A DNA stretch of 64,000 bases from a candidate division TM6 bacterium GW2011_GWF2_43_87 (GTDB lineage Bacteria > Babelota > Babeliae > Babelales > Babelaceae). The stretch lies in the NCBI GenBank assembly GCA_001000065.1, contig LCGZ01000001.1, positions 124,001 through 188,000 of the forward strand, written 5' to 3'. Below, piece by piece: positions 1 to 64,000 of this stretch. Position 1 is the first letter of the stretch, and each line of letters opens with the position of its first letter. The notes under the pieces were generated by a model that was given only the letters and a program-made list of their open reading frames with translations, ran no database searches and was not told the DNA's origin. A program made the translations under genes and the position numbers.

Positions 1-2072
1 CAAACAACAGCCCTAATAACAAAATTATCATCGAAATACTTATTAAAAAGGCGCTCAGTCCAAATTCCAAGATAAAAGAAATTCTTCCACCTTTAGTTAA
101 AGATAAAGAAATCAAACAGATACTTAACAACGTTCAAAAAGAATACGGAAACTTCAAGGAAATCGAAACCCCAAAAAAAGTTACCATTCAAGCACCCAAG
201 CCAAACAATACTGAAGTAGCTCTCAATGCTATCAAAAACAATAACCCAACCACGTTTGCAACTACCTTAAAAGCGCTAAGCAGTGAATGTGACCTCTCAA
301 CAGATACCACGCTCACCAAAAAACTAGCCAATGCTATTATGGAACTAAAGGACTTTGCACAACGCGAAGCGTTTTTTGATACCATACATCAAAAATGTCC
401 TGACGCTGCCCAAAATTTATATAGGCATTTAGATAATGAGGACGATTCCCCTAGTCTAGAACAGAGAGCCGTTGACACAGACAACGTCGCATTACTTGAA
501 CAGCTATGGCAAGCGTTTATCTGGAAGTATGAAAACGGAACAAATGAGCAAGAAATCCAAACTTTTGTCCAAAATTTAGCTCTAAAAAACGCTTCCGATA
601 CCCTCTTTAATGCCCTTATAACAATCACTGAAAAAAGCTCAGCACTCATCCAAAAAAATGTCGACCCTTTGACGCACTTCAAATTAGCTATCGAGGAAAA
701 GGATGTTGATCTATTTAAATATTTTTGGAATAAAATAGTAAGTTCATATGACTTGAACAGCAGCGCCATCGAAAACATCGAGATGCTTGCTCAAATAGCT
801 CTATCTGCTGAATCTTCTGATGAGATCTGCCAGGCATTTTATGACATCACCAGAGACTGCTCTCCAGAATTCAACAAAATAGTTCAAGAGTTTATTAACA
901 ACAATGCTACCACGCTCTCGGAAAAAGCAACGGACTTAAAGTTTTATGACCAAGCACCTGCAGAAGTTTTGCAATTAGACCACACCGCTGAAATTCAAAA
1001 GGACCTGATTCATAAATTTGTAGAAAATAGATTAAACAACGTAGCAAACAAGCAAGCTACCAAGCAAGAAATCCACAATTTTGTAGTCAACATAACAAAC
1101 AAACTACAAGATAAAAACACTCCAAAGAACAACCTCTTTGAAAACTATAAAAAAGACCTTCTAAACCCAAGAGGCTGCCTTGGCATTAAACAGGACTTAG
1201 AGGTACTTAGGAAGAAGAATTTTAATGTCAAAACTCTAATAGAAGAAGCTGTCATTAGTAATTCAAACCATCTAATCAATGTCATAGACTACCTGGTTGA
1301 AACAGCAAAATTAGACGGAATCCCTGACCTTGCCATTAACGCCGCCGTTGAACATAAAGACCTTAAAACTGCCTGGAAAATCATAAACAAACAAAGTTCT
1401 CTTGACACAGTGTCCCCAGAAAGCCTGAACGCCTTTCTAGAGTTAGCAACCAGTGCAAAAACATTTGAAGGGCATAGTTCCAATCTATTCGAGAAATTTA
1501 AGACATTACCATCGCTATTAAAAACAGCTATAGAAAAAAATCTCAGCAGATTAGCACACTCGGCTTTAAATGCACAGCTACAATCAAATATTGCATGTAA
1601 AGAAACGACCATCATATCCCTTCTAAAAGTCGCCGATACCTCTATGGATGACGCACTCCTGGACTATATAGTAAACAAATATGGAGTTGAGCAAAATATC
1701 TTTAAAAAGGCTGAGCTATCCAAAAAGTTCAGAGAATCCTTCTCTAAAACTATTGAAACCCTTGCACACCAGAACCTTGAAAACAATGTCAAAAACGGGA
1801 ATTTAACTGCGATTAAAGACATAGTTAACTACATAGGCTTCACGTCAGCTACTACTGGGAATGCACTTGGACTAGCCGCAACACATGGGAAAACGGAAAT
1901 TGCCGCGTTTCTTATAAGCCGCGTATTAAATCAAGCACAATTCCTAAATCCCAACTTAAAAAGTGTCTGGAGAAAAATCTTAACCAACCTCAATAAAATC
2001 GCAGCAGAAAACAACCATGGAAACCTTGCAACCGATTTTCTAAAGGCCTCTAATGATCCACAATTGTCATAA
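1..2072 (+). CDS. Large alpha-helical, ankyrin-like protein; 5' end outside window
   Basis: The reading frame is open from the first complete codon at base 3 to the TAA at 2070-2072, so the gene enters from the left edge. The first internal ATG (339) is not its start. 689 residues are visible. They are rich in Lys, Asn and helical segments. Near the C-terminus the stretch GLAATHGKTEIAAFLI looks like the helix-turn-helix core of an ankyrin repeat, and weaker similar helices (AVEHKDLKTAWKII) occur earlier. The N-terminus is missing, so a signal peptide cannot be judged. A very strong intrinsic terminator follows. Other exported ankyrin proteins in the window make a host-facing or surface role plausible, but no function is shown by the sequence. 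Confidence 0.75.
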   Translation, partial: NNSPNNKIIIEILIKKALSPNSKIKEILPPLVKDKEIKQILNNVQKEYGNFKEIETPKKVTIQAPKPNNTEVALNAIKNNNPTTFATTLKALSSECDLSTDTTLTKKLANAIMELKDFAQREAFFDTIHQKCPDAAQNLYRHLDNEDDSPSLEQRAVDTDNVALLEQLWQAFIWKYENGTNEQEIQTFVQNLALKNASDTLFNALITITEKSSALIQKNVDPLTHFKLAIEEKDVDLFKYFWNKIVSSYDLNSSAIENIEMLAQIALSAESSDEICQAFYDITRDCSPEFNKIVQEFINNNATTLSEKATDLKFYDQAPAEVLQLDHTAEIQKDLIHKFVENRLNNVANKQATKQEIHNFVVNITNKLQDKNTPKNNLFENYKKDLLNPRGCLGIKQDLEVLRKKNFNVKTLIEEAVISNSNHLINVIDYLVETAKLDGIPDLAINAAVEHKDLKTAWKIINKQSSLDTVSPESLNAFLELATSAKTFEGHSSNLFEKFKTLPSLLKTAIEKNLSRLAHSALNAQLQSNIACKETTIISLLKVADTSMDDALLDYIVNKYGVEQNIFKKAELSKKFRESFSKTIETLAHQNLENNVKNGNLTAIKDIVNYIGFTSATTGNALGLAATHGKTEIAAFLISRVLNQAQFLNPNLKSVWRKILTNLNKIAAENNHGNLATDFLKASNDPQLS

Positions 2073-2096
2073 ATAGTTCAGACTATCAAAACATTT

Positions 2097-2158
2097 CCGG
2101 TTTTTAGGATGCATAAACTAATAAAATAGCTTATGCATCCTAAAAACCGGATTTTTTT
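2097..2158 (+). terminator. Strong intrinsic terminator after the ankyrin-like gene
   Basis: A perfect 20-bp inverted repeat (2097-2116 with 2131-2150, outer ends CCGG) encloses a 14-nt loop and is followed by a run of seven T. It lies 25 bp after the stop codon. Confidence 0.92.
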
Positions 2159-2225
2159 ACTGCTCTCAAACCACAACTAAAAGCCCTCCTAAACAGCTGC
2201 CCCAAAACCAAGAGACAACAACACT

Positions 2226-2253
2226 TTGCAAGTAGACTCATCTGTGGTAGGAT
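2226..2253 (+). promoter_or_regulatory. Possible sigma70-type promoter for the SurA-like lipoprotein gene
   Basis: TTGCAA (2226-2231) and TAGGAT (2248-2253) are 16 bp apart, about 50 bp upstream of the ATG at 2306 and after the preceding terminator. Both hexamers deviate from consensus. Confidence 0.35.
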
Positions 2254-2305
2254 ACAGTGTCAGTTCTATCCGTTTTTTGTATTAACAAAAGGTAAAGGAA
2301 TACAT

Positions 2306-3298
2306 ATGAATTCCAGGAGTTTCTTAAACACCCTCTTACTCATCTCTGTGCTTACAATACTTCCATCGTGCTCACTCTTTAAAAAGGGCGAACCTAAGCC
2401 AGCAAGTGATATAGGTGAAACCGTTGTGACAATCAACGGGAAAGTCGCAGTTGGCGCTAACGAGTTCCACTATGCGACAAGCAGCATCATACAGCAACAA
2501 CCAATGCTTGAACAAGCATTGGCAATGATGCCAAGAAAACAACTAAGTGAAATTTACACCCAGATAGCAAAAGGGCTAGCAGACGCCTTTATGATTTCCG
2601 AATACGTACGCAGCCAAGGATGGGATAAGAGCCCTGAATACGTGAAGAAGGCTCAGCGCGCTCACGAACTCATGGACCGCGACTTGATGGTTCAAGAATT
2701 CAGCAAGCGTCTATTTGACGGCATCGTCATCGACGAAAAAGCAGCTGAAGAATTCTACACCAAAAACATGGCAACTCATATGGCCTTCCGCCGCGCTCCA
2801 TTCTTAGCTGAACCAGAAGGCATCGAAGCAGTTGCAGTCAAAGTAGCTTCGAATGAAGAAGCTAAGGCTCTCGCCGAAAAAGCTCGCAGAAGCTCCTTGA
2901 AAGCTGCTGCTGCTGAAAGCAAGAAAGAGCTTATCAATATGGGCGTTGTTTCACATCAATCCATGGGCCCAGACATGATGGTTATCCAAAAGGTAATGGG
3001 CATGAAGACCCTCCCTGCAATTGAAGTTGTACAGGGAATGGACAAGAAGAGCTACTATGTAGTCCAAGGCCTTGGCAAGAAGACTGCAAAATATGCTCCA
3101 TTTGCACAAGTAAAAGATGACGTCAAAAAGATCATGGCCGGTGAAAAGTTCCAGGAAGAAAACAAGAAGAAACTAGACGAACTCCATGCACAATACAAGA
3201 TCACCATTAACGACGCGTTCATTGAGTCTCTTATAAAGAATGCTCCTGAAGGATCAGAACCTACAGCTGAAGAAGGCGAAGCTGCAGTAGCCGCTTAA
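2306..3298 (+). CDS. SurA/PrsA-like peptidyl-prolyl isomerase-type lipoprotein
   Basis: Likely a periplasmic folding factor anchored as a lipoprotein. Residues 1-21 form a signal peptide ending in the lipobox LPSC, with the lipidated Cys at position 22. A helical region of about 40-150 (EIYTQIAKGLADAFMISEY and following) resembles the N-terminal chaperone domain of the SurA/PpiD/PrsA group. Residues of about 150-270 have the rhythm of a degenerate parvulin domain, ending in YYVVQGLGKK and a final helix. The start has an AAAGGA Shine-Dalgarno. The C-terminal tail is Glu/Ala-rich. The next gene is also SurA-like, so the two may act on the same exported clients. Assignment rests on pattern recognition; isomerase activity is not established. 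Confidence 0.65.
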   Translation: MNSRSFLNTLLLISVLTILPSCSLFKKGEPKPASDIGETVVTINGKVAVGANEFHYATSSIIQQQPMLEQALAMMPRKQLSEIYTQIAKGLADAFMISEYVRSQGWDKSPEYVKKAQRAHELMDRDLMVQEFSKRLFDGIVIDEKAAEEFYTKNMATHMAFRRAPFLAEPEGIEAVAVKVASNEEAKALAEKARRSSLKAAAAESKKELINMGVVSHQSMGPDMMVIQKVMGMKTLPAIEVVQGMDKKSYYVVQGLGKKTAKYAPFAQVKDDVKKIMAGEKFQEENKKKLDELHAQYKITINDAFIESLIKNAPEGSEPTAEEGEAAVAA

Positions 3299-3313
3299 AC
3301 CTAACAGTTTTTT

Positions 3314-3354
3314 AAAAAAGTCGGTAGAGATTCACCTCTCTGCCGACTTTTTTT
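3314..3354 (+). terminator. Intrinsic terminator between the two SurA-like genes
   Basis: The arms AAAAAAGTCGGTAGAG (3314-3329) and CTCTGCCGACTTTTTT (3338-3353) pair with one G-T wobble and the 3' side runs into T residues. It lies between the stop at 3298 and the start at 3372, so it may end or reduce transcription into the second gene. Confidence 0.8.
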
Positions 3355-3371
3355 ATAGAGGATGCCACACC

Positions 3372-4295
3372 ATGTTCCCACCAAAAAAAATTATTTTACT
3401 AGCAGCCCTCGCCTCTGGAGCGCTCTGTGCCGATGAAGAGCGCACCATCATAGACGAAATCCGGGCAATTATCTATCACGCCAACGGCTCTGAACTTATC
3501 CTATCGTCCGATATTCGTCCTTCACTCGAAGGCCGGGATCGCACCCTACGAGACATCATCATTCAACGGCTCATGGCTGTTGATGCTCAATCATTACACA
3601 TTACCGTAACCGCCGAAGACGCAGAACGCTTTTTGGGCGAGCTACAGCGCATAAACGGACTATCGCGAGAAGCTATGCTTGAGGCTTTTCTCGAACATGG
3701 CTTTAACTACGAGGAAGGCATCGCCCAACTGCAGATGAGACAGCTAGTCGACCAAATTATCGACGTACGAGTTCGTACCAACAAAAAATTAATTATCCAG
3801 CAAGAAGACGTTGAAAACTACGAAATCGCCCATCCTAAATATGTGGAAGCCTCTTATCTATTGCAACAAGTCTGTATTCCCCAAGGCTCTCTCTCAGATG
3901 CTGAACTTGAAGCCAAACAATTTACCCCCGCCGAATTAAAAGCATTCGCCTGGGAATCTCCTATTGAGGTCAAAGAAAGCGAACTAGCCGACGATAAAAA
4001 GTTTATCCGCGATTCTAAAGAAGGAACTGTTGTCTGGCGTGAACTGGTTGACGAAGGTCTAGAACTCACTCAATTAGTAAAAAAGACACCCCAAACACGT
4101 ATTTCTGCTAAAGAGCGCTATGATGAAATTTCAGAAGCACTCGGACGGGAACGATTTACATTGGTTTTAAAAGACTATGAGGATTCCTTGCTCTCCAAAG
4201 CCTCAATACGATTCACCCGACCGGAGGATAAGATTCTTGTCCTTGAGGGAGAGCCAGAGGAAGAGATGTCTGATCCTGATCAGGAGTCGGCGTAG
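3372..4295 (+). CDS. Exported SurA-like chaperone-domain protein
   Basis: A 307-residue protein with a cleavable signal peptide (residues 1-19, GALCA-DE). The next ~120 residues match the SurA N-terminal domain pattern: a hydroxyl-rich turn with ILSSDIRPSLEGR, then RDIIIQRLMAVDAQ, a middle GLSREAMLEAFLEHGFNYEEG and a charged RQLVDQIIDVRVR helix. No convincing parvulin domain follows; residues 150-307 are Glu/Lys-rich. It may be a holdase for outer-membrane proteins in the periplasm. Its last 83 bp overlap the 3' end of the oppositely oriented sbcD gene. The start follows directly after a terminator hairpin, with GAGGAT as a possible ribosome binding site. Confidence 0.65.
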   Translation: MFPPKKIILLAALASGALCADEERTIIDEIRAIIYHANGSELILSSDIRPSLEGRDRTLRDIIIQRLMAVDAQSLHITVTAEDAERFLGELQRINGLSREAMLEAFLEHGFNYEEGIAQLQMRQLVDQIIDVRVRTNKKLIIQQEDVENYEIAHPKYVEASYLLQQVCIPQGSLSDAELEAKQFTPAELKAFAWESPIEVKESELADDKKFIRDSKEGTVVWRELVDEGLELTQLVKKTPQTRISAKERYDEISEALGRERFTLVLKDYEDSLLSKASIRFTRPEDKILVLEGEPEEEMSDPDQESA

Positions 4296-5523
4296 CATCA
4301 TCCTGCAACTCTTTTTCTATCTGATGCAATAAATAGGCCAGGCGTTCAATGCGATCGCCTGGCTGTTTTTGTCCAGCCAAGTACGCACGCAATGCAGATT
4401 CAACATCCATATCTACATGAATAGTAGAACGAACGGTCCTCTGCATCGGCGCATGAATAGGGAAAAAGCCCACTACATACATAGCCGATGAACAGGCCTG
4501 CTGTAAAAGACGAGTGTCTACACGATCTTTTACCCCAGGGGGCACATGATAAACTACCTTCAGAATCGCATCAGCAATGGGCTTATTCTTCAACGCATCC
4601 ATAAGTTGCTCCGTATGACGAAGCTCTCCTTCAAGACGCACCTCAAGCTGAATAAAGGGTCTAGATACCAACGGCACAAAGGTATACTCTGCAGGAGCAC
4701 CCGCTTCTACAGAAACTATGCAAAAGCCCTTCTCCTCGTTTCGTTCCCCAAAATCAATACGCTCAACTGAGCCTGGATAGACAATCGCAGGGGACTGCCC
4801 CTTATTTACCTGCTGAAAACGATGTAAGTGCCCAAGTGCCACATAAGAAAAAGGCGCAATCGCTAACTGCGACGGTAATAATAAAGGATCTTGGCCACAA
4901 ATAGCCCGTTTTTCTGATCCTGAAAAAAGACCCGAACTGACCGTTAAGTGCCCTGCAAGAATCGCAGGAACCTTCGGGTCACACGCACACTGCTCTGAAA
5001 AAAATCTAATTAACTCAGCGACCCGCGAACCTATATGTGCAGAAAGCTCAGCCCCTAAGGGAGCGGTTCCTCGATTAAGGGCAAGTAGAGACCGCGATGG
5101 CCATGGAATGCCCACAATCTGTATCGGGCCACGTTTAGTCTGAAGAACAAGCCGCTCCGGCTTTGAAATAACATGAAAGCCGGAGACAGGTATCTGACCA
5201 AATAATTCCAACGCATGCGACTTGCCAAAACTAGCAGGATTATCATGATTTCCCACCACCATAACCGCCGGAATCCCGGCCCTAAAAAGGTGCAGGAAAC
5301 AGTCAAATAAAAGTCGTTGCTGCGTCGGAGTTGGTTGCGCCGTTTTATAGGCATCCCCACAAAAAAGAAAAAAATCAACATCCTCATGTACTGCCTGCTC
5401 CACACACGTCCTTAACGCTCTGTGGAAATCAAGTAGCCGAGTATGAATTCCTGTGGCAGGATCTATTCTGCCATAATTTTCAACCCCAAAGTGCAGATCC
5501 GCTGTATGTACAAACCGTATCAT
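4213..5523 (-). CDS. sbcD: SbcD/Mre11-family DNA double-strand nuclease subunit
   Basis: A 436-residue calcineurin-like phosphoesterase. Metal-binding motifs appear in the order of SbcD: HTADLHFG (residues 7-14), FCGDAYK (~54), GNHDNP (~92), a histidine in AGHLTVSS (~190) and GHLHRFQ (~232). The C-terminal third corresponds to the capping domain. SbcD normally works with the SbcC ATPase to process hairpins and blocked DNA ends; no sbcC gene lies nearby. Its ATG overlaps the glmU stop codon in ATGA (5520-5523), indicating translational coupling. The 3' end overlaps the convergent SurA-like gene by 83 bp. The C-terminal tail is Gln/Pro-rich and probably disordered. Confidence 0.87.
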   Translation of the reverse strand: MIRFVHTADLHFGVENYGRIDPATGIHTRLLDFHRALRTCVEQAVHEDVDFFLFCGDAYKTAQPTPTQQRLLFDCFLHLFRAGIPAVMVVGNHDNPASFGKSHALELFGQIPVSGFHVISKPERLVLQTKRGPIQIVGIPWPSRSLLALNRGTAPLGAELSAHIGSRVAELIRFFSEQCACDPKVPAILAGHLTVSSGLFSGSEKRAICGQDPLLLPSQLAIAPFSYVALGHLHRFQQVNKGQSPAIVYPGSVERIDFGERNEEKGFCIVSVEAGAPAEYTFVPLVSRPFIQLEVRLEGELRHTEQLMDALKNKPIADAILKVVYHVPPGVKDRVDTRLLQQACSSAMYVVGFFPIHAPMQRTVRSTIHVDMDVESALRAYLAGQKQPGDRIERLAYLLHQIEKELQDDATPTPDQDQTSLPLALPQGQESYPPVG

Positions 5524-6941
5524 GCACCCAATTCTGTAGTATGAGGCGTCTCTTTTTCGGCAACAATACGAGCACGCATCTGCTCAACAAAATTTTCTTT
5601 AACCGTCTGCCGCGAGCGCGCTATAGCTAATGCATCGGCTGGTACATCATCCGTAATAACAGAACCCGCACCCGTCATAGCACCCTCTCCGACAATAATC
5701 GGAGCAACCAATGCATTATTGCTTCCAATAAATGCACGATCTTTTATGGTAGTTATGTGCTTCTGAATTCCATCATAGTTACACGTAATAGTACCCGCGC
5801 CAATATTGACCGAATTCCCAATGCGCGCATCACCTAGATAGGTAAGATGCTTGGCTTTGCTTTGATTGCCAATCTTAGAACGATTCACCTCAACAAAGTT
5901 TCCTACAACCGCACGTTCTCCTATAGTACTGGAGCGTATTTGCGCAAAGGGACCAATATGAGCATACTCGTGCACTATAGAATCCGAAATAATGGAGTGA
6001 GACATCATGAAAACCTGGTCATGGAGCACAGAGTTGCATACATAGGAATAAGCACCTAACGTACACCCACAGCCAATCGAACTACCATTTACTAAAATAC
6101 ACCCAGGAGAAATAGTGGTATCAGCACCAATCGAAACATCTAAATCAAGATAAACATTTTGAGCAGCTATAAACCTAACACCCTGAGACATCCAGTGGGT
6201 TATCAACTCGGACCGCTTTATATGTTCTGCCGCCCACAACTCTTTTAATGTATTAATCCCACGAATATTATCAAACGGAGCAAATGACGTTATTATCGGC
6301 TCATTAGTATTACTTGCATATTGAATAAGGTCAGTAATGTACATTTCACCCGTCTTGGCGTCCGGATGAATAGTCGCAAGAGCCTTTTCCAAAAATGTCC
6401 GCTGGAAAAGATAGATCCCCGCATTTATATACTGGTCTTTGTGTCTATTGCCCGTATAGTTACGCGATTCAACTACTCTAATTTTCCCATCCTGCTGCAC
6501 AATTCTTCCATACCCATCCGCCGAAGGGTCGGTACTTTGGGATATAACAAAACTTACCGAAGCGGTTGCATCTCGGTGCGCATCTAATAAGGTCTCTACA
6601 ATTTCTTGTGTTATCAGCGGCGCATCACCATTCATCACCAGAATAGTATCCGCAAAAAAGTGCTCCCGTGCGCTCGCTAACGCATGCCCAGTCCCCAATG
6701 GCTGTAATTGCTCTGCAAAAGAGATATTTGGCAAAGAGTGCCGCGCAAGCGCAGCCTTCACAGCCTCTTTTTGAAAGCCAACCACACACGTCAGTGGTAT
6801 TTGAAGCGATGCAAGCAGCTTTGCGGGATAAACAATCAGCTCCTGCCCGCATATAGGGAAGCACAGCTTGCTTTTAGATGTATTAAAGCGCGATGACGAA
6901 CCCGCAGCCAGTATAATTGCCTGAAGTCCTGAACGAACCAT
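5520..6941 (-). CDS. glmU: Bifunctional GlmU (GlcNAc-1-P uridyltransferase / GlcN-1-P acetyltransferase)
   Basis: Makes UDP-GlcNAc for peptidoglycan and lipopolysaccharide in the cytoplasm. At 473 residues it has the normal family length. The N-terminal pyrophosphorylase domain shows LAAGSSSRF with a later Lys (K23-K25 region), QPLGTGHAL and VMNGDAPL. From about residue 255 the protein becomes a left-handed beta-helix with hexapeptide periodicity (IGPFAQIRSSTIG, NFVEVNRSKIG, NIGAGTITCNYDG), including the acetyltransferase motif before the conserved YDG. The gene is upstream of sbcD with an ATGA overlap. A 154-bp divergent region separates its ATG from the next plus-strand gene. Confidence 0.96.
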   Translation of the reverse strand: MVRSGLQAIILAAGSSSRFNTSKSKLCFPICGQELIVYPAKLLASLQIPLTCVVGFQKEAVKAALARHSLPNISFAEQLQPLGTGHALASAREHFFADTILVMNGDAPLITQEIVETLLDAHRDATASVSFVISQSTDPSADGYGRIVQQDGKIRVVESRNYTGNRHKDQYINAGIYLFQRTFLEKALATIHPDAKTGEMYITDLIQYASNTNEPIITSFAPFDNIRGINTLKELWAAEHIKRSELITHWMSQGVRFIAAQNVYLDLDVSIGADTTISPGCILVNGSSIGCGCTLGAYSYVCNSVLHDQVFMMSHSIISDSIVHEYAHIGPFAQIRSSTIGERAVVGNFVEVNRSKIGNQSKAKHLTYLGDARIGNSVNIGAGTITCNYDGIQKHITTIKDRAFIGSNNALVAPIIVGEGAMTGAGSVITDDVPADALAIARSRQTVKENFVEQMRARIVAEKETPHTTELGA

Positions 6942-7095
6942 ATGGTCTCCTCAAAGTAAGGTGTGGATTATAAATTCGTACCACAGAATACATTTTGTGG
7001 CAAGGAAGCTGTTTTCCCTTTCAAAAAATCGTAAAATCTTTATTCTTGAAGCATAAAGCTAGACATGGTCATCCTTGGTATCAGGAATCACCTCA

Positions 7096-8364
7096 ATGTA
7101 TAACGTAAGAATGCGTAGATATTTTAATTTAACTACATGTGCCAGTCTTTTGGTTCTGTTAATCAATGGAACCACACACGGCATGATGAATCGTTTTTTG
7201 GTCCCCTTTTTAGAAAGAAAGCCTTTTATTGCCCATCACCCCAACTTTCTCTGGTCTATTCAACCCTTCATTCTGACAGCAGACAGTGCTTATGACGAAC
7301 ACGGAAATGATAAAGGTCTTTTTGACTTCAATTATCAAAATTATGGTTTACGCCAACTAGACGATGCCCTTTTAGCCTCTCAACGAACCACGCAATCGCT
7401 TATCAGGAGTGACTGGCGAGCCTCGTTAAGCAATGGCCCCTATGAGATGGGCGGCTGCCTGCACGGCATGGGCCTTGCCTTTAACGCATTCTGGCCCTTC
7501 TGTGACCATTTTGGGCTTGGCGCGCGAACAGCATTAATGCAGATCGATACTGCATTGGAGCTACTGCCCGATATGCATATGTTTGAAAATATATCACAAG
7601 GCCCTGGAGACGAAAGAGAGTTAATACTAATTAGAGAACGCATTCATCAGGCAATGGGATTAGTACCCCCGGTCTATAGTTCCTTTAGTGCAAGCGATAC
7701 CGAAATTTACGGCAAGCTATACACTGTAAGAGATTATGAATACAAATGCCAATACATTGATGCAGGAATTGCACTTGGTGCTGTTTTGCCCACGGCACAA
7801 CGACGGGATATAAACAACCCAGCCTCAATTCCTTGTGGCGAAAACGGACTCTGGGGACTGTTTGTCGAAGGCAATGTAGACGCAACCCTTAAAGAAAACT
7901 GGTGGCTCAGTGTTCTTCTTAGGTTCCAACAATGCTTACCTCAAACCGCGCTACACCGCATGCCCGTTGACAAGGAGCCGGCAAACTATGGCGCCCTAAT
8001 CGGCCCTGCGCGTGTCAAACCTGGTTTTACCCTTGTATTCTCACCCTACCTTATGTTTGAAAATATCCGAGCTGGACTTGGATTGCGACTGGGGTATACC
8101 CTCGTTCGCCATTTCCGAGACTGTTGGACCGACTGCAGAAAGGACCGAACTATACCTGCAAACCTAGAAACGCTTAACAATGACTCTGTTTGGGGCATTG
8201 GGCATGTCCATTGTGGCATGTTCTATGACCTCGCGCATGGGCGGCGAAAGCACGCGCTCATGCCTATTATTTCACTAACTGTCGACATTCCTGTCGATTG
8301 GTTTGTGTCTGAACGTGCAATGAAAACATATGGTGTATCCTTAGCTGTGGAATCTTACTTTTAG
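7096..8364 (+). CDS. Putative outer-membrane beta-barrel protein
   Basis: No family recognised. The most likely start is ATG 7096 (AGGA nine bases upstream) giving 422 residues; a TTG at 7075 and an ATG at 7111 are alternatives. An N-terminal hydrophobic segment (NLTTCASLLVLLINGTTHG) is a signal peptide. The rest has alternating polar and aromatic beta-strand-like segments, many Cys, and ends in Phe, as expected of many outer-membrane barrels (VSLAVESYF). A second protein of the same general build lies at 43004-44488. It is immediately upstream of mreB: the last G of its stop codon is also the first base of an alternative GTG start for that gene, so the two probably share a transcript. Confidence 0.6.
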   Translation: MYNVRMRRYFNLTTCASLLVLLINGTTHGMMNRFLVPFLERKPFIAHHPNFLWSIQPFILTADSAYDEHGNDKGLFDFNYQNYGLRQLDDALLASQRTTQSLIRSDWRASLSNGPYEMGGCLHGMGLAFNAFWPFCDHFGLGARTALMQIDTALELLPDMHMFENISQGPGDERELILIRERIHQAMGLVPPVYSSFSASDTEIYGKLYTVRDYEYKCQYIDAGIALGAVLPTAQRRDINNPASIPCGENGLWGLFVEGNVDATLKENWWLSVLLRFQQCLPQTALHRMPVDKEPANYGALIGPARVKPGFTLVFSPYLMFENIRAGLGLRLGYTLVRHFRDCWTDCRKDRTIPANLETLNNDSVWGIGHVHCGMFYDLAHGRRKHALMPIISLTVDIPVDWFVSERAMKTYGVSLAVESYF

Positions 8365-8390
8365 TGCTTGTTGATTGTGAGTGTTTGTCT

Positions 8391-9440
8391 ATGAAAGATG
8401 CGATTAAAAAATTCATGCCTGCTCGGCTAACCAGCTTTTTCTCAAGTGATGTAGCAATCGACTTGGGAACGGCTAATACCGTCGTGTATGTACCCTCTCG
8501 AGGGATTGTCCTTAACGAACCCTCTGTGGTTGCCGTAAAAGTGGGGACCAATACGGTTCTTGCTGCGGGGAGAAAGGCTAAAGAAATGTTGGGGAAAACC
8601 CCTGAAAGCATTGTGGCATCGCGCCCCATGCGTGATGGCGTTATCGCCAACTTTGAACTTACGCAAAGTATGCTACGTTACTTTATCCAGGCGGCAAACA
8701 ACGGCCGCAAATCAATACTCAGACCACGTATGGTCATTGGAATTCCTTCCGGAATAACCCAAGTGGAGCGCCGCGCCGTGGAAGATGCTGCTCGTGAAGC
8801 AGGAGCTCGCGAAGTTTATACGATCATGGAACCAATGGCAGCCGCTATTGGCGCTGGGCTTCCTGTGCATGAACCATCCGGAAGTATGATCGTTGACATA
8901 GGTGGTGGAACTACAGAAGTAGCCGTCATCACCCTAAAAGACGTAGTCTTCTGCCGCTCAATACGCGTTGGTGGTGATGAGATGGACTGGGCTATTGTTA
9001 GCTATGTCAAACGCAAATACAACTTGCTTATTGGGGATCGTACTGCAGAGTTGATCAAAATGCAGATCGGGACAGTATTGGATGATGGCCAGATCCAAGA
9101 AATGGAAGTTAAAGGACGCGACCTTATTACGGGCGTACCTAAAACCATACGGCTCACCAGTATCGAAGCCAATGAGGCATTACTAGAAACCGTCTCAAGC
9201 ATAGTCGAAGTTGTTCGTGTTGCGCTTGAAAACACACCACCTGAACTTTCGTCCGACCTTGTTGATAGCGGTATTATGATGACCGGCGGCGGCTCTCAGT
9301 TGCGGGGGTTAGGAAAACTTATTTCACGCGAAACAGGATTGCCAGTAACTATTGCGCAAGATCCTTTACTCTGCGTAGTAAATGGAGCGGGCAAGGTTCT
9401 TGAGAATCTTGATTTCTTCAAAGACACCTTAATGCGATAA
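8391..9440 (+). CDS. mreB: Rod-shape determining actin homologue MreB
   Basis: Forms membrane-associated filaments that direct lateral wall synthesis. The nucleotide-binding signatures of the actin fold are present: DLGTANT near the N-terminus, IGIPSGIT, the phosphate-2 loop DIGGGTTEVAV, and MTGGGSQLRG near the C-terminus. ATG 8391 gives 349 residues, matching the family; GTG 8364 would add nine residues unlike other MreBs. mreC, mreD and rodA are not adjacent, unlike the usual operon, although PBP, murG, murC and uppS occur elsewhere in the window. The gene is followed after 13 bp by rsmA. Confidence 0.96.
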   Translation: MKDAIKKFMPARLTSFFSSDVAIDLGTANTVVYVPSRGIVLNEPSVVAVKVGTNTVLAAGRKAKEMLGKTPESIVASRPMRDGVIANFELTQSMLRYFIQAANNGRKSILRPRMVIGIPSGITQVERRAVEDAAREAGAREVYTIMEPMAAAIGAGLPVHEPSGSMIVDIGGGTTEVAVITLKDVVFCRSIRVGGDEMDWAIVSYVKRKYNLLIGDRTAELIKMQIGTVLDDGQIQEMEVKGRDLITGVPKTIRLTSIEANEALLETVSSIVEVVRVALENTPPELSSDLVDSGIMMTGGGSQLRGLGKLISRETGLPVTIAQDPLLCVVNGAGKVLENLDFFKDTLMR

Positions 9441-9453
9441 TGAGACCGCAATA

Positions 9454-10266
9454 ATGAAAACGCAACAAAGACACTACTCAGGGAAAAAATCTGGCGGCGT
9501 TACGCTAAAAAAAAGCTTTGGACAGCATTTTTTACGCGACCACTCTATCGTAGAGAATATTGTAGGGCGGGTAAAGCTTGACGCAGAAACCTCTGTCTTT
9601 GAAATTGGATGCGGGGATGGCTTCTTAACCGAGGCCATCCTTAAAAAAGCCATTGCACGGCTATGGGTATTTGAAATCGACCCTGAATGGGCTACGGTCG
9701 TTCGTAAAAAGTTTCCAGATAATCGACTAACCATTTTCAGAGAAGATATACTGATAGCCGATTTTACACGACTTGAACCACATAAACCCTGGATTTTACT
9801 TGCCAATCTACCCTACCAAATAACCTTTCCCATTCTGCATCTACTCGAACGCAACACCGCCCTTCTAAAAGAAGGCGTAATTATGGTCCAAGAGGAAGTA
9901 GCTCAAAAAATTGTAGCTACAACAGGACGAGGATATGGGCTCCCTTCACTGTTCTTCCAACATGCATTTGAGTGGGAACTAATGGGGAAAATCCCACCAG
10001 GAGCTTTTTTCCCACCGCCTCAAGTGTTTTCTCGGCTCTTACACTTTACTACACGAGCTCAGCGAGATTATATTCCGGATGAACCAGGCTTTTGGAAATT
10101 TATAAAGGTCTGTTTCTCACAACCGCGACGCATGCTCAAAAATAATCTTTTAGCAGGGGGATACCCCCTATCAAAACTATCAGAAGAGACGTTACAACTC
10201 CGAGCACAACAGATGAATAAGGCCGAGCTTTTGCAGGTCTGGGAGCTGGTGCGAACTAGGGCATGA
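9454..10266 (+). CDS. rsmA: 16S rRNA dimethyladenosine transferase RsmA/KsgA
   Basis: Dimethylates the two adjacent adenines in helix 45 of 16S rRNA using S-adenosylmethionine. The sequence shows the KsgA entry motif KKSFGQHFLRD (residues 19-29), SAM motif I EIGCGDGFLTE (~50), the acidic FEIDPEW, the catalytic NLPYQIT (~119) and the substrate-binding PPPQVFSRL region (~188). At 270 residues it is full length. The 13-bp gap after mreB suggests co-transcription. Confidence 0.95.
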   Translation: MKTQQRHYSGKKSGGVTLKKSFGQHFLRDHSIVENIVGRVKLDAETSVFEIGCGDGFLTEAILKKAIARLWVFEIDPEWATVVRKKFPDNRLTIFREDILIADFTRLEPHKPWILLANLPYQITFPILHLLERNTALLKEGVIMVQEEVAQKIVATTGRGYGLPSLFFQHAFEWELMGKIPPGAFFPPPQVFSRLLHFTTRAQRDYIPDEPGFWKFIKVCFSQPRRMLKNNLLAGGYPLSKLSEETLQLRAQQMNKAELLQVWELVRTRA

Positions 10267-10280
10267 TAAGGTTATTTACC

Positions 10281-10352
10281 GCTCTTACCCATTCGACAAG
10301 CTTCCAGCCGTCGCCAAGGCTATGGCAGACTGTCGCAGGGCGAGCGGATTTA
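10281..10352. repeat. Short GC-rich islet, possible dispersed-repeat remnant
   Basis: This intergenic stretch (core TTCGACAAGCTTCCAGCC to GGGCGAGCGGA) is clearly richer in G and C than its AT-rich flanks. It can be translated in either direction for about 20 codons without matching any gene. It resembles short dispersed repeats seen in other bacterial genomes. No second copy is present in this window, so the repeat reading is a guess. Confidence 0.25.
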
Positions 10353-10457
10353 GTGAATTTGACTTCTAAATCAACATTATCATACTTATAAAATAACGAC
10401 ACAGAGTTAACTTATGCAAACTGCAGTGTGAACGTTGAATGTAAAAAAGGAGAAATT

Positions 10458-11153
10458 ATGAAGTTTTTTGCACAATTAAGCTCAGTCCTTAAGCTTATCT
10501 GGAGTTATCTTACCCTGTTTCCCGGCCTACTTTGCGGAAGCTGGAAAGTCTCCAAACTGCCCCATCCTGTCGTCACTTTTTTTGGTGGCCGCCGGCTTTC
10601 TCGTGACTGCATCTACGCACAACAGGCCTTCCTACTTGCAAAACGACTAACAGAAGCTAAGATCTCAATAATTACGGGCGGAGGCCCCGGTGTAATGGAA
10701 GCCGCCAATTGCGGTGCAGCAGCAGCCCCTAACGGAGAAAACATGACCATGGGCATCGGTGTTGAGGGAGTAAATACCGGAGAACCCATAAACAAATGTC
10801 TCAAAAAATATATAATCACCAGATTTTTTTTCCTTCGCAAGCAGCTTTTAATCAATTATTCCCACGCCTATGTCATCTTTCCTGGGGGATTTGGAACATT
10901 AGATGAACTATTCGAAGTGCTGACTCTAATGCAACTAAAAAAAATTCCCGTAATGCCTGTTATTTTAATTGGAAGATCCTACTGGGAAAGCTTAGACGCA
11001 TGGGTTACTGAAGCAGAAAAAATAGGATTAGTTCCCCCTGAACATGCCCACTTTGTTACCATCACTGATGACCTTAATGAAGCCTTTGAGATCTTGTCCA
11101 CCTACTGCCACTCTCGTCAATGCGCAGAATGGAAACATAAAGGGATGATCTAA
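10458..11153 (+). CDS. LOG-family (Rossmann-fold, lysine-decarboxylase-like) protein
   Basis: ATG 10458 is chosen because of the AAGGAG ribosome binding site eight bases upstream; an earlier ATG at 10428 lacks one. The product is 231 residues. It has the two signatures of the LOG/TIGR00730 family: GGGPGVMEA and PGGFGTLDE. Characterised relatives are cytokinin-nucleotide phosphoribohydrolases or nucleotide-5'-monophosphate nucleosidases, so a nucleotide-cleaving role is likely. About 40 residues precede the fold and contain a hydrophobic patch (LSSVLKLIWSYLTLFPGLL) that could attach to the membrane. It ends nine bases before the convergent ABC transporter gene. Confidence 0.82.
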   Translation: MKFFAQLSSVLKLIWSYLTLFPGLLCGSWKVSKLPHPVVTFFGGRRLSRDCIYAQQAFLLAKRLTEAKISIITGGGPGVMEAANCGAAAAPNGENMTMGIGVEGVNTGEPINKCLKKYIITRFFFLRKQLLINYSHAYVIFPGGFGTLDELFEVLTLMQLKKIPVMPVILIGRSYWESLDAWVTEAEKIGLVPPEHAHFVTITDDLNEAFEILSTYCHSRQCAEWKHKGMI

Positions 11154-11162
11154 CGCCCTGCC

Positions 11163-12998
11163 TCACTCTTCCAAAATGGCATTTCCCTGAATAAGCTTTT
11201 GATAGTACAGGGACCGTTTTCTAAGCTCGTCAGGCTCATAGAACACCAGACGATTTGTCTGATTTATCAGGCAAAAATCGAGTATCTTATGCGCGTCTTC
11301 TAACGTTTTTAGACGATGTGCAATAACCAACGTAAGGCTCCGCTCGGCCAACTGAGATATCATCTCCGTAATCCGTTGCTCACTCACCTCATCTAAACTA
11401 CTCGTAGGCTCATCGATCAAAATAATCGAGGGCTTATAAACCTGAGCTCGCAAAAAGAGGTTTGCAAAATTAAGCCGTTGACGCTGGCCACCGGACAAGG
11501 TAAGTCCCCCTTCCCCAATCATAGTTGCAAGACCACCCTTGTCTTTAAAGAGGTACCACAACCCCACCGACTCCAAAAGCTGTATTATTTCGTCATCCGA
11601 ATAGACATGATTTTCGGGTAAACCAAAAGTAACATTATACTTTAGAGAGCCAAACACATTGGTTGCAATCTGCCCTTGCAACGCTATCAAACGCTGACGC
11701 TGACTATCGTTTATCTGGTAAATATCGCACCCATTAACAAGCACGTGCCCTACCGAAGGCTTAAGCTGGCCTCCAAGCAATGAAATAAAGGTAGTTTTCC
11801 CTATACCAGAGGGACCGATAATACCATACAACTTATTGGGTTCCTGACGGGTAACTGAAATTTGAAGAGAGATATCCTGAAGCAGAGGTGCTTCCTGTGC
11901 ATACGAAGCAGATGCATGTTCCACAGTAAGAGTTATAGGGTCCGTCTGACACGTTTGAGAGCTAAGCTCAGAGCCCTGTTCATTAACAAATACAGGATAT
12001 GTCTGCTTACCATAGCCACGAATATAGGCATAAAAATCTTGAATTTTACGATACGCGGAGACCGTCTCTGTAACATATTTGTCTAGTTTAAGCAGCGGAT
12101 GGGCACTCCGCAAAATCATCAGAATAATAGAGAGTGCATTAACCGTGCTAAGCTCGCCGCTTCTCACCAATTTTATGAGAAAGGCAAGAATAAACCCGAG
12201 GCATAATGTAAAGAAAAATACCAAAAAACCCCGAAGAAGACGATAAGTCATAAAAAAGGTAGTAGACGAACGCATAGCAGAGAGATGACTAGCCTCAAGC
12301 TGTCGATCCATCTGATCCACGGCAAACGATGCACGTATAAACTGAATACGTGTTATAACCTCTGTTCCCACATGATTTGCCACGTCGTCAGCCCGGTTAA
12401 CTTCTGATTCAACCCCTTGTGTAGCAAAAACAAAAAGATAACTAAAGAGCCCTCCTAATACCACGAGCGCCACTGCTATTACAATACCCAACATAGTATT
12501 AAACATAAACACGGAAGCCATAGCAATGGTTAACACAATGGTCAAAGGCACTAGATCATCCAACACCTTTTTTATAAACCTAAAATAAGCGTCGGTCGTT
12601 CTGCGAATTTTTCCAAGAGTAACGCCACTGGACTGTTGCGAATGAAATTCAGGATCAATCGCCAAAATAGTTTTGCATGCACTATAACGAAAGCTGTCCA
12701 TAGTCTGCGCATGCAACTGTGTAACTAATGGCCTAACGATAAACCAGCTTCCTACCTCATCAATAAGATAAGGGACTACAAGAAGCACGACAAACATATA
12801 GTTCTGGGACGTAAGTACCCAACCAATAAATATGGGCTGCAGAGTATCCAACAATTCATACACAAGGATAGAGGCGGTTATAGCCGCAATCTTACCCTTC
12901 TGAGCTGAAAATATTGACCACCATGGCTTTGAAAAATCAATATCGATAAGCTTAACCGATCGCGCAGGACGCGCCGCCCAGTTTTTCAAAAATCCCAT
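11163..12998 (-). CDS. ABC exporter half-transporter (permease plus ATPase)
   Basis: A 611-residue fused exporter. Residues ~35-320 carry about six transmembrane helices of the type-I exporter fold; residues ~365-605 are the nucleotide-binding domain with Walker A GPSGIGKTT, signature LSGGQRQRL, Walker B IILIDEPTSSLDE and the switch His in VIAHRL. The likely substrate is a lipid or lipid-linked molecule, because the gene follows an acyl-CoA synthetase gene with only a 15-bp gap. That is inference from context; relatives also export peptides and drugs. It probably works as a homodimer in the inner membrane. Confidence 0.87.
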   Translation of the reverse strand: MGFLKNWAARPARSVKLIDIDFSKPWWSIFSAQKGKIAAITASILVYELLDTLQPIFIGWVLTSQNYMFVVLLVVPYLIDEVGSWFIVRPLVTQLHAQTMDSFRYSACKTILAIDPEFHSQQSSGVTLGKIRRTTDAYFRFIKKVLDDLVPLTIVLTIAMASVFMFNTMLGIVIAVALVVLGGLFSYLFVFATQGVESEVNRADDVANHVGTEVITRIQFIRASFAVDQMDRQLEASHLSAMRSSTTFFMTYRLLRGFLVFFFTLCLGFILAFLIKLVRSGELSTVNALSIILMILRSAHPLLKLDKYVTETVSAYRKIQDFYAYIRGYGKQTYPVFVNEQGSELSSQTCQTDPITLTVEHASASYAQEAPLLQDISLQISVTRQEPNKLYGIIGPSGIGKTTFISLLGGQLKPSVGHVLVNGCDIYQINDSQRQRLIALQGQIATNVFGSLKYNVTFGLPENHVYSDDEIIQLLESVGLWYLFKDKGGLATMIGEGGLTLSGGQRQRLNFANLFLRAQVYKPSIILIDEPTSSLDEVSEQRITEMISQLAERSLTLVIAHRLKTLEDAHKILDFCLINQTNRLVFYEPDELRKRSLYYQKLIQGNAILEE

Positions 12999-13013
12999 AC
13001 CGCTTTCCTTCCC

Positions 13014-14582
13014 CTAAAGCGCTTCGCTCTTAATCGTCGCTCTTAACACTTTTTTATCTACCTTACCCGTTGCCGTCATCGGCAGGCTGCCTTGTACAAA
13101 AATACGATGCGGAACCTTATAGGGAGCCAAATACTCTCTGCACAAGCTCTTAAGCTCTTCCTCAACTATTCCCACATCCTGACTCGCCTGTTCTCCAGCC
13201 AGAGTGACATAAGCAACTGGAACCTCTACTTCCCCTATCCTCGTACCCACGACTGCCGCTAACAATACGTGTGGATGCTTAACCAAAATGGTCTCTATTT
13301 CTTGCGGATAGATATTTATACCTTTGTTTACAATTAAATCCTTTTCTCGTCCAGCCAAAACCAGAAATCCCTCAGATGTTAAAAAACCTAAGTCTCCAGT
13401 ATTCAACCATCCGTCAACTAACACAGACGCTGAAGCCTCCGGCGCATTGTAATATCCTAGCATAAGATTATCCCCTTTGACCCATAGTACGCCAATTTCT
13501 CCAGACTTAAGTTCTACATGTGTGTTACGGTCGCGAATCGCAACTTTAATACCCAACAAGGGTCTCCCAACACAATGTGCAGGTGCGCAAAAATCTTCTA
13601 AATTTGCAGCCACCAATGGAGCCGCTTCTGTAAGCCCATAGCCATTACCAAGTCGTCTACCATACAGCAACTCAAACCCTAAGCGCGTAGAACTATGCAA
13701 CGCATCACCCCCGGAGAATATCAGCTTCACAGAAGAAAAATCAAGATTTCGCATAAGACAAAAGATTCCAAACAGTTGCGGAATTGCCAAAATAATGGAA
13801 GGTCTTTGATCCAACCCCTCTTTTAAAGACTTACGATTGATACGCGGAATCACAATCACCACGGCTCCCACAATCAAAGCGCACCAGACCGACGTGTTTT
13901 GCATATAGCTATGAAAAAGAGGAAGAGCCGCAAATATTCGCTCATCCTCCGACAGGTCAAAGCATGCAATACCCTGGATACAGTTTGTCATAATGGCCCG
14001 ACCGCTAAGCATGACGCCTTTTGGCAAGCCCGTTGTTCCCGATGTATAAAGAAGAACGGCACACTCATCTAAAGACAGAGAGGGGACATCAAAAGAAAGA
14101 AACAGATCTATTCCTTCCTCCGCAAGCATCGGCTGGACCAAGTCCTCTATCCCCAAAATCATCATTTTATCGGAAAAACGTTCTACCTTAGGGCGTAAAG
14201 AGGCAGAAACTAGAATTGCAATAGGCTGTGCATCATTCACAATGTGTTCCAACTCCTTTTCATGTAAGAAAACATTCAGAGGTGCTATTAGCGCGCCGGT
14301 CATCCACGCTGCATGATAGGCCACATAAAAATCGATTCCATTTTCGTAGAGAATCAAAACGCGATCCCCTTTTTTAACCCCTTTAGCACGAAGAAGCTGA
14401 GCACCCTGTGCCGCCCGATTAAATAGAGTTCCAAACGTAATAGAATCTTTCTCACACATCAATGCTGTTTTGTGCGGCCACAGCTTTGCTGCACGCAAAA
14501 GCAGTTGATTTGGATGAATGAGAATTCCATTAACGCTCAATTTTTCCTGCACCAATTTAAATCTCTTTTCAACAATCTCCAT
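13014..14582 (-). CDS. Long-chain acyl-CoA synthetase (AMP-forming)
   Basis: Activates a carboxylic acid, most likely a fatty acid, to its CoA thioester through an acyl-adenylate. The 522-residue protein has the complete ANL-superfamily motif set: LLYTSGTTGLPKGVML (P-loop), GYGLTEAAP (A5), GWLNTGDLGF (A7), GREKDLIVNKGINIYPQEIE (A8/hinge) and the catalytic Lys in TGKVDKK near the C-terminus. First gene of a two-gene operon with the ABC exporter downstream. This pairing suggests activation of scavenged or host fatty acids for lipid building. Chain-length preference cannot be read from sequence. Confidence 0.9.
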   Translation of the reverse strand: MEIVEKRFKLVQEKLSVNGILIHPNQLLLRAAKLWPHKTALMCEKDSITFGTLFNRAAQGAQLLRAKGVKKGDRVLILYENGIDFYVAYHAAWMTGALIAPLNVFLHEKELEHIVNDAQPIAILVSASLRPKVERFSDKMMILGIEDLVQPMLAEEGIDLFLSFDVPSLSLDECAVLLYTSGTTGLPKGVMLSGRAIMTNCIQGIACFDLSEDERIFAALPLFHSYMQNTSVWCALIVGAVVIVIPRINRKSLKEGLDQRPSIILAIPQLFGIFCLMRNLDFSSVKLIFSGGDALHSSTRLGFELLYGRRLGNGYGLTEAAPLVAANLEDFCAPAHCVGRPLLGIKVAIRDRNTHVELKSGEIGVLWVKGDNLMLGYYNAPEASASVLVDGWLNTGDLGFLTSEGFLVLAGREKDLIVNKGINIYPQEIETILVKHPHVLLAAVVGTRIGEVEVPVAYVTLAGEQASQDVGIVEEELKSLCREYLAPYKVPHRIFVQGSLPMTATGKVDKKVLRATIKSEAL

Positions 14583-14666
14583 GATATACTTTCTCCTTAA
14601 AGCTTTCGAACATCTTCCGTATTTTCACACGGAATTTGTACTAGGTGGTTTATAATAACTATTAGG

Positions 14667-14681
14667 GTACGTACAACGTAC
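14667..14681. promoter_or_regulatory. Palindromic operator candidate in divergent region
   Basis: GTACGT-ACA-ACGTAC is a perfect inverted repeat with a three-base centre, lying between the divergent acyl-CoA synthetase and tmk genes. It begins 11 bases after a TATAAT (14651-14656), the spacing expected if it overlaps a transcription start. No matching -35 box is clear. Confidence 0.35.
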
Positions 14682-14729
14682 TTTGTAATAACGCTAACAT
14701 TCTAAGTCTAGGATAGGTATAGAGAGTTT

Positions 14730-15386
14730 ATGAATAGATTAGCCCAAGGTTTTTTAATAGCCGTTGAAGGACTTGACGGTGTTGGCAAAACAACACTCTG
14801 TGAAAATCTTATAAAAATATTGGAAAAAGAAGGATTTTCTACCCTCAAAACCCGCCAGCCAGGAGGGACTCCTATCGGCTCAAAAATTAGAGAGATACTC
14901 CATAAATCTACAGAACGCCCTACCTATCTTGCAGAATACCTACTCTTGGCCGCAGATCGAGCTCAACACATGGAAACGGTAATCCTACCTGCATTGGAAT
15001 CGGGAACCCTGGTCATTTCAGACCGTATGGGCGACTCATCTTTGGCTTATCAAGGGTATGGCAGAGGATTAGACAAAGACTTTATTAACCAGGTAAATAA
15101 AAAAGCAATGCAAGGGCATGTGCCTGACCTTACTATCTATGTTCGGCTCGAACCTTCAGAGGCACTCAAACGCCTCGAATCACGCGGAACAGCCGCAACC
15201 GCAATTGAACAAGAATCGCAAGCCTTTTTCAAAAGGGTCGCACACGGATTTGAAACACTCTATGCCACACCAGCGCCCCATCTTCTTACACTAGATGCTC
15301 GCAAGACCCCTGACATTCTTGCAAAAGAAGCCTATCTTAAAATTATTGAGCTAATAAATACGGAGAAACGTTGTGGCTCGTGTTAA
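14730..15386 (+). CDS. tmk: Thymidylate kinase
   Basis: Phosphorylates dTMP to dTDP for DNA synthesis. The 218-residue protein shows the P-loop EGLDGVGKTT (residues 13-22), the substrate motif TRQPGG, the DR signature with ISDRMGDSSLAYQGYG, and a LID region (LESRGTA). A Met stands where many homologues have Tyr or His after DR. Its last 14 bp overlap the holB-like gene, a common replication-gene pairing. Confidence 0.95.
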   Translation: MNRLAQGFLIAVEGLDGVGKTTLCENLIKILEKEGFSTLKTRQPGGTPIGSKIREILHKSTERPTYLAEYLLLAADRAQHMETVILPALESGTLVISDRMGDSSLAYQGYGRGLDKDFINQVNKKAMQGHVPDLTIYVRLEPSEALKRLESRGTAATAIEQESQAFFKRVAHGFETLYATPAPHLLTLDARKTPDILAKEAYLKIIELINTEKRCGSC

Positions 15387-16128
15387 CAGCCACGAAGGCT
15401 CAGAAATCCAGGTAAGATTATTAGTTGGCAGCCCTCAAGCTACAAAAGATCTCTTATTTGAGGAGCTAGCCAGGCTCTTTCTGTTGCCACCCCATTCACC
15501 TCAACGTGCGTTGATGCATGAACGACGGCACCCTGCACTCCGATGGGTTATCCCTAGCGGAGCAATGTACCGTAAAGATGATGTAGAATTTATCTTTTAT
15601 GAAGCCTACAGCCAGCGAGCCACATCCGACAAACTCGCGTTTATATTTGAACGAGCAGATCTTTTGAATGATGCTTGCGCTAACAAGCTGCTAAAACTAG
15701 TAGAAGAACCACCCGCTGGAATTTACTTTTTCTTTCTAACGCCACAACGAGAGTTTGTTATAAACACGCTTGCATCCCGAGCTCTCATTCAGGATGCATC
15801 TACACCCTCCCAGCCCGGTTCTATTGCTACTGCGCATCCGCTTGTTGAACTATTCAAGCGCCCTTCACGCCCTACGCACGTTCTCTTTACCCAAACGCTT
15901 GAAAAACAACCTCCATCCGAACAAGAAACAAAATTTTTGCTGGATGAGCTTTATCTCTACTGGACTCAATCATGGCACCGTGCACTTGAAAGCCAAGACG
16001 TACCTGCCCAAAAAAACGCCGAACGCATACTAAAAGTTCTTACCTATGGGTATGATCGGCTACCTATGCCCGGGAGCGCTAAATACTTCTGGCGAACTAT
16101 TTTTCTATTGCTAGAGAACAAAGAGTAA
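15373..16128 (+). CDS. holB: DNA polymerase III delta'-like clamp-loader subunit
   Basis: 251 residues, started at GTG 15373 with CGGAG eight bases upstream; it overlaps the end of tmk. The central part (AFIFERADLLNDACANKLLKLVEEPP, in separate blocks) followed by YFFFLTPQREFVINTLASR is the hallmark of delta'/gamma AAA+ subunits: helix with NKLLK-EEPP, then sensor 1 and the arginine-finger SR. The usual Walker A is degenerate (LLVGSPQATKD), as expected of a delta' that does not hydrolyse ATP. It is shorter than E. coli HolB. The tmk-holB order supports the call. Confidence 0.8.
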   Translation: MARVNSHEGSEIQVRLLVGSPQATKDLLFEELARLFLLPPHSPQRALMHERRHPALRWVIPSGAMYRKDDVEFIFYEAYSQRATSDKLAFIFERADLLNDACANKLLKLVEEPPAGIYFFFLTPQREFVINTLASRALIQDASTPSQPGSIATAHPLVELFKRPSRPTHVLFTQTLEKQPPSEQETKFLLDELYLYWTQSWHRALESQDVPAQKNAERILKVLTYGYDRLPMPGSAKYFWRTIFLLLENKE

Positions 16129-16238
16129 AAGGGCACGAAACTGATTTTTTAAACCCATCAACGCCTCTACCGCCGGCGCAGCGGGCTCCACCCTACTCTC
16201 ACCTCATAGTTTACGCTCATGCTGAATGCTCATAAAAT

Positions 16239-16280
16239 TAGGCCACCACAAGAGCTTCTTTCTTTTCTTATGGTGGCCTA
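16239..16280 (-). terminator. Intrinsic terminator of the 1013-residue ankyrin gene
   Basis: The arms TAGGCCACCA (16239-16248) and TGGTGGCCTA (16271-16280) pair perfectly, with three more pairs inside after a mismatch. Read on the minus strand the stem is followed by AATTTTA. It lies about 33 bp past the stop codon at 16313. Confidence 0.6.
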
Positions 16281-16312
16281 AAAAACTACCCCATATCGGG
16301 CAAAAGTTTCTG

Positions 16313-19300
16313 TTAATTGACTTCAAAAAGCTTTACAACCTCAACAAATCCCTTTTTCTTTGCTATTTCCAGAGGAGTCTCCGAATTTATGTTTTTAGCG
16401 TTTATACTGGCACCCTTTTCAATAAGCAACTTCACTATCTCGATAAAGTTACTGGCGCAAGCGCAATGGAGAAGAGTATTGCCATTGGCATCTGTGATGC
16501 TAAGGTCAATATTCCCTTGTATAAGTAATTTGACCGGATGAGAAGTGCTTTTAAGAATTTTGCATAAAACTAAAATGCTACCAACAACACTCTCATTAAC
16601 TTCAACTACGCTGTTTTTCTTAATAAGCAACATGCACAGCTCAGCTCGTTCTTGTGGCGTACCATTTGCACCTAACAAGTCAAAGGGAATTTCGTTAGCC
16701 TTATTTTTGGTATAAACATCTGCACCCTTCTCAATAAGAATTTTTGCTATATCCATGAAGCCTGCTTTGCATACCCAATGAAGAAGAGTATTGCCAGTAT
16801 CATCTGTGGCATTAAGATAAATTCTCCCTTGCCCAACCAATACAGCGGGAGTAACCCTATCGTTAACATTTTTTTTGATAAGCAACATACAGAGCTTCGC
16901 TCGTTCCTCAGGCGTTCCATGCGCACCTAACAAATCCAACGGAGTTTTATAATCACAATTGTTAGCATAAATATTTGCTCCCTTCTCAATAAGACATAGT
17001 ACTGATTCAAGAGAACCACTTAAACAAGCAATATGTAGAGGTGTACAATTGCGTGTATCTTTTGCACCAACAAAAGCCCCCTTTTCAACAAGCAATTTAA
17101 TGATTTCAGGAAAGTTAAAGTAACAGGCATGATGAAGTGGGGTATTATTGCCTGTATCTTTTTCGCAAACATTAGCACCATTATCAATGAGATATTTAGC
17201 TATATCTGTAAAGCCTTCTCTACACGCAACATGAAGTGGCGTCCAACCATCTATATCCTTCACGTTAACAGAAGCCCCGCTGCCAACAAGCAATTTAACA
17301 ATGTCGGTAAAACCAGCACTACAAGCGTGATGAAGAGGCGTCCAGTTGTATATATCGCTTGAGTCAAGAATAACACCTTTCTCAACAAGAAATTTAACTA
17401 CATCGATTGAACCAGTTTTACACGCCGAATGAAGGAGAGTATAACCGTTCTCATCTTTGGCGTTAAGATCAATCTTGCTCTTCATGAATATTTTTGACAA
17501 CTCAACACTATCTTTATTTTTTTCGATAAGTAACCGACAAAGCTCAATTCGCCCTTGTGGCGTTCCTTTTGTAATAAGTAAATCAAGAGGTGTTTTAGAA
17601 TCACTGTTTTTGACGTAAAAATCGGCACCATTATTAATGAGAAGTTTAACAACCTCGACATGTCCACCTACGCAAGCATAGTGAAGAGGCGTCCAGCCGT
17701 CCATATCAATTGCATTAACAGAAGCCCCTTTCTTAATGAGAAGTTCAACAATCCCAGCAAAGCCCTCTGCGCAAGCATAATGAAGAGGCGTCCAGTCATA
17801 TATATTTACGACAACAGGAGCTTTTTTCTCAGTAATAATTTTAACGAGCTCAATCAAACCCTTTTCACATGCTAAATGAAATAGCGTATCGCCATTCTCA
17901 TCTTTAGTATCAAAGTTAAACCAACCCTGCTGGCGGAGTGCATCCGGCATGGAGGCAGGAGCAAATCCATTCTTGATAAGTCGCATAAAAAACTTTGTAC
18001 GTTCATTAGAACTTCCCTTCATACCAAACAAATCAAACGGTGTTTTATTATCACTATTTTTAACGCAAATATCAGCCCCTTTTTCAATAAGAAGCTGAAC
18101 CATCTCAGACAGACCCCGCTTACAAGCCCAATGCATAGAAGAATTCCCGTCTTTGTCGATAGTTTTTAGAGAAACCTTACCCTGTAAAAGCAATTTAACC
18201 GAAGGAGCGCTACCATCACCCTTTTCTTTGATCAGCAATATACAAATTTCAGCGCGCTCCTTCGGAGTTCCCTTTTTACGCAGCAAATCAAAAGGAATTG
18301 CGCCATCATTGTTTTTTACATTAACACAAGCACCCTTTTCAACAAGACATTTCACTATCTCAATTAGCCCACGTTTACACACCAAATGAAGGAGCGTATT
18401 ACCGTTTTCATCTTTAGCGTTAAAATCAACCCCACTCTGCATAAGTAATTTAACTTGAGCAATAATGTCTTTACCATATTCTTTAACCAGTAACATACAA
18501 AGCTCGAAACGTTCTCGGGGAGTTCCCTGTATACCAAGCAAATCCACTGGTGTTTTGCCATCACCATTTTTAACATTAAAATCGACACCCTTCCCAATAA
18601 GCAGTTTTACTATGTCAAAATAATAATTAAGGCAGGCAAGATGAAGAGGAGTGTTACCACTTATATCTTTTACACCAATAGAAGCGCCATTTTCAATAAG
18701 AAGTTTAGCAGTACTAGTAACAGTAGCATGGCCCGCTTTACAAGCAAGAATAAGGGCTGAGTTACCAGCATTGGTTTTCAAACTGAGATCTGCTCCACCC
18801 TCGATGAGAAGCTTAGCAATATTGGCATCACCGACTTTACAAGCCAGAAATAGGACTGTATTGCCGTCATTATTTTTTAAATTAAGGTTTGCACCTTTTG
18901 TAATAAGACTCTGAACTATCTGCACATTACTTTTTTCACAAGCCGTATGAAGAGCCGTATCTCCATTATTGTTTTTGAGATTAAGGTTTGCACCCTTGTC
19001 AAAAAGAAACCCCACAATTCCAATGTGACCTTTTTCGCAAGCCACGTGAAGAGCTGTATCACCAGCATTATTTTGAATATTTAAACTTGCGCCATTTTCA
19101 ATAAGGAACTTACAAATTCGTATGTTATTTTTGCCACAGGCCAAAATAAGCGCAGTATCCCCATGCACATCTCTTTCATCAACGTTAACTGGGGTGGAAA
19201 AATAGGAAAAAATAAAAAGCGGCTTTTTAAGCAAATTCTTGATTCCATTAATATCTCCATTAGAGACAAGGTCATGTAAAGTGCCAGATTGCAGGCAGGA

Positions 19301-19354
19301 TGCGCTTGTTAAAAACAGCACAACCAAAGAACTAATTGACTTCAAATTTTTCAT
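16313..19354 (-). CDS. Exported giant ankyrin-repeat protein with a recurring insert
   Basis: 1013 residues, starting with a hydrophobic signal segment (residues 4-20, ending LTSASC). Nearly all the rest is ankyrin repeats of the form GxTPLHxAxxxGxxxIVxLLIxxGAxxNxxD. At six places an ankyrin unit is followed by a non-canonical block of the form TPxDLLGxxGTPxERxELCMLLIK instead of the next helix pair; these fall near residues 270, 355, 440, 588, 805 and 891. Such proteins in intracellular bacteria often bind host proteins, but no secretion signal beyond the N-terminal segment is visible. A TTGATT/TAAAAT promoter precedes it and a hairpin terminator follows. Base composition is AT-rich like its upstream spacer. 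Confidence 0.88.
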   Translation of the reverse strand: MKNLKSISSLVVLFLTSASCLQSGTLHDLVSNGDINGIKNLLKKPLFIFSYFSTPVNVDERDVHGDTALILACGKNNIRICKFLIENGASLNIQNNAGDTALHVACEKGHIGIVGFLFDKGANLNLKNNNGDTALHTACEKSNVQIVQSLITKGANLNLKNNDGNTVLFLACKVGDANIAKLLIEGGADLSLKTNAGNSALILACKAGHATVTSTAKLLIENGASIGVKDISGNTPLHLACLNYYFDIVKLLIGKGVDFNVKNGDGKTPVDLLGIQGTPRERFELCMLLVKEYGKDIIAQVKLLMQSGVDFNAKDENGNTLLHLVCKRGLIEIVKCLVEKGACVNVKNNDGAIPFDLLRKKGTPKERAEICILLIKEKGDGSAPSVKLLLQGKVSLKTIDKDGNSSMHWACKRGLSEMVQLLIEKGADICVKNSDNKTPFDLFGMKGSSNERTKFFMRLIKNGFAPASMPDALRQQGWFNFDTKDENGDTLFHLACEKGLIELVKIITEKKAPVVVNIYDWTPLHYACAEGFAGIVELLIKKGASVNAIDMDGWTPLHYACVGGHVEVVKLLINNGADFYVKNSDSKTPLDLLITKGTPQGRIELCRLLIEKNKDSVELSKIFMKSKIDLNAKDENGYTLLHSACKTGSIDVVKFLVEKGVILDSSDIYNWTPLHHACSAGFTDIVKLLVGSGASVNVKDIDGWTPLHVACREGFTDIAKYLIDNGANVCEKDTGNNTPLHHACYFNFPEIIKLLVEKGAFVGAKDTRNCTPLHIACLSGSLESVLCLIEKGANIYANNCDYKTPLDLLGAHGTPEERAKLCMLLIKKNVNDRVTPAVLVGQGRIYLNATDDTGNTLLHWVCKAGFMDIAKILIEKGADVYTKNKANEIPFDLLGANGTPQERAELCMLLIKKNSVVEVNESVVGSILVLCKILKSTSHPVKLLIQGNIDLSITDANGNTLLHCACASNFIEIVKLLIEKGASINAKNINSETPLEIAKKKGFVEVVKLFEVN

Positions 19355-19384
19355 TTTTATCCTAATTTTTTAGAATTTTGATTT

Positions 19385-19414
19385 ATTTTATTTTTGTTAA
19401 ATTCTTAAAATCAA
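19385..19414 (-). promoter_or_regulatory. Sigma70-type promoter for the giant ankyrin gene
   Basis: On the minus strand TTGATT (19414-19409) and TAAAAT (19390-19385) are separated by 18 bp. The -10 ends about 30 bases before the ATG, with an AGGAT ribosome binding site in between. Confidence 0.45.
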
Positions 19415-19990
19415 ATCACTATATCTATCGAATTTTGCGCAATTTTCAGACAAAATAACGATCAGGTCGTAGCCCTACAGGAGAAATAGTGTAATGCCGA
19501 ATTTACCAACTCTATTTTATTGAACAGAAGCTCACTGTATGACATTTAATCAAGTTGTTTACACCCCTAATACTGATAGTTGATTTTCTATCGGTATCCA
19601 AGGTATGCCAAGAATAAACAAGACATACGAAAGAAAAGTTTTTTTGACTCTCATATACAAAAGACTCCATTTTATAATTACGACTAGTTTTACTATTATT
19701 TAAATTGTAATGTTTAACCATGTTTAAACTTAGTTTATATTTCAGATTGAGTCAAGTCTTTGTCGGAAAAATCTTGCCGCAACAGCATAATAACTGCTCT
19801 AAGCCAGATCGATAGCCCTACTAAACTTCAAAGAACCCTATTATCAAAACAAAGTGCTTTGATTTCCGCCCAAAAAAACCTTCTAGTACCTTCATAACAA
19901 CATCGCTATCGCACCAAAAACCCAGACAACATTGCACTGCAAAAATCGAAAAAGGCATTCTGATAATCATTTTTCAGGAGTATTAACAAC
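19415..19990. other. AT-rich intergenic spacer without recognisable gene
   Basis: This is most of a 742-bp gap between the giant ankyrin gene and the 885-residue orphan. Only short frames without plausible ribosome binding sites occur, including a 69-codon one on the minus strand (19512-19721) with biased, low-quality composition. I see small AT-rich palindromes but no tRNA, repeat array or conserved RNA. Confidence 0.5.
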
Positions 19991-20019
19991 TTGACTAAAC
20001 TACGATTTCACCCTAAACT
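19991..20019 (+). promoter_or_regulatory. Sigma70-type promoter for the 885-residue orphan gene
   Basis: TTGACT (19991-19996) and TAAACT (20014-20019) are spaced 17 bp apart, about 78 bp upstream of the ATG at 20097. Confidence 0.5.
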
Positions 20020-20096
20020 CATTCTCATATATTTAGAATTAGGAAAAGTGTATCTGCCTTGTAAAAATCCTATAAAATCCGTAGTGGAGGATCCAT

Positions 20097-22754
20097 ATGA
20101 ATTGGTTTAAAAAGTTAACCTGTAGCGCCCTAATACTACCCGCTCTTTTGATAGTAACAAGCACAAGCTTTTGCGCCCAACAATCTGCAGAATCCGACAC
20201 TCAAAACGATGGCTCTCAGCTAATGCTCAACAATCTTCAGACAAGCTTAAATTTCTATGTTTCAGAGTTAGATAAGGGGCTTAAAGGTGCAATTATCACT
20301 CGGTACTCGAGCTCAAACAAATCCATAGCTTCCAACTTAGATAAAGCAATTAAATCCCTTTCACACCTTAATGAATTTTTTTCAGCATCGCTCAAATTCA
20401 ACGGTTTCCTAGCCAAAACAGGAACTTATGTTCTACAAAAGCTCCAGGCAATAAAAAAAGAGTCTAATTCTGAACGGCAACTGGTATTACTTCTTCAAGT
20501 GCTAGAAATGACCGACAGCTTCTTTCAAGTGCTCCATGAAAAATCAAAATCGGCCAATCTGCAGCACTATGTTCTTGCAAGTAAAACCAATATTCCATTC
20601 TGGAACGATATCTCGAACTTTACAGACGATACCGCATGGAAACAGAAAATCAACGTCAATTATGAGCAATGGACTCAAAAAGAACGCGATAGCTTCGACC
20701 ATGCATTTAAAGCCACACTGGATGCTCGACTTGATGGTATTGACAAGCGACTTTCAATACTAGAAGGGGATTTTAATTTAGGCTTCAAAAATCTAATCAA
20801 TGACTTTTCTCCCACCCCAACCTCTCTAATCAAAGAGTGCCGCGGTCTTTACAACGACCTTAAAAAATATGATCCATGGTATTGGGCAAATCCGTGGGAC
20901 GCTTTATTTTGCCTCCCCCGACCAATGGATGAAATCTGTTTCAGCCATATCACCCGACGAGAAGATAATGATCGTATAAAAAAAATAGAAACAAATTTAC
21001 TAAAAAAACTCGAAACCCTCGAACTATACCACACTCAATGCACACTAAAAAAAGATATTATTGCCAATACAACTCTTTCAAAAAATGATCTAGAGTTTCA
21101 TAGATTGCTTCACCAAACAATTCACACAAACGAAGTCAGCTCTGCAACTGCCGACGGCTGGATAAGAAAAGCCATTGAACTACGAAAAACCCCTCTTGCA
21201 CAAGGAGCAGCCTGGGCCTCACAAAAAGCCCTTGATGTCGCAGTACAACTGGGTTTCAGGGATAAAATAAACAACTTTATTTTAAACAAAGCTCAGCTTA
21301 CGGCCCAAAATAACAACTCAGCTGGAATGGAAATTGTTGCACGCTTCTTCTTGGGTACCGCAATCAGTCCAGATCGGTGCGGACTAACTGAATTATTAAA
21401 TCAGGTAAACACCCTCGTAGACCAGCTGCCTCCAAGCCTAATAAAAAGTCTTCAAATAGCAGATTGCGACGGGAAAGAAAAAGAACGCATCCATGAGCTA
21501 CGAGCCGGAATAGGACAACTTATAGATTCAACAAAAAAGATGGCCAATAACCAGATCAAAACAATCGAAAATGCATGCGTAACAATAGACGGATGGAGTA
21601 GCAAGCACATACAAGTAGCCCGCGAAATTGTAAAGACCCTAGAAAAAGAAGATATTGAGCTTATCGGAACTGCACTTCTCTACCGAGATAGTTGGGTTGC
21701 AACAACAGGAGCAGAGGCCCTATCTCTACTCGCTCGAAATAATTTTGGACAAGCATTGCTCTCTAAAATCAACGAACCCATGGCCATACTGCTTGCACGA
21801 CTAACAGACCGAGGTCTCCCACCAGATCGCCTTATCGCACTTGCCAACAAAATATTAGACAATTCTCTAGGACATGAATTTATAAACGTCCTGGGATCAA
21901 TGGCCGCAGAGACTCCTGACGCCACAAAACAAAACCTAAAGGATCTCTTAGGCCTTCTGAGTAAAGCCGGGGCAACGGGAGAAATTCTCATAAGAAAAGG
22001 AGCCAAAAAAATCATAGATACTTTAATGGTAGCCAACACCTATATAAAGCAGGGTGAATGGTCCGCTGCATGCTGGCTCTGCACTTCATCTGAATATACG
22101 GATCTATGCCTAAAAATTGCACAAGCCCATAAAAACATCCCCAACAAAGACCCTAAAGACGCCACCCAGACGGCAGTTCTTCCGCGCTGCAAAACAAAAA
22201 TAGCTAATGCTGCACTCACAAAAGCCCTGAGCGAATGGAACAATGTAGTAGACCAGCATTACAAAGTCTCGGGAGACTCATCAAGCCTTAGTTCACATGC
22301 AAAACTTTTTATAAACTGTCGCAGGGCAAGCATTATCATAAACAAACTAAAAGAGCAGAAACTTGCCAAGGAACGGGAAATTACAAATCTTAAACCCCTA
22401 AAAAATCAAGCTACCCGTATCCTATGGGAGCATAATCGCCTTTCTAAATCCCTAACAAAAATCAGGCAAAAGTATCAAGTTTTAAACTCCTCCTGGCGCT
22501 GGTGGGATAATTTATGGCTTCCAAGTTGGATTAGCTTTTGGAAAGAAAGCTCCAGGCTTGCGCGTAGGGAACAGGCTGTACAAAGCAGAATGTTTACCAT
22601 CACCAGACCAATGCCTGGATTTGAGCAAACCGCCCGAAGATCTCAAAATCATTACACAACGCTTCTTCGGCAACAACGTTCAATCCAGAATATGTATAAC
22701 AATTGGTTTAATCACTTAAACCTTCTGAAAAAGCAAAATCCCTATCAAATCTAA
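20097..22754 (+). CDS. Exported 885-residue alpha-helical protein of unknown family
   Basis: Not recognised. The ATG has a strong GGAGG ribosome binding site. Residues 1-27 form a signal peptide (KKLTCSALILPALLIVTSTSFCA). The mature protein is almost wholly helical, with Lys/Leu-rich segments; a Trp-rich patch (YDPWYWANPWDALF) occurs near residue 260 and a second (WRWWDNLWLPSWISFW) near 800. The middle (about 500-680) has repeat-like helices reminiscent of armadillo or TPR solenoids, but no clear consensus. The C-terminal ~130 residues look like coiled coil. It stands alone between its own promoter and a terminator. It may be a periplasmic or surface scaffold; this is a guess. Confidence 0.7.
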   Translation: MNWFKKLTCSALILPALLIVTSTSFCAQQSAESDTQNDGSQLMLNNLQTSLNFYVSELDKGLKGAIITRYSSSNKSIASNLDKAIKSLSHLNEFFSASLKFNGFLAKTGTYVLQKLQAIKKESNSERQLVLLLQVLEMTDSFFQVLHEKSKSANLQHYVLASKTNIPFWNDISNFTDDTAWKQKINVNYEQWTQKERDSFDHAFKATLDARLDGIDKRLSILEGDFNLGFKNLINDFSPTPTSLIKECRGLYNDLKKYDPWYWANPWDALFCLPRPMDEICFSHITRREDNDRIKKIETNLLKKLETLELYHTQCTLKKDIIANTTLSKNDLEFHRLLHQTIHTNEVSSATADGWIRKAIELRKTPLAQGAAWASQKALDVAVQLGFRDKINNFILNKAQLTAQNNNSAGMEIVARFFLGTAISPDRCGLTELLNQVNTLVDQLPPSLIKSLQIADCDGKEKERIHELRAGIGQLIDSTKKMANNQIKTIENACVTIDGWSSKHIQVAREIVKTLEKEDIELIGTALLYRDSWVATTGAEALSLLARNNFGQALLSKINEPMAILLARLTDRGLPPDRLIALANKILDNSLGHEFINVLGSMAAETPDATKQNLKDLLGLLSKAGATGEILIRKGAKKIIDTLMVANTYIKQGEWSAACWLCTSSEYTDLCLKIAQAHKNIPNKDPKDATQTAVLPRCKTKIANAALTKALSEWNNVVDQHYKVSGDSSSLSSHAKLFINCRRASIIINKLKEQKLAKEREITNLKPLKNQATRILWEHNRLSKSLTKIRQKYQVLNSSWRWWDNLWLPSWISFWKESSRLARREQAVQSRMFTITRPMPGFEQTARRSQNHYTTLLRQQRSIQNMYNNWFNHLNLLKKQNPYQI

Positions 22755-22778
22755 ACATCACGGTACCCATACTTTTTG

Positions 22779-22821
22779 AAAAAGGCCCGGCTCCCCGCAA
22801 ACGAGAGATCGGGCCTTTTTC
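22779..22821 (+). terminator. Intrinsic terminator after the 885-residue orphan
   Basis: AAAAAGGCCCG (22779-22789) pairs with CGGGCCTTTTT (22810-22820), 25 bp past the stop codon. Confidence 0.88.
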
Positions 22822-22914
22822 TTACCTTTTTTGGGTTTACCTTTGAAAAAATTTACCCTACACTAGGCTTGGTGAAATAACCATCGCATACTAAAAACAT
22901 AGGAATTAGGACTT

Positions 22915-23352
22915 ATGGCATTTGCTTCGCTTAGCCAGCTTCTAGGTTCTGCATTTCCCGTCGCCACAGAAAATTGGCCGGCCCGCCTTGCCCGCGAATG
23001 GACAACGGCTGTAGGCGATCTTGGCGAACGCATGCGTCTTGAGCGCGTAATGGGAACAACGCTTATAATAGGTGTTTTTGACTCCCACTGGATACAAGAA
23101 CTGTTTATGCTAACTCCCCTTATCATCCAGACCATAAACCAACACCTGGGCAAGCCCTTTGTCACCCGTATACGATTTGTAGTTGCAGATAAAAAAAAGA
23201 CGCCACACCATCTCTGTCACAAAGGAACTCCGACAGGTGAACCACGTGTCAAAAAAGTCATGAGTGGGCGTCACGAACTCGTTTTAAGGTCTATCAAAGA
23301 TGTTCAGCTTCAAGAAGCTCTTGAAAAATTTTTTTATAATTGTGTTGTGTAG
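22915..23352 (+). CDS. dciA: DciA-type (DUF721) replicative helicase loader/partner
   Basis: 145 residues. The order REW-TAVG, a glycine-led strand GTTLIIGVFDSHWIQEL and the INQHLGK-x9-IRF strand match the DUF721/DciA domain, which binds DnaB and helps load it at the origin in bacteria that lack DnaC or DnaI. The C-terminal extension is basic with a His/Lys linker, again common in DciA. The last 53 bp overlap the 5' end of murG in another frame. The assignment rests on the domain pattern; no dnaB is nearby. Confidence 0.8.
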   Translation: MAFASLSQLLGSAFPVATENWPARLAREWTTAVGDLGERMRLERVMGTTLIIGVFDSHWIQELFMLTPLIIQTINQHLGKPFVTRIRFVVADKKKTPHHLCHKGTPTGEPRVKKVMSGRHELVLRSIKDVQLQEALEKFFYNCVV

Positions 23353-24454
23353 TATCCTAGGGCTCGTTCTCATAGGAGGAGCTACGCTAGCTCTTATCAT
23401 GCTTACCACCCCAAAAGCCCCACGGCCAGATAATGCCTCTTGCATCTGCTATGTTACCGGCAAATCCGGCGGACACCTGTTCCCCGCATTAACCCTTGCA
23501 AAAGAGTACGCAAACAAAAGTCCTAACGGTTCAACCATACTATTCTTTTCAACCGACACCCCATTAGACAAACTCATTATAAAAAAAGCCCCGCAGGTTA
23601 ACGTTTATGAACCTCTTTCTTTACGAAATGTTCCTCGCAACACTATCATTGCCTGGCCCGGCTATTGCCTCGATCTTCTTCGCATCTCTATCAAAATCAC
23701 ACGCACTTTTGCACGCTATCGACCTGAGGCTGTCGTCAGCATGGGCGGATATATCTCAGTGCCCGTTGGCTTAATTGCGTGGCTCCTGCGCATTCCTGTC
23801 TATGTCTATGAGTTAAATGTAGTTCCCGGCTCTGCCGTTCAATTCTTAAGCCGATTTGCTACCACTACCTTCACCTGCTTTAATGAGACCGCACACTTGT
23901 TGCCACCCAAAGCTCATGTAGAACGGGCCGCTTATCCTATCCGATTTGCCGCAGACGATAAGCTTTCAAAGACTGCAGCTCGTGAACACCTCAAGATAAC
24001 AGGGTTTGATAAAGTCTTATTGGTAGTAGGCGGGTCACAAGGCTCCCGCTTTATTAACGACCTAGTTCCTGAAGGCCTTGCCTCAATAAAAGCACAAAAG
24101 AGTGTATTTGTCATACACCAGACCGGAGAAGGAGAGGTAAAACGCGTACAAGAGCTTTATGAAAAGAAGGGACTTCATGCACTCGTCTTTGCCTTTAGAG
24201 ATGATATGAATGTTCTCTATTCAGCGGCAAACCTTGTGGTGGCTAGGGCAGGAGCAGGGTCACTTTTTGAGTCCGTCTTTTTCGCTACACCATCTCTAAT
24301 AATTCCTTTAGAAACTGAAGTAACCGACCATCAATTGGACAATGCGCTCGCCATGGAAAAAGAGCATCCCCTGTTATTTTCGGTCCTGCGCCAGGGCGCG
24401 GTTGAAAAAAAACCAAACCTCTTTACACAAAAACTCTCAGAATTGTTACAGTAA
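23300..24454 (+). CDS. murG: MurG, UDP-GlcNAc:lipid I N-acetylglucosaminyltransferase
   Basis: Converts lipid I to lipid II at the inner face of the membrane. Shown by the N-terminal glycine-rich loop TGKSGGHLFPAL, the SMGGYISVP motif, VYELNVVPG, the second-domain loop VGGSQGSRFIND and the donor-site RAGAGSLFESVFFATP followed by PLETEVTDHQLDNA. From ATG 23300 the protein has 384 residues and begins with a basic stretch and a ~25-residue hydrophobic segment not typical of MurG. A GTG at 23342 or an ATG at 23398 could be the real start; the latter would remove most of the segment. It overlaps dciA by 53 bp, so the two are co-transcribed. Confidence 0.9.
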   Translation: MFSFKKLLKNFFIIVLCSILGLVLIGGATLALIMLTTPKAPRPDNASCICYVTGKSGGHLFPALTLAKEYANKSPNGSTILFFSTDTPLDKLIIKKAPQVNVYEPLSLRNVPRNTIIAWPGYCLDLLRISIKITRTFARYRPEAVVSMGGYISVPVGLIAWLLRIPVYVYELNVVPGSAVQFLSRFATTTFTCFNETAHLLPPKAHVERAAYPIRFAADDKLSKTAAREHLKITGFDKVLLVVGGSQGSRFINDLVPEGLASIKAQKSVFVIHQTGEGEVKRVQELYEKKGLHALVFAFRDDMNVLYSAANLVVARAGAGSLFESVFFATPSLIIPLETEVTDHQLDNALAMEKEHPLLFSVLRQGAVEKKPNLFTQKLSELLQ

Positions 24455-24509
24455 TCAGATAAATATCTATTTTTAACACCGTACAACGCCTAATTTAGGG
24501 GGCTTTTTT

Positions 24510-25211
24510 ATGTTCACACCTTCGATCATACAGCGTTTTTTCGTACTATCATTACTAGGTGCTAGTGCAACCTGTGCTGCTGACTCCGTATGCGAGTGGC
24601 AACTGTGCAAAGATACTATGGACCCTAATATAGGGCAATGGACTTTTCTCTATGACAGCGTAGAAACCAGACTTCCAAAACTGTTGAATGGAGAATTAGA
24701 TATTCAAAGCACGCTAACCGCGCTAAATACCGATGAAATCTCAAACCTTAGAAAGAGACTGATCGAAGAAAAACAGCTCTGGACATCAGGCAAAGAAGGC
24801 ACTGGAGCTATCCCACTTAAGGACTCTCCTTCAGCTGCGCTTATCAAAGCAGGAATGATCGCATCCGCACTAACAGGATATGTCTCTTTACTATCCAGCA
24901 TAATTATAGGGCAATATGGCATGGCAACCCAAACCTTGGGCGGAATGCTGGTTGAAGCCGATGCAGACAAAACCTTATCCAAGGAATTTATCGCACAACT
25001 AAAGCAGTCCTTTGTTGTCATGACAAACAAGTGCAATTCCTATAAATGGAAGTGTCTTGGAGTATCAGGAGCAGCACTATTAGCCTGTGGATTATTCGTC
25101 AAATGGAACGAAGTCAAAAAGAACGCAACCATCGAAGCTGTCTGTTCAAAAATCGATGAACTAGTACTTGCAATTGATGCGTTCAAATCAACCAAGGAAA
25201 CGCCATCCTAG
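24510..25211 (+). CDS. Small exported membrane protein of unknown family
   Basis: 233 residues; ATG with AGGGGG eight bases upstream. A signal peptide (residues 1-24, ending ATCA-A) is followed by a soluble part, a hydrophobic helix pair around 105-135 (AGMIASALTGYVSLLSSIIIG) and another at about 175-195 (CLGVSGAALLACGLFV). Similar in size, signal and two-helix layout to the two downstream paralogues, but I see no clear sequence identity to them. Ends before a terminator. Function unknown. Confidence 0.6.
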   Translation: MFTPSIIQRFFVLSLLGASATCAADSVCEWQLCKDTMDPNIGQWTFLYDSVETRLPKLLNGELDIQSTLTALNTDEISNLRKRLIEEKQLWTSGKEGTGAIPLKDSPSAALIKAGMIASALTGYVSLLSSIIIGQYGMATQTLGGMLVEADADKTLSKEFIAQLKQSFVVMTNKCNSYKWKCLGVSGAALLACGLFVKWNEVKKNATIEAVCSKIDELVLAIDAFKSTKETPS

Positions 25212-25247
25212 GCGCCACCCTATAACAAGTCTATTTTTATAATAGAG

Positions 25248-25298
25248 ACGGGCTACTTTCTGTTTTAAGGAGTTGAGACAGAGAGCGGCCCGTTTTTA
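25248..25298 (+). terminator. Intrinsic terminator between exported gene 1 and the duplicated pair
   Basis: A 16-bp stem (25248-25263 with 25278-25293) with one mismatch and two G-T wobbles is followed by TTTTT. Confidence 0.8.
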
Positions 25299-25385
25299 TT
25301 TTAACTCCTGTCATAAAAGTTAAAATCCAAATGTAAATTTTAACAAAAAAATAATTAACCTTGTTGACTTTTAGATCTAAGGACC

Positions 25386-25432
25386 TAAACTTATAGACAG
25401 TTATATTTATTAACGACTTTTTGTAAGTGGGG
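25386..25432 (+). repeat. 47-nt leader repeat, copy 1
   Basis: This 47-nt block directly upstream of the gene at 25443 matches the block at 26131-26177 at 44 positions. It ends in AAGTGGGG, which serves as the ribosome binding site. A TTGACT lies just upstream at 25364. The repeat probably arose when the gene and its leader were duplicated, but it is better conserved than the coding regions. Confidence 0.85.
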
Positions 25433-25442
25433 ATCTTTTATT

Positions 25443-26075
25443 ATGAAAGTTAAATCATTTTTCTCATTCGTTTTGCTAGCGGCTTCAATAACAGCATCTC
25501 TGGCTACATGTACCTATGGCTCCATAGACACAACTATAGAGGATCTTGTATTAGGAAGCGAGGCCCACTATAAAGAAGCCCTCAAGGGCTGGGAACAGGC
25601 CAAACTAATAGAACTGCACGAGGCGCTTGGCTGTACGCTTACCGTACTCCGCGGGTGGGAATGGACGGGCTTGAACCGCATTGATAAGGCATACGGGCTC
25701 GAACGCCGAAACATGTATTTCCCGAATGAGTTCTTTAAAACTTCAGTTCAAGCAGAAGCTATTGTAGCAGCATGCAGTTGCGCAGTTGCTCTATGTGGCG
25801 GTCTTACAATTGCAAGCATCGCTAGCTACCGGGCCCTGAAAAATCAATTGAATAAACGCGGGTATGGCAACAGGCTCCCAACCCTTCACAAAGGCAAAAT
25901 TGATAAAATCACAACCAGAACAACTCTCGGAGCTGGAGCTCTATGCGGCCTATCCATATTAGCCTTGTATCTCGATATAAACATCCGCACATACAAAAAA
26001 GAGACCGCTATCAAAACCGTAAAACAGCGCCTTCTTGATATAGTCCAGCATATTCGCACCCTTAAAACCACATAA
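25443..26075 (+). CDS. Exported membrane protein, member 1 of a tandem paralogue pair
   Basis: 210 residues. Signal peptide at 1-22 (FFSFVLLAASITASLATC). A helical region of about 35-80 follows, then two transmembrane-like segments (about 102-125 and 160-180). Between them is the block YRALKNQLNKRGYGNRLPTL, which recurs almost unchanged in the next gene; the KGKIDKITTRTTLGAG that follows is also shared. The conserved loop between two membrane segments suggests a specific role for that loop. No known family recognised. Expressed behind the conserved 47-nt leader. Confidence 0.65.
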   Translation: MKVKSFFSFVLLAASITASLATCTYGSIDTTIEDLVLGSEAHYKEALKGWEQAKLIELHEALGCTLTVLRGWEWTGLNRIDKAYGLERRNMYFPNEFFKTSVQAEAIVAACSCAVALCGGLTIASIASYRALKNQLNKRGYGNRLPTLHKGKIDKITTRTTLGAGALCGLSILALYLDINIRTYKKETAIKTVKQRLLDIVQHIRTLKTT

Positions 26076-26130
26076 GAAGCAGACACTATTTCAAATTTCC
26101 TGGCGCACCAATTATTAAAGTTTAAAAATC

Positions 26131-26177
26131 TAAGCTTGTAGACAGTTATATCTATTAACGACTTTTTGTAAGTGGGG
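26131..26177 (+). repeat. 47-nt leader repeat, copy 2
   Basis: Differs from copy 1 (25386-25432) at positions 4, 8 and 22 only, all transitions. It ends with the G-rich ribosome binding site used by ATG 26187. Confidence 0.85.
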
Positions 26178-26186
26178 GGCACATTC

Positions 26187-26876
26187 ATGATTAAGGGTAA
26201 ATCCTTTATATCGATCGTTTTATTAACTATTTCTCTGGCATCGCCTTTGGCAATGCGCGCGGACGGACCAGACATGAGAAACGTCAAAGACTCTCTCATA
26301 TTAGGAGACACCGTTGACTACAAAGGCGTCCTAAATACATGGAGTCCTGAAAAGTTAGTCACATTGCGTGAACAACTTTCAAGTGAGCTTAACAGCCTCA
26401 AAGAAGATGGTTCAACAAATTCATGGCGGCTCGACAGAGCGAAAGGGCTATGTCTACGAGAACCTAAGATTGGCAATGCATTAGCCGTAAGCGGTATTCT
26501 AACCGCAACCCTCAGTTGCTTTGGAATAGCCACTATTGCAGGATATCGCGCCCTAAAGACTCAGTTAGATAAAAATGGATACGGCGACAGAGTCCCTGCG
26601 CTTGCAGAGGGCAGAGTTGACCACGTTACAACTACGTCTACCATTACAGCGGGAACTCTATTTGGGGTTGGGATGTCGGCCTGTATCCTCAGCCTCTTTT
26701 ATCAATCCATCTATAAAAAAATAGCCGCGAAACAACTAATCACGCGCATCTCTGGCATGATCGACTATATTGATGCACTACTCGCAGGCAAAGAAGAACA
26801 AAAGCCTATGACTGAAGAAAGAACTCCTATTGAGTGGTGCGGCACACGCGTCATCCATATAGTAAGCCCAAAATAA
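26187..26876 (+). CDS. Exported membrane protein, member 2 of the tandem paralogue pair
   Basis: 229 residues from ATG 26187, which fits the G-rich ribosome binding site in the leader; the longer frame from 26172 would overlap it. Signal peptide at about 1-24. The central loop YRALKTQLDKNGYGDRVPAL and the following GRVDHVTTTSTITAG match the neighbouring gene, as do the two flanking hydrophobic segments. The N-terminal soluble part is only loosely similar (SLILGDTVDYKG against LVLGSEAHYKE). It has an extra C-terminal tail of ~30 residues after the last helix. Function unknown. Confidence 0.65.
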   Translation: MIKGKSFISIVLLTISLASPLAMRADGPDMRNVKDSLILGDTVDYKGVLNTWSPEKLVTLREQLSSELNSLKEDGSTNSWRLDRAKGLCLREPKIGNALAVSGILTATLSCFGIATIAGYRALKTQLDKNGYGDRVPALAEGRVDHVTTTSTITAGTLFGVGMSACILSLFYQSIYKKIAAKQLITRISGMIDYIDALLAGKEEQKPMTEERTPIEWCGTRVIHIVSPK

Positions 26877-26897
26877 AAATAGACGACTAATATTATC

Positions 26898-26938
26898 AAA
26901 ACAGGCCGCACCTTTTGTAAGGCACGGCCTGTTTTTTT
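26898..26938. terminator. Terminator between convergent genes, probably bidirectional
   Basis: AAAACAGGCCG (26898-26908) pairs with CGGCCTGTTTT (26924-26934), with an inner CCTT/AAGG stem. Seven T follow on the plus strand and TTTT on the minus strand, serving the convergent gene pair. Confidence 0.82.
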
Positions 26939-26944
26939 CGGTTC

Positions 26945-28828
26945 TTACACCCGTGCAGAAAGCAGGGTTATCGAATTAACATCACTCTCCGATGCAGGGC
27001 ATCCTGAATAACGATTAACCCGAATGCGTTTAAGCTGCGGGTCAAAGTAAAACGCCTTGGACGGATCTTCTATATGCCCATTAAAATCAAGCCAAATAGG
27101 CAACGCATGCCACATGGAGAAAATTTTGTGCTCCATCGATTTGTTATCATCTCGGCCCAAACAGACAACACTCGTATGCGTTGGCGTTACACCAGCAAAC
27201 CAGCAGGTGCGGTTATCATTGGTCGTCCCAGTCTTTCCTGCCACATCTCCTTGAATCCACCGGTCTGGCATACGGTCTCTAAGATGATCACCTACTATCC
27301 GCAAAGCCTGCAACAACTCACTGCTAACAGCCCACGAAAGAACCTGTTCACTGCGCGGATAATGCTTCAATTCCTTCTGCCCTCCTTCATTTTTAACCCA
27401 TTCAATGAAATAGGGTTCAGTGTAAACACCACGATTTGCAAACAGATTAAACAGCGCAGCCGCCTGCAACGGCGAACATTCCGTACAGCCAAGCGCTAAA
27501 GAAGGGTAAGGCATAAAGGGCCCGGGCAACTGAAGTCTTCGCGCACAGGCGATAATCTTTTCAACCCCCATCTCAAGAAGTAATTTCACCGGAATAATAT
27601 TATTGGAAAGAGAAAGCGCGTGCGCAAGCGTAACCGTACCCTCAAATTCACGGGTTACGTTCTGAGGAGCCCAATTACCAATAGCAACTAACGGCTCGTC
27701 TACCGCAGTATCAGAAAATTCTTTCCCCTGCTCAAGAGCTACTGCATAAACAACCGGCTTAAACATAGACCCCATCTGACGAACCGCCTGCGTCACGCGA
27801 TTAAACTGGGAGACTCCATAGTCATATCCACCGATCAACGCCTTAATCGCAGCCGTTCCATTGTCCAAACAGACAAGCGCTCCATCTAATTTTGGCTCAA
27901 CTGAACGCAATCGCTCAATATGACGCTTAAACGTATGCTCTGCCTCTAACTGCGCCTTACGATTTAACGTTGTTTGAACTATCAATCCACCAGTATAGAG
28001 AGTGTTGCGACCAAATTTTTCTTCAAGCTGTCGCCGAATCATCTCACGAAGATAGGGTGCTATAGCTTCCTTAGAATCACGCTTTAAGCCCACCGGCCCC
28101 TTACTTGACTCATCGCATACCTTCTGAGAAATAAAGCCACACGAAAGCATACATTTTAATACTATGTTTCTACGCTCAAGAGCAAGCCGCTCGCAATACA
28201 GAGGAGAATACCGTTGCGGAGATGGCAAAATGCCCGCAAGCAATGCAGCCTGACCAACGGTTAAGTTGCGTACAGAGACTTTCCAAAAACGCTGTGCCGC
28301 AGCCTGGATTCCATAAATCCCCGCTCCAAAGTAAACATGATTTAGGTAGGCTTCTAAAATCTGCTCTTTTGAAAACTGCTGCTCAATAAGAATAGACAAA
28401 AGCTGTTCACGCACCTTGCGCCAAATCGTCCGCTCATTACTAACAAAGAAAACTCGCACCAGCTGCTGCGTTATAGTACTGGCACCCTGCACATACCGCA
28501 AATGACGTATATTGGTTATTAATGAACGCAAAACCCCTCGCACCGATATGCCATGGTGAACAAAAAATTGATGATCCTCCGCCGCAAGAAACGCTTTAAC
28601 CACATGGTCCGGCAATTCAGAAAGCGCTATAGGCTCACGTTTATCAAGCTGAAACCGCGCCCATTCAACGCCCTCATCGTCCAAAAGTATACTAGGACGA
28701 CCAGGAGTACTCTGTTCAAGAGCCGAAAGATCCAGCCAGCGATTGGTCATAAAAAAGAACGCAAAGCCACACAAAAGCCCTGTCACAGAAAAAATTACAA
28801 GAAAAAAGAGCGTCCTTATGCGCATCAT
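26945..28828 (-). CDS. Class A penicillin-binding protein (PBP1a type)
   Basis: Polymerises and cross-links peptidoglycan in the periplasm. The 627-residue protein has an N-terminal membrane anchor (residues 5-27), a glycosyltransferase domain with EDHQFF and GASTITQQLVR, and a transpeptidase domain with all three catalytic motifs: GSMFKP (SxxK), SNN, and KTGTT. No large extra domains are present. With murC, murG, uppS, glmU and mreB in the window, it shows that this organism makes a cell wall. A terminator is shared with the convergent neighbour. Confidence 0.95.
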   Translation of the reverse strand: MMRIRTLFFLVIFSVTGLLCGFAFFFMTNRWLDLSALEQSTPGRPSILLDDEGVEWARFQLDKREPIALSELPDHVVKAFLAAEDHQFFVHHGISVRGVLRSLITNIRHLRYVQGASTITQQLVRVFFVSNERTIWRKVREQLLSILIEQQFSKEQILEAYLNHVYFGAGIYGIQAAAQRFWKVSVRNLTVGQAALLAGILPSPQRYSPLYCERLALERRNIVLKCMLSCGFISQKVCDESSKGPVGLKRDSKEAIAPYLREMIRRQLEEKFGRNTLYTGGLIVQTTLNRKAQLEAEHTFKRHIERLRSVEPKLDGALVCLDNGTAAIKALIGGYDYGVSQFNRVTQAVRQMGSMFKPVVYAVALEQGKEFSDTAVDEPLVAIGNWAPQNVTREFEGTVTLAHALSLSNNIIPVKLLLEMGVEKIIACARRLQLPGPFMPYPSLALGCTECSPLQAAALFNLFANRGVYTEPYFIEWVKNEGGQKELKHYPRSEQVLSWAVSSELLQALRIVGDHLRDRMPDRWIQGDVAGKTGTTNDNRTCWFAGVTPTHTSVVCLGRDDNKSMEHKIFSMWHALPIWLDFNGHIEDPSKAFYFDPQLKRIRVNRYSGCPASESDVNSITLLSARV

Positions 28829-28897
28829 GGTACTATACAGTTTAGGAGTGGTAAGTTGTTTAACAATAAGTAGTATACCATAGCGAGTTATGCTTTT

Positions 28898-29314
28898 ATG
28901 CGCCGACTTCTTTTTTACGTCTATTTTTTATGCGCCTTATTAATTGAAATAATAGGGATAGGCCTCTGTGGATCGTGGCATCTCTACCTAGTCAAAATAG
29001 GTTTTTTTATTTTTCTAATTTCAGGACAAATGGGACTCACGCGCCTAGTATTTGCACTATTTGCCATCGCACTCAGCGCCCTAGTTCAAGGCCAGCTCTC
29101 CGGCGAAGTTATACTATACCATCTTGGCTGCGCCCTGCTATGGGGGCCCTTAGACCGCATTGTAGTTAGAGACGCCTTTGCGCACAGCGTTGCGGCCTCA
29201 TTATTTATGACCGGCTCACTCTTAGTAGATAAAAATTTACTCTGGACACCCACCTCTGCGATTCTTAATATCTTATTAATACCATTTCTGGTACAATTAA
29301 GATGCAAGGTATGA
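28898..29314 (+). CDS. Small polytopic membrane protein upstream of the RNase P RNA gene
   Basis: 138 residues with four or five hydrophobic segments (from LLFYVYFLCALLIEIIGIGL to the C-terminal ILNILLIPFLVQL). The size and layout recall MreD, but no MreD signature is convincing, and mreB lies 20 kb away. Start ATG 28898 has no clear ribosome binding site. The last 14 bp (29301-29314) coincide with the 5' strand of helix P1 of the RNase P RNA. It is divergent from the PBP gene 69 bp away. Confidence 0.6.
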   Translation: MRRLLFYVYFLCALLIEIIGIGLCGSWHLYLVKIGFFIFLISGQMGLTRLVFALFAIALSALVQGQLSGEVILYHLGCALLWGPLDRIVVRDAFAHSVAASLFMTGSLLVDKNLLWTPTSAILNILLIPFLVQLRCKV

Positions 29315-29687
29315 AGGGCGACCGCGGAACGCGTTACGTGTTTCGAGGAAAGTCCGGACTCCTAACGAAAGGGGTACCTGGGCGTAATGTCCCAGGGGGG
29401 CGTAAGTCCATGGAAAGTGCCACAGAAAATTACCGCCTCTGCAGGCCTTAGGGCTGTAGAGGTAAGGGTGAAAACGTGCGGTAAGAGCGCACGACAGCGT
29501 GCAGTAATGTACGATGGGGGCAAACCCTGCCCGGAGCAAGGCCAAACAACGTGTACGGTTATTTCGTTCCGCCCTTTTCCTTCGGGAAAACGGGAATAAA
29601 CACGTGGGTAGGCTGCTTAGACACATGGTTGCTAGACATTCCCTTTGGGGGATGTTACAGAATCCGGCTTACTGAGTACCTTGCATC
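29301..29687 (+). ncRNA. rnpB: RNase P RNA, bacterial class A
   Basis: The catalytic RNA that trims the 5' leader of tRNA precursors. Conserved regions appear in order: GAGGAAAGTCCGGACTCC near the 5' end, CACAGAAA (~29421), GGTGAAAACGTGCGGTAAGAGC, the P15-region GGGGGCAAACCCTGCCCGG, GAGCAAGGCCAAA, TAGGCTGCTTAGA, and ACAGAATCCGGCTTA near the 3' end. GATGCAAGGTA (29301-29311) and TACCTTGCATC (29677-29687) close helix P1, which fixes both ends. Length 387 nt is typical. No clear terminator separates it from the PASTA gene. Confidence 0.97.
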
Positions 29688-29724
29688 TATTTTTGATGTT
29701 CGTTTCCCCTTGAGGGTTTTAATC

Positions 29725-30405
29725 ATGAAAACAGCTCTTTTATTCACACCATTTCTTTTTTTCTTGCTGGGTTTTTACGGCGCTTCCCTTTTAGTGCGCC
29801 AAACGCCCTTTGAAACACCAAATCTCGTAGGTCTTCCCTTATCAGAGGCCGTTGCTCTTCTATCCGCAAAAGAATTAAACGCTCGCATTTTGGCACAAAG
29901 AGAAAAACCCGACGTTGAACCCGGGACCATTATAGATCAAGTACCTCATTCAGGACAACGTATAAAGCCTCATCAGTCAGTATTTTTGGAAGTTGCACAA
30001 CAACCTAAAAAACTATCTGCGCCTCCGTTTATAGGGCTTTCTCTTCTAGATGCCCAGAAGCGTGCAGGGGCCGATCGAATTAGATTAAAAGTATGGACCG
30101 TTCCCGATATAGCTCCGCGCGATACTATCATCGCACAGTCTCCTCGAGCTGAAAAACAGCTTGATGTACCACAGGTAACGCTCTACGTTTCAAAAGGATC
30201 TGTGACAACCTTACGTCTAGTTCCAGATTTTAAAGGGGTTCCTTTATCCTCTGCCGAAGCACACTTAAAAAAAGAAGGAGTTGGAGTCTCTTCGAATACT
30301 TCAGCAGATCGCCTGGCAGAAGAAACTATAGTACTATCTCAAAAACCTCTAGCTGGATCCATTGTTGATCTTAGCAAACCCACTTCCGTCCAATTACAAG
30401 GGTAA
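29725..30405 (+). CDS. Membrane-anchored PASTA-domain protein without kinase
   Basis: 226 residues from ATG 29725, with GAGGG nine bases upstream. The frame stays open further upstream but runs through the RNase P RNA, so earlier starts are rejected. One N-terminal hydrophobic helix (about 5-24) is followed by three PASTA-like units (about 29-91, 97-157, 163-226), each with the pattern P-x-hydrophobic-x-G-(L/V)-x2-x2-A, then a strand and a terminal Q-x-P-x-x-G turn (IIDQVPHSGQ, IIAQSPRAE, VLSQKPLAG). PASTA domains bind muropeptides or lipid II, or stiffen periplasmic stalks. There is no kinase domain here. It may assist the PBP encoded nearby; that link is inference. Confidence 0.85.
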   Translation: MKTALLFTPFLFFLLGFYGASLLVRQTPFETPNLVGLPLSEAVALLSAKELNARILAQREKPDVEPGTIIDQVPHSGQRIKPHQSVFLEVAQQPKKLSAPPFIGLSLLDAQKRAGADRIRLKVWTVPDIAPRDTIIAQSPRAEKQLDVPQVTLYVSKGSVTTLRLVPDFKGVPLSSAEAHLKKEGVGVSSNTSADRLAEETIVLSQKPLAGSIVDLSKPTSVQLQG

Positions 30406-30504
30406 GACGCGACGCATCTAACCCGTTCATTGTATAACAACTCGACTTACTCTATACAAGCTTCTTGCCACGCCCTAAGAACATAGTTAATTGTTTATAA
30501 TCAA

Positions 30505-31473
30505 TCAACCGCGTAGCACATCAAGAATTTGGCTAACACTAGCCTTTTTAAAAATAACATTATATAAGGCAAAACAGAGAGACAACTCGATATTCAGGCG
30601 CTGTGCCAAAGCGCAAACACTCACAAGTGTATTAATGCCTTCGGCCGTCGAAATACCAGATGCAAGAACCATTTTAAGCTCTTTCCCGGCACCCAACTGC
30701 ACTCCTGCTTGCATATTCCGACTCTGCTCACTAAAACAGGTCAGCATAATGTCACCAAGACCAGCAGGGCCATATAACGATTGAGCATGCCCAGCGACCG
30801 CACCCAAAAGAACCTCAAGTTCACGAAGCGATTTCAGCACAAAAAAGACCTGAGTATTACATCCAAAACCAGCGCCCTTTAAAAACCCTGCCCCCAACGC
30901 AAAGATATTTTTAAACGCGCCCGCTACCTGAATACCACTCAAATCGTCCGAAAGTTCACACTTTAAAAACTTACTTTCAACTAGTTTTTGCACCAATGCC
31001 CCAACCGCTTCATCCTCTGCCGCTAATGCCACAACTGTCAGCTGCTTTTGCGCTACGTCTAATGCAAAACTAGGACCAGAAATAGCAGCACAAACTGTCG
31101 TCGAACCTAGGACATCCCGAATTAAATCTGTGGGAAAGAAAAGAGAACCCGATTCTATTCCCTTACTTAGAGATACCCAAATATGATCAGCTCGAGCAAA
31201 GGGCTTACAGGAGGTCAATACACTTCTTACATGAGATACAGGAACGGCCTGAAAAACAACATCGTTCTCAAGCGCCTCTTCAACTTCGGTTATAGCCGTA
31301 ATAGACATAGGCAACTTCACGCCGGGCAAAAAAGTGGCATTCTCACGATCAAGCGTTATAGACCGCTCAACATCCTGGTTAAAACACCAGAGAAGAACCT
31401 TGTGCTTATTATGCGCTAATAACGCTGCACACGCCGTTCCCCACGCCCCATCACCTAAAACCGTTACGTTCAT
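30505..31473 (-). CDS. gpsA: Glycerol-3-phosphate dehydrogenase (NAD(P)+)
   Basis: Reduces dihydroxyacetone phosphate to sn-glycerol-3-phosphate, the backbone of phospholipids. 322 residues with the nucleotide-binding GDGAWGTACA at the N-terminus, SLSKGIE, AISGPSFA, the catalytic Lys region GAFKNIFALGAG and a C-terminal GPAGLGDIMLTC block. The ATG overlaps the uppS stop in ATGA (31470-31473), with gpsA as the first gene and uppS downstream. Confidence 0.95.
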   Translation of the reverse strand: MNVTVLGDGAWGTACAALLAHNKHKVLLWCFNQDVERSITLDRENATFLPGVKLPMSITAITEVEEALENDVVFQAVPVSHVRSVLTSCKPFARADHIWVSLSKGIESGSLFFPTDLIRDVLGSTTVCAAISGPSFALDVAQKQLTVVALAAEDEAVGALVQKLVESKFLKCELSDDLSGIQVAGAFKNIFALGAGFLKGAGFGCNTQVFFVLKSLRELEVLLGAVAGHAQSLYGPAGLGDIMLTCFSEQSRNMQAGVQLGAGKELKMVLASGISTAEGINTLVSVCALAQRLNIELSLCFALYNVIFKKASVSQILDVLRG

Positions 31474-32309
31474 TTCCCAAAATTCCTTTGCCGCTTCATG
31501 TAATCTTCTACCACCTTTTTCAAATCATTATATGTAATCGCAGGCCAATAGGTATCCACAAAAAGAAGCTCACTATACGCAGACTGCCATGGCATAAAAT
31601 TACTCAACCGCTGCTCCCCTCCCGTTCTGACCACAAGATCTGGGGCCGGAACGCCCGCCATCCAAATGTAGTCGTCAATCGTCTTTGTAGAAACATCTCC
31701 AGGCTTTAGATCACCCGACTGAACTTTTTTGGCAATCTCTTGAACCGCCGCAACGATCTCCTGCTTGCCCCCATAACAGAACAAAATATTTAGGAGAAGT
31801 TTGGTACCATCGGCCGTCTTGCGCTCGTAGCTTTCAATTGTTTCACAAAGAGAAGATGGAAATTGCGATCGATCTCCCACAAACTTTATTCGAACACCTT
31901 TTGTAAGCAATTCCTGCATTTCTTCTTCCTCTAGACCCGCTGCGATTATTGCAAACAGGTGCTCTAGCTCTTCAGGAGAACGTTTAAAATTTTCTAAAGA
32001 AAATGCATATAAAGAAAGATAAGGGATTTCTTGATCAATACAAAAACGGACAGATGTCTTTACTGGTTTAGTTCCACTTTCATGTCCCTCCCACGCCTTC
32101 ATACCCCGCTCTTTGGCCCATCGACGATTACCATCCATAATAAGAGCTAAATGAGTAATCGTATGGTCAATCTTTTGCACAGGCTGCACAGATTCAATCG
32201 GCTTTACAGGCGCATGGCCAGAACTCCAACGTTCTTTTAGAGTCCACGCACTAAGTACCATGACAAAAAAAGCCACAACCACGAGAAAAAGCTTTTTTCT
32301 CACTCTCAT
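31470..32309 (-). CDS. uppS: Isoprenyl (undecaprenyl) diphosphate synthase with N-terminal hydrophobic anchor
   Basis: Cis-prenyltransferase making the C55 carrier lipid for the wall. The catalytic domain begins at about residue 52 with HLALIMDGNRRWAKERG, and has YAFSLENFKRS, NILFCYGGKQEI, and the C-terminal DLVVRTGGEQRLSNFMPWQS and ELLFVDTYWP. It is 279 residues, about 30-40 longer than usual at the N-terminus. The extra part starts RVRKK and contains a ~17-residue hydrophobic stretch (LFLVVVAFFVMVLSAW). ATG 32309 has an ideal AGGAG site, so the extension looks real. It is 5'-overlapped by nothing and its stop couples to gpsA's start only in sequence: in the transcript uppS comes first. Confidence 0.93.
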   Translation of the reverse strand: MRVRKKLFLVVVAFFVMVLSAWTLKERWSSGHAPVKPIESVQPVQKIDHTITHLALIMDGNRRWAKERGMKAWEGHESGTKPVKTSVRFCIDQEIPYLSLYAFSLENFKRSPEELEHLFAIIAAGLEEEEMQELLTKGVRIKFVGDRSQFPSSLCETIESYERKTADGTKLLLNILFCYGGKQEIVAAVQEIAKKVQSGDLKPGDVSTKTIDDYIWMAGVPAPDLVVRTGGEQRLSNFMPWQSAYSELLFVDTYWPAITYNDLKKVVEDYMKRQRNFGK

Positions 32310-32654
32310 AATGCTCCTGAAGTTTTATTGGTCACATGAGTTAAGACAAGTAACGTGACAAGCGTTTTATCTATCCCAAAGCCAAAACTCTTGTCATCCT
32401 ATTTTTCAAACAACATCTTATGGAAAAAGAATCACTGTATTGTTTAAAATACCACAAAGTTCGATCTTCTAGAATGAGAAATTTAAAAGCTTTGCCACGA
32501 ACACAAAAGAGTCTCACTGCAAATTGATTTGCCCACGCCTATAAACAGATAAACATTTGACACGCCAAACCGCAAAACGCTATAGTATCTTATAGCTATC
32601 TGGCCTCAAATTTCGGCCTTATTAAAAACTATTTTCAAGAAATGGACCTCCCCG
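32310..32654. other. 345-bp divergent spacer holding one promoter
   Basis: Apart from the promoter at 32557-32586 and a small GGCC-loop-GGCC hairpin in the leader after it, I see no coding frame, RNA gene or repeat here. Confidence 0.5.
32557..32586 (+). promoter_or_regulatory. Strong sigma70-type promoter for the exported HAD-like gene
   Basis: A consensus TTGACA (32557-32562) and TATAGT (32581-32586) are 18 bp apart, about 69 bp upstream of the ATG at 32655. Confidence 0.75.
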
Positions 32655-33497
32655 ATGACCAAAATGCTCTGGTTACTTCTTCTTGTCCCCCTTAGCCTCT
32701 GCGCAAAAGAAAAACCTATCCAGGACGACAAGATCTCGGCAGACCCCATCATCCCACAAACAACTCTAGAAAAACAGTCAGAGCAAGCCCAAAAAATACG
32801 CTCCGTTGGTATTGCCTTTGATTTACACGGCGTCCTCTTTAAATTCGATTATGGAGGCGCTGTCTCCTTAGCCCTATCCTATGGAACCGTAGTGACGCTA
32901 GTACAGCGCATGTTTGGATTTAAAGGACTTTTAATAAGCCTAGCCCCTGTCCTACTACCTTTAACATATGGCAGCCTCAGGTATGGATGGTTCTTTCTGA
33001 AGCACGGCTTTGTACCCACTGTTGAGCACCATATCTTTGGCGGCCCTGGTATAACCATGTGGACCTTAAGAAAAGTTTGGCTCTGGCTAGCGAGCCTCTA
33101 TCTTCCACGAACCAACCTTATCAACCTAGTATGGCGCTTAAAACATCGAGGTTATAAAATTATTCTCGCTTCCAATGTCGGGCCCGAGGCTCTTGAAGAA
33201 TTGAGAAAATACTATCCAGAATCCTTTTCACGCGATGGTCACGAGCTGTTTGATGGTATTTGGCAACCATGCCATGATACCGACTGGAAAACAAAACCTC
33301 ACCAGGACTTCTTTATCGAATTAAAAAAAGAATGCCTTCTAAAATGGCCTGATATACAAGAGCTTTTGTTTATTGACAATCGAAAAAGGAACCTCAAAAG
33401 CGCTATTAGGTCGGATACTCAACCTTTTTACACACCCATTTTATTCTCTGGAACGGCAAAGTTGGAAAAAGATCTAAAAACTTTAAAAATTATGTAA
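32655..33497 (+). CDS. Exported HAD-superfamily hydrolase-like protein
   Basis: 280 residues. Signal peptide at 1-17 (MLWLLLLVPLSLCA). HAD motifs are recognisable: motif I FDLHGVLF with Asp56 (His58 replaces the usual second Asp), motif II ASN (IILASNVG), motif III Lys in KTKPHQDFF, and motif IV FIDNRKRN. A hydrophobic cap-like insert with a long aromatic helix lies between motifs I and II. HAD enzymes are mostly phosphatases; loss of the second Asp leaves activity uncertain. Its export puts it in the periplasm or host. It is driven by a near-consensus promoter. A weak A/T stem follows the stop. Confidence 0.72.
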   Translation: MTKMLWLLLLVPLSLCAKEKPIQDDKISADPIIPQTTLEKQSEQAQKIRSVGIAFDLHGVLFKFDYGGAVSLALSYGTVVTLVQRMFGFKGLLISLAPVLLPLTYGSLRYGWFFLKHGFVPTVEHHIFGGPGITMWTLRKVWLWLASLYLPRTNLINLVWRLKHRGYKIILASNVGPEALEELRKYYPESFSRDGHELFDGIWQPCHDTDWKTKPHQDFFIELKKECLLKWPDIQELLFIDNRKRNLKSAIRSDTQPFYTPILFSGTAKLEKDLKTLKIM

Positions 33498-33515
33498 AAA
33501 AGTTTTGCTTTTTTA
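33496..33515 (+). terminator. Weak A/T-stem terminator candidate
   Basis: AAAAAAG and CTTTTTT pair around TTTTG just after the stop at 33497. Only one G-C pair supports it, so efficiency is doubtful. Confidence 0.3.
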
Positions 33516-33568
33516 TGAAAATGATCTAACATAATAGAGCATTTGAGAGTAATGATTGATTGATATGA

Positions 33569-33616
33569 CCTCCATTTCCCCTGTCTTGGACTGTTCTAGT
33601 CCGGATGGGGGTTTTT
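33569..33616 (+). terminator. Hairpin with T-run before the NAPE-PLD-like gene
   Basis: CCTCCAT (33569-33575) pairs with ATGGGGG (33605-33611) around an inner GGACT-GTTCT-AGTCC hairpin, followed by TTTTT. It may terminate the HAD transcript or act as an attenuator in the leader of the next gene, whose ribosome binding site lies just after it. Confidence 0.5.
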
Positions 33617-33641
33617 CATATGGTTTTTGGAGACCCCAAGC

Positions 33642-34736
33642 ATGGCCTTACATCAAAAAACATTCCCTTATCGCGTAAAAGGGCGTTTCTTAAACAATCC
33701 TGGCGAAGAACACATTGGATTTTCCGATCCAATACAAATGTGTGTCAGAGCTCTCTTCCAACGCAACAATGGAATCGAAGAACTCAAAGAATCCTGGACT
33801 ACTACCTGTGATCTAGACAGTCTTTCGTCACCCCATAGAAGTCCTCGCATAGTATGGATTGGGCACTCAACTTTCTTAATTAAAATGTCAGACTTTACGA
33901 TTTTGACTGATCCTATACTAGGATCACCCTCAAAAATCTTCTTCCCACGGCTAACATCGCCCGGGATAGAGCCTGAAAAGCTACCACGCATCGATGCTGT
34001 ACTAATTTCACACAACCACCCCGACCATCTCGACCTTCCAAGCCTACAGTTAATACAACGCAAAAATCCTGCGGTAGCTCTATTTGTACCATGGGGCGAT
34101 AAGCACTGGCTAACCAAAAAAGGCTTCAAAAACGTATCCGAATACATGTGGTGGGATGAAATACCCCTATCTCTGGGAAGTGACGTGGCCCCAGTAGAGC
34201 TAACCTTTCTCCCAGCGCAGCATCTAACACGACGTGGTATTTTTGATCGAAACACATCTCTCTGGGGTAGCTGGCTCATCAAACAAAACGATAGAACCGT
34301 TTACTTTGCTGGTGATACGGCCTATGCAAATCATTTCAGGGTGATTGCAAACAATACCCCACCTATAGAAACAGCTCTTATGCCGATAAGCCCTTGTGAA
34401 CCACGGAACCATATGAAAAAAAATCATATCTCGGCAGAAGATGCAGGCGAAGCTTTTCTAGAACTAGGTGCATCTAGGTTTATACCAATGCATTGGGGAA
34501 CCTACCACTTTGGCGAAGATTACCCACTAACCCCTATTCATCGATTGCAAGCTTGGTGGGATTCTCAAAAATCCGCCCTAGCAAACAAACAGCTTGAACT
34601 GCTTAAAATCGGACAGCTATTTACCTGCAACCAAATTACCTCCATTACCTCCATTACCTCCATAATCTCAGAACCTACTGAAATACCGGCACCCATTTTG
34701 CTCGAACAAAAAAACGAGCGAACCCAGTCACTCTAG
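33642..34736 (+). CDS. MBL-fold hydrolase of the NAPE-phospholipase D-like group
   Basis: 364 residues from ATG 33642 with GGAG nine bases upstream; TTG 33627 is a poorer start. It has the metal-binding SHNHPDHLD and later single ligands including HWGTYHFGED, and the layout WIGHSTFLIK-x-DP-(I/L)-GSPSKI at the front, GSWLIK...YFAGDTAY and LMPISPCEPR. This is the pattern of the N-acyl-phosphatidylethanolamine phospholipase D/UlaG-like branch of metallo-beta-lactamases. No signal peptide. If it acts on phospholipids it could remodel its own or the host's membrane. The C-terminus contains a 9-bp tandem repeat giving ITSITSITS. Confidence 0.83.
   Translation: MALHQKTFPYRVKGRFLNNPGEEHIGFSDPIQMCVRALFQRNNGIEELKESWTTTCDLDSLSSPHRSPRIVWIGHSTFLIKMSDFTILTDPILGSPSKIFFPRLTSPGIEPEKLPRIDAVLISHNHPDHLDLPSLQLIQRKNPAVALFVPWGDKHWLTKKGFKNVSEYMWWDEIPLSLGSDVAPVELTFLPAQHLTRRGIFDRNTSLWGSWLIKQNDRTVYFAGDTAYANHFRVIANNTPPIETALMPISPCEPRNHMKKNHISAEDAGEAFLELGASRFIPMHWGTYHFGEDYPLTPIHRLQAWWDSQKSALANKQLELLKIGQLFTCNQITSITSITSIISEPTEIPAPILLEQKNERTQSL
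34635..34661 (+). repeat. 9-bp tandem repeat inside the MBL-fold gene
   Basis: ATTACCTCC occurs three times exactly, in frame, encoding repeated Ile-Thr-Ser near the C-terminus. Loss or gain of a unit would keep the frame. Confidence 0.85.
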
Positions 34737-34747
34737 CACTAGGGACT

Positions 34748-36574
34748 CTAAATAATCTTCGAGATTATAGCACTGGCAGAATCAGAAGTACGGCCTGAGC
34801 CTTGAACGCCTTTGCTCTTTAGGTATGCAGTTACATCGCCCCAATCACGTGCTTGCGCAAGATCAACAGCTGTAAAAGTACCATCTTGACCAGCCATAAG
34901 CAGTTTTATAGCATTCGCTCCCTTATCTTTTTGCGCCGGATTTTCGACTAGTTGCTTTACTATAGCTACATTTCCACCCGCAGCAGCAGCATGTATAGGG
35001 AAAACCTGAATCTCATTAACACCAGACCCTAGACTCTTAATCATCACGTTTGGATCAACCTCTTCTTTAAGAAGCTGCTCAACCATCCCAACCTTTTCAC
35101 CACGAATTGCAAACCATAACGGTGCAACTTTCACAGCCCCTCGTTTGACCAGTGATGAAAGTGCGAACTTTTGATCCTTTAGACGTTTCAACTGAGCTTT
35201 ATCATCATCTCGAACCGCCTTTACGACCTGCTCCTCACGAGAAAGAAGCGCAGGAAAATTATCGGCAAGAAAATCACCTACCGCCTCAAAACCATTGTCA
35301 TATGCCGCCCGAATAGCCGCGTCATCTATTAAGCGAGCTTTCTTATTAACAAGGTAACGGACTGCATCGAGAGAACCTTTTTTAGACGCCTCCAATAAAA
35401 GTTGGTCGTTGCCAGCATGGATATTCACTCCCTTTTCGTCAAGAAGCTTTATCATGCCCACATTGGAAGCTGCATACATAAGCGGCACTAGGCCTACTTT
35501 ATTCTTAACATCCGCTACAGCCCCCGCCTTAAGAAGAAACTGAACCATGTCACTCTGATTTTGCTGAACCGCAAGGTGCAAAAGCGTATTGTCTTCGGCA
35601 TCCTTAAAGCCTACATCCAACCCACTGCTCACAAGCTTTTTTATCAGGTCCCACTCTTTTTTTTCAAGTGCGTAAGGAGCTCGAATGGCAAGAAACGTTT
35701 TATTACGAGCATCGGTTGAAATAAGATAATCAGCCACATCAAAAAATCCATTTTTAAGCGCTTCTTGTATCTCCTTACCGTCTGCGTGGACTTTAAGCCC
35801 CCGTCGAATAAGCTCTTTTACAATAGGCAATGACCCCGCTTTTGCAGCCAGTTCCAAAAGCTTCCCATCGTTTACTTTAATATCTGCACCCGCATCTACC
35901 AACGCAGAAAAAATTTCGGGTTTATTAAATGCAAACAAAATGGGCGTCTCGTCAAAATCGTTTCTGCTATTAAGATCCGCTTTGCGAGCAATCAAAAATT
36001 TAACCTCTGAAAGCAGTCCCGCCTTAACTGCAAGATGAAGCAACCTGTTGCCATTCTCAAATGGCGCATTCACATCAAGCCCTTCCTCGACCTTCTGCCG
36101 CACAATGGTCCAATCTTTTTTCTCAAGAGCCATCTGCGCTTCGGCAAAAAGTATGCCAGGATTTTTTGGATTCGGAGCCTTAAGCTTTTCCGCTATAGCC
36201 GTAAATCCCCCTTTGACAGCCGCTCTGTAAGCTCCCCCATTTGGCTGAACTTGAAGACCCTGCGTCATCAACCAGGTAACAAGTTCATCATTGCCAGCAC
36301 CTGCCGCCAAAACTAAAATATTATCCCCATCGGCTCGTGGATTGACCCCATAAAAAATCAAGGTCTCTGCTATTTGCGTCTTATCACCGGCATAATCAAG
36401 GGCTGTTTTTCCCTTGTCATCTCGTTGATTTAGGGTAGAGGGGGTCGTATCTTGTGCAATTACCTGTTTTACCCTTAGCCAATCATTTGATTTAACCGCA
36501 TCATGCAATGCCGGAGCATAAAGAGCCCCGCTCCCTAGCACACAAAAAACTAATAAAGTACGTAAGCTCTTCAT
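34748..36574 (-). CDS. Exported ankyrin-repeat protein
   Basis: 608 residues from ATG 36574 (GGAGAG upstream). Signal peptide at 1-20 (LLVFCVLGSGALYA). About twelve ankyrin-like units follow, many degenerate; good ones are NRLLHLAVKAGLLSEVKFLI, NTLLHLAVQQNQSDMVQFLL and FPIHAAAAGGNVAIVKQLV. Each outer repeat lacks the inserts found in the 1013-residue protein. A Ser/Ile-rich C-terminus. Ends 11 bp from the convergent MBL-fold gene. A role in protein binding is the only safe statement; target unknown. Confidence 0.87.
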   Translation of the reverse strand: MKSLRTLLVFCVLGSGALYAPALHDAVKSNDWLRVKQVIAQDTTPSTLNQRDDKGKTALDYAGDKTQIAETLIFYGVNPRADGDNILVLAAGAGNDELVTWLMTQGLQVQPNGGAYRAAVKGGFTAIAEKLKAPNPKNPGILFAEAQMALEKKDWTIVRQKVEEGLDVNAPFENGNRLLHLAVKAGLLSEVKFLIARKADLNSRNDFDETPILFAFNKPEIFSALVDAGADIKVNDGKLLELAAKAGSLPIVKELIRRGLKVHADGKEIQEALKNGFFDVADYLISTDARNKTFLAIRAPYALEKKEWDLIKKLVSSGLDVGFKDAEDNTLLHLAVQQNQSDMVQFLLKAGAVADVKNKVGLVPLMYAASNVGMIKLLDEKGVNIHAGNDQLLLEASKKGSLDAVRYLVNKKARLIDDAAIRAAYDNGFEAVGDFLADNFPALLSREEQVVKAVRDDDKAQLKRLKDQKFALSSLVKRGAVKVAPLWFAIRGEKVGMVEQLLKEEVDPNVMIKSLGSGVNEIQVFPIHAAAAGGNVAIVKQLVENPAQKDKGANAIKLLMAGQDGTFTAVDLAQARDWGDVTAYLKSKGVQGSGRTSDSASAIISKII

Positions 36575-36651
36575 CACAACTCTCTCCCTTTTTTCCCAAC
36601 TTCGTCCCCCCAGCCCTACTCTAAAGGCCAGGGGAACCTTTTTAATGCCGT

Positions 36652-37563
36652 TTAAAAGTAATGCTTTGTGAGATAGGCACGCCCTGAATCCCCAAAAATC
36701 ATGACTATCATGTCGTCTGAAGACAAATTTTTTGAATATTCATATGCAGCGTAAGCAACCGCACCACTAGACCCACCCACCAAAAAGCCATGCTTTCTAG
36801 CTAATGTTTTTAACATTGCGATAGCATGTTCATCCGAAACTCCAATAAAGGTATCAATAGGCGCCTTTTCTAAGTGAGGAGAATCAAAATCAACACCCAA
36901 TCCCTCAAGCTTATATGGCTTTGGATTGCCCTTAGTATGGAGATAAGAATTTTCCGCATCAACCCCCACAACTACAACATCACTAGAGCGCTCTTTGAGA
37001 TATTTCCCTGCACCGCTCACCGTACCGCAACTGCCTACGGCTCCAAAAAAGTGTGTTAACTGACCATCCGTCTGATTCCATACCTCAGGACCAAGACCAT
37101 AATAGTGAGCCCGAGGATTATCAGGATTAAAATACTGAGCAATCATAAAAGAATTGGGCGTTTCCTTATGTATGCGCACAGCCGTGGCATAATATCCTAC
37201 AGGATCATCCAACTTTTCTGTCGGTTTACACGCAACCACACGAGCCCCATACGCCGCCAAAGTGTCCTGTTTTTCCTGACTCACCTTCTCAGACACGGTA
37301 ATAATCACGTTATAGCCTTTTATGGCCCCAATCATAGCTGTTGCAATGCCTTGATTTCCAGAAGATGCTTCTATAATAGTTCCACCCGGTCTCAACTTGC
37401 CCGTACGCTCGGCCTCTGCAATCATGTACGCTGCAGAACGATCTTTAATACTGCCTGCAGGATTAAGGTATTCCAGCTTTGCATAAATGCGAGGCGGTGT
37501 TCCAAAATTAACCGCTACTAAAGGAGTATGGCCAATTGCATGAACCAGACTTTCATATTTCAT
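36652..37563 (-). CDS. Cysteine synthase-like PLP-dependent enzyme
   Basis: 303 residues from ATG 37563, which follows AGGGGAT; the longer frame from 37602 has no better site. A beta-family fold-type II PLP enzyme: GHTPLV, the PLP lysine in NPAGSIKDRSA, EASSGNQGIA (phosphate and substrate loop), AVGSCGTVSGAGKYL (phosphate-binding glycines) and GGSSGAVAYAA. It matches O-acetylserine sulfhydrylase or cystathionine beta-synthase; no C-terminal CBS domains. Cysteine synthesis is unexpected in a nutrient-dependent genome, so sulfide-related or other beta-replacement roles should be kept open. Monocistronic by spacing. Confidence 0.88.
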   Translation of the reverse strand: MKYESLVHAIGHTPLVAVNFGTPPRIYAKLEYLNPAGSIKDRSAAYMIAEAERTGKLRPGGTIIEASSGNQGIATAMIGAIKGYNVIITVSEKVSQEKQDTLAAYGARVVACKPTEKLDDPVGYYATAVRIHKETPNSFMIAQYFNPDNPRAHYYGLGPEVWNQTDGQLTHFFGAVGSCGTVSGAGKYLKERSSDVVVVGVDAENSYLHTKGNPKPYKLEGLGVDFDSPHLEKAPIDTFIGVSDEHAIAMLKTLARKHGFLVGGSSGAVAYAAYEYSKNLSSDDMIVMIFGDSGRAYLTKHYF

Positions 37564-37670
37564 AGTAACATCCCCTAAGTATGTAACGTTATGTTTATCC
37601 ACTATAAGTATAAGGTGCTTGGTGTAGTTCCTGCAAGATTCCCTTACAAAACGCCAAAAACCTCTCGCCT

Positions 37671-38609
37671 TTAAAAAAATATAAGAAGTCCAATAGAAAC
37701 CAGAAAGCCATAGATAACATTGGTATCAATCAACGTCTGTGCCGTTATACTGGTCTTAGACAACAATGAGTACTGGTCAGGATGACGCGCAATCTGTAGA
37801 CATGCCGCCGAAGCCGTCCGACCAGAACTAATCCCCAATCCCACAGTACATAATCCTATGGAAATAGCAGAGGAAATAGACAAAATCCCCTCAATAGCCT
37901 GAGCCCTAAAGAGAAGCATCAAAGAAATTACTAGGGCAAACAAAACAGGCGTTTCAATAATAGCCAAACTCATAAGCGCAAACGAAAAAATACGACTGTA
38001 AGCTCCGCGATTTATCCCAACACTCTCACACGTACTTGCACCAAAAAAAGCAACTCCCAACGCAGGACCTATAGAACCCAGTCCCAGCGCTAGCCCACTC
38101 GCAAATAGTTTTAGCCCCACAGCCATTTCAACTGCACCTGCAGCATTCGTTAGCAAGAACATACCAATCATCAAACCAAAAATAGTAGGAGTTTGAGCTA
38201 TAGAAAGCGTAAGAAAGAGAAGATACGTAATTCTTTGAGTAAAGAGAGGTTGACGACTAACCGCTTCAAACGCCCGTCTTATGGGATATGAAGATGCTAA
38301 TCCCACAACGCATGCAGGTATCGCTATCGCAAAAGCCGCACCCAATTGGCCAAAAGAATGCGCCAATGTAACCGGCATATCTTTCACAATCATAAAACAG
38401 ATCAACGTTGAAAAAAGCGCTGCGGTCTCTGTCAAAGCCAATGCCACCATCAAAATTTTGCCCAAAGATCCTCGAACCGACGGTTGAATATTCAACGCAT
38501 CGATAGCCGCCTTACTAGACAGAGCTTGTCCAATCGCCGTTCCTGCTATAGGAAAAGTTATTGTAACCACTGCCGCAAGATAATGTACCACGACAACTGA
38601 ATTTATCAT
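37671..38609 (-). CDS. atpE: ATP synthase F0 c-subunit, four fused hairpins
   Basis: 312 residues made of four c-subunit-like helical hairpins. Each has a small-residue helix, a polar loop and a second helix with the ion-binding position: Glu61 (ALTETAALF), Gln139 (SIAQTPTIF), Glu219 (AIIETPVLF) and Asp295 (LIDTNVIYG). The spacings are 78, 80 and 76 residues. The loop of hairpin 2 has the typical RQP and hairpin 4 has RHP. So three of four sites keep a carboxylate. Ordinary bacterial c-subunits have one hairpin of ~80 residues; concatenated ones are known mostly in V- and A-type rotors. It follows atpB by 24 bp, with AGGAAG upstream of ATG 38609, and the frame has no break. Confidence 0.88.
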   Translation of the reverse strand: MINSVVVVHYLAAVVTITFPIAGTAIGQALSSKAAIDALNIQPSVRGSLGKILMVALALTETAALFSTLICFMIVKDMPVTLAHSFGQLGAAFAIAIPACVVGLASSYPIRRAFEAVSRQPLFTQRITYLLFLTLSIAQTPTIFGLMIGMFLLTNAAGAVEMAVGLKLFASGLALGLGSIGPALGVAFFGASTCESVGINRGAYSRIFSFALMSLAIIETPVLFALVISLMLLFRAQAIEGILSISSAISIGLCTVGLGISSGRTASAACLQIARHPDQYSLLSKTSITAQTLIDTNVIYGFLVSIGLLIFF

Positions 38610-38633
38610 TGAGATATCTTCCTAAAACAGATC

Positions 38634-39485
38634 CTACTTTTCCGGCGACGCATGCGATGCATGAGCAGACTCATCACCACTTTGAAGAACCATTGATATA
38701 TAAGTCAAGCTAAGCGTAGAAAAAACAAATGCCTGAATAAACGCCTCAAACAGACCAAAAAAGAGTGCCACAATAAGGTTTATACCCGTAACAAGAGCAA
38801 GCGTCTGCCCAAGCCACCCCATATTAGACGCGGCCCCCTTCAGCAACATAGATATAACCGAGCCACCAAAAATATTCCCAAAAAGACGCAATGAAAGCGA
38901 CATAAGACTCGACAACTTACTAAGTAATTCTAGAGGAAGCGAAAAACAACCTATAATAAGATTCAAAATTCCCTTAAATACAGCTAAAATAACCGTAAAA
39001 AATGTAATCTTACCACCAGGAAAAAGCGTCAAAGGCATCTTAAAATATTCCAAAAAGAACGAAACGGGACCATGCGCCCGAACCGCTTCTGTTTGCGTAT
39101 AAAAAAAAGAAATCACCCCTAATGCAAAGGTTGTACTAAGATCTTTGGTCGGCTCTTCAAGCCCTGGAATCACCACCAATGCGTTACAGATAGCTATGTA
39201 AATAAAAAGGGATGCAACATAATAAAAATAAGGTGCATGGAAACGACCTACCCCCTGAACTACCATGCTCTCAAAACTACGAAGAATAACGACCACAATA
39301 TGGCCGCCAACCGATTCTGGTCGTTGCAACAACCACCTACCAACCAGTGCAAAAACTAAAACAAATCCTAATGCCGCCCAGGTGCAAATCAAAGTCTCTT
39401 TATTAAATGCAAAAAAATCAGATGTTATGCCAAAAGGCGCCAGCACATTCCATTTCTCAGCATGACCGAATAAACTGTCGCTCAT
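38634..39485 (-). CDS. atpB: ATP synthase F0 subunit a
   Basis: 283 residues, five to six transmembrane helices. The essential stator arginine is present in SLRLFGNIFGG (Arg200), and the last helix has EAFIQAFVFSTLSLTYISM with its conserved Gln. This identifies an F-type, not a V/A-type, subunit a. It conducts ions past the c-ring. GGGGGAT precedes ATG 39485. The gene is between an 84-residue membrane protein and the four-hairpin c-subunit; b, delta, alpha, gamma, beta and epsilon are not in this window. Confidence 0.94.
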   Translation of the reverse strand: MSDSLFGHAEKWNVLAPFGITSDFFAFNKETLICTWAALGFVLVFALVGRWLLQRPESVGGHIVVVILRSFESMVVQGVGRFHAPYFYYVASLFIYIAICNALVVIPGLEEPTKDLSTTFALGVISFFYTQTEAVRAHGPVSFFLEYFKMPLTLFPGGKITFFTVILAVFKGILNLIIGCFSLPLELLSKLSSLMSLSLRLFGNIFGGSVISMLLKGAASNMGWLGQTLALVTGINLIVALFFGLFEAFIQAFVFSTLSLTYISMVLQSGDESAHASHASPEK

Positions 39486-39520
39486 GATCTTTAGATCCCC
39501 CGTAGCTTTTAATCTCTTTT

Positions 39521-39775
39521 TTAAAACCTTCGGCGCACCAAAAAAGTCCCAACTACTACAAGGACAAAGAGCGTCACCATGAGTATACTCCTGGGCAATG
39601 GTGAATTCAATACCACAAAGAGAAAAAGTGCCGCAGAAATAACACGCATACCACTAAAAAGTCCACGGTAAAAGGGCGAAACAGAGGTGGGATCACTAGG
39701 AGAAACATAGGCTGTTGAACAAAGAATCCCCGCAACCAACGGAAGAAAAAAAAGTTCGATAAACCATACAACCAT
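39521..39775 (-). CDS. Small two-to-three-helix membrane protein preceding atpB
   Basis: 84 residues from ATG 39775 (AGGGG seven bases upstream). It has three hydrophobic stretches: VVWFIELFFLPLVAGILCST, ISAALFLFVVL and ILMVTLFVLVVVGTFLV. Its position just before atpB is where AtpI or other ATP synthase assembly proteins are coded, and it may have that role, but no sequence signature of AtpI is evident. A hairpin in its leader covers the ribosome binding site. Confidence 0.6.
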   Translation of the reverse strand: MVVWFIELFFLPLVAGILCSTAYVSPSDPTSVSPFYRGLFSGMRVISAALFLFVVLNSPLPRSILMVTLFVLVVVGTFLVRRRF

Positions 39776-39783
39776 AACGACAC

Positions 39784-39801
39784 CCCTCAAAAAAATGAGG
39801 G
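39784..39801 (-). promoter_or_regulatory. Hairpin sequestering the ribosome binding site of the atp gene group
   Basis: On the minus strand CCCTCA and TGAGGG pair around six T. The 3' arm contains the GAGGGG that serves ATG 39775, so folding would hide it from the ribosome. Confidence 0.5.
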
Positions 39802-39865
39802 AGCCGCATCACCTATTTAAAGTGAAAACAGCTCCCAATTATTTCTATAGTAAGAAAAGCGGGTA

Positions 39866-41299
39866 TTAACCCAACTTCTTTATACCACGATATTTCCAAT
39901 ACTCATGGATAACCGCGTTTGACCCTGTCACTACAACAAGACCATGCCGCTCATCCACGGTTGCTTTTGCAGCTTCAAAAGCTTGTGCAAAAGAGACAAA
40001 TGCCGTAGCTTTCATTTTCTTACTCTTGATATCACTGACTACATGCTCTACGCTCCAGGTGGCATCTTCGCCGTTCCCAGGAGTAACCGAGTTATCAACA
40101 GGACATACAAAAGCTTGGCCTGCAGTCTTCTTAAAGAAATACCTCAGAGCCTTAAGAAACTCCTCACTATGCAACGTATTCTTACTGGCGCCTATAATGA
40201 CGGTAAGACCCTTTATAGGACGCTGATAGTGGAAGAGACGAATTCCAAGAAGCAAATTTTCAAGCGCATCAAGATTATCAGCGCTATCTAACAGAACCGA
40301 AGGTTTCTCTTTATCAAAAAGCTGAAACTTGGATGGCAGAGTATTTATATTCTCTTTCCAAAACTGATCGATTGTCTTTTTAGGATTTAGACGAGCAAGC
40401 CGCTTCGCTTCTAAAGTAGGTCTGCCTCGTTGACCCTTCTGTTTAATTAACAAAGAATCGTTAACGATAGTAGCATCACTTGCAACAGAACTATTCATAT
40501 AAAGCGACGCAATGCGCTCTGCAAGAGCAGCACAACGTCCATGAAGTTGCTCAAATGGATAGACCAATGGTGATAGTTTACGAATAGGCATTGCCCATTG
40601 ACCACCCTGCGCCACGGTAATATCTTCCATCATCTGGAGGTGCGCTTTAATCTGATCGCCAGAAACCACGTGCGTCCCAGACTTTACAACGCCGACCATC
40701 TCAACCAAAGAAGCTTTAAGCTCCTCAGCAGTGACGCCGACCTTATCAGGGGTTACGCGGGTAATTGCAACCACTTTTGCGTTACAAATATTAACAGGAT
40801 TGTGTGCACCACCCTCATGGGATTCAAGCACAGCTACATCAGCCTTCTGCTCTTCAAAAAACAGCAACGACATCATAGTCAAAATTTCACTGCTATTGCA
40901 GCTCAATCCCAACCGGTCAACTGCATCTATAACAGAGTTGCCAAAATCCGTGAAAGATTTATTCGGAATATAGGCCTGATTAAGCGTTATACGCTCGTTA
41001 TAAGTTAGAATATGGGGTGCAATAAAGGCACCTACAGCAAGCCCTTCTGACTGCAAAAGCTTAGTAGCAAAATGCGCCGTTAGACTCTTGCCATTTGTTC
41101 CACAAATAATAATGGCATCTCTTTTTTTAGAAATAGAACCAAATTCACAGTCAAGAAGTGTCATACGCTCAAGCGTCTTATTCACATCACCGGTTTTCCA
41201 ATGCTCATTGAGATAAGCGACTACCTCTTGGTAGTTCCGCTGCTTTAAAGGCGTCGAGCTCTGCTCGCGACTCTCCCTCTTGATTCGAGATGTATCCAT
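39866..41299 (-). CDS. Divergent FolC-like Mur-ligase-superfamily protein
   Basis: 477 residues from ATG 41299 (GGAG seven bases upstream; TTG 41311 is a poor alternative). Resembles folylpolyglutamate/dihydrofolate synthase: P-loop CGTNGKSLTAHF, then SPHILTYNERI-like APHILTYNERI, and a C-terminal LDSADN-x-ENL and GASKN block. Two family hallmarks are altered: the GGRLDATN region reads EGGAHNPVN, and the later NI-DHxxxLG/KAGI stretch reads VTPDKVGV/MVGV. The catalytic metal and carbamylated Lys sites may thus be lost. It may act on another substrate. Precedes the atp genes by 91 bp on the same strand. Confidence 0.75.
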   Translation of the reverse strand: MDTSRIKRESREQSSTPLKQRNYQEVVAYLNEHWKTGDVNKTLERMTLLDCEFGSISKKRDAIIICGTNGKSLTAHFATKLLQSEGLAVGAFIAPHILTYNERITLNQAYIPNKSFTDFGNSVIDAVDRLGLSCNSSEILTMMSLLFFEEQKADVAVLESHEGGAHNPVNICNAKVVAITRVTPDKVGVTAEELKASLVEMVGVVKSGTHVVSGDQIKAHLQMMEDITVAQGGQWAMPIRKLSPLVYPFEQLHGRCAALAERIASLYMNSSVASDATIVNDSLLIKQKGQRGRPTLEAKRLARLNPKKTIDQFWKENINTLPSKFQLFDKEKPSVLLDSADNLDALENLLLGIRLFHYQRPIKGLTVIIGASKNTLHSEEFLKALRYFFKKTAGQAFVCPVDNSVTPGNGEDATWSVEHVVSDIKSKKMKATAFVSFAQAFEAAKATVDERHGLVVVTGSNAVIHEYWKYRGIKKLG

Positions 41300-41510
41300 T
41301 CGATTCTCCAAAATTCATGATCGTTACGTTTGTTTAGGTAAAAGACACTGCTTCTGTCTAACAAGACTCTTATTTAGTCTTATTAGCATTAATTTACCAG
41401 AAAAAATAGAAACGTCAAACTTCCAATAGGAAATTCTGAGGTTTAAACCCTCAATTTTTGAATTAAAAGATCAGTAATTTTCGCATATAATGCCTATTCC
41501 TAGACAAAAA

Positions 41511-42302
41511 TCAAACTGCAAAAATAAATATATTTAAATGGAAACAGAAAGACAAAAAGAGTTCCATAAAAGCACCGAGCGCCAAAAAAGCCCCAAAAGG
41601 AATTGGGGTATCTCTATATGCCTTGCCAGATAAAATCAGAATACTACCAACCAAGGCTCCAAAAATTGACGCAATAAACAGCGAAGCCCACACCCCCATA
41701 AAACCCGTAAACGCTCCTATGGTAGCCAATAGCTCAAGATCGCCCTGCCCCATCCCCTCTCGCCTTGTAAGCCAGAAGAATATCCACCGAACCAAAGCAA
41801 GCACCGCATAACCCGCGATCGTCGCCCCCACAGAATGCGCCACAGATAAAGGCAACCATCCCTGCCACGCACAGACCCATCCCACAGGGATCAGGACCAG
41901 GGTACAATACCTAACAATCAGCAAGCTCTCTATGTCGGTTCTAATCGTAATGATTAAAGCAGAAAGGAAAAGCGCATAAGCAAAAAAATAACGCTCTGGA
42001 GCCAGCGCTGCCAATGCCAAAAAGCTTATAAGAGATAAAAACTCCACCAGAGGGTAGAGCCACGAAATGGTTTTTTTGCACGTCCTACAACGTCCACGCA
42101 AAAAAACCCACGAAATTAGTGGTAAAAGTTCATACCAGACCAATTGACGATCACAGTACGGACAATGAGACCGCTTCCTAAAAAACGGTACGTCAAACAC
42201 CAAACGAAAAGCAATGACATTCAAAAAAGAACCCCAGCAAAGTGCCACTAAAGCACCCCACACCCACCACAGGAACTCTATGTCAGAAAACCCGTAGCTC
42301 AT
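41511..42302 (-). CDS. pilD: Type IV prepilin peptidase/methyltransferase
   Basis: 263-residue inner-membrane aspartic protease that cleaves and N-methylates prepilins or pseudopilins. The N-terminal methyltransferase part contains the zinc-type CPYC...CRTC pair, then GSFLNVIAFR. The two catalytic aspartates are in RTDIES and GMGQGDLELLA. Full length with eight hydrophobic segments. ATG 42302 overlaps the rbfA stop (42299-42302) in ATGA. No pilin genes lie nearby, so its substrates are elsewhere. Confidence 0.93.
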   Translation of the reverse strand: MSYGFSDIEFLWWVWGALVALCWGSFLNVIAFRLVFDVPFFRKRSHCPYCDRQLVWYELLPLISWVFLRGRCRTCKKTISWLYPLVEFLSLISFLALAALAPERYFFAYALFLSALIITIRTDIESLLIVRYCTLVLIPVGWVCAWQGWLPLSVAHSVGATIAGYAVLALVRWIFFWLTRREGMGQGDLELLATIGAFTGFMGVWASLFIASIFGALVGSILILSGKAYRDTPIPFGAFLALGAFMELFLSFCFHLNIFIFAV

Positions 42303-42655
42303 TCTTCTTTTACGCGCTCCAAAAGCTGCTCAATCGCCAGCTGCTTTACCAGTTGACTGTCAAAACGAAAAACGATATCAGGAACGTATTTCCCCGAAAC
42401 CTCACGCGCCAGTGCGGCACGCAACGACGGTTTATACAGAATCAGTTGACTAAGCACCTGTTTAAAGTGCTCTTCACCCTGCTCACTGTAAAAATAAACC
42501 GTGCATATGCTTTTGTTCGCATTCAATTCGATGCGATTAACAAAAACGCCCTGAATTTGCGGGTCATCCAACGCCTGCTGAGTAAGAAGCTTTGCAATAA
42601 CCTTCTGAAGCAGCGATTCTCTACGCGCTCTTTTAATCTGATCAACAGGTCTCAT
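42299..42655 (-). CDS. rbfA: Ribosome-binding factor A
   Basis: 118 residues with the single KH-like RbfA fold: RARRESLLQKVIAKLL, a strand with VNRIELNANKSICTVYF, and REVSGKYVPDIVFRFD near the C-terminus. It assists maturation of the 30S subunit. It is downstream of rpsU with a 1-bp gap and translationally coupled to pilD. Confidence 0.9.
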   Translation of the reverse strand: MRPVDQIKRARRESLLQKVIAKLLTQQALDDPQIQGVFVNRIELNANKSICTVYFYSEQGEEHFKQVLSQLILYKPSLRAALAREVSGKYVPDIVFRFDSQLVKQLAIEQLLERVKEE

Positions 42656-42656
42656 A

Positions 42657-42869
42657 TTAAATCAGTTTGTGAGCCGCCATGCGGATCCAGTTCTGCTTGA
42701 TGGCGCGCATGCGACGCTTACGGCGTTTTTGGGATTCCGGTTCAAAATAAATTAACCGTTTCATGTCACGAACTATGCCTTCACGCTCGCTGCGCTTCTT
42801 AAGCTGCCGTAAAGCACGTTCGATATTGTGGTCATTAACCATTACTACGAGATTTGCTTTTTTGCTCAT
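42657..42869 (-). CDS. rpsU: 30S ribosomal protein S21
   Basis: 70 residues, basic: VMVNDHNIERALRQLKKR followed by the Arg/Lys-rich RKRRMRAIKQ tail, characteristic of S21. First gene of an rpsU-rbfA-pilD operon. Confidence 0.94.
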   Translation of the reverse strand: MSKKANLVVMVNDHNIERALRQLKKRSEREGIVRDMKRLIYFEPESQKRRKRRMRAIKQNWIRMAAHKLI

Positions 42870-43003
42870 GTAAACTATCGCGTCCTGTCGAAAAAAGATT
42901 TAAAAACAATCCTGTCTACTAACGTATTAATTGTATCGAGTTCCCAACCAAATGTCTAGGCTATTAGCCGCTGATTTTTCTTTCTAATGGTCTTGATCTC
43001 AAC

Positions 43004-44488
43004 CTAAAAACTAAAGACCACCGAACCCAAGACCGTTGTAGAACGGTAGGTATACCGTTGCCGCACCGGCGCCTGCCAAAAGAGCCCTAACTCTAGATTT
43101 CTAGAAATATCATAGGTCAACCCGGCATTCACCATACAAGTTGACCAGCAGCTTTCATTAATCATTTTGCCAAGAGCAATGTTGGAAGGAGGAAAATTAT
43201 CCGCCAAAATTGTGGTAACAGTCGGTACATTCTGATAGGCCCCTGCTGTAGGCACTGACAAGGACAAAGCCCTCGTAATGTCTATTGAATCAGTACAGTG
43301 GTGCACATATCTAAATTCTACCGATGCCGAAAAATTATCTACAAAACAGGGTGCCCAAAATCCAAGCCCAAAACACCAATTATTTCCCGGTCTTATATCC
43401 AAATCTGCTCTACGCGGGAACATTCCAGCCTGCAGCGTATTGGTTGGAACCGGCCAATTGGCATAATGTTCACTAGAAAATGCAGTCATACCCGCATCGC
43501 AACCAATTAACACTGTCTCAAAGAAATTTGCCGTAAATCCACATAACATCCCATAACCCAAATGCCCACCATTGCCAAACGGCAATCCAAAGAGCATGTC
43601 TGCCGATTTTTGAGATCCTCCAAACGGCGCAATTTCAGCCTTTATAAAAGGCGTAAAGGCAAAAGTAGGCCGATACGGATCTTCCTGCCGCATGCACTCA
43701 GATGGAGCACAAGGCTCAAAACAGTGCCGCCAATAAAGACCCAAAACAGCGGACTCTACCTCAGATTTACAAAAGTGATTAAGCGACAATCCAAGCGCAT
43801 GTGCAATTTTATGAAGATTAGTAGTCTTCATAAGTGCTTTAACATTATCTGATCCCGTTGCATTAGGTACAAAGGTCCACGGACACTGCTGCGCCTGCGC
43901 TATACTAACTGCCACTGACGCCCCCACGTCATAACAGGTACAGAAATCAAACTCAAACCTACCACCATACTTACGATATTCAATAGGAACCGACATTGTT
44001 CCTTTTCCATCATAATTCACAGGCTTAAGTTCATCTTCCGTAAGAGCTAACCCCGTAACCCCCGACAAAAGATCCTGGATGCTTTTATTTGGCGTCTGAA
44101 TATCATTAGGTGGAGCAACAGCACTCGTTTTTGTACTTCCGTGCCGTTCTGCATAAAATAAACCTAGAATATTCCAAGGCCCATACATATCCCCTATTTG
44201 AACATCACTAGGGCCTACCTTACTCGCTTGAGTCGGCTGGACTCCATAATAAAGCTCGTCATTGTAATCGCCAGCCCTGCACGCATTCTGTCTGAAAACC
44301 GAACCAGAAAATCGAACCCGATATGCCTGCTCACAATCTTGAAAGGCCGTGAACGAACCCCACGGATTCGCCGCCGTAAAGACCGGATACGGGTCCGTTC
44401 GCGAATAAAAACTATAGCCCAAAAGAGACTCTGGTCTAATCAACAGTGCTCCCAGGATGCAGAGCACTAAAAAGAGGCGTTTATTCAT
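43004..44488 (-). CDS. Putative outer-membrane beta-barrel protein
   Basis: 494 residues from ATG 44488 (AAGGA upstream). N-terminal signal peptide (FLVLCILGALLIRPESLLG). The mature part is rich in aromatic residues, Gly and Asn with alternating strands; the C-terminus VLGSVVFSF ends in Phe as outer-membrane barrels usually do. It carries many cysteines (over ten). It has the same general build as the protein at 7096-8364, though sequence identity is not evident. A role as porin or surface antigen is likely. No family name recognised. Confidence 0.65.
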   Translation of the reverse strand: MNKRLFLVLCILGALLIRPESLLGYSFYSRTDPYPVFTAANPWGSFTAFQDCEQAYRVRFSGSVFRQNACRAGDYNDELYYGVQPTQASKVGPSDVQIGDMYGPWNILGLFYAERHGSTKTSAVAPPNDIQTPNKSIQDLLSGVTGLALTEDELKPVNYDGKGTMSVPIEYRKYGGRFEFDFCTCYDVGASVAVSIAQAQQCPWTFVPNATGSDNVKALMKTTNLHKIAHALGLSLNHFCKSEVESAVLGLYWRHCFEPCAPSECMRQEDPYRPTFAFTPFIKAEIAPFGGSQKSADMLFGLPFGNGGHLGYGMLCGFTANFFETVLIGCDAGMTAFSSEHYANWPVPTNTLQAGMFPRRADLDIRPGNNWCFGLGFWAPCFVDNFSASVEFRYVHHCTDSIDITRALSLSVPTAGAYQNVPTVTTILADNFPPSNIALGKMINESCWSTCMVNAGLTYDISRNLELGLFWQAPVRQRYTYRSTTVLGSVVFSF

Positions 44489-44605
44489 CAAAATCCTTCG
44501 GCCCAAGGTAAATTACCAAGACGTAAACTTTTGTGTTATGGTATAATTTTTTTCCATATTACGTCAACTGTATTGTAGCGATTTTATCCACACCACACGA
44601 CACTA

Positions 44606-45775
44606 TTAAACTCCAAAAACCCCAAAAAGCCCACACAAAAAAATAAGTGCGGCCCCTAAAAGCCCCGCAATCGCAACCTTTCTCTCTTTTCTAACTCCCC
44701 CTCGCTCATACGTCAATAAGGGAACTATGGCGGCTGCATAGGCTGAAACAATACCTAACGACGTCAAACTAAACATAAGATCAAGACTTGAGAATACACT
44801 TGCGCTAACCAATGCCAAACATCCCATACCTATCAACACCATCGGTCTGTTAAAACGTTCAGAACGCACCCCGATGCGACTGCCCGTATCTACCACCAAT
44901 GCACTTACAGACAATAGCATAGAATGCAATGTTCCTGCAATTGTAATAATAATAGACCAATTAATAAAAGCCACCAGCCACTTATAATTAGAAAACTGCA
45001 CAAGCAATGCCGATGAAAGAGGTGTTGCGCTACTTGTGAAAAGTGCTCGCGGCAATGCCATCATAATGGCAGCCGTAAACACAAAGTAAACCGCACCCGC
45101 AATCACAATAGTTGCAATAATGGCCCGCGGAACATTTTTTTGAGGCTCCTTAATAGACGAAAAAAGCGAAGGAATCGCCTCAAAGCCAAAAAACCCAAAA
45201 ACCACAACTTTTATGGCCACAAAAGCCCCCATAATACCATAAGGTGCCAGCGGAGTTAAATTCGAAATACTCGCTTTTGAAAAACACAAAGTCGTAATAA
45301 ACACCAGAGGTAAAATAGTAAGGATTATGAGCACGATTTGAGTCACCGTCGAGGCCTTCCCACCCATAAGGCACAACAACGTCACTCCACTCACTAAAAT
45401 TCCAGCCCAAAGATGAGTAGACAGAAATGGAGAATAAAGAGCCACGTAACTACCCGCAATCTGAGCCATAAGCCCCAGTGCTATAACCAATCCCAACACA
45501 TACGCAACCGTGGCGGCTATGCCGCCTGCATTCCCTGCCCACAACTTTGGATAGTTATAAAACACACTATCGCTAGGATAAAGCGCCGCCATGCGAGCCA
45601 AGGCAAGGGCCATACAAAGCACAGCTCCAATTACAAAAAGATAGGAAATGAGTCCAATAGAACCTGCCTGCGTCTGCAAAACAGCGGGCACGCCAAAAAT
45701 TCCTGCCCCAATCACGGCGTTCAAACCCAATATCACGGCCATGGGAAACCCAAGCGTACCAGAACTACTTCTCAT
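44606..45775 (-). CDS. APC-superfamily amino-acid permease
   Basis: 389 residues with about eleven to twelve hydrophobic segments. The N-terminal GLNAVIGAGIFGVPAVL motif and GFFGFEAIPSLFSSIKEPQKNVPRAI in the middle are diagnostic of amino-acid/polyamine antiporters. Imports amino acids or exchanges them with the host across the inner membrane; substrate not determinable. The gene is divergent from the small gene at 45869. Confidence 0.87.
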   Translation of the reverse strand: MRSSSGTLGFPMAVILGLNAVIGAGIFGVPAVLQTQAGSIGLISYLFVIGAVLCMALALARMAALYPSDSVFYNYPKLWAGNAGGIAATVAYVLGLVIALGLMAQIAGSYVALYSPFLSTHLWAGILVSGVTLLCLMGGKASTVTQIVLIILTILPLVFITTLCFSKASISNLTPLAPYGIMGAFVAIKVVVFGFFGFEAIPSLFSSIKEPQKNVPRAIIATIVIAGAVYFVFTAAIMMALPRALFTSSATPLSSALLVQFSNYKWLVAFINWSIIITIAGTLHSMLLSVSALVVDTGSRIGVRSERFNRPMVLIGMGCLALVSASVFSSLDLMFSLTSLGIVSAYAAAIVPLLTYERGGVRKERKVAIAGLLGAALIFLCGLFGVFGV

Positions 45776-45868
45776 CTAACACCCTAATCTGTTATCCTAT
45801 AAGAACAAAATCACTCATAAAAACTAAGCCGTTTGGCATTGACGTTTGTCATTAATAAGAGAAAGTAT

Positions 45869-46123
45869 ATGGCCTTCTGTTCCTATTTTCAAGCAAAGAT
45901 CACCAAGAGAGATACCTGGTTTTTTGTAGCAACCCTACGATTCAACGAACATCTAGCATTTGACCGCACATTTGACAAAGCAGAGGGCATCTTCGAATTT
46001 TTTGTACCAACCGACAACGAAGAGGCCTTTCTTTTATTTATGAAACAGCACGAAAAAACTGGGCTTGTGTCAAACATAATACAACTGCCAAACCGCCTAC
46101 TTGACCCAACCGAAACAGTTTAA
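45869..46123 (+). CDS. Small conserved-looking protein of unknown function
   Basis: 84 residues from ATG 45869 (the open frame starts at TTG 45833, which lacks support). Aromatic strands FQAKITKRDTWFFVATLRFN and GIFEFFVPTDNEEAFLLFM suggest a small alpha/beta fold. No signal peptide. It may resemble the DUF4911 type, weakly. Ends 4 bp before the convergent gltX stop. No function assigned. Confidence 0.55.
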   Translation: MAFCSYFQAKITKRDTWFFVATLRFNEHLAFDRTFDKAEGIFEFFVPTDNEEAFLLFMKQHEKTGLVSNIIQLPNRLLDPTETV

Positions 46124-46127
46124 GGTT

Positions 46128-47534
46128 TTACTCAGCTAAAGGGGCAATCCGTACGCGTATTTCATTAACATCAAGCAATATGCCCAGCTCCGCAATTCCC
46201 AAGCCTGTTGGAGAACCTGTAAGCGCAAGTCGCAAAAGCGACAACACTTCTTTCAGAGATCGTTTTTCCGCCTTTGCCATCTCTTTTATTTTCTCAAGTA
46301 GTTCAACCCCTGTATCCGCAGGCATTGACAAGACACTTTTAAAGAAAGCCCGATGCTGCATATAGTTAAGCGGCTCAGCTCCTGCCACAAGAAAAGTCGG
46401 ACGCTCAAAGACAAACCGCAAAAGGGCGGGGGCATCTACTAGCGTTGTCAACTCCCCACTTATAGGCTCCAACAATGCACGCACCTGATCCACAGTGTAA
46501 TGTGCGGCAGCAGGGTAGGCTTGCTTTATCAAGGGCAACACAAACGCTGCCCGTTCATCAGCAGAAATTCTAGCCATCCATTTATGATTCAACCACCGCA
46601 ACTTTTCCACATCATAGCGCACCTGACTAGCCGCGCTTAAATGGTCAAACCGCACGGCTTTAACCAGCGCTTCAAAATCCATAACCTCGTCTTCAAAAGA
46701 CCCACCCATAATTCCTAAGTAATTATTTATAGCAACCGGCAAGAATCCGCCGCTACGCAAATCTTCAAGCGAAAATCCGAAGTCACGTTTGGAAAGTTTT
46801 TTCCCATCTGGCCCACACAGTAGGGGCATATGGAAAAACTGAGGCATAGGCGCCTCAAGGGCCTGATAAAGAGCAGCTTGCATTGCTGTGTTTGACAGAT
46901 GATCCCCTCCACGAATAACATGCGATATCCGCATATCAACGTCATCCACAAAATTTGCAAAAATAAACGTAAAACTACCATCTGGACGCGTAAGCGTAAA
47001 ATCTGAAAAATGGCTAAAATCAAAAGTAACATCACCATGAGCCAAATCTTTTATGACCGCGGTCCCTTCTAGAAGCTTAAATCTCCAGACATAGGGGCGT
47101 CCCTCGGCAAGAAATTGATTTACCTGTTCATCAGAAAGCTTCAAAGCTGCACGATCATACCGCGGAGGTAACCCTCGAGCAATCTGCCGCTGCCGTTTTT
47201 CTTCAAGCTCTTCATGTGTCTCAAAACAGCGGTAAACTAAACCTTTCTCCAAAAGCCGTGCGAAATACGCTTGATATAGCGATGCACGTTTAGACTGAAA
47301 AAAGGGGCCCTCATTATAGGAAAGACCTAGCCACTCAAGATCTTTTATTATCTTAATGCCTCCTGGGTCAACCTCACGAGATGCATCTGTATCCTCAATG
47401 CGCAAAACAAAAGTTCCCTTATTATGCTTCGCAAAAAGTGCGTTAAAAAGAGCTATCCGAACATTGCCTATATGCATCAATCCCGTAGGAGAAGGTGCAA
47501 ACCGAACTCGCACCTCATTTGTATTCATTTCCAT
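46128..47534 (-). CDS. gltX: Glutamyl-tRNA synthetase
   Basis: Class I synthetase of 468 residues: HIGH-type motif PSPTGLMHIGNVRIALFNALFA, a second RxFFETHEELEE-like zone (YRCFETHEELEEKR), VDDVDMRISHVIRG and the KMSKS loop GKKLSKRDFG. The anticodon-binding domain fills the C-terminal third. Whether it is a non-discriminating form charging tRNA-Gln cannot be told from the sequence alone. Confidence 0.95.
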   Translation of the reverse strand: MEMNTNEVRVRFAPSPTGLMHIGNVRIALFNALFAKHNKGTFVLRIEDTDASREVDPGGIKIIKDLEWLGLSYNEGPFFQSKRASLYQAYFARLLEKGLVYRCFETHEELEEKRQRQIARGLPPRYDRAALKLSDEQVNQFLAEGRPYVWRFKLLEGTAVIKDLAHGDVTFDFSHFSDFTLTRPDGSFTFIFANFVDDVDMRISHVIRGGDHLSNTAMQAALYQALEAPMPQFFHMPLLCGPDGKKLSKRDFGFSLEDLRSGGFLPVAINNYLGIMGGSFEDEVMDFEALVKAVRFDHLSAASQVRYDVEKLRWLNHKWMARISADERAAFVLPLIKQAYPAAAHYTVDQVRALLEPISGELTTLVDAPALLRFVFERPTFLVAGAEPLNYMQHRAFFKSVLSMPADTGVELLEKIKEMAKAEKRSLKEVLSLLRLALTGSPTGLGIAELGILLDVNEIRVRIAPLAE

Positions 47535-47579
47535 ACACCACCGTTTCTAGTTAAATCTGTCCATTAGTCTTAGTATAAC

Positions 47580-47603
47580 AAAATGAATTTATAAATTCAT
47601 TTT
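47580..47603. promoter_or_regulatory. 24-bp perfect palindrome in a divergent spacer
   Basis: The two half-sites AAAATGAATTTA and TAAATTCATTTT are exact reverse complements without a spacer. It lies between gltX and the gene at 47715. A dimeric regulator could bind here. Confidence 0.5.
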
Positions 47604-47633
47604 TCAATCTCACCTGTTAAAATTGCAAGTTCG

Positions 47634-47661
47634 TTGACAGCTGATCATCCGATTTGATACG
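47634..47661 (+). promoter_or_regulatory. Possible promoter for the 104-residue gene
   Basis: Consensus TTGACA (47634-47639) with GATACG (47656-47661) 16 bp downstream. The -10 is weak. It precedes ATG 47715 by about 53 bp. Confidence 0.4.
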
Positions 47662-47714
47662 TTTTCAAACAGATAGACTGTAGTAAGGTACTACAGCATT
47701 TTGGGAGAGTAGCA

Positions 47715-48029
47715 ATGAAGAAGTGTGTCAAAATAACCCTTTCTGATGTTAGAGATGCAAATGCGCTTTATGATTTACTAAAAGCGGATACATCCATGAA
47801 CGACATTGAAGGAGTAATCGAAACCATCATGCCAGACATTGTAGAAATTACGGTATACGGCAGCAAAGATGCGGTCGACAGATTCGTCAATGAAGTAGAC
47901 GGCGCTATATTAACCTTTAACCTAAACACTGCACAGCGGATCAAGTTCATGGTGGAGCCATTCTTAAAGAATGAAGATTATCGCGGGATCATGCGTTTTT
48001 TACGAAAGACCTCTCCCCATCGAGCTTAA
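47715..48029 (+). CDS. Small protein of unknown function, acylphosphatase-like strand order
   Basis: 104 residues, GGGAGAG upstream of ATG 47715. Strands and helices recall a ferredoxin-like fold: VEITVYGSKDAVDRFVNEV resembles the middle of acylphosphatases, but the catalytic Arg/Asn motif GxVQGVxFR is absent, so enzyme activity is unlikely. No signal peptide. Function unknown. Confidence 0.55.
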   Translation: MKKCVKITLSDVRDANALYDLLKADTSMNDIEGVIETIMPDIVEITVYGSKDAVDRFVNEVDGAILTFNLNTAQRIKFMVEPFLKNEDYRGIMRFLRKTSPHRA

Positions 48030-48291
48030 AATTCTTTACATCTTTTCCTTACAGGTCTTTACAAAGTTTTCTACACAAAAACCACGATTAGCTCCCTTCA
48101 TAAGACCCTTCGCACACCCATAATAACAGTGCCTGCCTACAGGTGAACTCTTTAGCGCACGCACTTGACAAAAATAGCTTTTTCTAAGATCATGATCAAG
48201 ATAAAATAAGAAGCAATAAGAAAAGTTTTATTCACTTAGAATTTATCTAAAATCATTCTTGAACTCATTAAGCCTTTGGAGTGACTTTATT

Positions 48292-50652
48292 ATGCTTAGA
48301 AAAACATTCAAACACGTTATTATCTGTGCAAGCTTAGTGAGTGCGCTCGTCCAACCACTAATAATGCATGCAACTAATACCACGCTTACGCCAACAATTT
48401 CAGTAAACCCATCAGCACCTATTAAACTCACTCCATCCGCACTAAGGCTAGCAATGCTAAAGAACTCGGCTTTGCAGTTTTGCTACCTTTTCCCTATGTT
48501 GTGTACAGTATACACAAGCATGTTGTGCGCTCTTGCGGTACCCATGTTCCTCGGATTCGCAGCCCAGTACCTAAATTTATTATGGGTTACTCACGGAGGC
48601 AGGCTACACCACATCCCAAGTTCACACTTAATTTTCCACCCAACAACTCGTCTCCCTTTTGTTCCTGCAGGAGAAGATCAATCAATAACACGCATTCGGA
48701 CGCTATGGATAAAATCGATATGGCCCTATTCTGAGCACCTCCAAAACCTTCTAGAAGGCGATTCAAAAAATGCCATTCCCAAAGAGGCTTTAGATGCCCT
48801 CATAGAAACCCTGCCAGACGACTGTCGTAGCCTAACCGCCTGGAAAACTCTGACATACCTCACCACCACACTCTCACAACGCGCTATTCAACCTGATAAA
48901 GTTACCGCCTCATTAGTGGAAAAAATTCTAAGAGAATACAGACAAAGCATTAACTTGGCAGAGCTATATGCGCTATCTTCCTTTCTTCTCATGCCTAAAG
49001 GTATTTCTGAAAGTATTCTAAATTGCATAGCAAATGACCTTGCGAATAACGCAACAGAATCTCTTAACGACCCACGTGTTGGGTTATTGATCCGTGAATC
49101 TCTCGCAGAAAAAGGCACGGTCGCAACGTCTCTCTTACAACTACACAGTCGCTTACTTTTTACTGAAAATACAGGTAACTACGTAGAAAAATCAGGAACC
49201 TGGGTCCCACTTCATACCTCTCAAGAAGATGCCCCCGCTTCGAGTATGGGAGTCTTCTTTGCCCCTCCAACCAACACATTGTCAAATAGCTTTGTAGGCA
49301 ATAAAATGGCGTCATCTTTTGGCAATGGCACGTTTATAGATTCTTCATGGCCGTTTTTTACAAACCAAGCCAATAACTATGCTAACAATGACTTTTTAAT
49401 TCTTGATTCTCACGGAAAAATCGTTAGGCGCGTACCATTAGCAAACGAATGGAATAACAATTTCTGCTCATTAAACCTAAGTGCCGATGCCCAATTTTTA
49501 CTAAAAACAGACGGAATTACTTTTAAATTGCTTGATGTCTCTGGACTAAACAGACCGTCGTGCACCAGAATGTTAAACATGCCACAACTAAACACAGCAT
49601 GCGTCAATGCCAGGCTCTCAAGAGACGGATATCACATATGCCTTCTAAACCAAATAAACGGATGTGAAATACAAACATTACAAAGCAACCAAGTACTCTT
49701 TGCCCAAACACTGACATGGTACCCGGAAGAAGTTGTGGTAAGCCCTGATGAAAAATTTGTCATCCTATCCGGCAATGGCCACTGTGAAATATGGGCATGC
49801 ATGGGACCAAACTCGGCACAACGACTATTCTCATCACAAACTCATAGCGCCGCCGCATTTAACCCTGCGGGGACAGAACTTGCACTCACCAACGCAAATG
49901 GAACAACTATAGACCTATGGAAACTCCCTAAGGAAAATGAAGCCTGGCCACAAAACCCAATTCGCTCGATAAAACTGGCTAACCAAGTAAACACGTTTCC
50001 TTGCTTCTGCAATTATTCCCCTGATGGTACTCAACTAGCTCTTTCACAATTCAACGAAGGCATGGTTGAAATTTTCGATGCCCTATCCTGCGCACCGGTC
50101 TATACCATACAAACCCATTCAAAAATCTCCGACTTTACGTGGCGCCCTGATGGGACCCTGGTTACCTGCCATAAGAGTAACCACGCTTTACATTTTTTTG
50201 AAACGTGGAAGCCTGACATGGTTGAATTAAGCGCCGACCAATATGTTTTAGTAGAAGCATTAAAACATGCAAACCCAGGAACAACTCTCACCAATGGCTC
50301 ATGGGCAGACATTGTTTTCAAAACCCTTCCCAACTCTGTGCAAGAATGGCTAAAAACACAGAGAGGCACCTATCTGACAAATGTTCAACCCCAGGGATCC
50401 TTCTCCTCATTATGCACGCCTCTAACCCGGCCATTCACGCAAGCAAAATCGCTTATCAAAGAGGTAACAACAAAAAGACGATATGAACTACTACCTCTTG
50501 CCTACATAAGCGCTTTAACAGCCGCTTCTGCCATTGCAAGCATTAGCTGCTGGAAGTTTGTTAAACCACTAAATGCACGACTCACAGCGCTAAATCAACA
50601 ACAGCTTGCACTACAGTTCGCACTTTTAGCTTTAATCAAACAGACTAAGTAA
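48292..50652 (+). CDS. Exported WD40/beta-propeller-like protein
   Basis: 786 residues from ATG 48292 (GGAG 11 bases upstream). A signal peptide covers about 1-27 (HVIICASLVSALVQPLIMHA). A hydrophobic segment near 60-90 may be membrane associated. Residues of about 370-660 hold propeller blades with the WD40 rhythm: SADAQFLLKTD, SRDGYHICLL, SPDEKFVILSG...EIWA, NPAGTELALTN...IDLWKL, SPDGTQLALSQ...VEIFDA, RPDGTLVTC. A transmembrane helix follows near the C-terminus (about 742-762, LAYISALTAASAIASISCW). Such exported eukaryote-like domains are typical of host-adapted bacteria; partner unknown. The last 8 bp overlap uvrD on the other strand. Confidence 0.8.
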   Translation: MLRKTFKHVIICASLVSALVQPLIMHATNTTLTPTISVNPSAPIKLTPSALRLAMLKNSALQFCYLFPMLCTVYTSMLCALAVPMFLGFAAQYLNLLWVTHGGRLHHIPSSHLIFHPTTRLPFVPAGEDQSITRIRTLWIKSIWPYSEHLQNLLEGDSKNAIPKEALDALIETLPDDCRSLTAWKTLTYLTTTLSQRAIQPDKVTASLVEKILREYRQSINLAELYALSSFLLMPKGISESILNCIANDLANNATESLNDPRVGLLIRESLAEKGTVATSLLQLHSRLLFTENTGNYVEKSGTWVPLHTSQEDAPASSMGVFFAPPTNTLSNSFVGNKMASSFGNGTFIDSSWPFFTNQANNYANNDFLILDSHGKIVRRVPLANEWNNNFCSLNLSADAQFLLKTDGITFKLLDVSGLNRPSCTRMLNMPQLNTACVNARLSRDGYHICLLNQINGCEIQTLQSNQVLFAQTLTWYPEEVVVSPDEKFVILSGNGHCEIWACMGPNSAQRLFSSQTHSAAAFNPAGTELALTNANGTTIDLWKLPKENEAWPQNPIRSIKLANQVNTFPCFCNYSPDGTQLALSQFNEGMVEIFDALSCAPVYTIQTHSKISDFTWRPDGTLVTCHKSNHALHFFETWKPDMVELSADQYVLVEALKHANPGTTLTNGSWADIVFKTLPNSVQEWLKTQRGTYLTNVQPQGSFSSLCTPLTRPFTQAKSLIKEVTTKRRYELLPLAYISALTAASAIASISCWKFVKPLNARLTALNQQQLALQFALLALIKQTK

Positions 50653-52909
50653 GGAATGAGGAATTAATTTTTTTCACGCCACAAGAAAAATGAACGGTTA
50701 AATAAACGATTCCACAACCCTTATCTTCAACCTCTTTAACTATTCCAACCCCAAAGCTTCGGTGGTTAACTGACTGAAATTTCTTCCATTGGCGGCTTTT
50801 CTCAATAACGGGAGCCACTTTCGCAGAAGAAAAAGGATCTATAATCGGCTCTTCAAAAGGCTCATTCCACGAAAAAGAAGATGGAAGACCCATAACCGGA
50901 GTCCGCGCTGAGGCACAAGACCGCCCTTGCACCCACTGGTCCAGATAGCTTCGTATCTGAGAAGAATACCACGATGTTCCATCATCCTGCCGAGCCAACG
51001 ACGCCGGAATTTCATCTAAAAAAGGAGAAGGAAGCTGCTGAGTCACACGCCCAAAAAGATAGCGCTGCTGTACATGAGTTATTAACAAACGCTCGCGCGC
51101 TCGAGTAATCCCCACATAAAGTAGGCGCCGTTCCTCTTCCACAGCATATGAATTGTCAATAGACCGACTGGTCGGAAAAATCCCATCCTCAAGCCCCACC
51201 AAAATAACCGTATCAAACTCAAGCCCCTTGGCCGCATGAAACGTCATAAGTAAAAGGGCAGAATCATCTGAGTCTTTAGGTTTACTGTGCTCCTGCAAAA
51301 GAGCTATTTCATCAAGAAAAGAGGGGATAGATGTAACACCCCGATCTTCCATAGCCCGAGCAGCATTTAAAAGCTCTCGAACGTTTTCAGCTTTATCGCG
51401 CGCAACTTCGCGCTCAAAAGCACCTTGAAGATAGGGGACATATTCCACTTCATTTACGACAAACTCTAAAGCTGAGGAAGGAGATGTCATGGTCGCCATT
51501 TTACCTAAAATCTGACAGAATTTAAGCAATGAATCCTTTTTTGCCCCCGTCACCACACCCTGCTCAACAAGCCTACTCACTACTGCGCTAAAATCAAGAA
51601 GTGGCTCCTGATCCCACAAAGCAAAAAATTGCTCCTGAAACTTTGCACCCAAACCACGAGCCGGCGTGTTAAAAACTCGCAAAAACGCAACTCTATCAAA
51701 GGGATTTACGGAAAGACGCAGGTATGCGACAAGATCTTTGATCTCCTGACGCTCATAAAATTGAATTCCCCCCACTATGTGATAAGGCTGAGAACTACGA
51801 ACTAATGCTTCTTCCAATGTCCGAGACTGGTAGTGAGAACGATAAAGCACTGCACAAGACTGATTCTTCAACTGTCGCTTAACCAAGTTAACAAGCTGTG
51901 TAACACACTCGCCTTCATTTCTATCAGACGCAAGACGCACCACTCGTATGCGATCAACACCTTCTCGCTCCGACCAGAGCTTCTTAGGCATTCTGCCGCG
52001 ATTATGACTAATAACTTCATTAGCCACAGAAAGCAACGGCTGAACCGAACGATAATTTTGCTCTATAGTCACAATCGACGTCTGAGGGAAATCACGCGAA
52101 AATTCTAAAATATTACTAACCGTCGCGCCACGCCAAGAATAAATAGACTGGTCTTCATCTCCAACTACGCAGAGAGAGTCCAAACAAAAAACATTTGAGT
52201 CATCGCAGGCCATCAGGCGCAGCAAAGCATGTTGGACACGATTAGTATCCTGGTATTCATCAACCAACACATGCCGCACACGCGCCCTAAATTGCTCACG
52301 AAATATAGCATTTCGCTTAAACAAACCTATAGTCTCAACAAGCAAATCATCAAAATCCAAACAATGTGACTGTCGCTTCTCCTGCTCATAAACCATACAG
52401 AGCTGTTGCATTACCGGATGATCTATTAAATTAGTGTTAAGCACTCCATCAATAGAACCATTTTTTGCACTAGAGAGAGCATGCAAAACAGACTTAACAT
52501 TCATCTGCTTAGAAAGACCAGCCGATGCAATAATCTTCTGCATAAGCTTTTCTTGATCATCTGCATCTAATACCAAAAAATCTGGCATCCCCAAAAAAGC
52601 GCGATTTATCTTTAAAAGCCGCAGACAATACGCATGAAAAGTTCCTATATAAGGAGAATCCCCTCGACTAACCATGCTCTCAACCCGCTCCTTCATCTCT
52701 GCCGCAGCCTTGTTAGTGAAAGTAAGGGCAACAATGGAGGAAGGAATCGCTCCATGATATGCAATTAAGTAAGAAATGCGGCGTGTTATAACTCGCGTTT
52801 TACCCGACCCTGCACCGGCCCGCACCAATATAACACCACGCCCCGGCTCAACAGCAGACCGTTGTTGGGCATTAAGTTTCTCAAGTAGCTCGTGGCAATC
52901 TCCACTCAT
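50645..52909 (-). CDS. uvrD: UvrD/PcrA-type superfamily 1 DNA helicase
   Basis: 754 residues from ATG 52909, which overlaps the hflX stop (ATGA, 52906-52909); ATG 52921 is possible but less consistent with the coupling. Motifs: NAQQRSAVEP, Walker A AGAGSGKT, TFTNKAAAEMKERV, FDDLL, VGDEDQSIYSWRGA, QNYRS, TFHAAKGLEFDTVILVG and EERRLLYVGITRARERL. A 3'-5' helicase acting in mismatch and excision repair and in removal of RecA; the C-terminal region of about 100 residues is variable, as usual. Confidence 0.94.
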   Translation of the reverse strand: MSGDCHELLEKLNAQQRSAVEPGRGVILVRAGAGSGKTRVITRRISYLIAYHGAIPSSIVALTFTNKAAAEMKERVESMVSRGDSPYIGTFHAYCLRLLKINRAFLGMPDFLVLDADDQEKLMQKIIASAGLSKQMNVKSVLHALSSAKNGSIDGVLNTNLIDHPVMQQLCMVYEQEKRQSHCLDFDDLLVETIGLFKRNAIFREQFRARVRHVLVDEYQDTNRVQHALLRLMACDDSNVFCLDSLCVVGDEDQSIYSWRGATVSNILEFSRDFPQTSIVTIEQNYRSVQPLLSVANEVISHNRGRMPKKLWSEREGVDRIRVVRLASDRNEGECVTQLVNLVKRQLKNQSCAVLYRSHYQSRTLEEALVRSSQPYHIVGGIQFYERQEIKDLVAYLRLSVNPFDRVAFLRVFNTPARGLGAKFQEQFFALWDQEPLLDFSAVVSRLVEQGVVTGAKKDSLLKFCQILGKMATMTSPSSALEFVVNEVEYVPYLQGAFEREVARDKAENVRELLNAARAMEDRGVTSIPSFLDEIALLQEHSKPKDSDDSALLLMTFHAAKGLEFDTVILVGLEDGIFPTSRSIDNSYAVEEERRLLYVGITRARERLLITHVQQRYLFGRVTQQLPSPFLDEIPASLARQDDGTSWYSSQIRSYLDQWVQGRSCASARTPVMGLPSSFSWNEPFEEPIIDPFSSAKVAPVIEKSRQWKKFQSVNHRSFGVGIVKEVEDKGCGIVYLTVHFSCGVKKINSSFLT

Positions 52910-54021
52910 GAAGGCTTCCATTCCCTTAAATACGAAAGAAGTGGCTGCAATCCTTCCTTAGAAAGTGCAGATATAAGTACGTGAGGCTGATACAAACTAG
53001 CCTGATCTTCAAAAGCCTTTCGCTCCTCATCGTTCAACATATCAACTTTATTAAACACATAGAGCATAGGAGTATCAGAAACTTTCAACTCATCCAATAT
53101 TCCCTGCACAACGCGTATATGATTGCGCCAATTTTTATCCGACAGGTCAACAACCTGTAAAAGCATATGGGCATATTCTAAGTCGGACAAAGTTGACTTA
53201 AATGCTTCTATAAGCTCGTGAGGCAAATTTTGAATAAATCCAACCGTATCGGAGACAGTCCCTTTCTTAGACCCATCGATAAACAGCTCACGCGTAGTCG
53301 TATCTAGGGTAGCAAAAAGCTTATTCTCCGCATAAACAGAACTTTTAGTAAGGGCATTAAGCAGTGTAGACTTGCCCGCATTGGTATACCCAATGATCGA
53401 TATATGGGGAAGTGCTGAAAGAGACCGTTTTTTTCTCTGAGTTTCTCGGACCTTAGACAGATGCTCAAGATCTCGATCTAACTTACTTATAAGTCTTTCT
53501 AAATGACGCAAATCCTTTTCTTTCTGAGTTTCACCAGGGCCACGAGTACCTATGCTGCCCGCCTGCTGAGAAAGATGAATGCCTTTGCCAGCAACACGAG
53601 CCTTTTTGTGATTTAACAGCGCAACCGCAACTTGTAATTTCCCTTCAGATGACTGCGCACCTTTTTCAAAAATTTCTAAAATAAGTTCGGTACGATCCAT
53701 AACCTCGGCCTCAAGCACGTCGGTAAGGTTCCGAGTCTGTTGATGCGAAAGAGGCTCTGAGATTATAACCTTGCCAATTGTATGAGACTTACAAAGCCCT
53801 ATGATCTCATCAAGCTTTCCGCGAGTAAAAAAATAAGCACTATCAATTGAACGTAGCTTTATCATGTGCTCTTCGAATGTTTCAAATCCGTCAGACCGCA
53901 CCAAATTTCTAAACTCCTGAAAGTAGGAGTCTGGGTCAATAGAACGATTTTGCGGTGTTTGAACGCCAACAATAAGTAATGCTGGTTGGTCAAGCAAATG
54001 AGTTGAGATAGAAGGTTTCAT
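52906..54021 (-). CDS. hflX: GTPase HflX
   Basis: 371 residues, ribosome-associated GTPase that helps split stalled 70S ribosomes. The N-terminal HflX domain (SAYFFTRGKLDEI, the nearby RNLTDVLEAEVMDRTELIL) is followed by a linker with GSIGTRGPGETQ and the G domain: G1 GYTNAGKST, a G2/G3 area with LDTTTRE and SDTVGFIQNLP, and NKVDM. It is upstream of uvrD with a 4-bp overlap. Confidence 0.95.
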   Translation of the reverse strand: MKPSISTHLLDQPALLIVGVQTPQNRSIDPDSYFQEFRNLVRSDGFETFEEHMIKLRSIDSAYFFTRGKLDEIIGLCKSHTIGKVIISEPLSHQQTRNLTDVLEAEVMDRTELILEIFEKGAQSSEGKLQVAVALLNHKKARVAGKGIHLSQQAGSIGTRGPGETQKEKDLRHLERLISKLDRDLEHLSKVRETQRKKRSLSALPHISIIGYTNAGKSTLLNALTKSSVYAENKLFATLDTTTRELFIDGSKKGTVSDTVGFIQNLPHELIEAFKSTLSDLEYAHMLLQVVDLSDKNWRNHIRVVQGILDELKVSDTPMLYVFNKVDMLNDEERKAFEDQASLYQPHVLISALSKEGLQPLLSYLREWKPS

Positions 54022-54121
54022 CCAAAAAAGTCCTTATTAGAATTAGCACCGCACCAAAAAACCTGAGGCTGGTAGACCTGTTACGAGGAGGGCAAAAATA
54101 AAACCCCCAACAAAAAGGTAG

Positions 54122-54150
54122 TTTATCAAATTTTAATGATGTGGTATAAT
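54122..54150 (+). promoter_or_regulatory. Extended -10 promoter for the ffh operon
   Basis: TGG-TATAAT (54142-54150) is an extended -10 element; a TTTATC at 54122-54127 lies 17 bp upstream as a weak -35. The ffh ATG is at 54237, so the leader would be about 80 nt. Confidence 0.55.
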
Positions 54151-54236
54151 TCTTGTAAGTCTTGCGCCATTAATTACGTAAGTCTTTATAAGTAAGTAGA
54201 AAGTTTATCTCTAAAAAGGTTGTTGTTTAAACTCCA

Positions 54237-55562
54237 ATGTTTGATTCTATAGCACGCTCGTTTTCATCGTTCTTTTCGCGAATGGGTCGTCAAAAAACAC
54301 TCTCTCAAGAGACCGTTAGCGACCTACTAAGGACCGTTGCAGATGCGCTTTTACAAGCCGACGTTCCGCTCGAAGCCTCGAATGCCTTCCTAGATTCATT
54401 AAAAAAGGATCTAGTCGGAGCGCAGATAAAAGGCTCTTTGCGCGCGGACGAGTATTTAATGAAAGTAGTAAACGACCGAATTCGAGAGTTTCTTGGTGGA
54501 CAAGAAAATCATGATCTATTCGCCCCAACTATCCCATCTACACTTATGGTAATGGGGCTGCAGGGATCCGGGAAAACCACCACAACGGCCAAACTTGGCA
54601 AACTGATACTAACACGGCTTGGTGAACTCAAGAAAAAGGGACGCGTCCTAGCTGCATCTGTAGATTTTTATCGACCTGCAGCCATAGACCAACTTGAAGT
54701 CGTTTCATTACAAGCAGGTATCGATTTTTATCGAGCAACCGCAACCGACGTATTAAAAGCCGTAGAAGAAATTGATGCATACAGAAAAGCCCACGATTAC
54801 ACAACGCTCTTAGTCGACACAGCCGGCCGGCTCCATGTTGACGAAAAAATGCTTGAAGAGCTTGTACAGATAAGCAATCGGCTAAAAGGTGCAGTCAAGA
54901 TTTTAGTACTCGACTCCATGACGGGTCAAGAATCCTTAAAAGTTGCAACCGTCTTTGAAGAGCGCGTAGGGTTTAACGGTGCCATCTTAACCAAGATGGA
55001 CAGTGACACGCGCGGAGGAGCCGCCTTTTCATTTAGATATGCTTTAAAAAAGCCTATCGTCTTCGTAGGTACAGGTGAGCGAATTGCCGACCTTGAACGA
55101 TTCCACCCAGACCGAATTGCCACGCGAATGCTTGGGATGGGCGATATTACCAGTTTAGCAGAACGAGCCACCGAAAAGATAAAAGCTCAAGAACAGGAGC
55201 AACTTTCTAAGGCTATGCGTAGCGGCCGCTTTACTCTAGAAGATTTTGCGCACCAGATTGACATGATGGGGCGCTTAGGCTCTCTAGGACAGGTAATGAA
55301 ATACATTCCTGGCATGGCTAGCATGAAAATATCGCAAGAAAAGATTGAAGAAAGTGAATCAGAAATGAAACGGTTTAGAGCCATAATAAGCTCTATGACC
55401 AGAAAAGAACGTATTCAGCCCTCGTTACTTGAAGCATCGCGTAAAAAACGTATTGCACAGGGAGCTGGTGTCGCTGTTTCAGATGTAAATGTATTATTAG
55501 ATCGGTTTACTCAAAGCCAGCAGTTGATAAAACAGCTTGGAAAGATGGGCCGGTTTTTTTGA
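54237..55562 (+). CDS. ffh: Signal recognition particle protein Ffh
   Basis: 441 residues. The NG domain has GLQGSGKTTTTAKLG, DFYRPAAIDQLE, DTAGRLHVDE, and TKMDSDTRGGAAFS. The M domain contains GSLGQVMKYIPGM and ends with SRKKRIAQGAGVAVSDVNVLLDRF, where 4.5S RNA binds. Targets inner-membrane proteins to the translocon with FtsY. It opens the ffh-rpsP-khpA-trmD-rplS cluster, where spacing is short throughout. Confidence 0.96.
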   Translation: MFDSIARSFSSFFSRMGRQKTLSQETVSDLLRTVADALLQADVPLEASNAFLDSLKKDLVGAQIKGSLRADEYLMKVVNDRIREFLGGQENHDLFAPTIPSTLMVMGLQGSGKTTTTAKLGKLILTRLGELKKKGRVLAASVDFYRPAAIDQLEVVSLQAGIDFYRATATDVLKAVEEIDAYRKAHDYTTLLVDTAGRLHVDEKMLEELVQISNRLKGAVKILVLDSMTGQESLKVATVFEERVGFNGAILTKMDSDTRGGAAFSFRYALKKPIVFVGTGERIADLERFHPDRIATRMLGMGDITSLAERATEKIKAQEQEQLSKAMRSGRFTLEDFAHQIDMMGRLGSLGQVMKYIPGMASMKISQEKIEESESEMKRFRAIISSMTRKERIQPSLLEASRKKRIAQGAGVAVSDVNVLLDRFTQSQQLIKQLGKMGRFF

Positions 55563-55599
55563 TAGAATTTGGTAAATTATTTAAGAAGGGATCTATTAC

Positions 55600-55857
55600 A
55601 TGGCAGTAAAAATAAGATTTTCGCGAATTGGGAAAAAACATGCCCCATTCTACCGCATTGTCGCAACAGATGAACGCGAAAAACGCGACGGAGAAGTTCT
55701 AGAAAATCTCGGAACCTATGATCCTCGCACAAAACAATTTCCACAGATACACGTTGATCGTATAGAGTACTGGTTAGGAAAAGGCGCTGTTCCAACTCCT
55801 GTTATAAAAAAACTGTATAAGCTGCACCTCAAAACAAGCGCTGCTGCAACAGTTTAA
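55600..55857 (+). CDS. rpsP: 30S ribosomal protein S16
   Basis: 85 residues, typical S16: MAVKIRFSRIGKKHAPFYRIVATD, then LENLGTYDPR and a final W-LGKGAVPT motif. Preceded by GAAGGGA and 37 bp after ffh. Confidence 0.96.
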   Translation: MAVKIRFSRIGKKHAPFYRIVATDEREKRDGEVLENLGTYDPRTKQFPQIHVDRIEYWLGKGAVPTPVIKKLYKLHLKTSAAATV

Positions 55858-55882
55858 ATAACACTACTTCTAGAGAGAAGGC

Positions 55883-56116
55883 ATGATTGACAAACTCATT
55901 GAATATGTAGTTAAACAATTAGTAAGCCAACCGGCGTCTGTTGTTGTTTCGTCTGCTGAAAACGAGGGAAAGCTTGTTATCCAAATACAGGTTGCACCTC
56001 AGGATGTTGCACGTGTTATCGGAAGCGAAGGTCGTATTTTACGATCTTTGCGCACCATTGGTGGTCAAGTAGAGGCAGCAAAGGACCGCGAGATTGTTAT
56101 CGAAGTTATAAAATAG
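55883..56116 (+). CDS. khpA: KH-domain RNA-binding protein KhpA
   Basis: 77 residues containing one type II KH domain with the GxxG loop in VIGSEGRILRSLR. It usually sits between rpsP and rimM. Here rimM is absent and its stop TAG (56114-56116) abuts the trmD ATG. Confidence 0.9.
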   Translation: MIDKLIEYVVKQLVSQPASVVVSSAENEGKLVIQIQVAPQDVARVIGSEGRILRSLRTIGGQVEAAKDREIVIEVIK

Positions 56117-57418
56117 ATGAAGATCTCCGTCGTTACACTTTTCCCCGAACTTTACAGCTCGTTTTTGGGCACAAGTCTTATAAAACGAGCTCAGGAACAG
56201 GGAGCGCTTTCGTGCGAAACAATATCTTTGTTTGACGTCTGCGCACCCAAAGAACGTGCCGATGGTCCTATTTTTGGACATGGGCCAGGATTACTTCTTA
56301 GGCCAGACGTAATTGAACGCGCCATCGAGCAACAAGAAAAGCGGTACGGGAAAGCCTTCCGCATCTTCTTTTCGCCCCAAGGAACTCAGCTTGATCAGGC
56401 TGTGCTGCGAACGCTATATTCTAAAATTCAAGAATGTGGCGGGCACTGCATGGTCTTACCTGCACGTTATGAGGGGATGGATGTCCGCGTAGAAGAAGAA
56501 TATGCGGACATAGTCATTTCGATAGGAGACTTTGTGCTTATGGGAGGAGACCTTCCTGCCATGGTTCTCTTGGAAGGGCTAGTTCGCTTTGTTCCGGGAG
56601 TTGTTGGCAAAGGAGAATCGGTTGAAAAAGACTCTTTTTCGGGAGCCTTTGTTGACCATCCTCATTACACAGCACCCGTTGTCTGGCATGGAAAAGAAGT
56701 TCCAGAGGTAATTCGTTCGGGAAACCATGCTGCTCAAGATCAGTGGCGACGTGAAAAGGCTGCAGAAACAACCGTAAAACATCATTTCGAATGGTTACGG
56801 TCACATGTAGAAACCAAAGAGGATATAGCTCTAGCAGCTCGGTTTATACCGCCGCACTATGCCGCCTTGATGCATACGAATGTTCTTGTGCAGCAAAATG
56901 TCGAGGGAAACAGTTCGATTATGTCGATAGATATTCACGACATCGCTCGAGCCGCTCGCACTTATGGTTTTAAAAGAACCTTTGTAGCAACGCCCTTAGA
57001 AGATCAACAGAAAATTGCAACTCGACTAATCGATTTTTGGCAAACCGGCGAAGGAGTTACATACAACCCCTCACGGCATGAAGCGGTATCCGAAGTCTCG
57101 CTAGTTGCAAACCTAGATGAGATCATTGAAGCTATAACATCAAAAGAAGGTGCGTCTCCTATTTTGATTGGAACTTCTGCACGCCGAGTTGATTCAGTTG
57201 AAAATATAACGTATTATGATCAAGAGACAGTCTGGAAATCAGGGCGTCCTGTGCTCTTTATTTTTGGAACGGCCAATGGTTTGGCTCCATCAATTCTGCA
57301 GCGCTGTGATTTTATTATTGGCCCTGTATGCGGATTTTCACGGTTTAACCACTTGTCAGTTCGCTCTGCAGCTGCAATTGTATTTGACCGATGGTTAGGT
57401 ATAAAGACTAAACTATAG
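56117..57418 (+). CDS. trmD: TrmD tRNA (m1G37) methyltransferase fused to a second SPOUT-type RNA methyltransferase domain
   Basis: 433 residues against about 230-260 for ordinary TrmD. Residues 1-~235 are TrmD: FPELYSSFLGTSLI, GHGPGLLLRP, PARYEGMDVRV and ISIGDFVLMGGDLPAMVLLEG, PHYTAP, SGNHAAQDQWRREK. In the usual PxYTRP the Arg is Ala here. From about 245 a second domain starts (SSIMSIDIHDIARAARTYG, FVATPLEDQQKIA, NPSRHEAVSEV, LIGTSARR, LFIFGTANGLAPSI, FNHLSVRSAAAIVFDRWLG); this matches the SAM-dependent RNA methyltransferase family PF09936, which is sometimes fused to TrmD. Methylation of tRNA G37 prevents frameshifting. The second domain's target is not known. Confidence 0.9.
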   Translation: MKISVVTLFPELYSSFLGTSLIKRAQEQGALSCETISLFDVCAPKERADGPIFGHGPGLLLRPDVIERAIEQQEKRYGKAFRIFFSPQGTQLDQAVLRTLYSKIQECGGHCMVLPARYEGMDVRVEEEYADIVISIGDFVLMGGDLPAMVLLEGLVRFVPGVVGKGESVEKDSFSGAFVDHPHYTAPVVWHGKEVPEVIRSGNHAAQDQWRREKAAETTVKHHFEWLRSHVETKEDIALAARFIPPHYAALMHTNVLVQQNVEGNSSIMSIDIHDIARAARTYGFKRTFVATPLEDQQKIATRLIDFWQTGEGVTYNPSRHEAVSEVSLVANLDEIIEAITSKEGASPILIGTSARRVDSVENITYYDQETVWKSGRPVLFIFGTANGLAPSILQRCDFIIGPVCGFSRFNHLSVRSAAAIVFDRWLGIKTKL

Positions 57419-57451
57419 AATTTTAGGTTTTTTCAAGAGAAAAGGAATGGC

Positions 57452-57880
57452 ATGAGAGCCAAACAACTAAACAAAGAAACACTGCTCCAGTACGGATTAA
57501 CAGAGCGTAATTTCCCAAAATTTTCACCAGGCGATGCAATTCGTGTAGCGCAGCGGATTAAAGAGGGAGACAAGGAACGTATCCAGTATTTTGAAGGTGA
57601 CGTAATAGCCGTTCACAACAATGGAATCGGATCGACCTTTACCATCCGCAGAATTGCGTCAAACGGAATTGCCGTTGAACGTATTTTCCCCATCCATTCT
57701 CCCAAGATTGATGGAATAGAATTCCTGCACCATGGAGACGTTCGTCGCGCAAAACTATACTACATGCGTGATCGTATCGGTCGCGGAGCCCGCGTGAAGG
57801 AACTCGTACTTGGTCATCAAGCAAAACGTGAAGCTGCTGCCCAAGCTGCCGCTCAACCTTCCGCAGAAAAAGCAGAGTAG
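57452..57880 (+). CDS. rplS: 50S ribosomal protein L19
   Basis: 142 residues. GDAIRVAQRIKEGDKERIQYFEGDVIA, FTIRRIASNGIAVERIFPIHSPKI and RRAKLYYMRDRIGRGARVKE are diagnostic for L19. It is ~25 residues longer than most, with an Ala/Glu-rich tail. AAAGGA precedes ATG 57452. Confidence 0.95.
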   Translation: MRAKQLNKETLLQYGLTERNFPKFSPGDAIRVAQRIKEGDKERIQYFEGDVIAVHNNGIGSTFTIRRIASNGIAVERIFPIHSPKIDGIEFLHHGDVRRAKLYYMRDRIGRGARVKELVLGHQAKREAAAQAAAQPSAEKAE

Positions 57881-57885
57881 CCACT

Positions 57886-58320
57886 GTGCATCCAGACGCG
57901 AGAGTATTTAAGGTTTTGATAGCGCTTGTAGCGCTCGTGCTACTTCCGACATGCGGACCAGTAAGCACAACCGTTAAACGTCGCATCTGTGATACAGAAA
58001 CACTACTTTGTGAAGCCCGACTTGTCGACCTAGCATTTCCGCTAAACGTCAAAATCAAGGCCTTAGAACATCATCCGAAAAATACGAGTGCCGCCGTTAA
58101 TCAGTCTGTCTGGTTTGAGACAACACTGAAAACAGAGGCACTCATTTCTTTCTACAAAACACAGATGGAACGGCTAGGATGGAAACAAGGGCCCATCCTA
58201 TGGACAATCGATGAACGGGCTACGCTCATCTTCGAAAAGCCATCTCGCGTTGGACTAGTGCTCATAGACCAACACCCATCCAATCGCACCATTGTAACCT
58301 GTTCTGTAGTTAATCGATAA
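57886..58320 (+). CDS. Small lipoprotein of unknown function
   Basis: 144 residues from GTG 57886, 5 bp after rplS. A short N-terminal segment (VLIALVALVLLPTC) ends in lipobox Leu-Pro-Thr-Cys, with Cys23 as the lipidated residue. The rest is about 120 residues with a strand-rich character and a final helix (FYKTQMERLGWKQGP). No family recognised. Probably a cell-envelope lipoprotein co-transcribed with the translation genes. Confidence 0.65.
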   Translation: MHPDARVFKVLIALVALVLLPTCGPVSTTVKRRICDTETLLCEARLVDLAFPLNVKIKALEHHPKNTSAAVNQSVWFETTLKTEALISFYKTQMERLGWKQGPILWTIDERATLIFEKPSRVGLVLIDQHPSNRTIVTCSVVNR

Positions 58321-58338
58321 ACAACCATAAAAGAAGCT

Positions 58339-58866
58339 TTACTCCATCTCATCCAATCTGCTCATGCGAACATCTGGGCGAGCAAGACGAGCACCCCTTT
58401 TGATTGTGGTTGGTTGTTTTTTAGCCGGTTGTTTTTTGGCAGCCAAATAGGCCTCAATCCACCCTTTCTGATTCTCAATTACACCAAGTCGTTTATAAAA
58501 ACCTGCAAGCCGTTCTTTAGCTTTCTCGATCTTCTCCCTCATATTTACCTTCATAGCCATTTTTTGCTCAGGCGTGCTCGTGCGATACTTCTCCTTCAAC
58601 GTAGCAATACGAGCCTTAGCCTTCTCAATCATTGCTTCTTTCTTCTGCTGAGCCTCAACTAACTTATTAAGCTTCTCGTTCAAGGACTTTAGCTCGTTCT
58701 TATCCATACCCTTTATGGAAACATGAACCTTTTTAACTTTCCCTGGTTTCATCTTTTTTTGCGAATAACTTCCATCCGTCGTTGACTTAACGGCATCTAC
58801 CGCTGTAAAGCTCAACGCAGTTGGGACCAGCAACGCACTCAAAAGAAAATACTTAGACATTTTCAT
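58339..58866 (-). CDS. Exported coiled-coil protein
   Basis: 175 residues. Signal peptide at about 1-25 (YFLLSALLVPTALSFTAVDA). Residues of about 50-140 form a charged coiled coil rich in Lys and Glu (KNELKSLNEKLNKLVEAQ, EAMIEKAKARIATLKEKY). The C-terminus is basic with repeated KKQP units. The leader (58871-58902) carries the block shared with the next gene upstream, and AAGGAG precedes the ATG. Function unknown; a periplasmic structural role is possible. Confidence 0.65.
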   Translation of the reverse strand: MKMSKYFLLSALLVPTALSFTAVDAVKSTTDGSYSQKKMKPGKVKKVHVSIKGMDKNELKSLNEKLNKLVEAQQKKEAMIEKAKARIATLKEKYRTSTPEQKMAMKVNMREKIEKAKERLAGFYKRLGVIENQKGWIEAYLAAKKQPAKKQPTTIKRGARLARPDVRMSRLDEME

Positions 58867-58870
58867 ACCT

Positions 58871-58902
58871 ATCTCCTTATTAAAAATAAACTACACTCCA
58901 AC
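58871..58902 (-). repeat. Conserved leader block, copy 1
   Basis: On the minus strand this block runs from GTTGGA to AATAAGGAGAT just before ATG 58866 and is nearly the same as the one at 59126-59159 (differences and small gaps in the middle). It contains the ribosome binding site. Confidence 0.75.
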
Positions 58903-58941
58903 TATTTTTCGCCGGCTTGGATGCCGCATTAATGGTCCGCC

Positions 58942-59121
58942 CTACTTCTCAGAAGACCATTCCTTTTTATGCTCAGAGCTACACTCCTGCTTACACTTTT
59001 CCCAACAGCTGGAACCTGAATGCTTCTGTCCATTCACAGGCGCCGCCTTCCCGTGCTGCTCAGCACAATTTTGCTTACATTTTTCCCAACAACCTGAATC
59101 CATCTTTTTCTGACCATTCAT
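58942..59121 (-). CDS. 59-residue cysteine-rich protein with two C-x3-C-x3-C motifs
   Basis: Too short to be caught by ordinary size cut-offs. ATG 59121, with AAGGAG six bases upstream, reads 59 codons to TAG 58942. The product is an internal duplication: NGQKKMDSGCWEKCKQNC (residues 2-19) and NGQKHSGSSCWEKCKQEC (30-47), so Cys11, 15, 19 and 39, 43, 47 stand in two C-x3-C-x3-C helices. No signal peptide. It is hydrophilic and Lys/Glu-rich. The spacing recalls twin CX3C proteins and metal-binding helices; no homologue is named here. It shares its leader with the flanking exported coiled-coil gene. The duplicated motif and the leader support a real gene. Confidence 0.75.
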   Translation of the reverse strand: MNGQKKMDSGCWEKCKQNCAEQHGKAAPVNGQKHSGSSCWEKCKQECSSEHKKEWSSEK

Positions 59122-59125
59122 AACG

Positions 59126-59159
59126 ATCTCCTTATTAAAATAAACCCTAACAATCCAAC
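59126..59159 (-). repeat. Conserved leader block, copy 2
   Basis: Upstream of the 59-residue gene; same features as copy 1, GTTGGA through AATAAGGAGAT, with two extra bases in the middle. Confidence 0.75.
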
Positions 59160-59258
59160 ACTTTCACCTCAACCAGCTACACCTAGCCCGAAAGTTTTTG
59201 CAACAAAAACCACACTGCCACACTTCACACGCCACCACTTAATTCATCAGGCCAATCA

Positions 59259-59834
59259 TCAATCCGACTCCTCAGAATCAGATTCCTCAGAAAGCTTTTT
59301 CTTGGCAGCTGCATCAAAATCCGAAAGATTCTTCTTGGCCTGCCCCACCTCTGATTTCAAAGCCTCAAGGCTCTTCTGAGCATCTTTATGTTTTTGCTCT
59401 TCAGCAGCTACCTGTTCCGCAACCTCTTTCTTCTGTTGTTCTGTTGCAGCCTTCTCTAGTCTTGCCCTAAGAGCATCACGTTGATCCCTAATTCTGTTAA
59501 TCCTGCGCTCGCGCTTTTCTAGCTTTTCAACCAAAGCATCAACCCTCTTCTTAAGCTCATCATAGGCCGCATTCAGAGAATCATAGTCCCTAACATTATA
59601 GTAGCGCGGCCCCACCCTAATTCCAAAGGCAGGGAAAAAATCCCTATGGTAGTAATGACGCCCCCAATAAGGACTTCCATAGTAACCACCATCCCAACCG
59701 CTACCAACGCCAAAACCTATAGAAGGACCATCACCGCCCAAACTAAATCCTATAAAAGCTTTCGCAGATCCAACGCTCAAAGCGCCAAGACCCAAAGCCC
59801 CAACCAATAAAAATCTCGATATCAAAGATCTCAT
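59259..59834 (-). CDS. Exported Gly/Tyr-rich plus coiled-coil protein A
   Basis: 191 residues; AGGAGG before ATG 59834. Signal peptide at 1-26 (FLLVGALGLGALSVGSAKA), then a Gly/Tyr/aromatic-rich stretch (about 28-85, GWDGGYYGSPYWGRHYYHR), the block RDYDSLNAAYDELKKRVDAL, a long coiled coil and a Ser/Glu/Asp tail (SEESDSEESD). It shares this order of parts and the YDxL-x3-Y helix with the next gene upstream. Function unknown; structural or surface material is a guess. Confidence 0.65.
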   Translation of the reverse strand: MRSLISRFLLVGALGLGALSVGSAKAFIGFSLGGDGPSIGFGVGSGWDGGYYGSPYWGRHYYHRDFFPAFGIRVGPRYYNVRDYDSLNAAYDELKKRVDALVEKLEKRERRINRIRDQRDALRARLEKAATEQQKKEVAEQVAAEEQKHKDAQKSLEALKSEVGQAKKNLSDFDAAAKKKLSEESDSEESD

Positions 59835-59919
59835 AACACAAACCTCCTAATCTTAGAGAAAGCGCACACATTACCGGCGCACACCCTCTCACTTCGTAAC
59901 CTTTTTACATTTCCCATTT

Positions 59920-60402
59920 CTACGACGGTACTGCCGCATCAACCTGCCTCAACTTCCTCTGTAAGGCTCTAATCTGTCGTTGAGTTTCCGCGCGCTCATC
60001 TCCCTCTTGGGCATCTAACCTATCATTTAACCTATCAATCTGATCTTGAATTTTCGAATAAAAATCCCTTAGATCGTCGTAAGAGTTGTACGTGTTCCCA
60101 TCTATTACAACTGGCACAGCAAGCGCCGCTCCAATCCCAACAGTCCACCACCATGGCGATATACGGCCATACCCATGGTACCCATATCCATGATATCCAC
60201 GATAACCTCCACGCCCCGGGCCATGACCTCGACGACCTGCCCCACGCCCCGGCCCAGCTCTATGGCCACTACGACCTCCACGACCACCACCATGGCCACC
60301 ACGACCACCGCCACCTCCATGACCTCCTCGGCCATATAACACAAATGACCCAAATACTGCAACTACAAGCAAGCTAACAACTATTAAAGATTTCTTGTTC
60401 AT
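59920..60402 (-). CDS. Exported Gly/Arg/His-rich plus coiled-coil protein B
   Basis: 160 residues from ATG 60402 (AAGGAGG upstream); the longer frame from 60444 starts with an unsupported extension. A hydrophobic segment (LIVVSLLVVAVFGSFVLYG) is followed by ~55 residues of Gly, Arg and His (GRGGHGGGGGRGG), then GYRGYHGYGYHGYG, a second hydrophobic segment (TVGIGAALAVPVVI) and the helix NSYDDLRDFYSKIQDQIDRL. The His/Gly stretch could bind metal. A paralogue-like design is shared with protein A. Function unknown. Confidence 0.65.
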   Translation of the reverse strand: MNKKSLIVVSLLVVAVFGSFVLYGRGGHGGGGGRGGHGGGRGGRSGHRAGPGRGAGRRGHGPGRGGYRGYHGYGYHGYGRISPWWWTVGIGAALAVPVVIDGNTYNSYDDLRDFYSKIQDQIDRLNDRLDAQEGDERAETQRQIRALQRKLRQVDAAVPS

Positions 60403-60569
60403 TATCACACCCTCCTTCACTTCTTCCACTGCTCCTAAATACAATTACCAAAGCAATCCGCTCAGCAGAAACATTTACAAATAAACCACTACTATCAAAA
60501 ATCCAAACCATTTAAAATGTTTAATTCTATTATAATTTAATATTAGCAAAAATAACCCTAAAAATTCAA

Positions 60570-60597
60570 GAGTTTTGTTGAAAGTCCGACAAAACTC
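60570..60597 (-). terminator. Probable terminator downstream of murC
   Basis: GAGTTTTGT (60570-60578) pairs with ACAAAACTC (60589-60597); on the minus strand the stem is followed by TTGAATTTTT. It lies about 74 nt past the murC stop and before the gene at 60402. Confidence 0.5.
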
Positions 60598-60670
60598 CCT
60601 CTCTCAATCCTAATTCAGAGTCTAAAAAAACATTAAAAAATTAAATGCGCATAACAGCAACCGCGCTAAA

Positions 60671-62080
60671 CTAATTCGTGCAAAGTTTTTCTGCTAAACG
60701 ATTTATTTTACCCGCGCCAAGAAAGAGTAATAGGTCATTTTCTTGAAGTAAAACATCAAGTTTTTTAACAATATCCTCGTAATTTCCACCCGCAGAAACA
60801 TAGTACGCATTTTTCATGCCACCTCTCTCCACCAGATCGCAAACCAATCGCTCTCCGGTTATTCCTGCAATAGGAGACTCGCTGGCTGGATGAATATCCG
60901 TAATAATAAGATGATCAACCTTGCCATTCGAAAAAACTGAAATAAAGGCTTCCCACAACTTTTCAGTTCTAGAAAATCGGTGGGGCTGAAATACAACAAT
61001 CAATCGTCCCTTATTCTGGGCTTTAATTCTCCGTAAAGCAACGGTCAACATATTATCTATTTCGGTTGGATGATGCCCATAATCATCAAAAACAGCAGCT
61101 CCTCTGTAAACGCCTCGGTGCGTAAATCGCTGATCAACTCCTCTAAATACCTGAAGAGCAGATTCAACCACGTCAAATCCCACGCCACACTCAACCGCTA
61201 CGGCCGCAGCCACAATACTATTTAGCAAATTATGCCGCCCTAACAATTGTGTTCTAAGATGCATCACCTTATTGCCGAAAAGAACGTCACATGACGAATA
61301 CTCCGACTCAAGACAAGAATTCATAGCCTGGACAGCTGCCCCCGCTTCAAATCCATACGTAATGGTTTTTCTACGGATAGATTCAGGCATCTCAAGCAAA
61401 AGTTCTCGAGCCAATTTATCATCACTACACAAAAAAACTTTTCCATACCAAGGAAGACGTTCAAGAAATTGCAAAAAAGTCTTTTTAAGGTCAGCTGCAT
61501 CACGATAAACATCCAGATGTTCAAGATCTATATTTGTAATAACAGCAATAGAAGGGAAAAGTGTTGTAAAAGAACGATCGCTCTCATCTGCCTCAGCAAC
61601 CAAAAAATCTCCTGCCCCATAACGCGCATTAGATCCGAGATTGTGCATTATTCCACCCACAATTATTGTCGGATCAATCCGACCCTCAATAAGCAGGTGC
61701 GCTATTAATGACGTTGTCGTAGTTTTTCCATGCGAACCAGATACCGCAATGCTATATTTTTTCTTCGTAAGCTCTGCCAACATATCCGCGCGATGAACAA
61801 CAGGAATACCCCTCTCCCGCGCCCGAACAAGCTCAGGACTATCCATTTTTATAGCAGTCGAGTGAACGAGAATATCAATAGAAAGATCAATGCAAGAGGC
61901 AGAATTATTGCCCAAAGAAACATCACACCCTAATGCTAAAAGGTTTTTGACACTCTTCTGTCCTAAATCAGAATCACATCCAGATATCTGATATCCCTGC
62001 TGCTTTAAAATAGCCGCTATACTGCTCATTCCTATGCCGCCGATTCCAACAAAATGAATATGTCGCTTTTTCTTGTACAT
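60671..62080 (-). CDS. murC: UDP-N-acetylmuramate:L-alanine ligase
   Basis: Adds the first amino acid of the wall peptide. 469 residues with VGIGGIGMSSIA at the N-terminus, the P-loop SGSHGKTTTT, EADESDRSF, TNIDLEHLDVY, the HNLLNSIVA block, and FDDYGHHPTEI with FQPHRFSRT. Standard length. Ends in a stem-loop terminator. Confidence 0.96.
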   Translation of the reverse strand: MYKKKRHIHFVGIGGIGMSSIAAILKQQGYQISGCDSDLGQKSVKNLLALGCDVSLGNNSASCIDLSIDILVHSTAIKMDSPELVRARERGIPVVHRADMLAELTKKKYSIAVSGSHGKTTTTSLIAHLLIEGRIDPTIIVGGIMHNLGSNARYGAGDFLVAEADESDRSFTTLFPSIAVITNIDLEHLDVYRDAADLKKTFLQFLERLPWYGKVFLCSDDKLARELLLEMPESIRRKTITYGFEAGAAVQAMNSCLESEYSSCDVLFGNKVMHLRTQLLGRHNLLNSIVAAAVAVECGVGFDVVESALQVFRGVDQRFTHRGVYRGAAVFDDYGHHPTEIDNMLTVALRRIKAQNKGRLIVVFQPHRFSRTEKLWEAFISVFSNGKVDHLIITDIHPASESPIAGITGERLVCDLVERGGMKNAYYVSAGGNYEDIVKKLDVLLQENDLLLFLGAGKINRLAEKLCTN

Positions 62081-62155
62081 AGTAAACAGAGATCTAAAAA
62101 ACCTACCAACAGAACTTTTTAAGCGTACCAGAGTTATACCTAAAAGAGATCCCCC

Positions 62156-62506
62156 TCATAAAAGCTTTTTTAATTTTATGAGAAGTTTACGTATATGCAA
62201 CAATTGATCTTTTACCTCTACCACGGGACTCTCCAAATTAAAAAAACTTTCAGGATCTCCGCGCTGTTTCAATGCACATCGAGCTCCGGCTATAGTAAAT
62301 TTTTTTTCATATAGAAGCTCTTGCACTGCAGAAAAAAACCGAAGATCCTCGTCCGTATAATAACGCTGACCCTTTTCAGACCGACGCGGATTAACACAAA
62401 ACTCCTTCTCCCAAAAACGAATCACCGAAGGCTCAATCTCCATTCCATCGCGCGAAAGCGCTCGCGCCAACTCACCTATCCGAAACACTCGTCTCTGCAT
62501 CTTCAT
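62156..62506 (-). CDS. MerR-family DNA-binding protein
   Basis: 116 residues from ATG 62506, which has GAGGGG nine bases upstream; GTG 62530 would add eight residues over that site. The N-terminal winged helix-turn-helix RIGELARALSRDG, IRFWEKEF, GQRYYTDEDLRFFSAVQELLYE is typical. The C-terminal ~40 residues are a short dimer helix. No Cys cluster of the metal-sensing type. It is divergent from yidC by ~125 bp and may autoregulate; effector unknown. Confidence 0.85.
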   Translation of the reverse strand: MKMQRRVFRIGELARALSRDGMEIEPSVIRFWEKEFCVNPRRSEKGQRYYTDEDLRFFSAVQELLYEKKFTIAGARCALKQRGDPESFFNLESPVVEVKDQLLHIRKLLIKLKKLL

Positions 62507-62631
62507 GGCAACATTCCCCTCTTCTCGCACTTTTTTACCTAGCCTACTGACACAATCTATGTTAATCTTCTTCTTAATTCAATGACCTCCATTAACAAAA
62601 AAAACATTAATTTCACAAGGGAATAAACGCA

Positions 62632-64000
62632 ATGAACTGGCGAGATACTTTTGTTCGTTTTGGGACGATCCTAGTAATTTTCTGGGTTGTTAATATTTTG
62701 GTTTCATGGGGAATGAACTTTTTCATGGGACCGCGCAGCACTAACACCGTACTCACCGAAGAGGTGAAATCGGGTCAACGGGTAACGGCCTTACCAGCAC
62801 CCGAAATACGGCAGCCACTAAAACTAGAGATAGATTTTGTCGATACTCCAACTTCCGACACAGAGCACAAGTTAGAACTTCCCGCACGCCTGTCTCGGGT
62901 AGAGTTTACTAACTTTGGGGCAACCGTTGGACGACTTGTTACAGAACGTCCTGCAGAAGGGACCGAACTTCAAACAGTCTCTCCATTGCCACTTACAGAC
63001 AAGGAAAATCGACTATTCTTAGTTGCGCTCGACACTATGACCCCCTTCTTTTACACAACTACAGAAAGTAAAACCGAAGGGAATATGTCATCCATAACCT
63101 TCATCGGCGAAAGCCCCGTTGCACGCATTACCAAAACCTTCACGGTCTCAACAGCCGGCAATCTCTTAGATTTAATACTCACCATAGAACCTCTCCAAAA
63201 AGACATTCCGGTTCAACCTCGCCTATTTATACCTGCACCTAGCCTAACTGCGAACCAATTAGGGCATCCAATTTTCTCACGAAACAGCGAAATGCTCTCG
63301 GGTGTCGTCTTAGGAATTAAAGGAAACGTAGACAAAGTAGCGGCCACAGATATCAACGATGCTGCCTGGGCTATGCCGCAAATGTTTGGTGTTCAAGATC
63401 GCTTCTTTGCCCATCTTTTAGTAAAAGACCATCAAGCTTTCGCCCGGCGCGGATACTTTAAGCATGATTCCAACAATAATTTAAGTGCCATTATAGAAGG
63501 TCCTGTTATCAAAGAAAAAACAACCTGGACACTCTCCTTTTACTGCGGCCCTAAAGAGGCTGCCCGCCTTAACGAGGTGGATAGTCGGTTAGAAGCATTA
63601 TTAGAATACGGATGGTTCTCCTGGTTTGCTAAAATTCTCATGAAGATCCTATGCTTCATCAACTCATATGTTCATAACTACGGCTGGGCAATCATCATCT
63701 TGGCGCTTCTCATAAACTTAATCATGTTCCCGTTCACTCAGCGTGGCCAAAAGAGCATGATTAAGCAGCAAGAGATGATGAAAAAAATGAAACATCTTGA
63801 ACAAAAATATGCAGACGACAAAGAGCGCCTTCAACAAGAAAAAATGGAGCTTATTCGTAAATACGGAGCATTCCCTGGTGGAGTTGGCTGCCTACCCCTG
63901 TTTATACAAATTCCTATTTTCGCTGGTTTGAGCAATGCTCTGCGCAGCGCAATCGAACTTCATCAAGCTCCCTTCATATTCTGGATCACGGATCTTTCAA
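62632..64000 (+). CDS. yidC: Membrane protein insertase YidC (3' end outside window)
   Basis: The frame from ATG 62632 (AAGGGA upstream) is open to the right edge; 456 codons are visible of ~550 expected. TM1 at about 9-30, then the periplasmic beta-sandwich domain (about 60-320), then the conserved core: YGWAIIILALLINLIMFPFT, KSMIKQQEMMKKMKHLEQKY, ADDKERLQQEKMELIRKYG, PLFIQIPIFAGLSNALR and SAIELHQAPFIFWITDLS. It inserts proteins into the inner membrane with or without SecYEG. At the position of the E. coli groove Arg366 (IVRGIMYPLT) this protein has Asn. Confidence 0.93.
   Translation, partial: MNWRDTFVRFGTILVIFWVVNILVSWGMNFFMGPRSTNTVLTEEVKSGQRVTALPAPEIRQPLKLEIDFVDTPTSDTEHKLELPARLSRVEFTNFGATVGRLVTERPAEGTELQTVSPLPLTDKENRLFLVALDTMTPFFYTTTESKTEGNMSSITFIGESPVARITKTFTVSTAGNLLDLILTIEPLQKDIPVQPRLFIPAPSLTANQLGHPIFSRNSEMLSGVVLGIKGNVDKVAATDINDAAWAMPQMFGVQDRFFAHLLVKDHQAFARRGYFKHDSNNNLSAIIEGPVIKEKTTWTLSFYCGPKEAARLNEVDSRLEALLEYGWFSWFAKILMKILCFINSYVHNYGWAIIILALLINLIMFPFTQRGQKSMIKQQEMMKKMKHLEQKYADDKERLQQEKMELIRKYGAFPGGVGCLPLFIQIPIFAGLSNALRSAIELHQAPFIFWITDLS

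Follow-up and report, generated by a model that had tools for sequence, protein, structure and literature searches.

A four-hairpin c subunit is encoded alongside a single-hairpin c subunit and the sole subunit a of the F-type ATPase in Candidatus Dependentiae

In an F-type ATPase, the rotor's complement of ion sites determines the ion-to-ATP ratio, and the ring is usually assumed to be symmetric. The closest described relative of the rotor genes considered here is the Na+ F1Fo-ATPase of Acetobacterium woodii, whose c genes lie in one operon. Its fused subunit, also called c1 (18 kDa), consists of two hairpins, shows Gln where hairpin 2 would have its carboxylate and forms a mixed ring with the c2/c3 subunits (PDB 4bem, for which one chain of c1 and nine of c2 are listed); a separate single-hairpin c exists beside the fused one. 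The NtpK subunit of the Enterococcus hirae V-ATPase (PDB 2bl2) also has fused hairpins and a lost carboxylate, but it is V-type, has two hairpins and forms a ring of NtpK only. Chains of more than two fused hairpins are found among archaeal c subunits, with three in Methanocaldococcus jannaschii and thirteen in Methanopyrus kandleri (PMC2359735). These are A-type, and the hairpins of M. kandleri all keep their ligands and need no separate c. A single-chain c-ring with mutated ion sites has been engineered from Bacillus PS3 (PMC8809890); among experimental models it comes closest to an F-type ring with some sites altered, although it is artificial, holds the whole ring in one chain and carries E-to-D changes that reduce activity.

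Here, we describe an F-type c subunit of four fused hairpins (c4), known from genes, that shares the F-type character, the fusion and the hairpin 2 Gln of the A. woodii c1 protein. Its source organism belongs to Candidatus Dependentiae (TM6; Babelota), a phylum whose members live inside protists and in which c4 is accompanied by a separate single-hairpin c subunit, hereafter c1. No earlier report of the Dependentiae pair was found in the open literature, which is not proof of absence.

The c4 gene and the dispersed genes of one F-type ATPase

The c4 gene occupies complement(37671..38609) of the window, the 64,000-nucleotide stretch of DNA that was analysed. An AGGA ribosome site precedes the ATG at 38609, from which 312 codons plus a stop codon at 37671 run uninterrupted. 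PF00137 (ATP-synt_C) matched four stretches of the 312-residue product (whole-protein E of 3.4e-29 in the Pfam search), and an AlphaFold2 model of the single chain, with no ring, had a pLDDT of 96.9 and eight long helical spans. The best sequence match in the PDB was the fused c1 of A. woodii (4bem_J; E of 1.6e-23), which was also the best fold match to the model and the only one under 0.001, with NtpK second. The Acetobacterium precedent named in the original prediction is supported. Alignment of the hairpins showed the carboxylate of the second helix in hairpins 1, 3 and 4, as Glu61 (codon 38427..38429), Glu219 (37953..37955) and Asp295 (37725..37727). It is absent from hairpin 2, where Gln139 stands in its place (38193..38195; all on the minus strand). 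The unbroken four-hairpin frame, the four ion-site residues and the one position lacking a carboxylate in this organism are as originally proposed.

Subunit a (283 residues; 38634..39485, minus strand), the only one in the genome, precedes c4 with a gap of 24 nucleotides. Its assignment as clearly F-type was borne out by the match to PF00119 (E of 8.7e-34) and by the essential Arg200 in SLRLFGN, which is conserved in 93/93 relatives. Directly upstream of a lies a gene for a membrane protein of 89 residues (39521..39790, minus strand), itself preceded by a folC-like gene (39866-41311). A membrane protein of ∼80-110 residues with like size and topology was seen directly before a in most relatives across the phylum. 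Neither the 89-residue protein nor its relatives gave a match above cut-off in Pfam or NCBIfam; one relative gave weak, sub-threshold matches to ATP-synt_I (E of 0.017) and AtpR (E of 0.29). The small protein is possibly a divergent ring-assembly factor of the AtpI/AtpR kind.

The genome that contains the window (G000) comprises 1.13 Mb in four contigs and yielded five c hairpin matches, four in c4 and one in c1. The original prediction had named a separate single-hairpin atpE elsewhere, with the fused copy unexpressed, among the findings that would count against it. Such a gene, c1 (82 residues; G000:C1:350514-350753), does exist, as the first gene of a c1-b'-b-delta-alpha series ∼190 kb away from c4; the idea that the fused protein is the genome's sole c is ruled out by it. 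Here b and b' are named by position and make-up, a profile match, and a weak one, being obtained only for b'. Beta adjoins epsilon on contig 4, and gamma is at C1:247729. In kilobases, the loci are C1:161-164 (folC-small protein-a-c4), C1:248 (gamma alone), C1:347-351 (the c1 series, behind a nucleoside-kinase-like gene) and C4:91-92 (beta-epsilon, beside a HerA-like ATPase). There is one a, one gamma and one epsilon, and by locus one alpha and one beta. With genes assigned to a, b, b', alpha, beta, gamma, delta and epsilon, the system is genuinely F-type, as had been claimed, and G000 encodes one complete F-type ATPase that is dispersed over at least four places and has two kinds of c. In gene content, a fused c, a single-hairpin c and one a are encoded together, as for a mixed ring of the A. 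woodii kind; the partner a and the F1 subunits of c4 are F-type, which sets it apart from a V/A-type K subunit.

Distribution of the two c subunits and loss of the hairpin 2 carboxylate

A scan of the sequence collection with two peptide patterns taken from a ten-row alignment returned fused c subunits whose named records all belong to Ca. Dependentiae, TM6 or Babeliales; because only these two patterns were used, distant fused c subunits in other phyla may be missed. Hairpins of the c type were present in 100/101 genomes of the phylum, almost always as one short frame and one frame of ∼313-352 codons. The search of related genomes that the original prediction had called for yielded, with the window's own, 93 fused c subunits (92 from other genomes; 310-351 residues), each directly behind a on the same strand at a spacing of -122 to 72 nucleotides. 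Two in-frame TAG codons were counted within matched stretches, one in a c4 (G074:C17:82054-82266) and one in a subunit a (G064:C66:14698-15402). Subunit a was found in one copy in 68/68 high-quality genomes and was single in nearly all genomes, two drafts (G018 and G025) having a second, short fragment.

The c1 profile detected a separate single c in 96/101 genomes. Three assemblies without c1 (G053, G058 and G060) are also without alpha, the gene linked to c1, and loss of c1 from these genomes was for now rejected on that ground. Of the other two, G051 (66% complete) is without c1 and yielded no more than a fragment of F1, and G010 (70% complete) yielded no c of either kind. Relatives thus carry both the fused and the single c, not a one-hairpin c alone, and the c1 and c4 pair is phylum-wide. 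This universality, and the placement of the fused and single c in different operons, distinguish Dependentiae from A. woodii.

The position of Glu61 holds a carboxylate in 93/93 fused c subunits (E in 89, D in 4), that of Glu219 is E in 88 of 93, and that of Asp295 is D in 54, E in 38 and G in 1. By contrast with site 61, site 139 is E in 23 and lacks a carboxylate in 70 (Q in 60, M in 7, V in 2 and G in 1). Counted per protein, four carboxylates are present in 21, three in 68 and two in 4. A phylum tree was built from a plus c4, with the ion-site columns removed and rooted at the midpoint only. Of the 23 rows on one side of this tree, 22 have E139; of the 70 on the other, 69 have no carboxylate at site 139. 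Three changes are enough to explain the distribution. The window's c4 falls on the latter side, that of the EQED pattern. Two proteins sit apart from their surroundings: L053 (G076) has E139 within the Q clade, a possible reversal, and L094 (G049) has G139 within the E clade, a possible independent loss.

For c subunits in general, a carboxylate is ancestral. If this holds here too, a single early event within one half of the phylum accounts for the main loss at site 139; because the tree is rooted at the midpoint only, the choice between gain and loss rests on this argument. The lost carboxylate claimed in the original prediction holds for this organism but fails as a general trait, since 21/93 fused c subunits keep all four; as a trait of the phylum it is ruled out by the EEEE clade.

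On a tree of individual hairpins, c1 and hairpins 1, 2, 3 and 4 each formed one group (support of 85-99), the order of the groups being unresolved by the few columns available. Mean identity between groups was 22-34%. Given that the groups are separate, the four hairpins were fused before the sampled phylum diversified, and no homogenisation among them has followed.

Ion ligands at the inner and outer faces of c4

In the Na+ site of c subunits, Glu65 is held by Tyr70. The remaining ligands are shared between hairpins, Gln/Glu32 and Glu65 coming from one and Ser/Thr66 and a backbone carbonyl from its neighbour (PMC2359735, PMC3692424), and the Na+ motif of c reads Q...ES/T (PMC4320612). In E. 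hirae NtpK, Thr64 and Leu61 from the first hairpin meet Gln110 and Glu139 from the second within the same chain (PMC2359735). It is by applying this hairpin order to c4 that the intact half-sites are placed on its outer faces. The first interface then consists of an outer neighbour and hairpin 1 (Q28, E61). The three inner interfaces pair hairpin 1 (T62, F66) with hairpin 2 (S106, Q139), hairpin 2 (T140, F144) with hairpin 3 (V186, E219), and hairpin 3 (T220, F224) with hairpin 4 (S262, D295), and the last interface pairs hairpin 4 (T296, Y300) with an outer neighbour. A canonical Q or Y occurs in c4 only at the outer half-sites, the inner interfaces keeping part of the ligand set; once Tyr70 is counted, the full set can be assembled at the outer interfaces alone.

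The c1 of the same genome has Q31, E64, T65 and Y69, in which the Gln/Glu32, Glu65 and Ser/Thr66 set is complete, as it is in the majority of c1 proteins. Across the phylum, c1 has Q in 84/93, E/D in 93/93, S/T in 83/93 and Y in 78/93, whereas the outer hairpins of c4 divide these ligands: hairpin 1 has Q or E at position 32 in 70/93 and no Y, and hairpin 4 has Y in 88/93, S/T in 84/93 and no Q. On this pattern, c1 would supply exactly the halves that are missing from the outer sites of c4, although a second c4 would serve too.

These ligands appear to suit Na+ better than H+. Since c1 lacks Q and/or S/T in 13/90 paired genomes, Na+ is not assured, and the ion may differ between Dependentiae lineages. 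Both the Gln32 and the Ser/Thr66 ligands are lost from the c1 of six genomes, G016, G062, G019, G029, G052 and G078 (L039, L040, L221, L219, L183 and L232, respectively), which suggests a possible move to H+ in such lineages. In three of the six (G016, G062 and G078), the corresponding residue of hairpin 4 is Ala. A test for correlated loss of S/T did not reach significance: of 10 losses in c1 and 9 in hairpin 4, 3 were shared (Fisher p of 0.059, uncorrected for multiple tests and kinship), and covariation of these ligands was set aside as proof of a shared ring.

Composition of the ring and direction of operation

The observations are best explained if c4 is a real second rotor subunit of the sole F1Fo-ATPase, housed in a mixed c1/c4 ring of what is probably an ATP-driven pump; we put the probability of this reading at roughly 0.7. 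The gene, its phylum-wide conservation, the single a and F1, the co-existence of c1 and c4, the ligand pattern and the fold model are its sequence-based parts, to which the explanation would add the mixed ring, its copy numbers, the ion and the direction. A mixed ring is favoured because there is a single a and a single F1 and because c1 has been retained. In such a ring, c4 and c1 would turn together against the one subunit a, and the outer interfaces (c1 with hairpin 1, and hairpin 4 with c1) would rebuild the complete Q, E, S-or-T and Y set from both proteins. The inner interfaces would keep a partial set, with hairpin 2 lacking a carboxylate. With its inner sites partial and hairpin 2 blank, such a ring would carry fewer ions in each turn than the hairpins it contains.

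The full canonical ion site of c1 alone would also be compatible with a ring of c1 only, in which case c4 would be an accessory: a template or chaperone for ring assembly, a plug, or a leak or ion channel bound to a. The degenerate inner sites of c4 fit such a role, as does the position of its gene behind those for a and the small membrane protein, a region that frequently encodes assembly factors (AtpI, for instance). However, three or four carboxylates are kept in 89/93 c4 proteins, which a chaperone would not need, the fold and loops of c4 (RQP in hairpin 2) are of the rotor-subunit kind, and the fused, partly blank c subunits of known structure (4bem and 2bl2) are ring members. An accessory c4 is on these grounds unlikely.

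A ring of c4 only, with for example two copies (8 hairpins and, in this organism, 6 carboxylates) or three (12 and 9), is improbable. Its outer faces, hairpin 4 against hairpin 1, could close together and rebuild the full ligand set, and c4 is encoded with the sole a in all 93 cases. Against this, c1 would have to serve another task or an alternative ring, despite its retention in most genomes with near-canonical ligands and with the carboxylate intact in every one of the 93 read; it is encoded together with b', b, delta and alpha, and a separate complex would need a second a, which is absent. In placing ion binding at three of four rotor positions, the original prediction presupposes just such a c4-only ring. 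That assumption is not supported: the genome has a canonical c1 whose ion site is complete, as well as a single a and a single F1, which makes a mixed ring most likely.

That c4 is an assembly or annotation artefact, or a pseudogene in decay, can be dismissed: joined or collapsed genes, which it had been advised to check for, are excluded, because a four-hairpin gene recurs immediately behind a, on its strand, as 92 unbroken homologues. These come from independently assembled genomes of over 70 genera, single-contig assemblies among them (G004, G023 and G097), and their ion positions are conserved.

For the mixed c1/c4 ring, the direction of rotation can be approached through the setting of the enzyme. 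The proposal of an ATP-import lifestyle was supported by the finding of ATP/ADP translocase-type (TLC) proteins in 98/101 genomes of the phylum; the 1.13-Mb G000 genome has seven PF03219 matches of this type. COX1, for heme-copper oxidase, was found in 1/101 genomes, as a fragment at a contig edge. Electron transport is depleted in the phylum (PMC7507113), and the description of Chromulinavorax destructans infers reverse operation of its ATP synthase (PMC6561590). Since these parasites import ATP and are without a heme-copper oxidase, the enzyme would probably work for the most part as a pump that spends ATP to move ions. A blank site would then reduce the number of ions that each ATP moves, and a steeper gradient could be pumped against. 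The proposed c1/c4 ring would resemble that of the eukaryotic V-ATPase, which is mixed, contains fused c-type subunits (c, c' and c'') and is ATP-driven; the V-ATPase ring differs in its V-type character, its two hairpins per subunit and the lack of a single-hairpin partner.

On balance, we lean towards the broader view that the phylum has fixed an asymmetric F-type rotor, in which c1 and c4 would share one ring with four non-equivalent sites in fixed order, one of them blank in half of the phylum. The ratio of ions to ATP would in that case not be set by the number of hairpins, and the enzyme would be an ATP-driven, possibly Na+, pump. For the question of why sites were lost from V-type pumps, the EEEE and EQED clades offer a natural experiment in which the two states can be compared directly, and a rotor of c1 and c4 would bear on how the membrane potential is kept up in obligate intracellular bacteria that import ATP.
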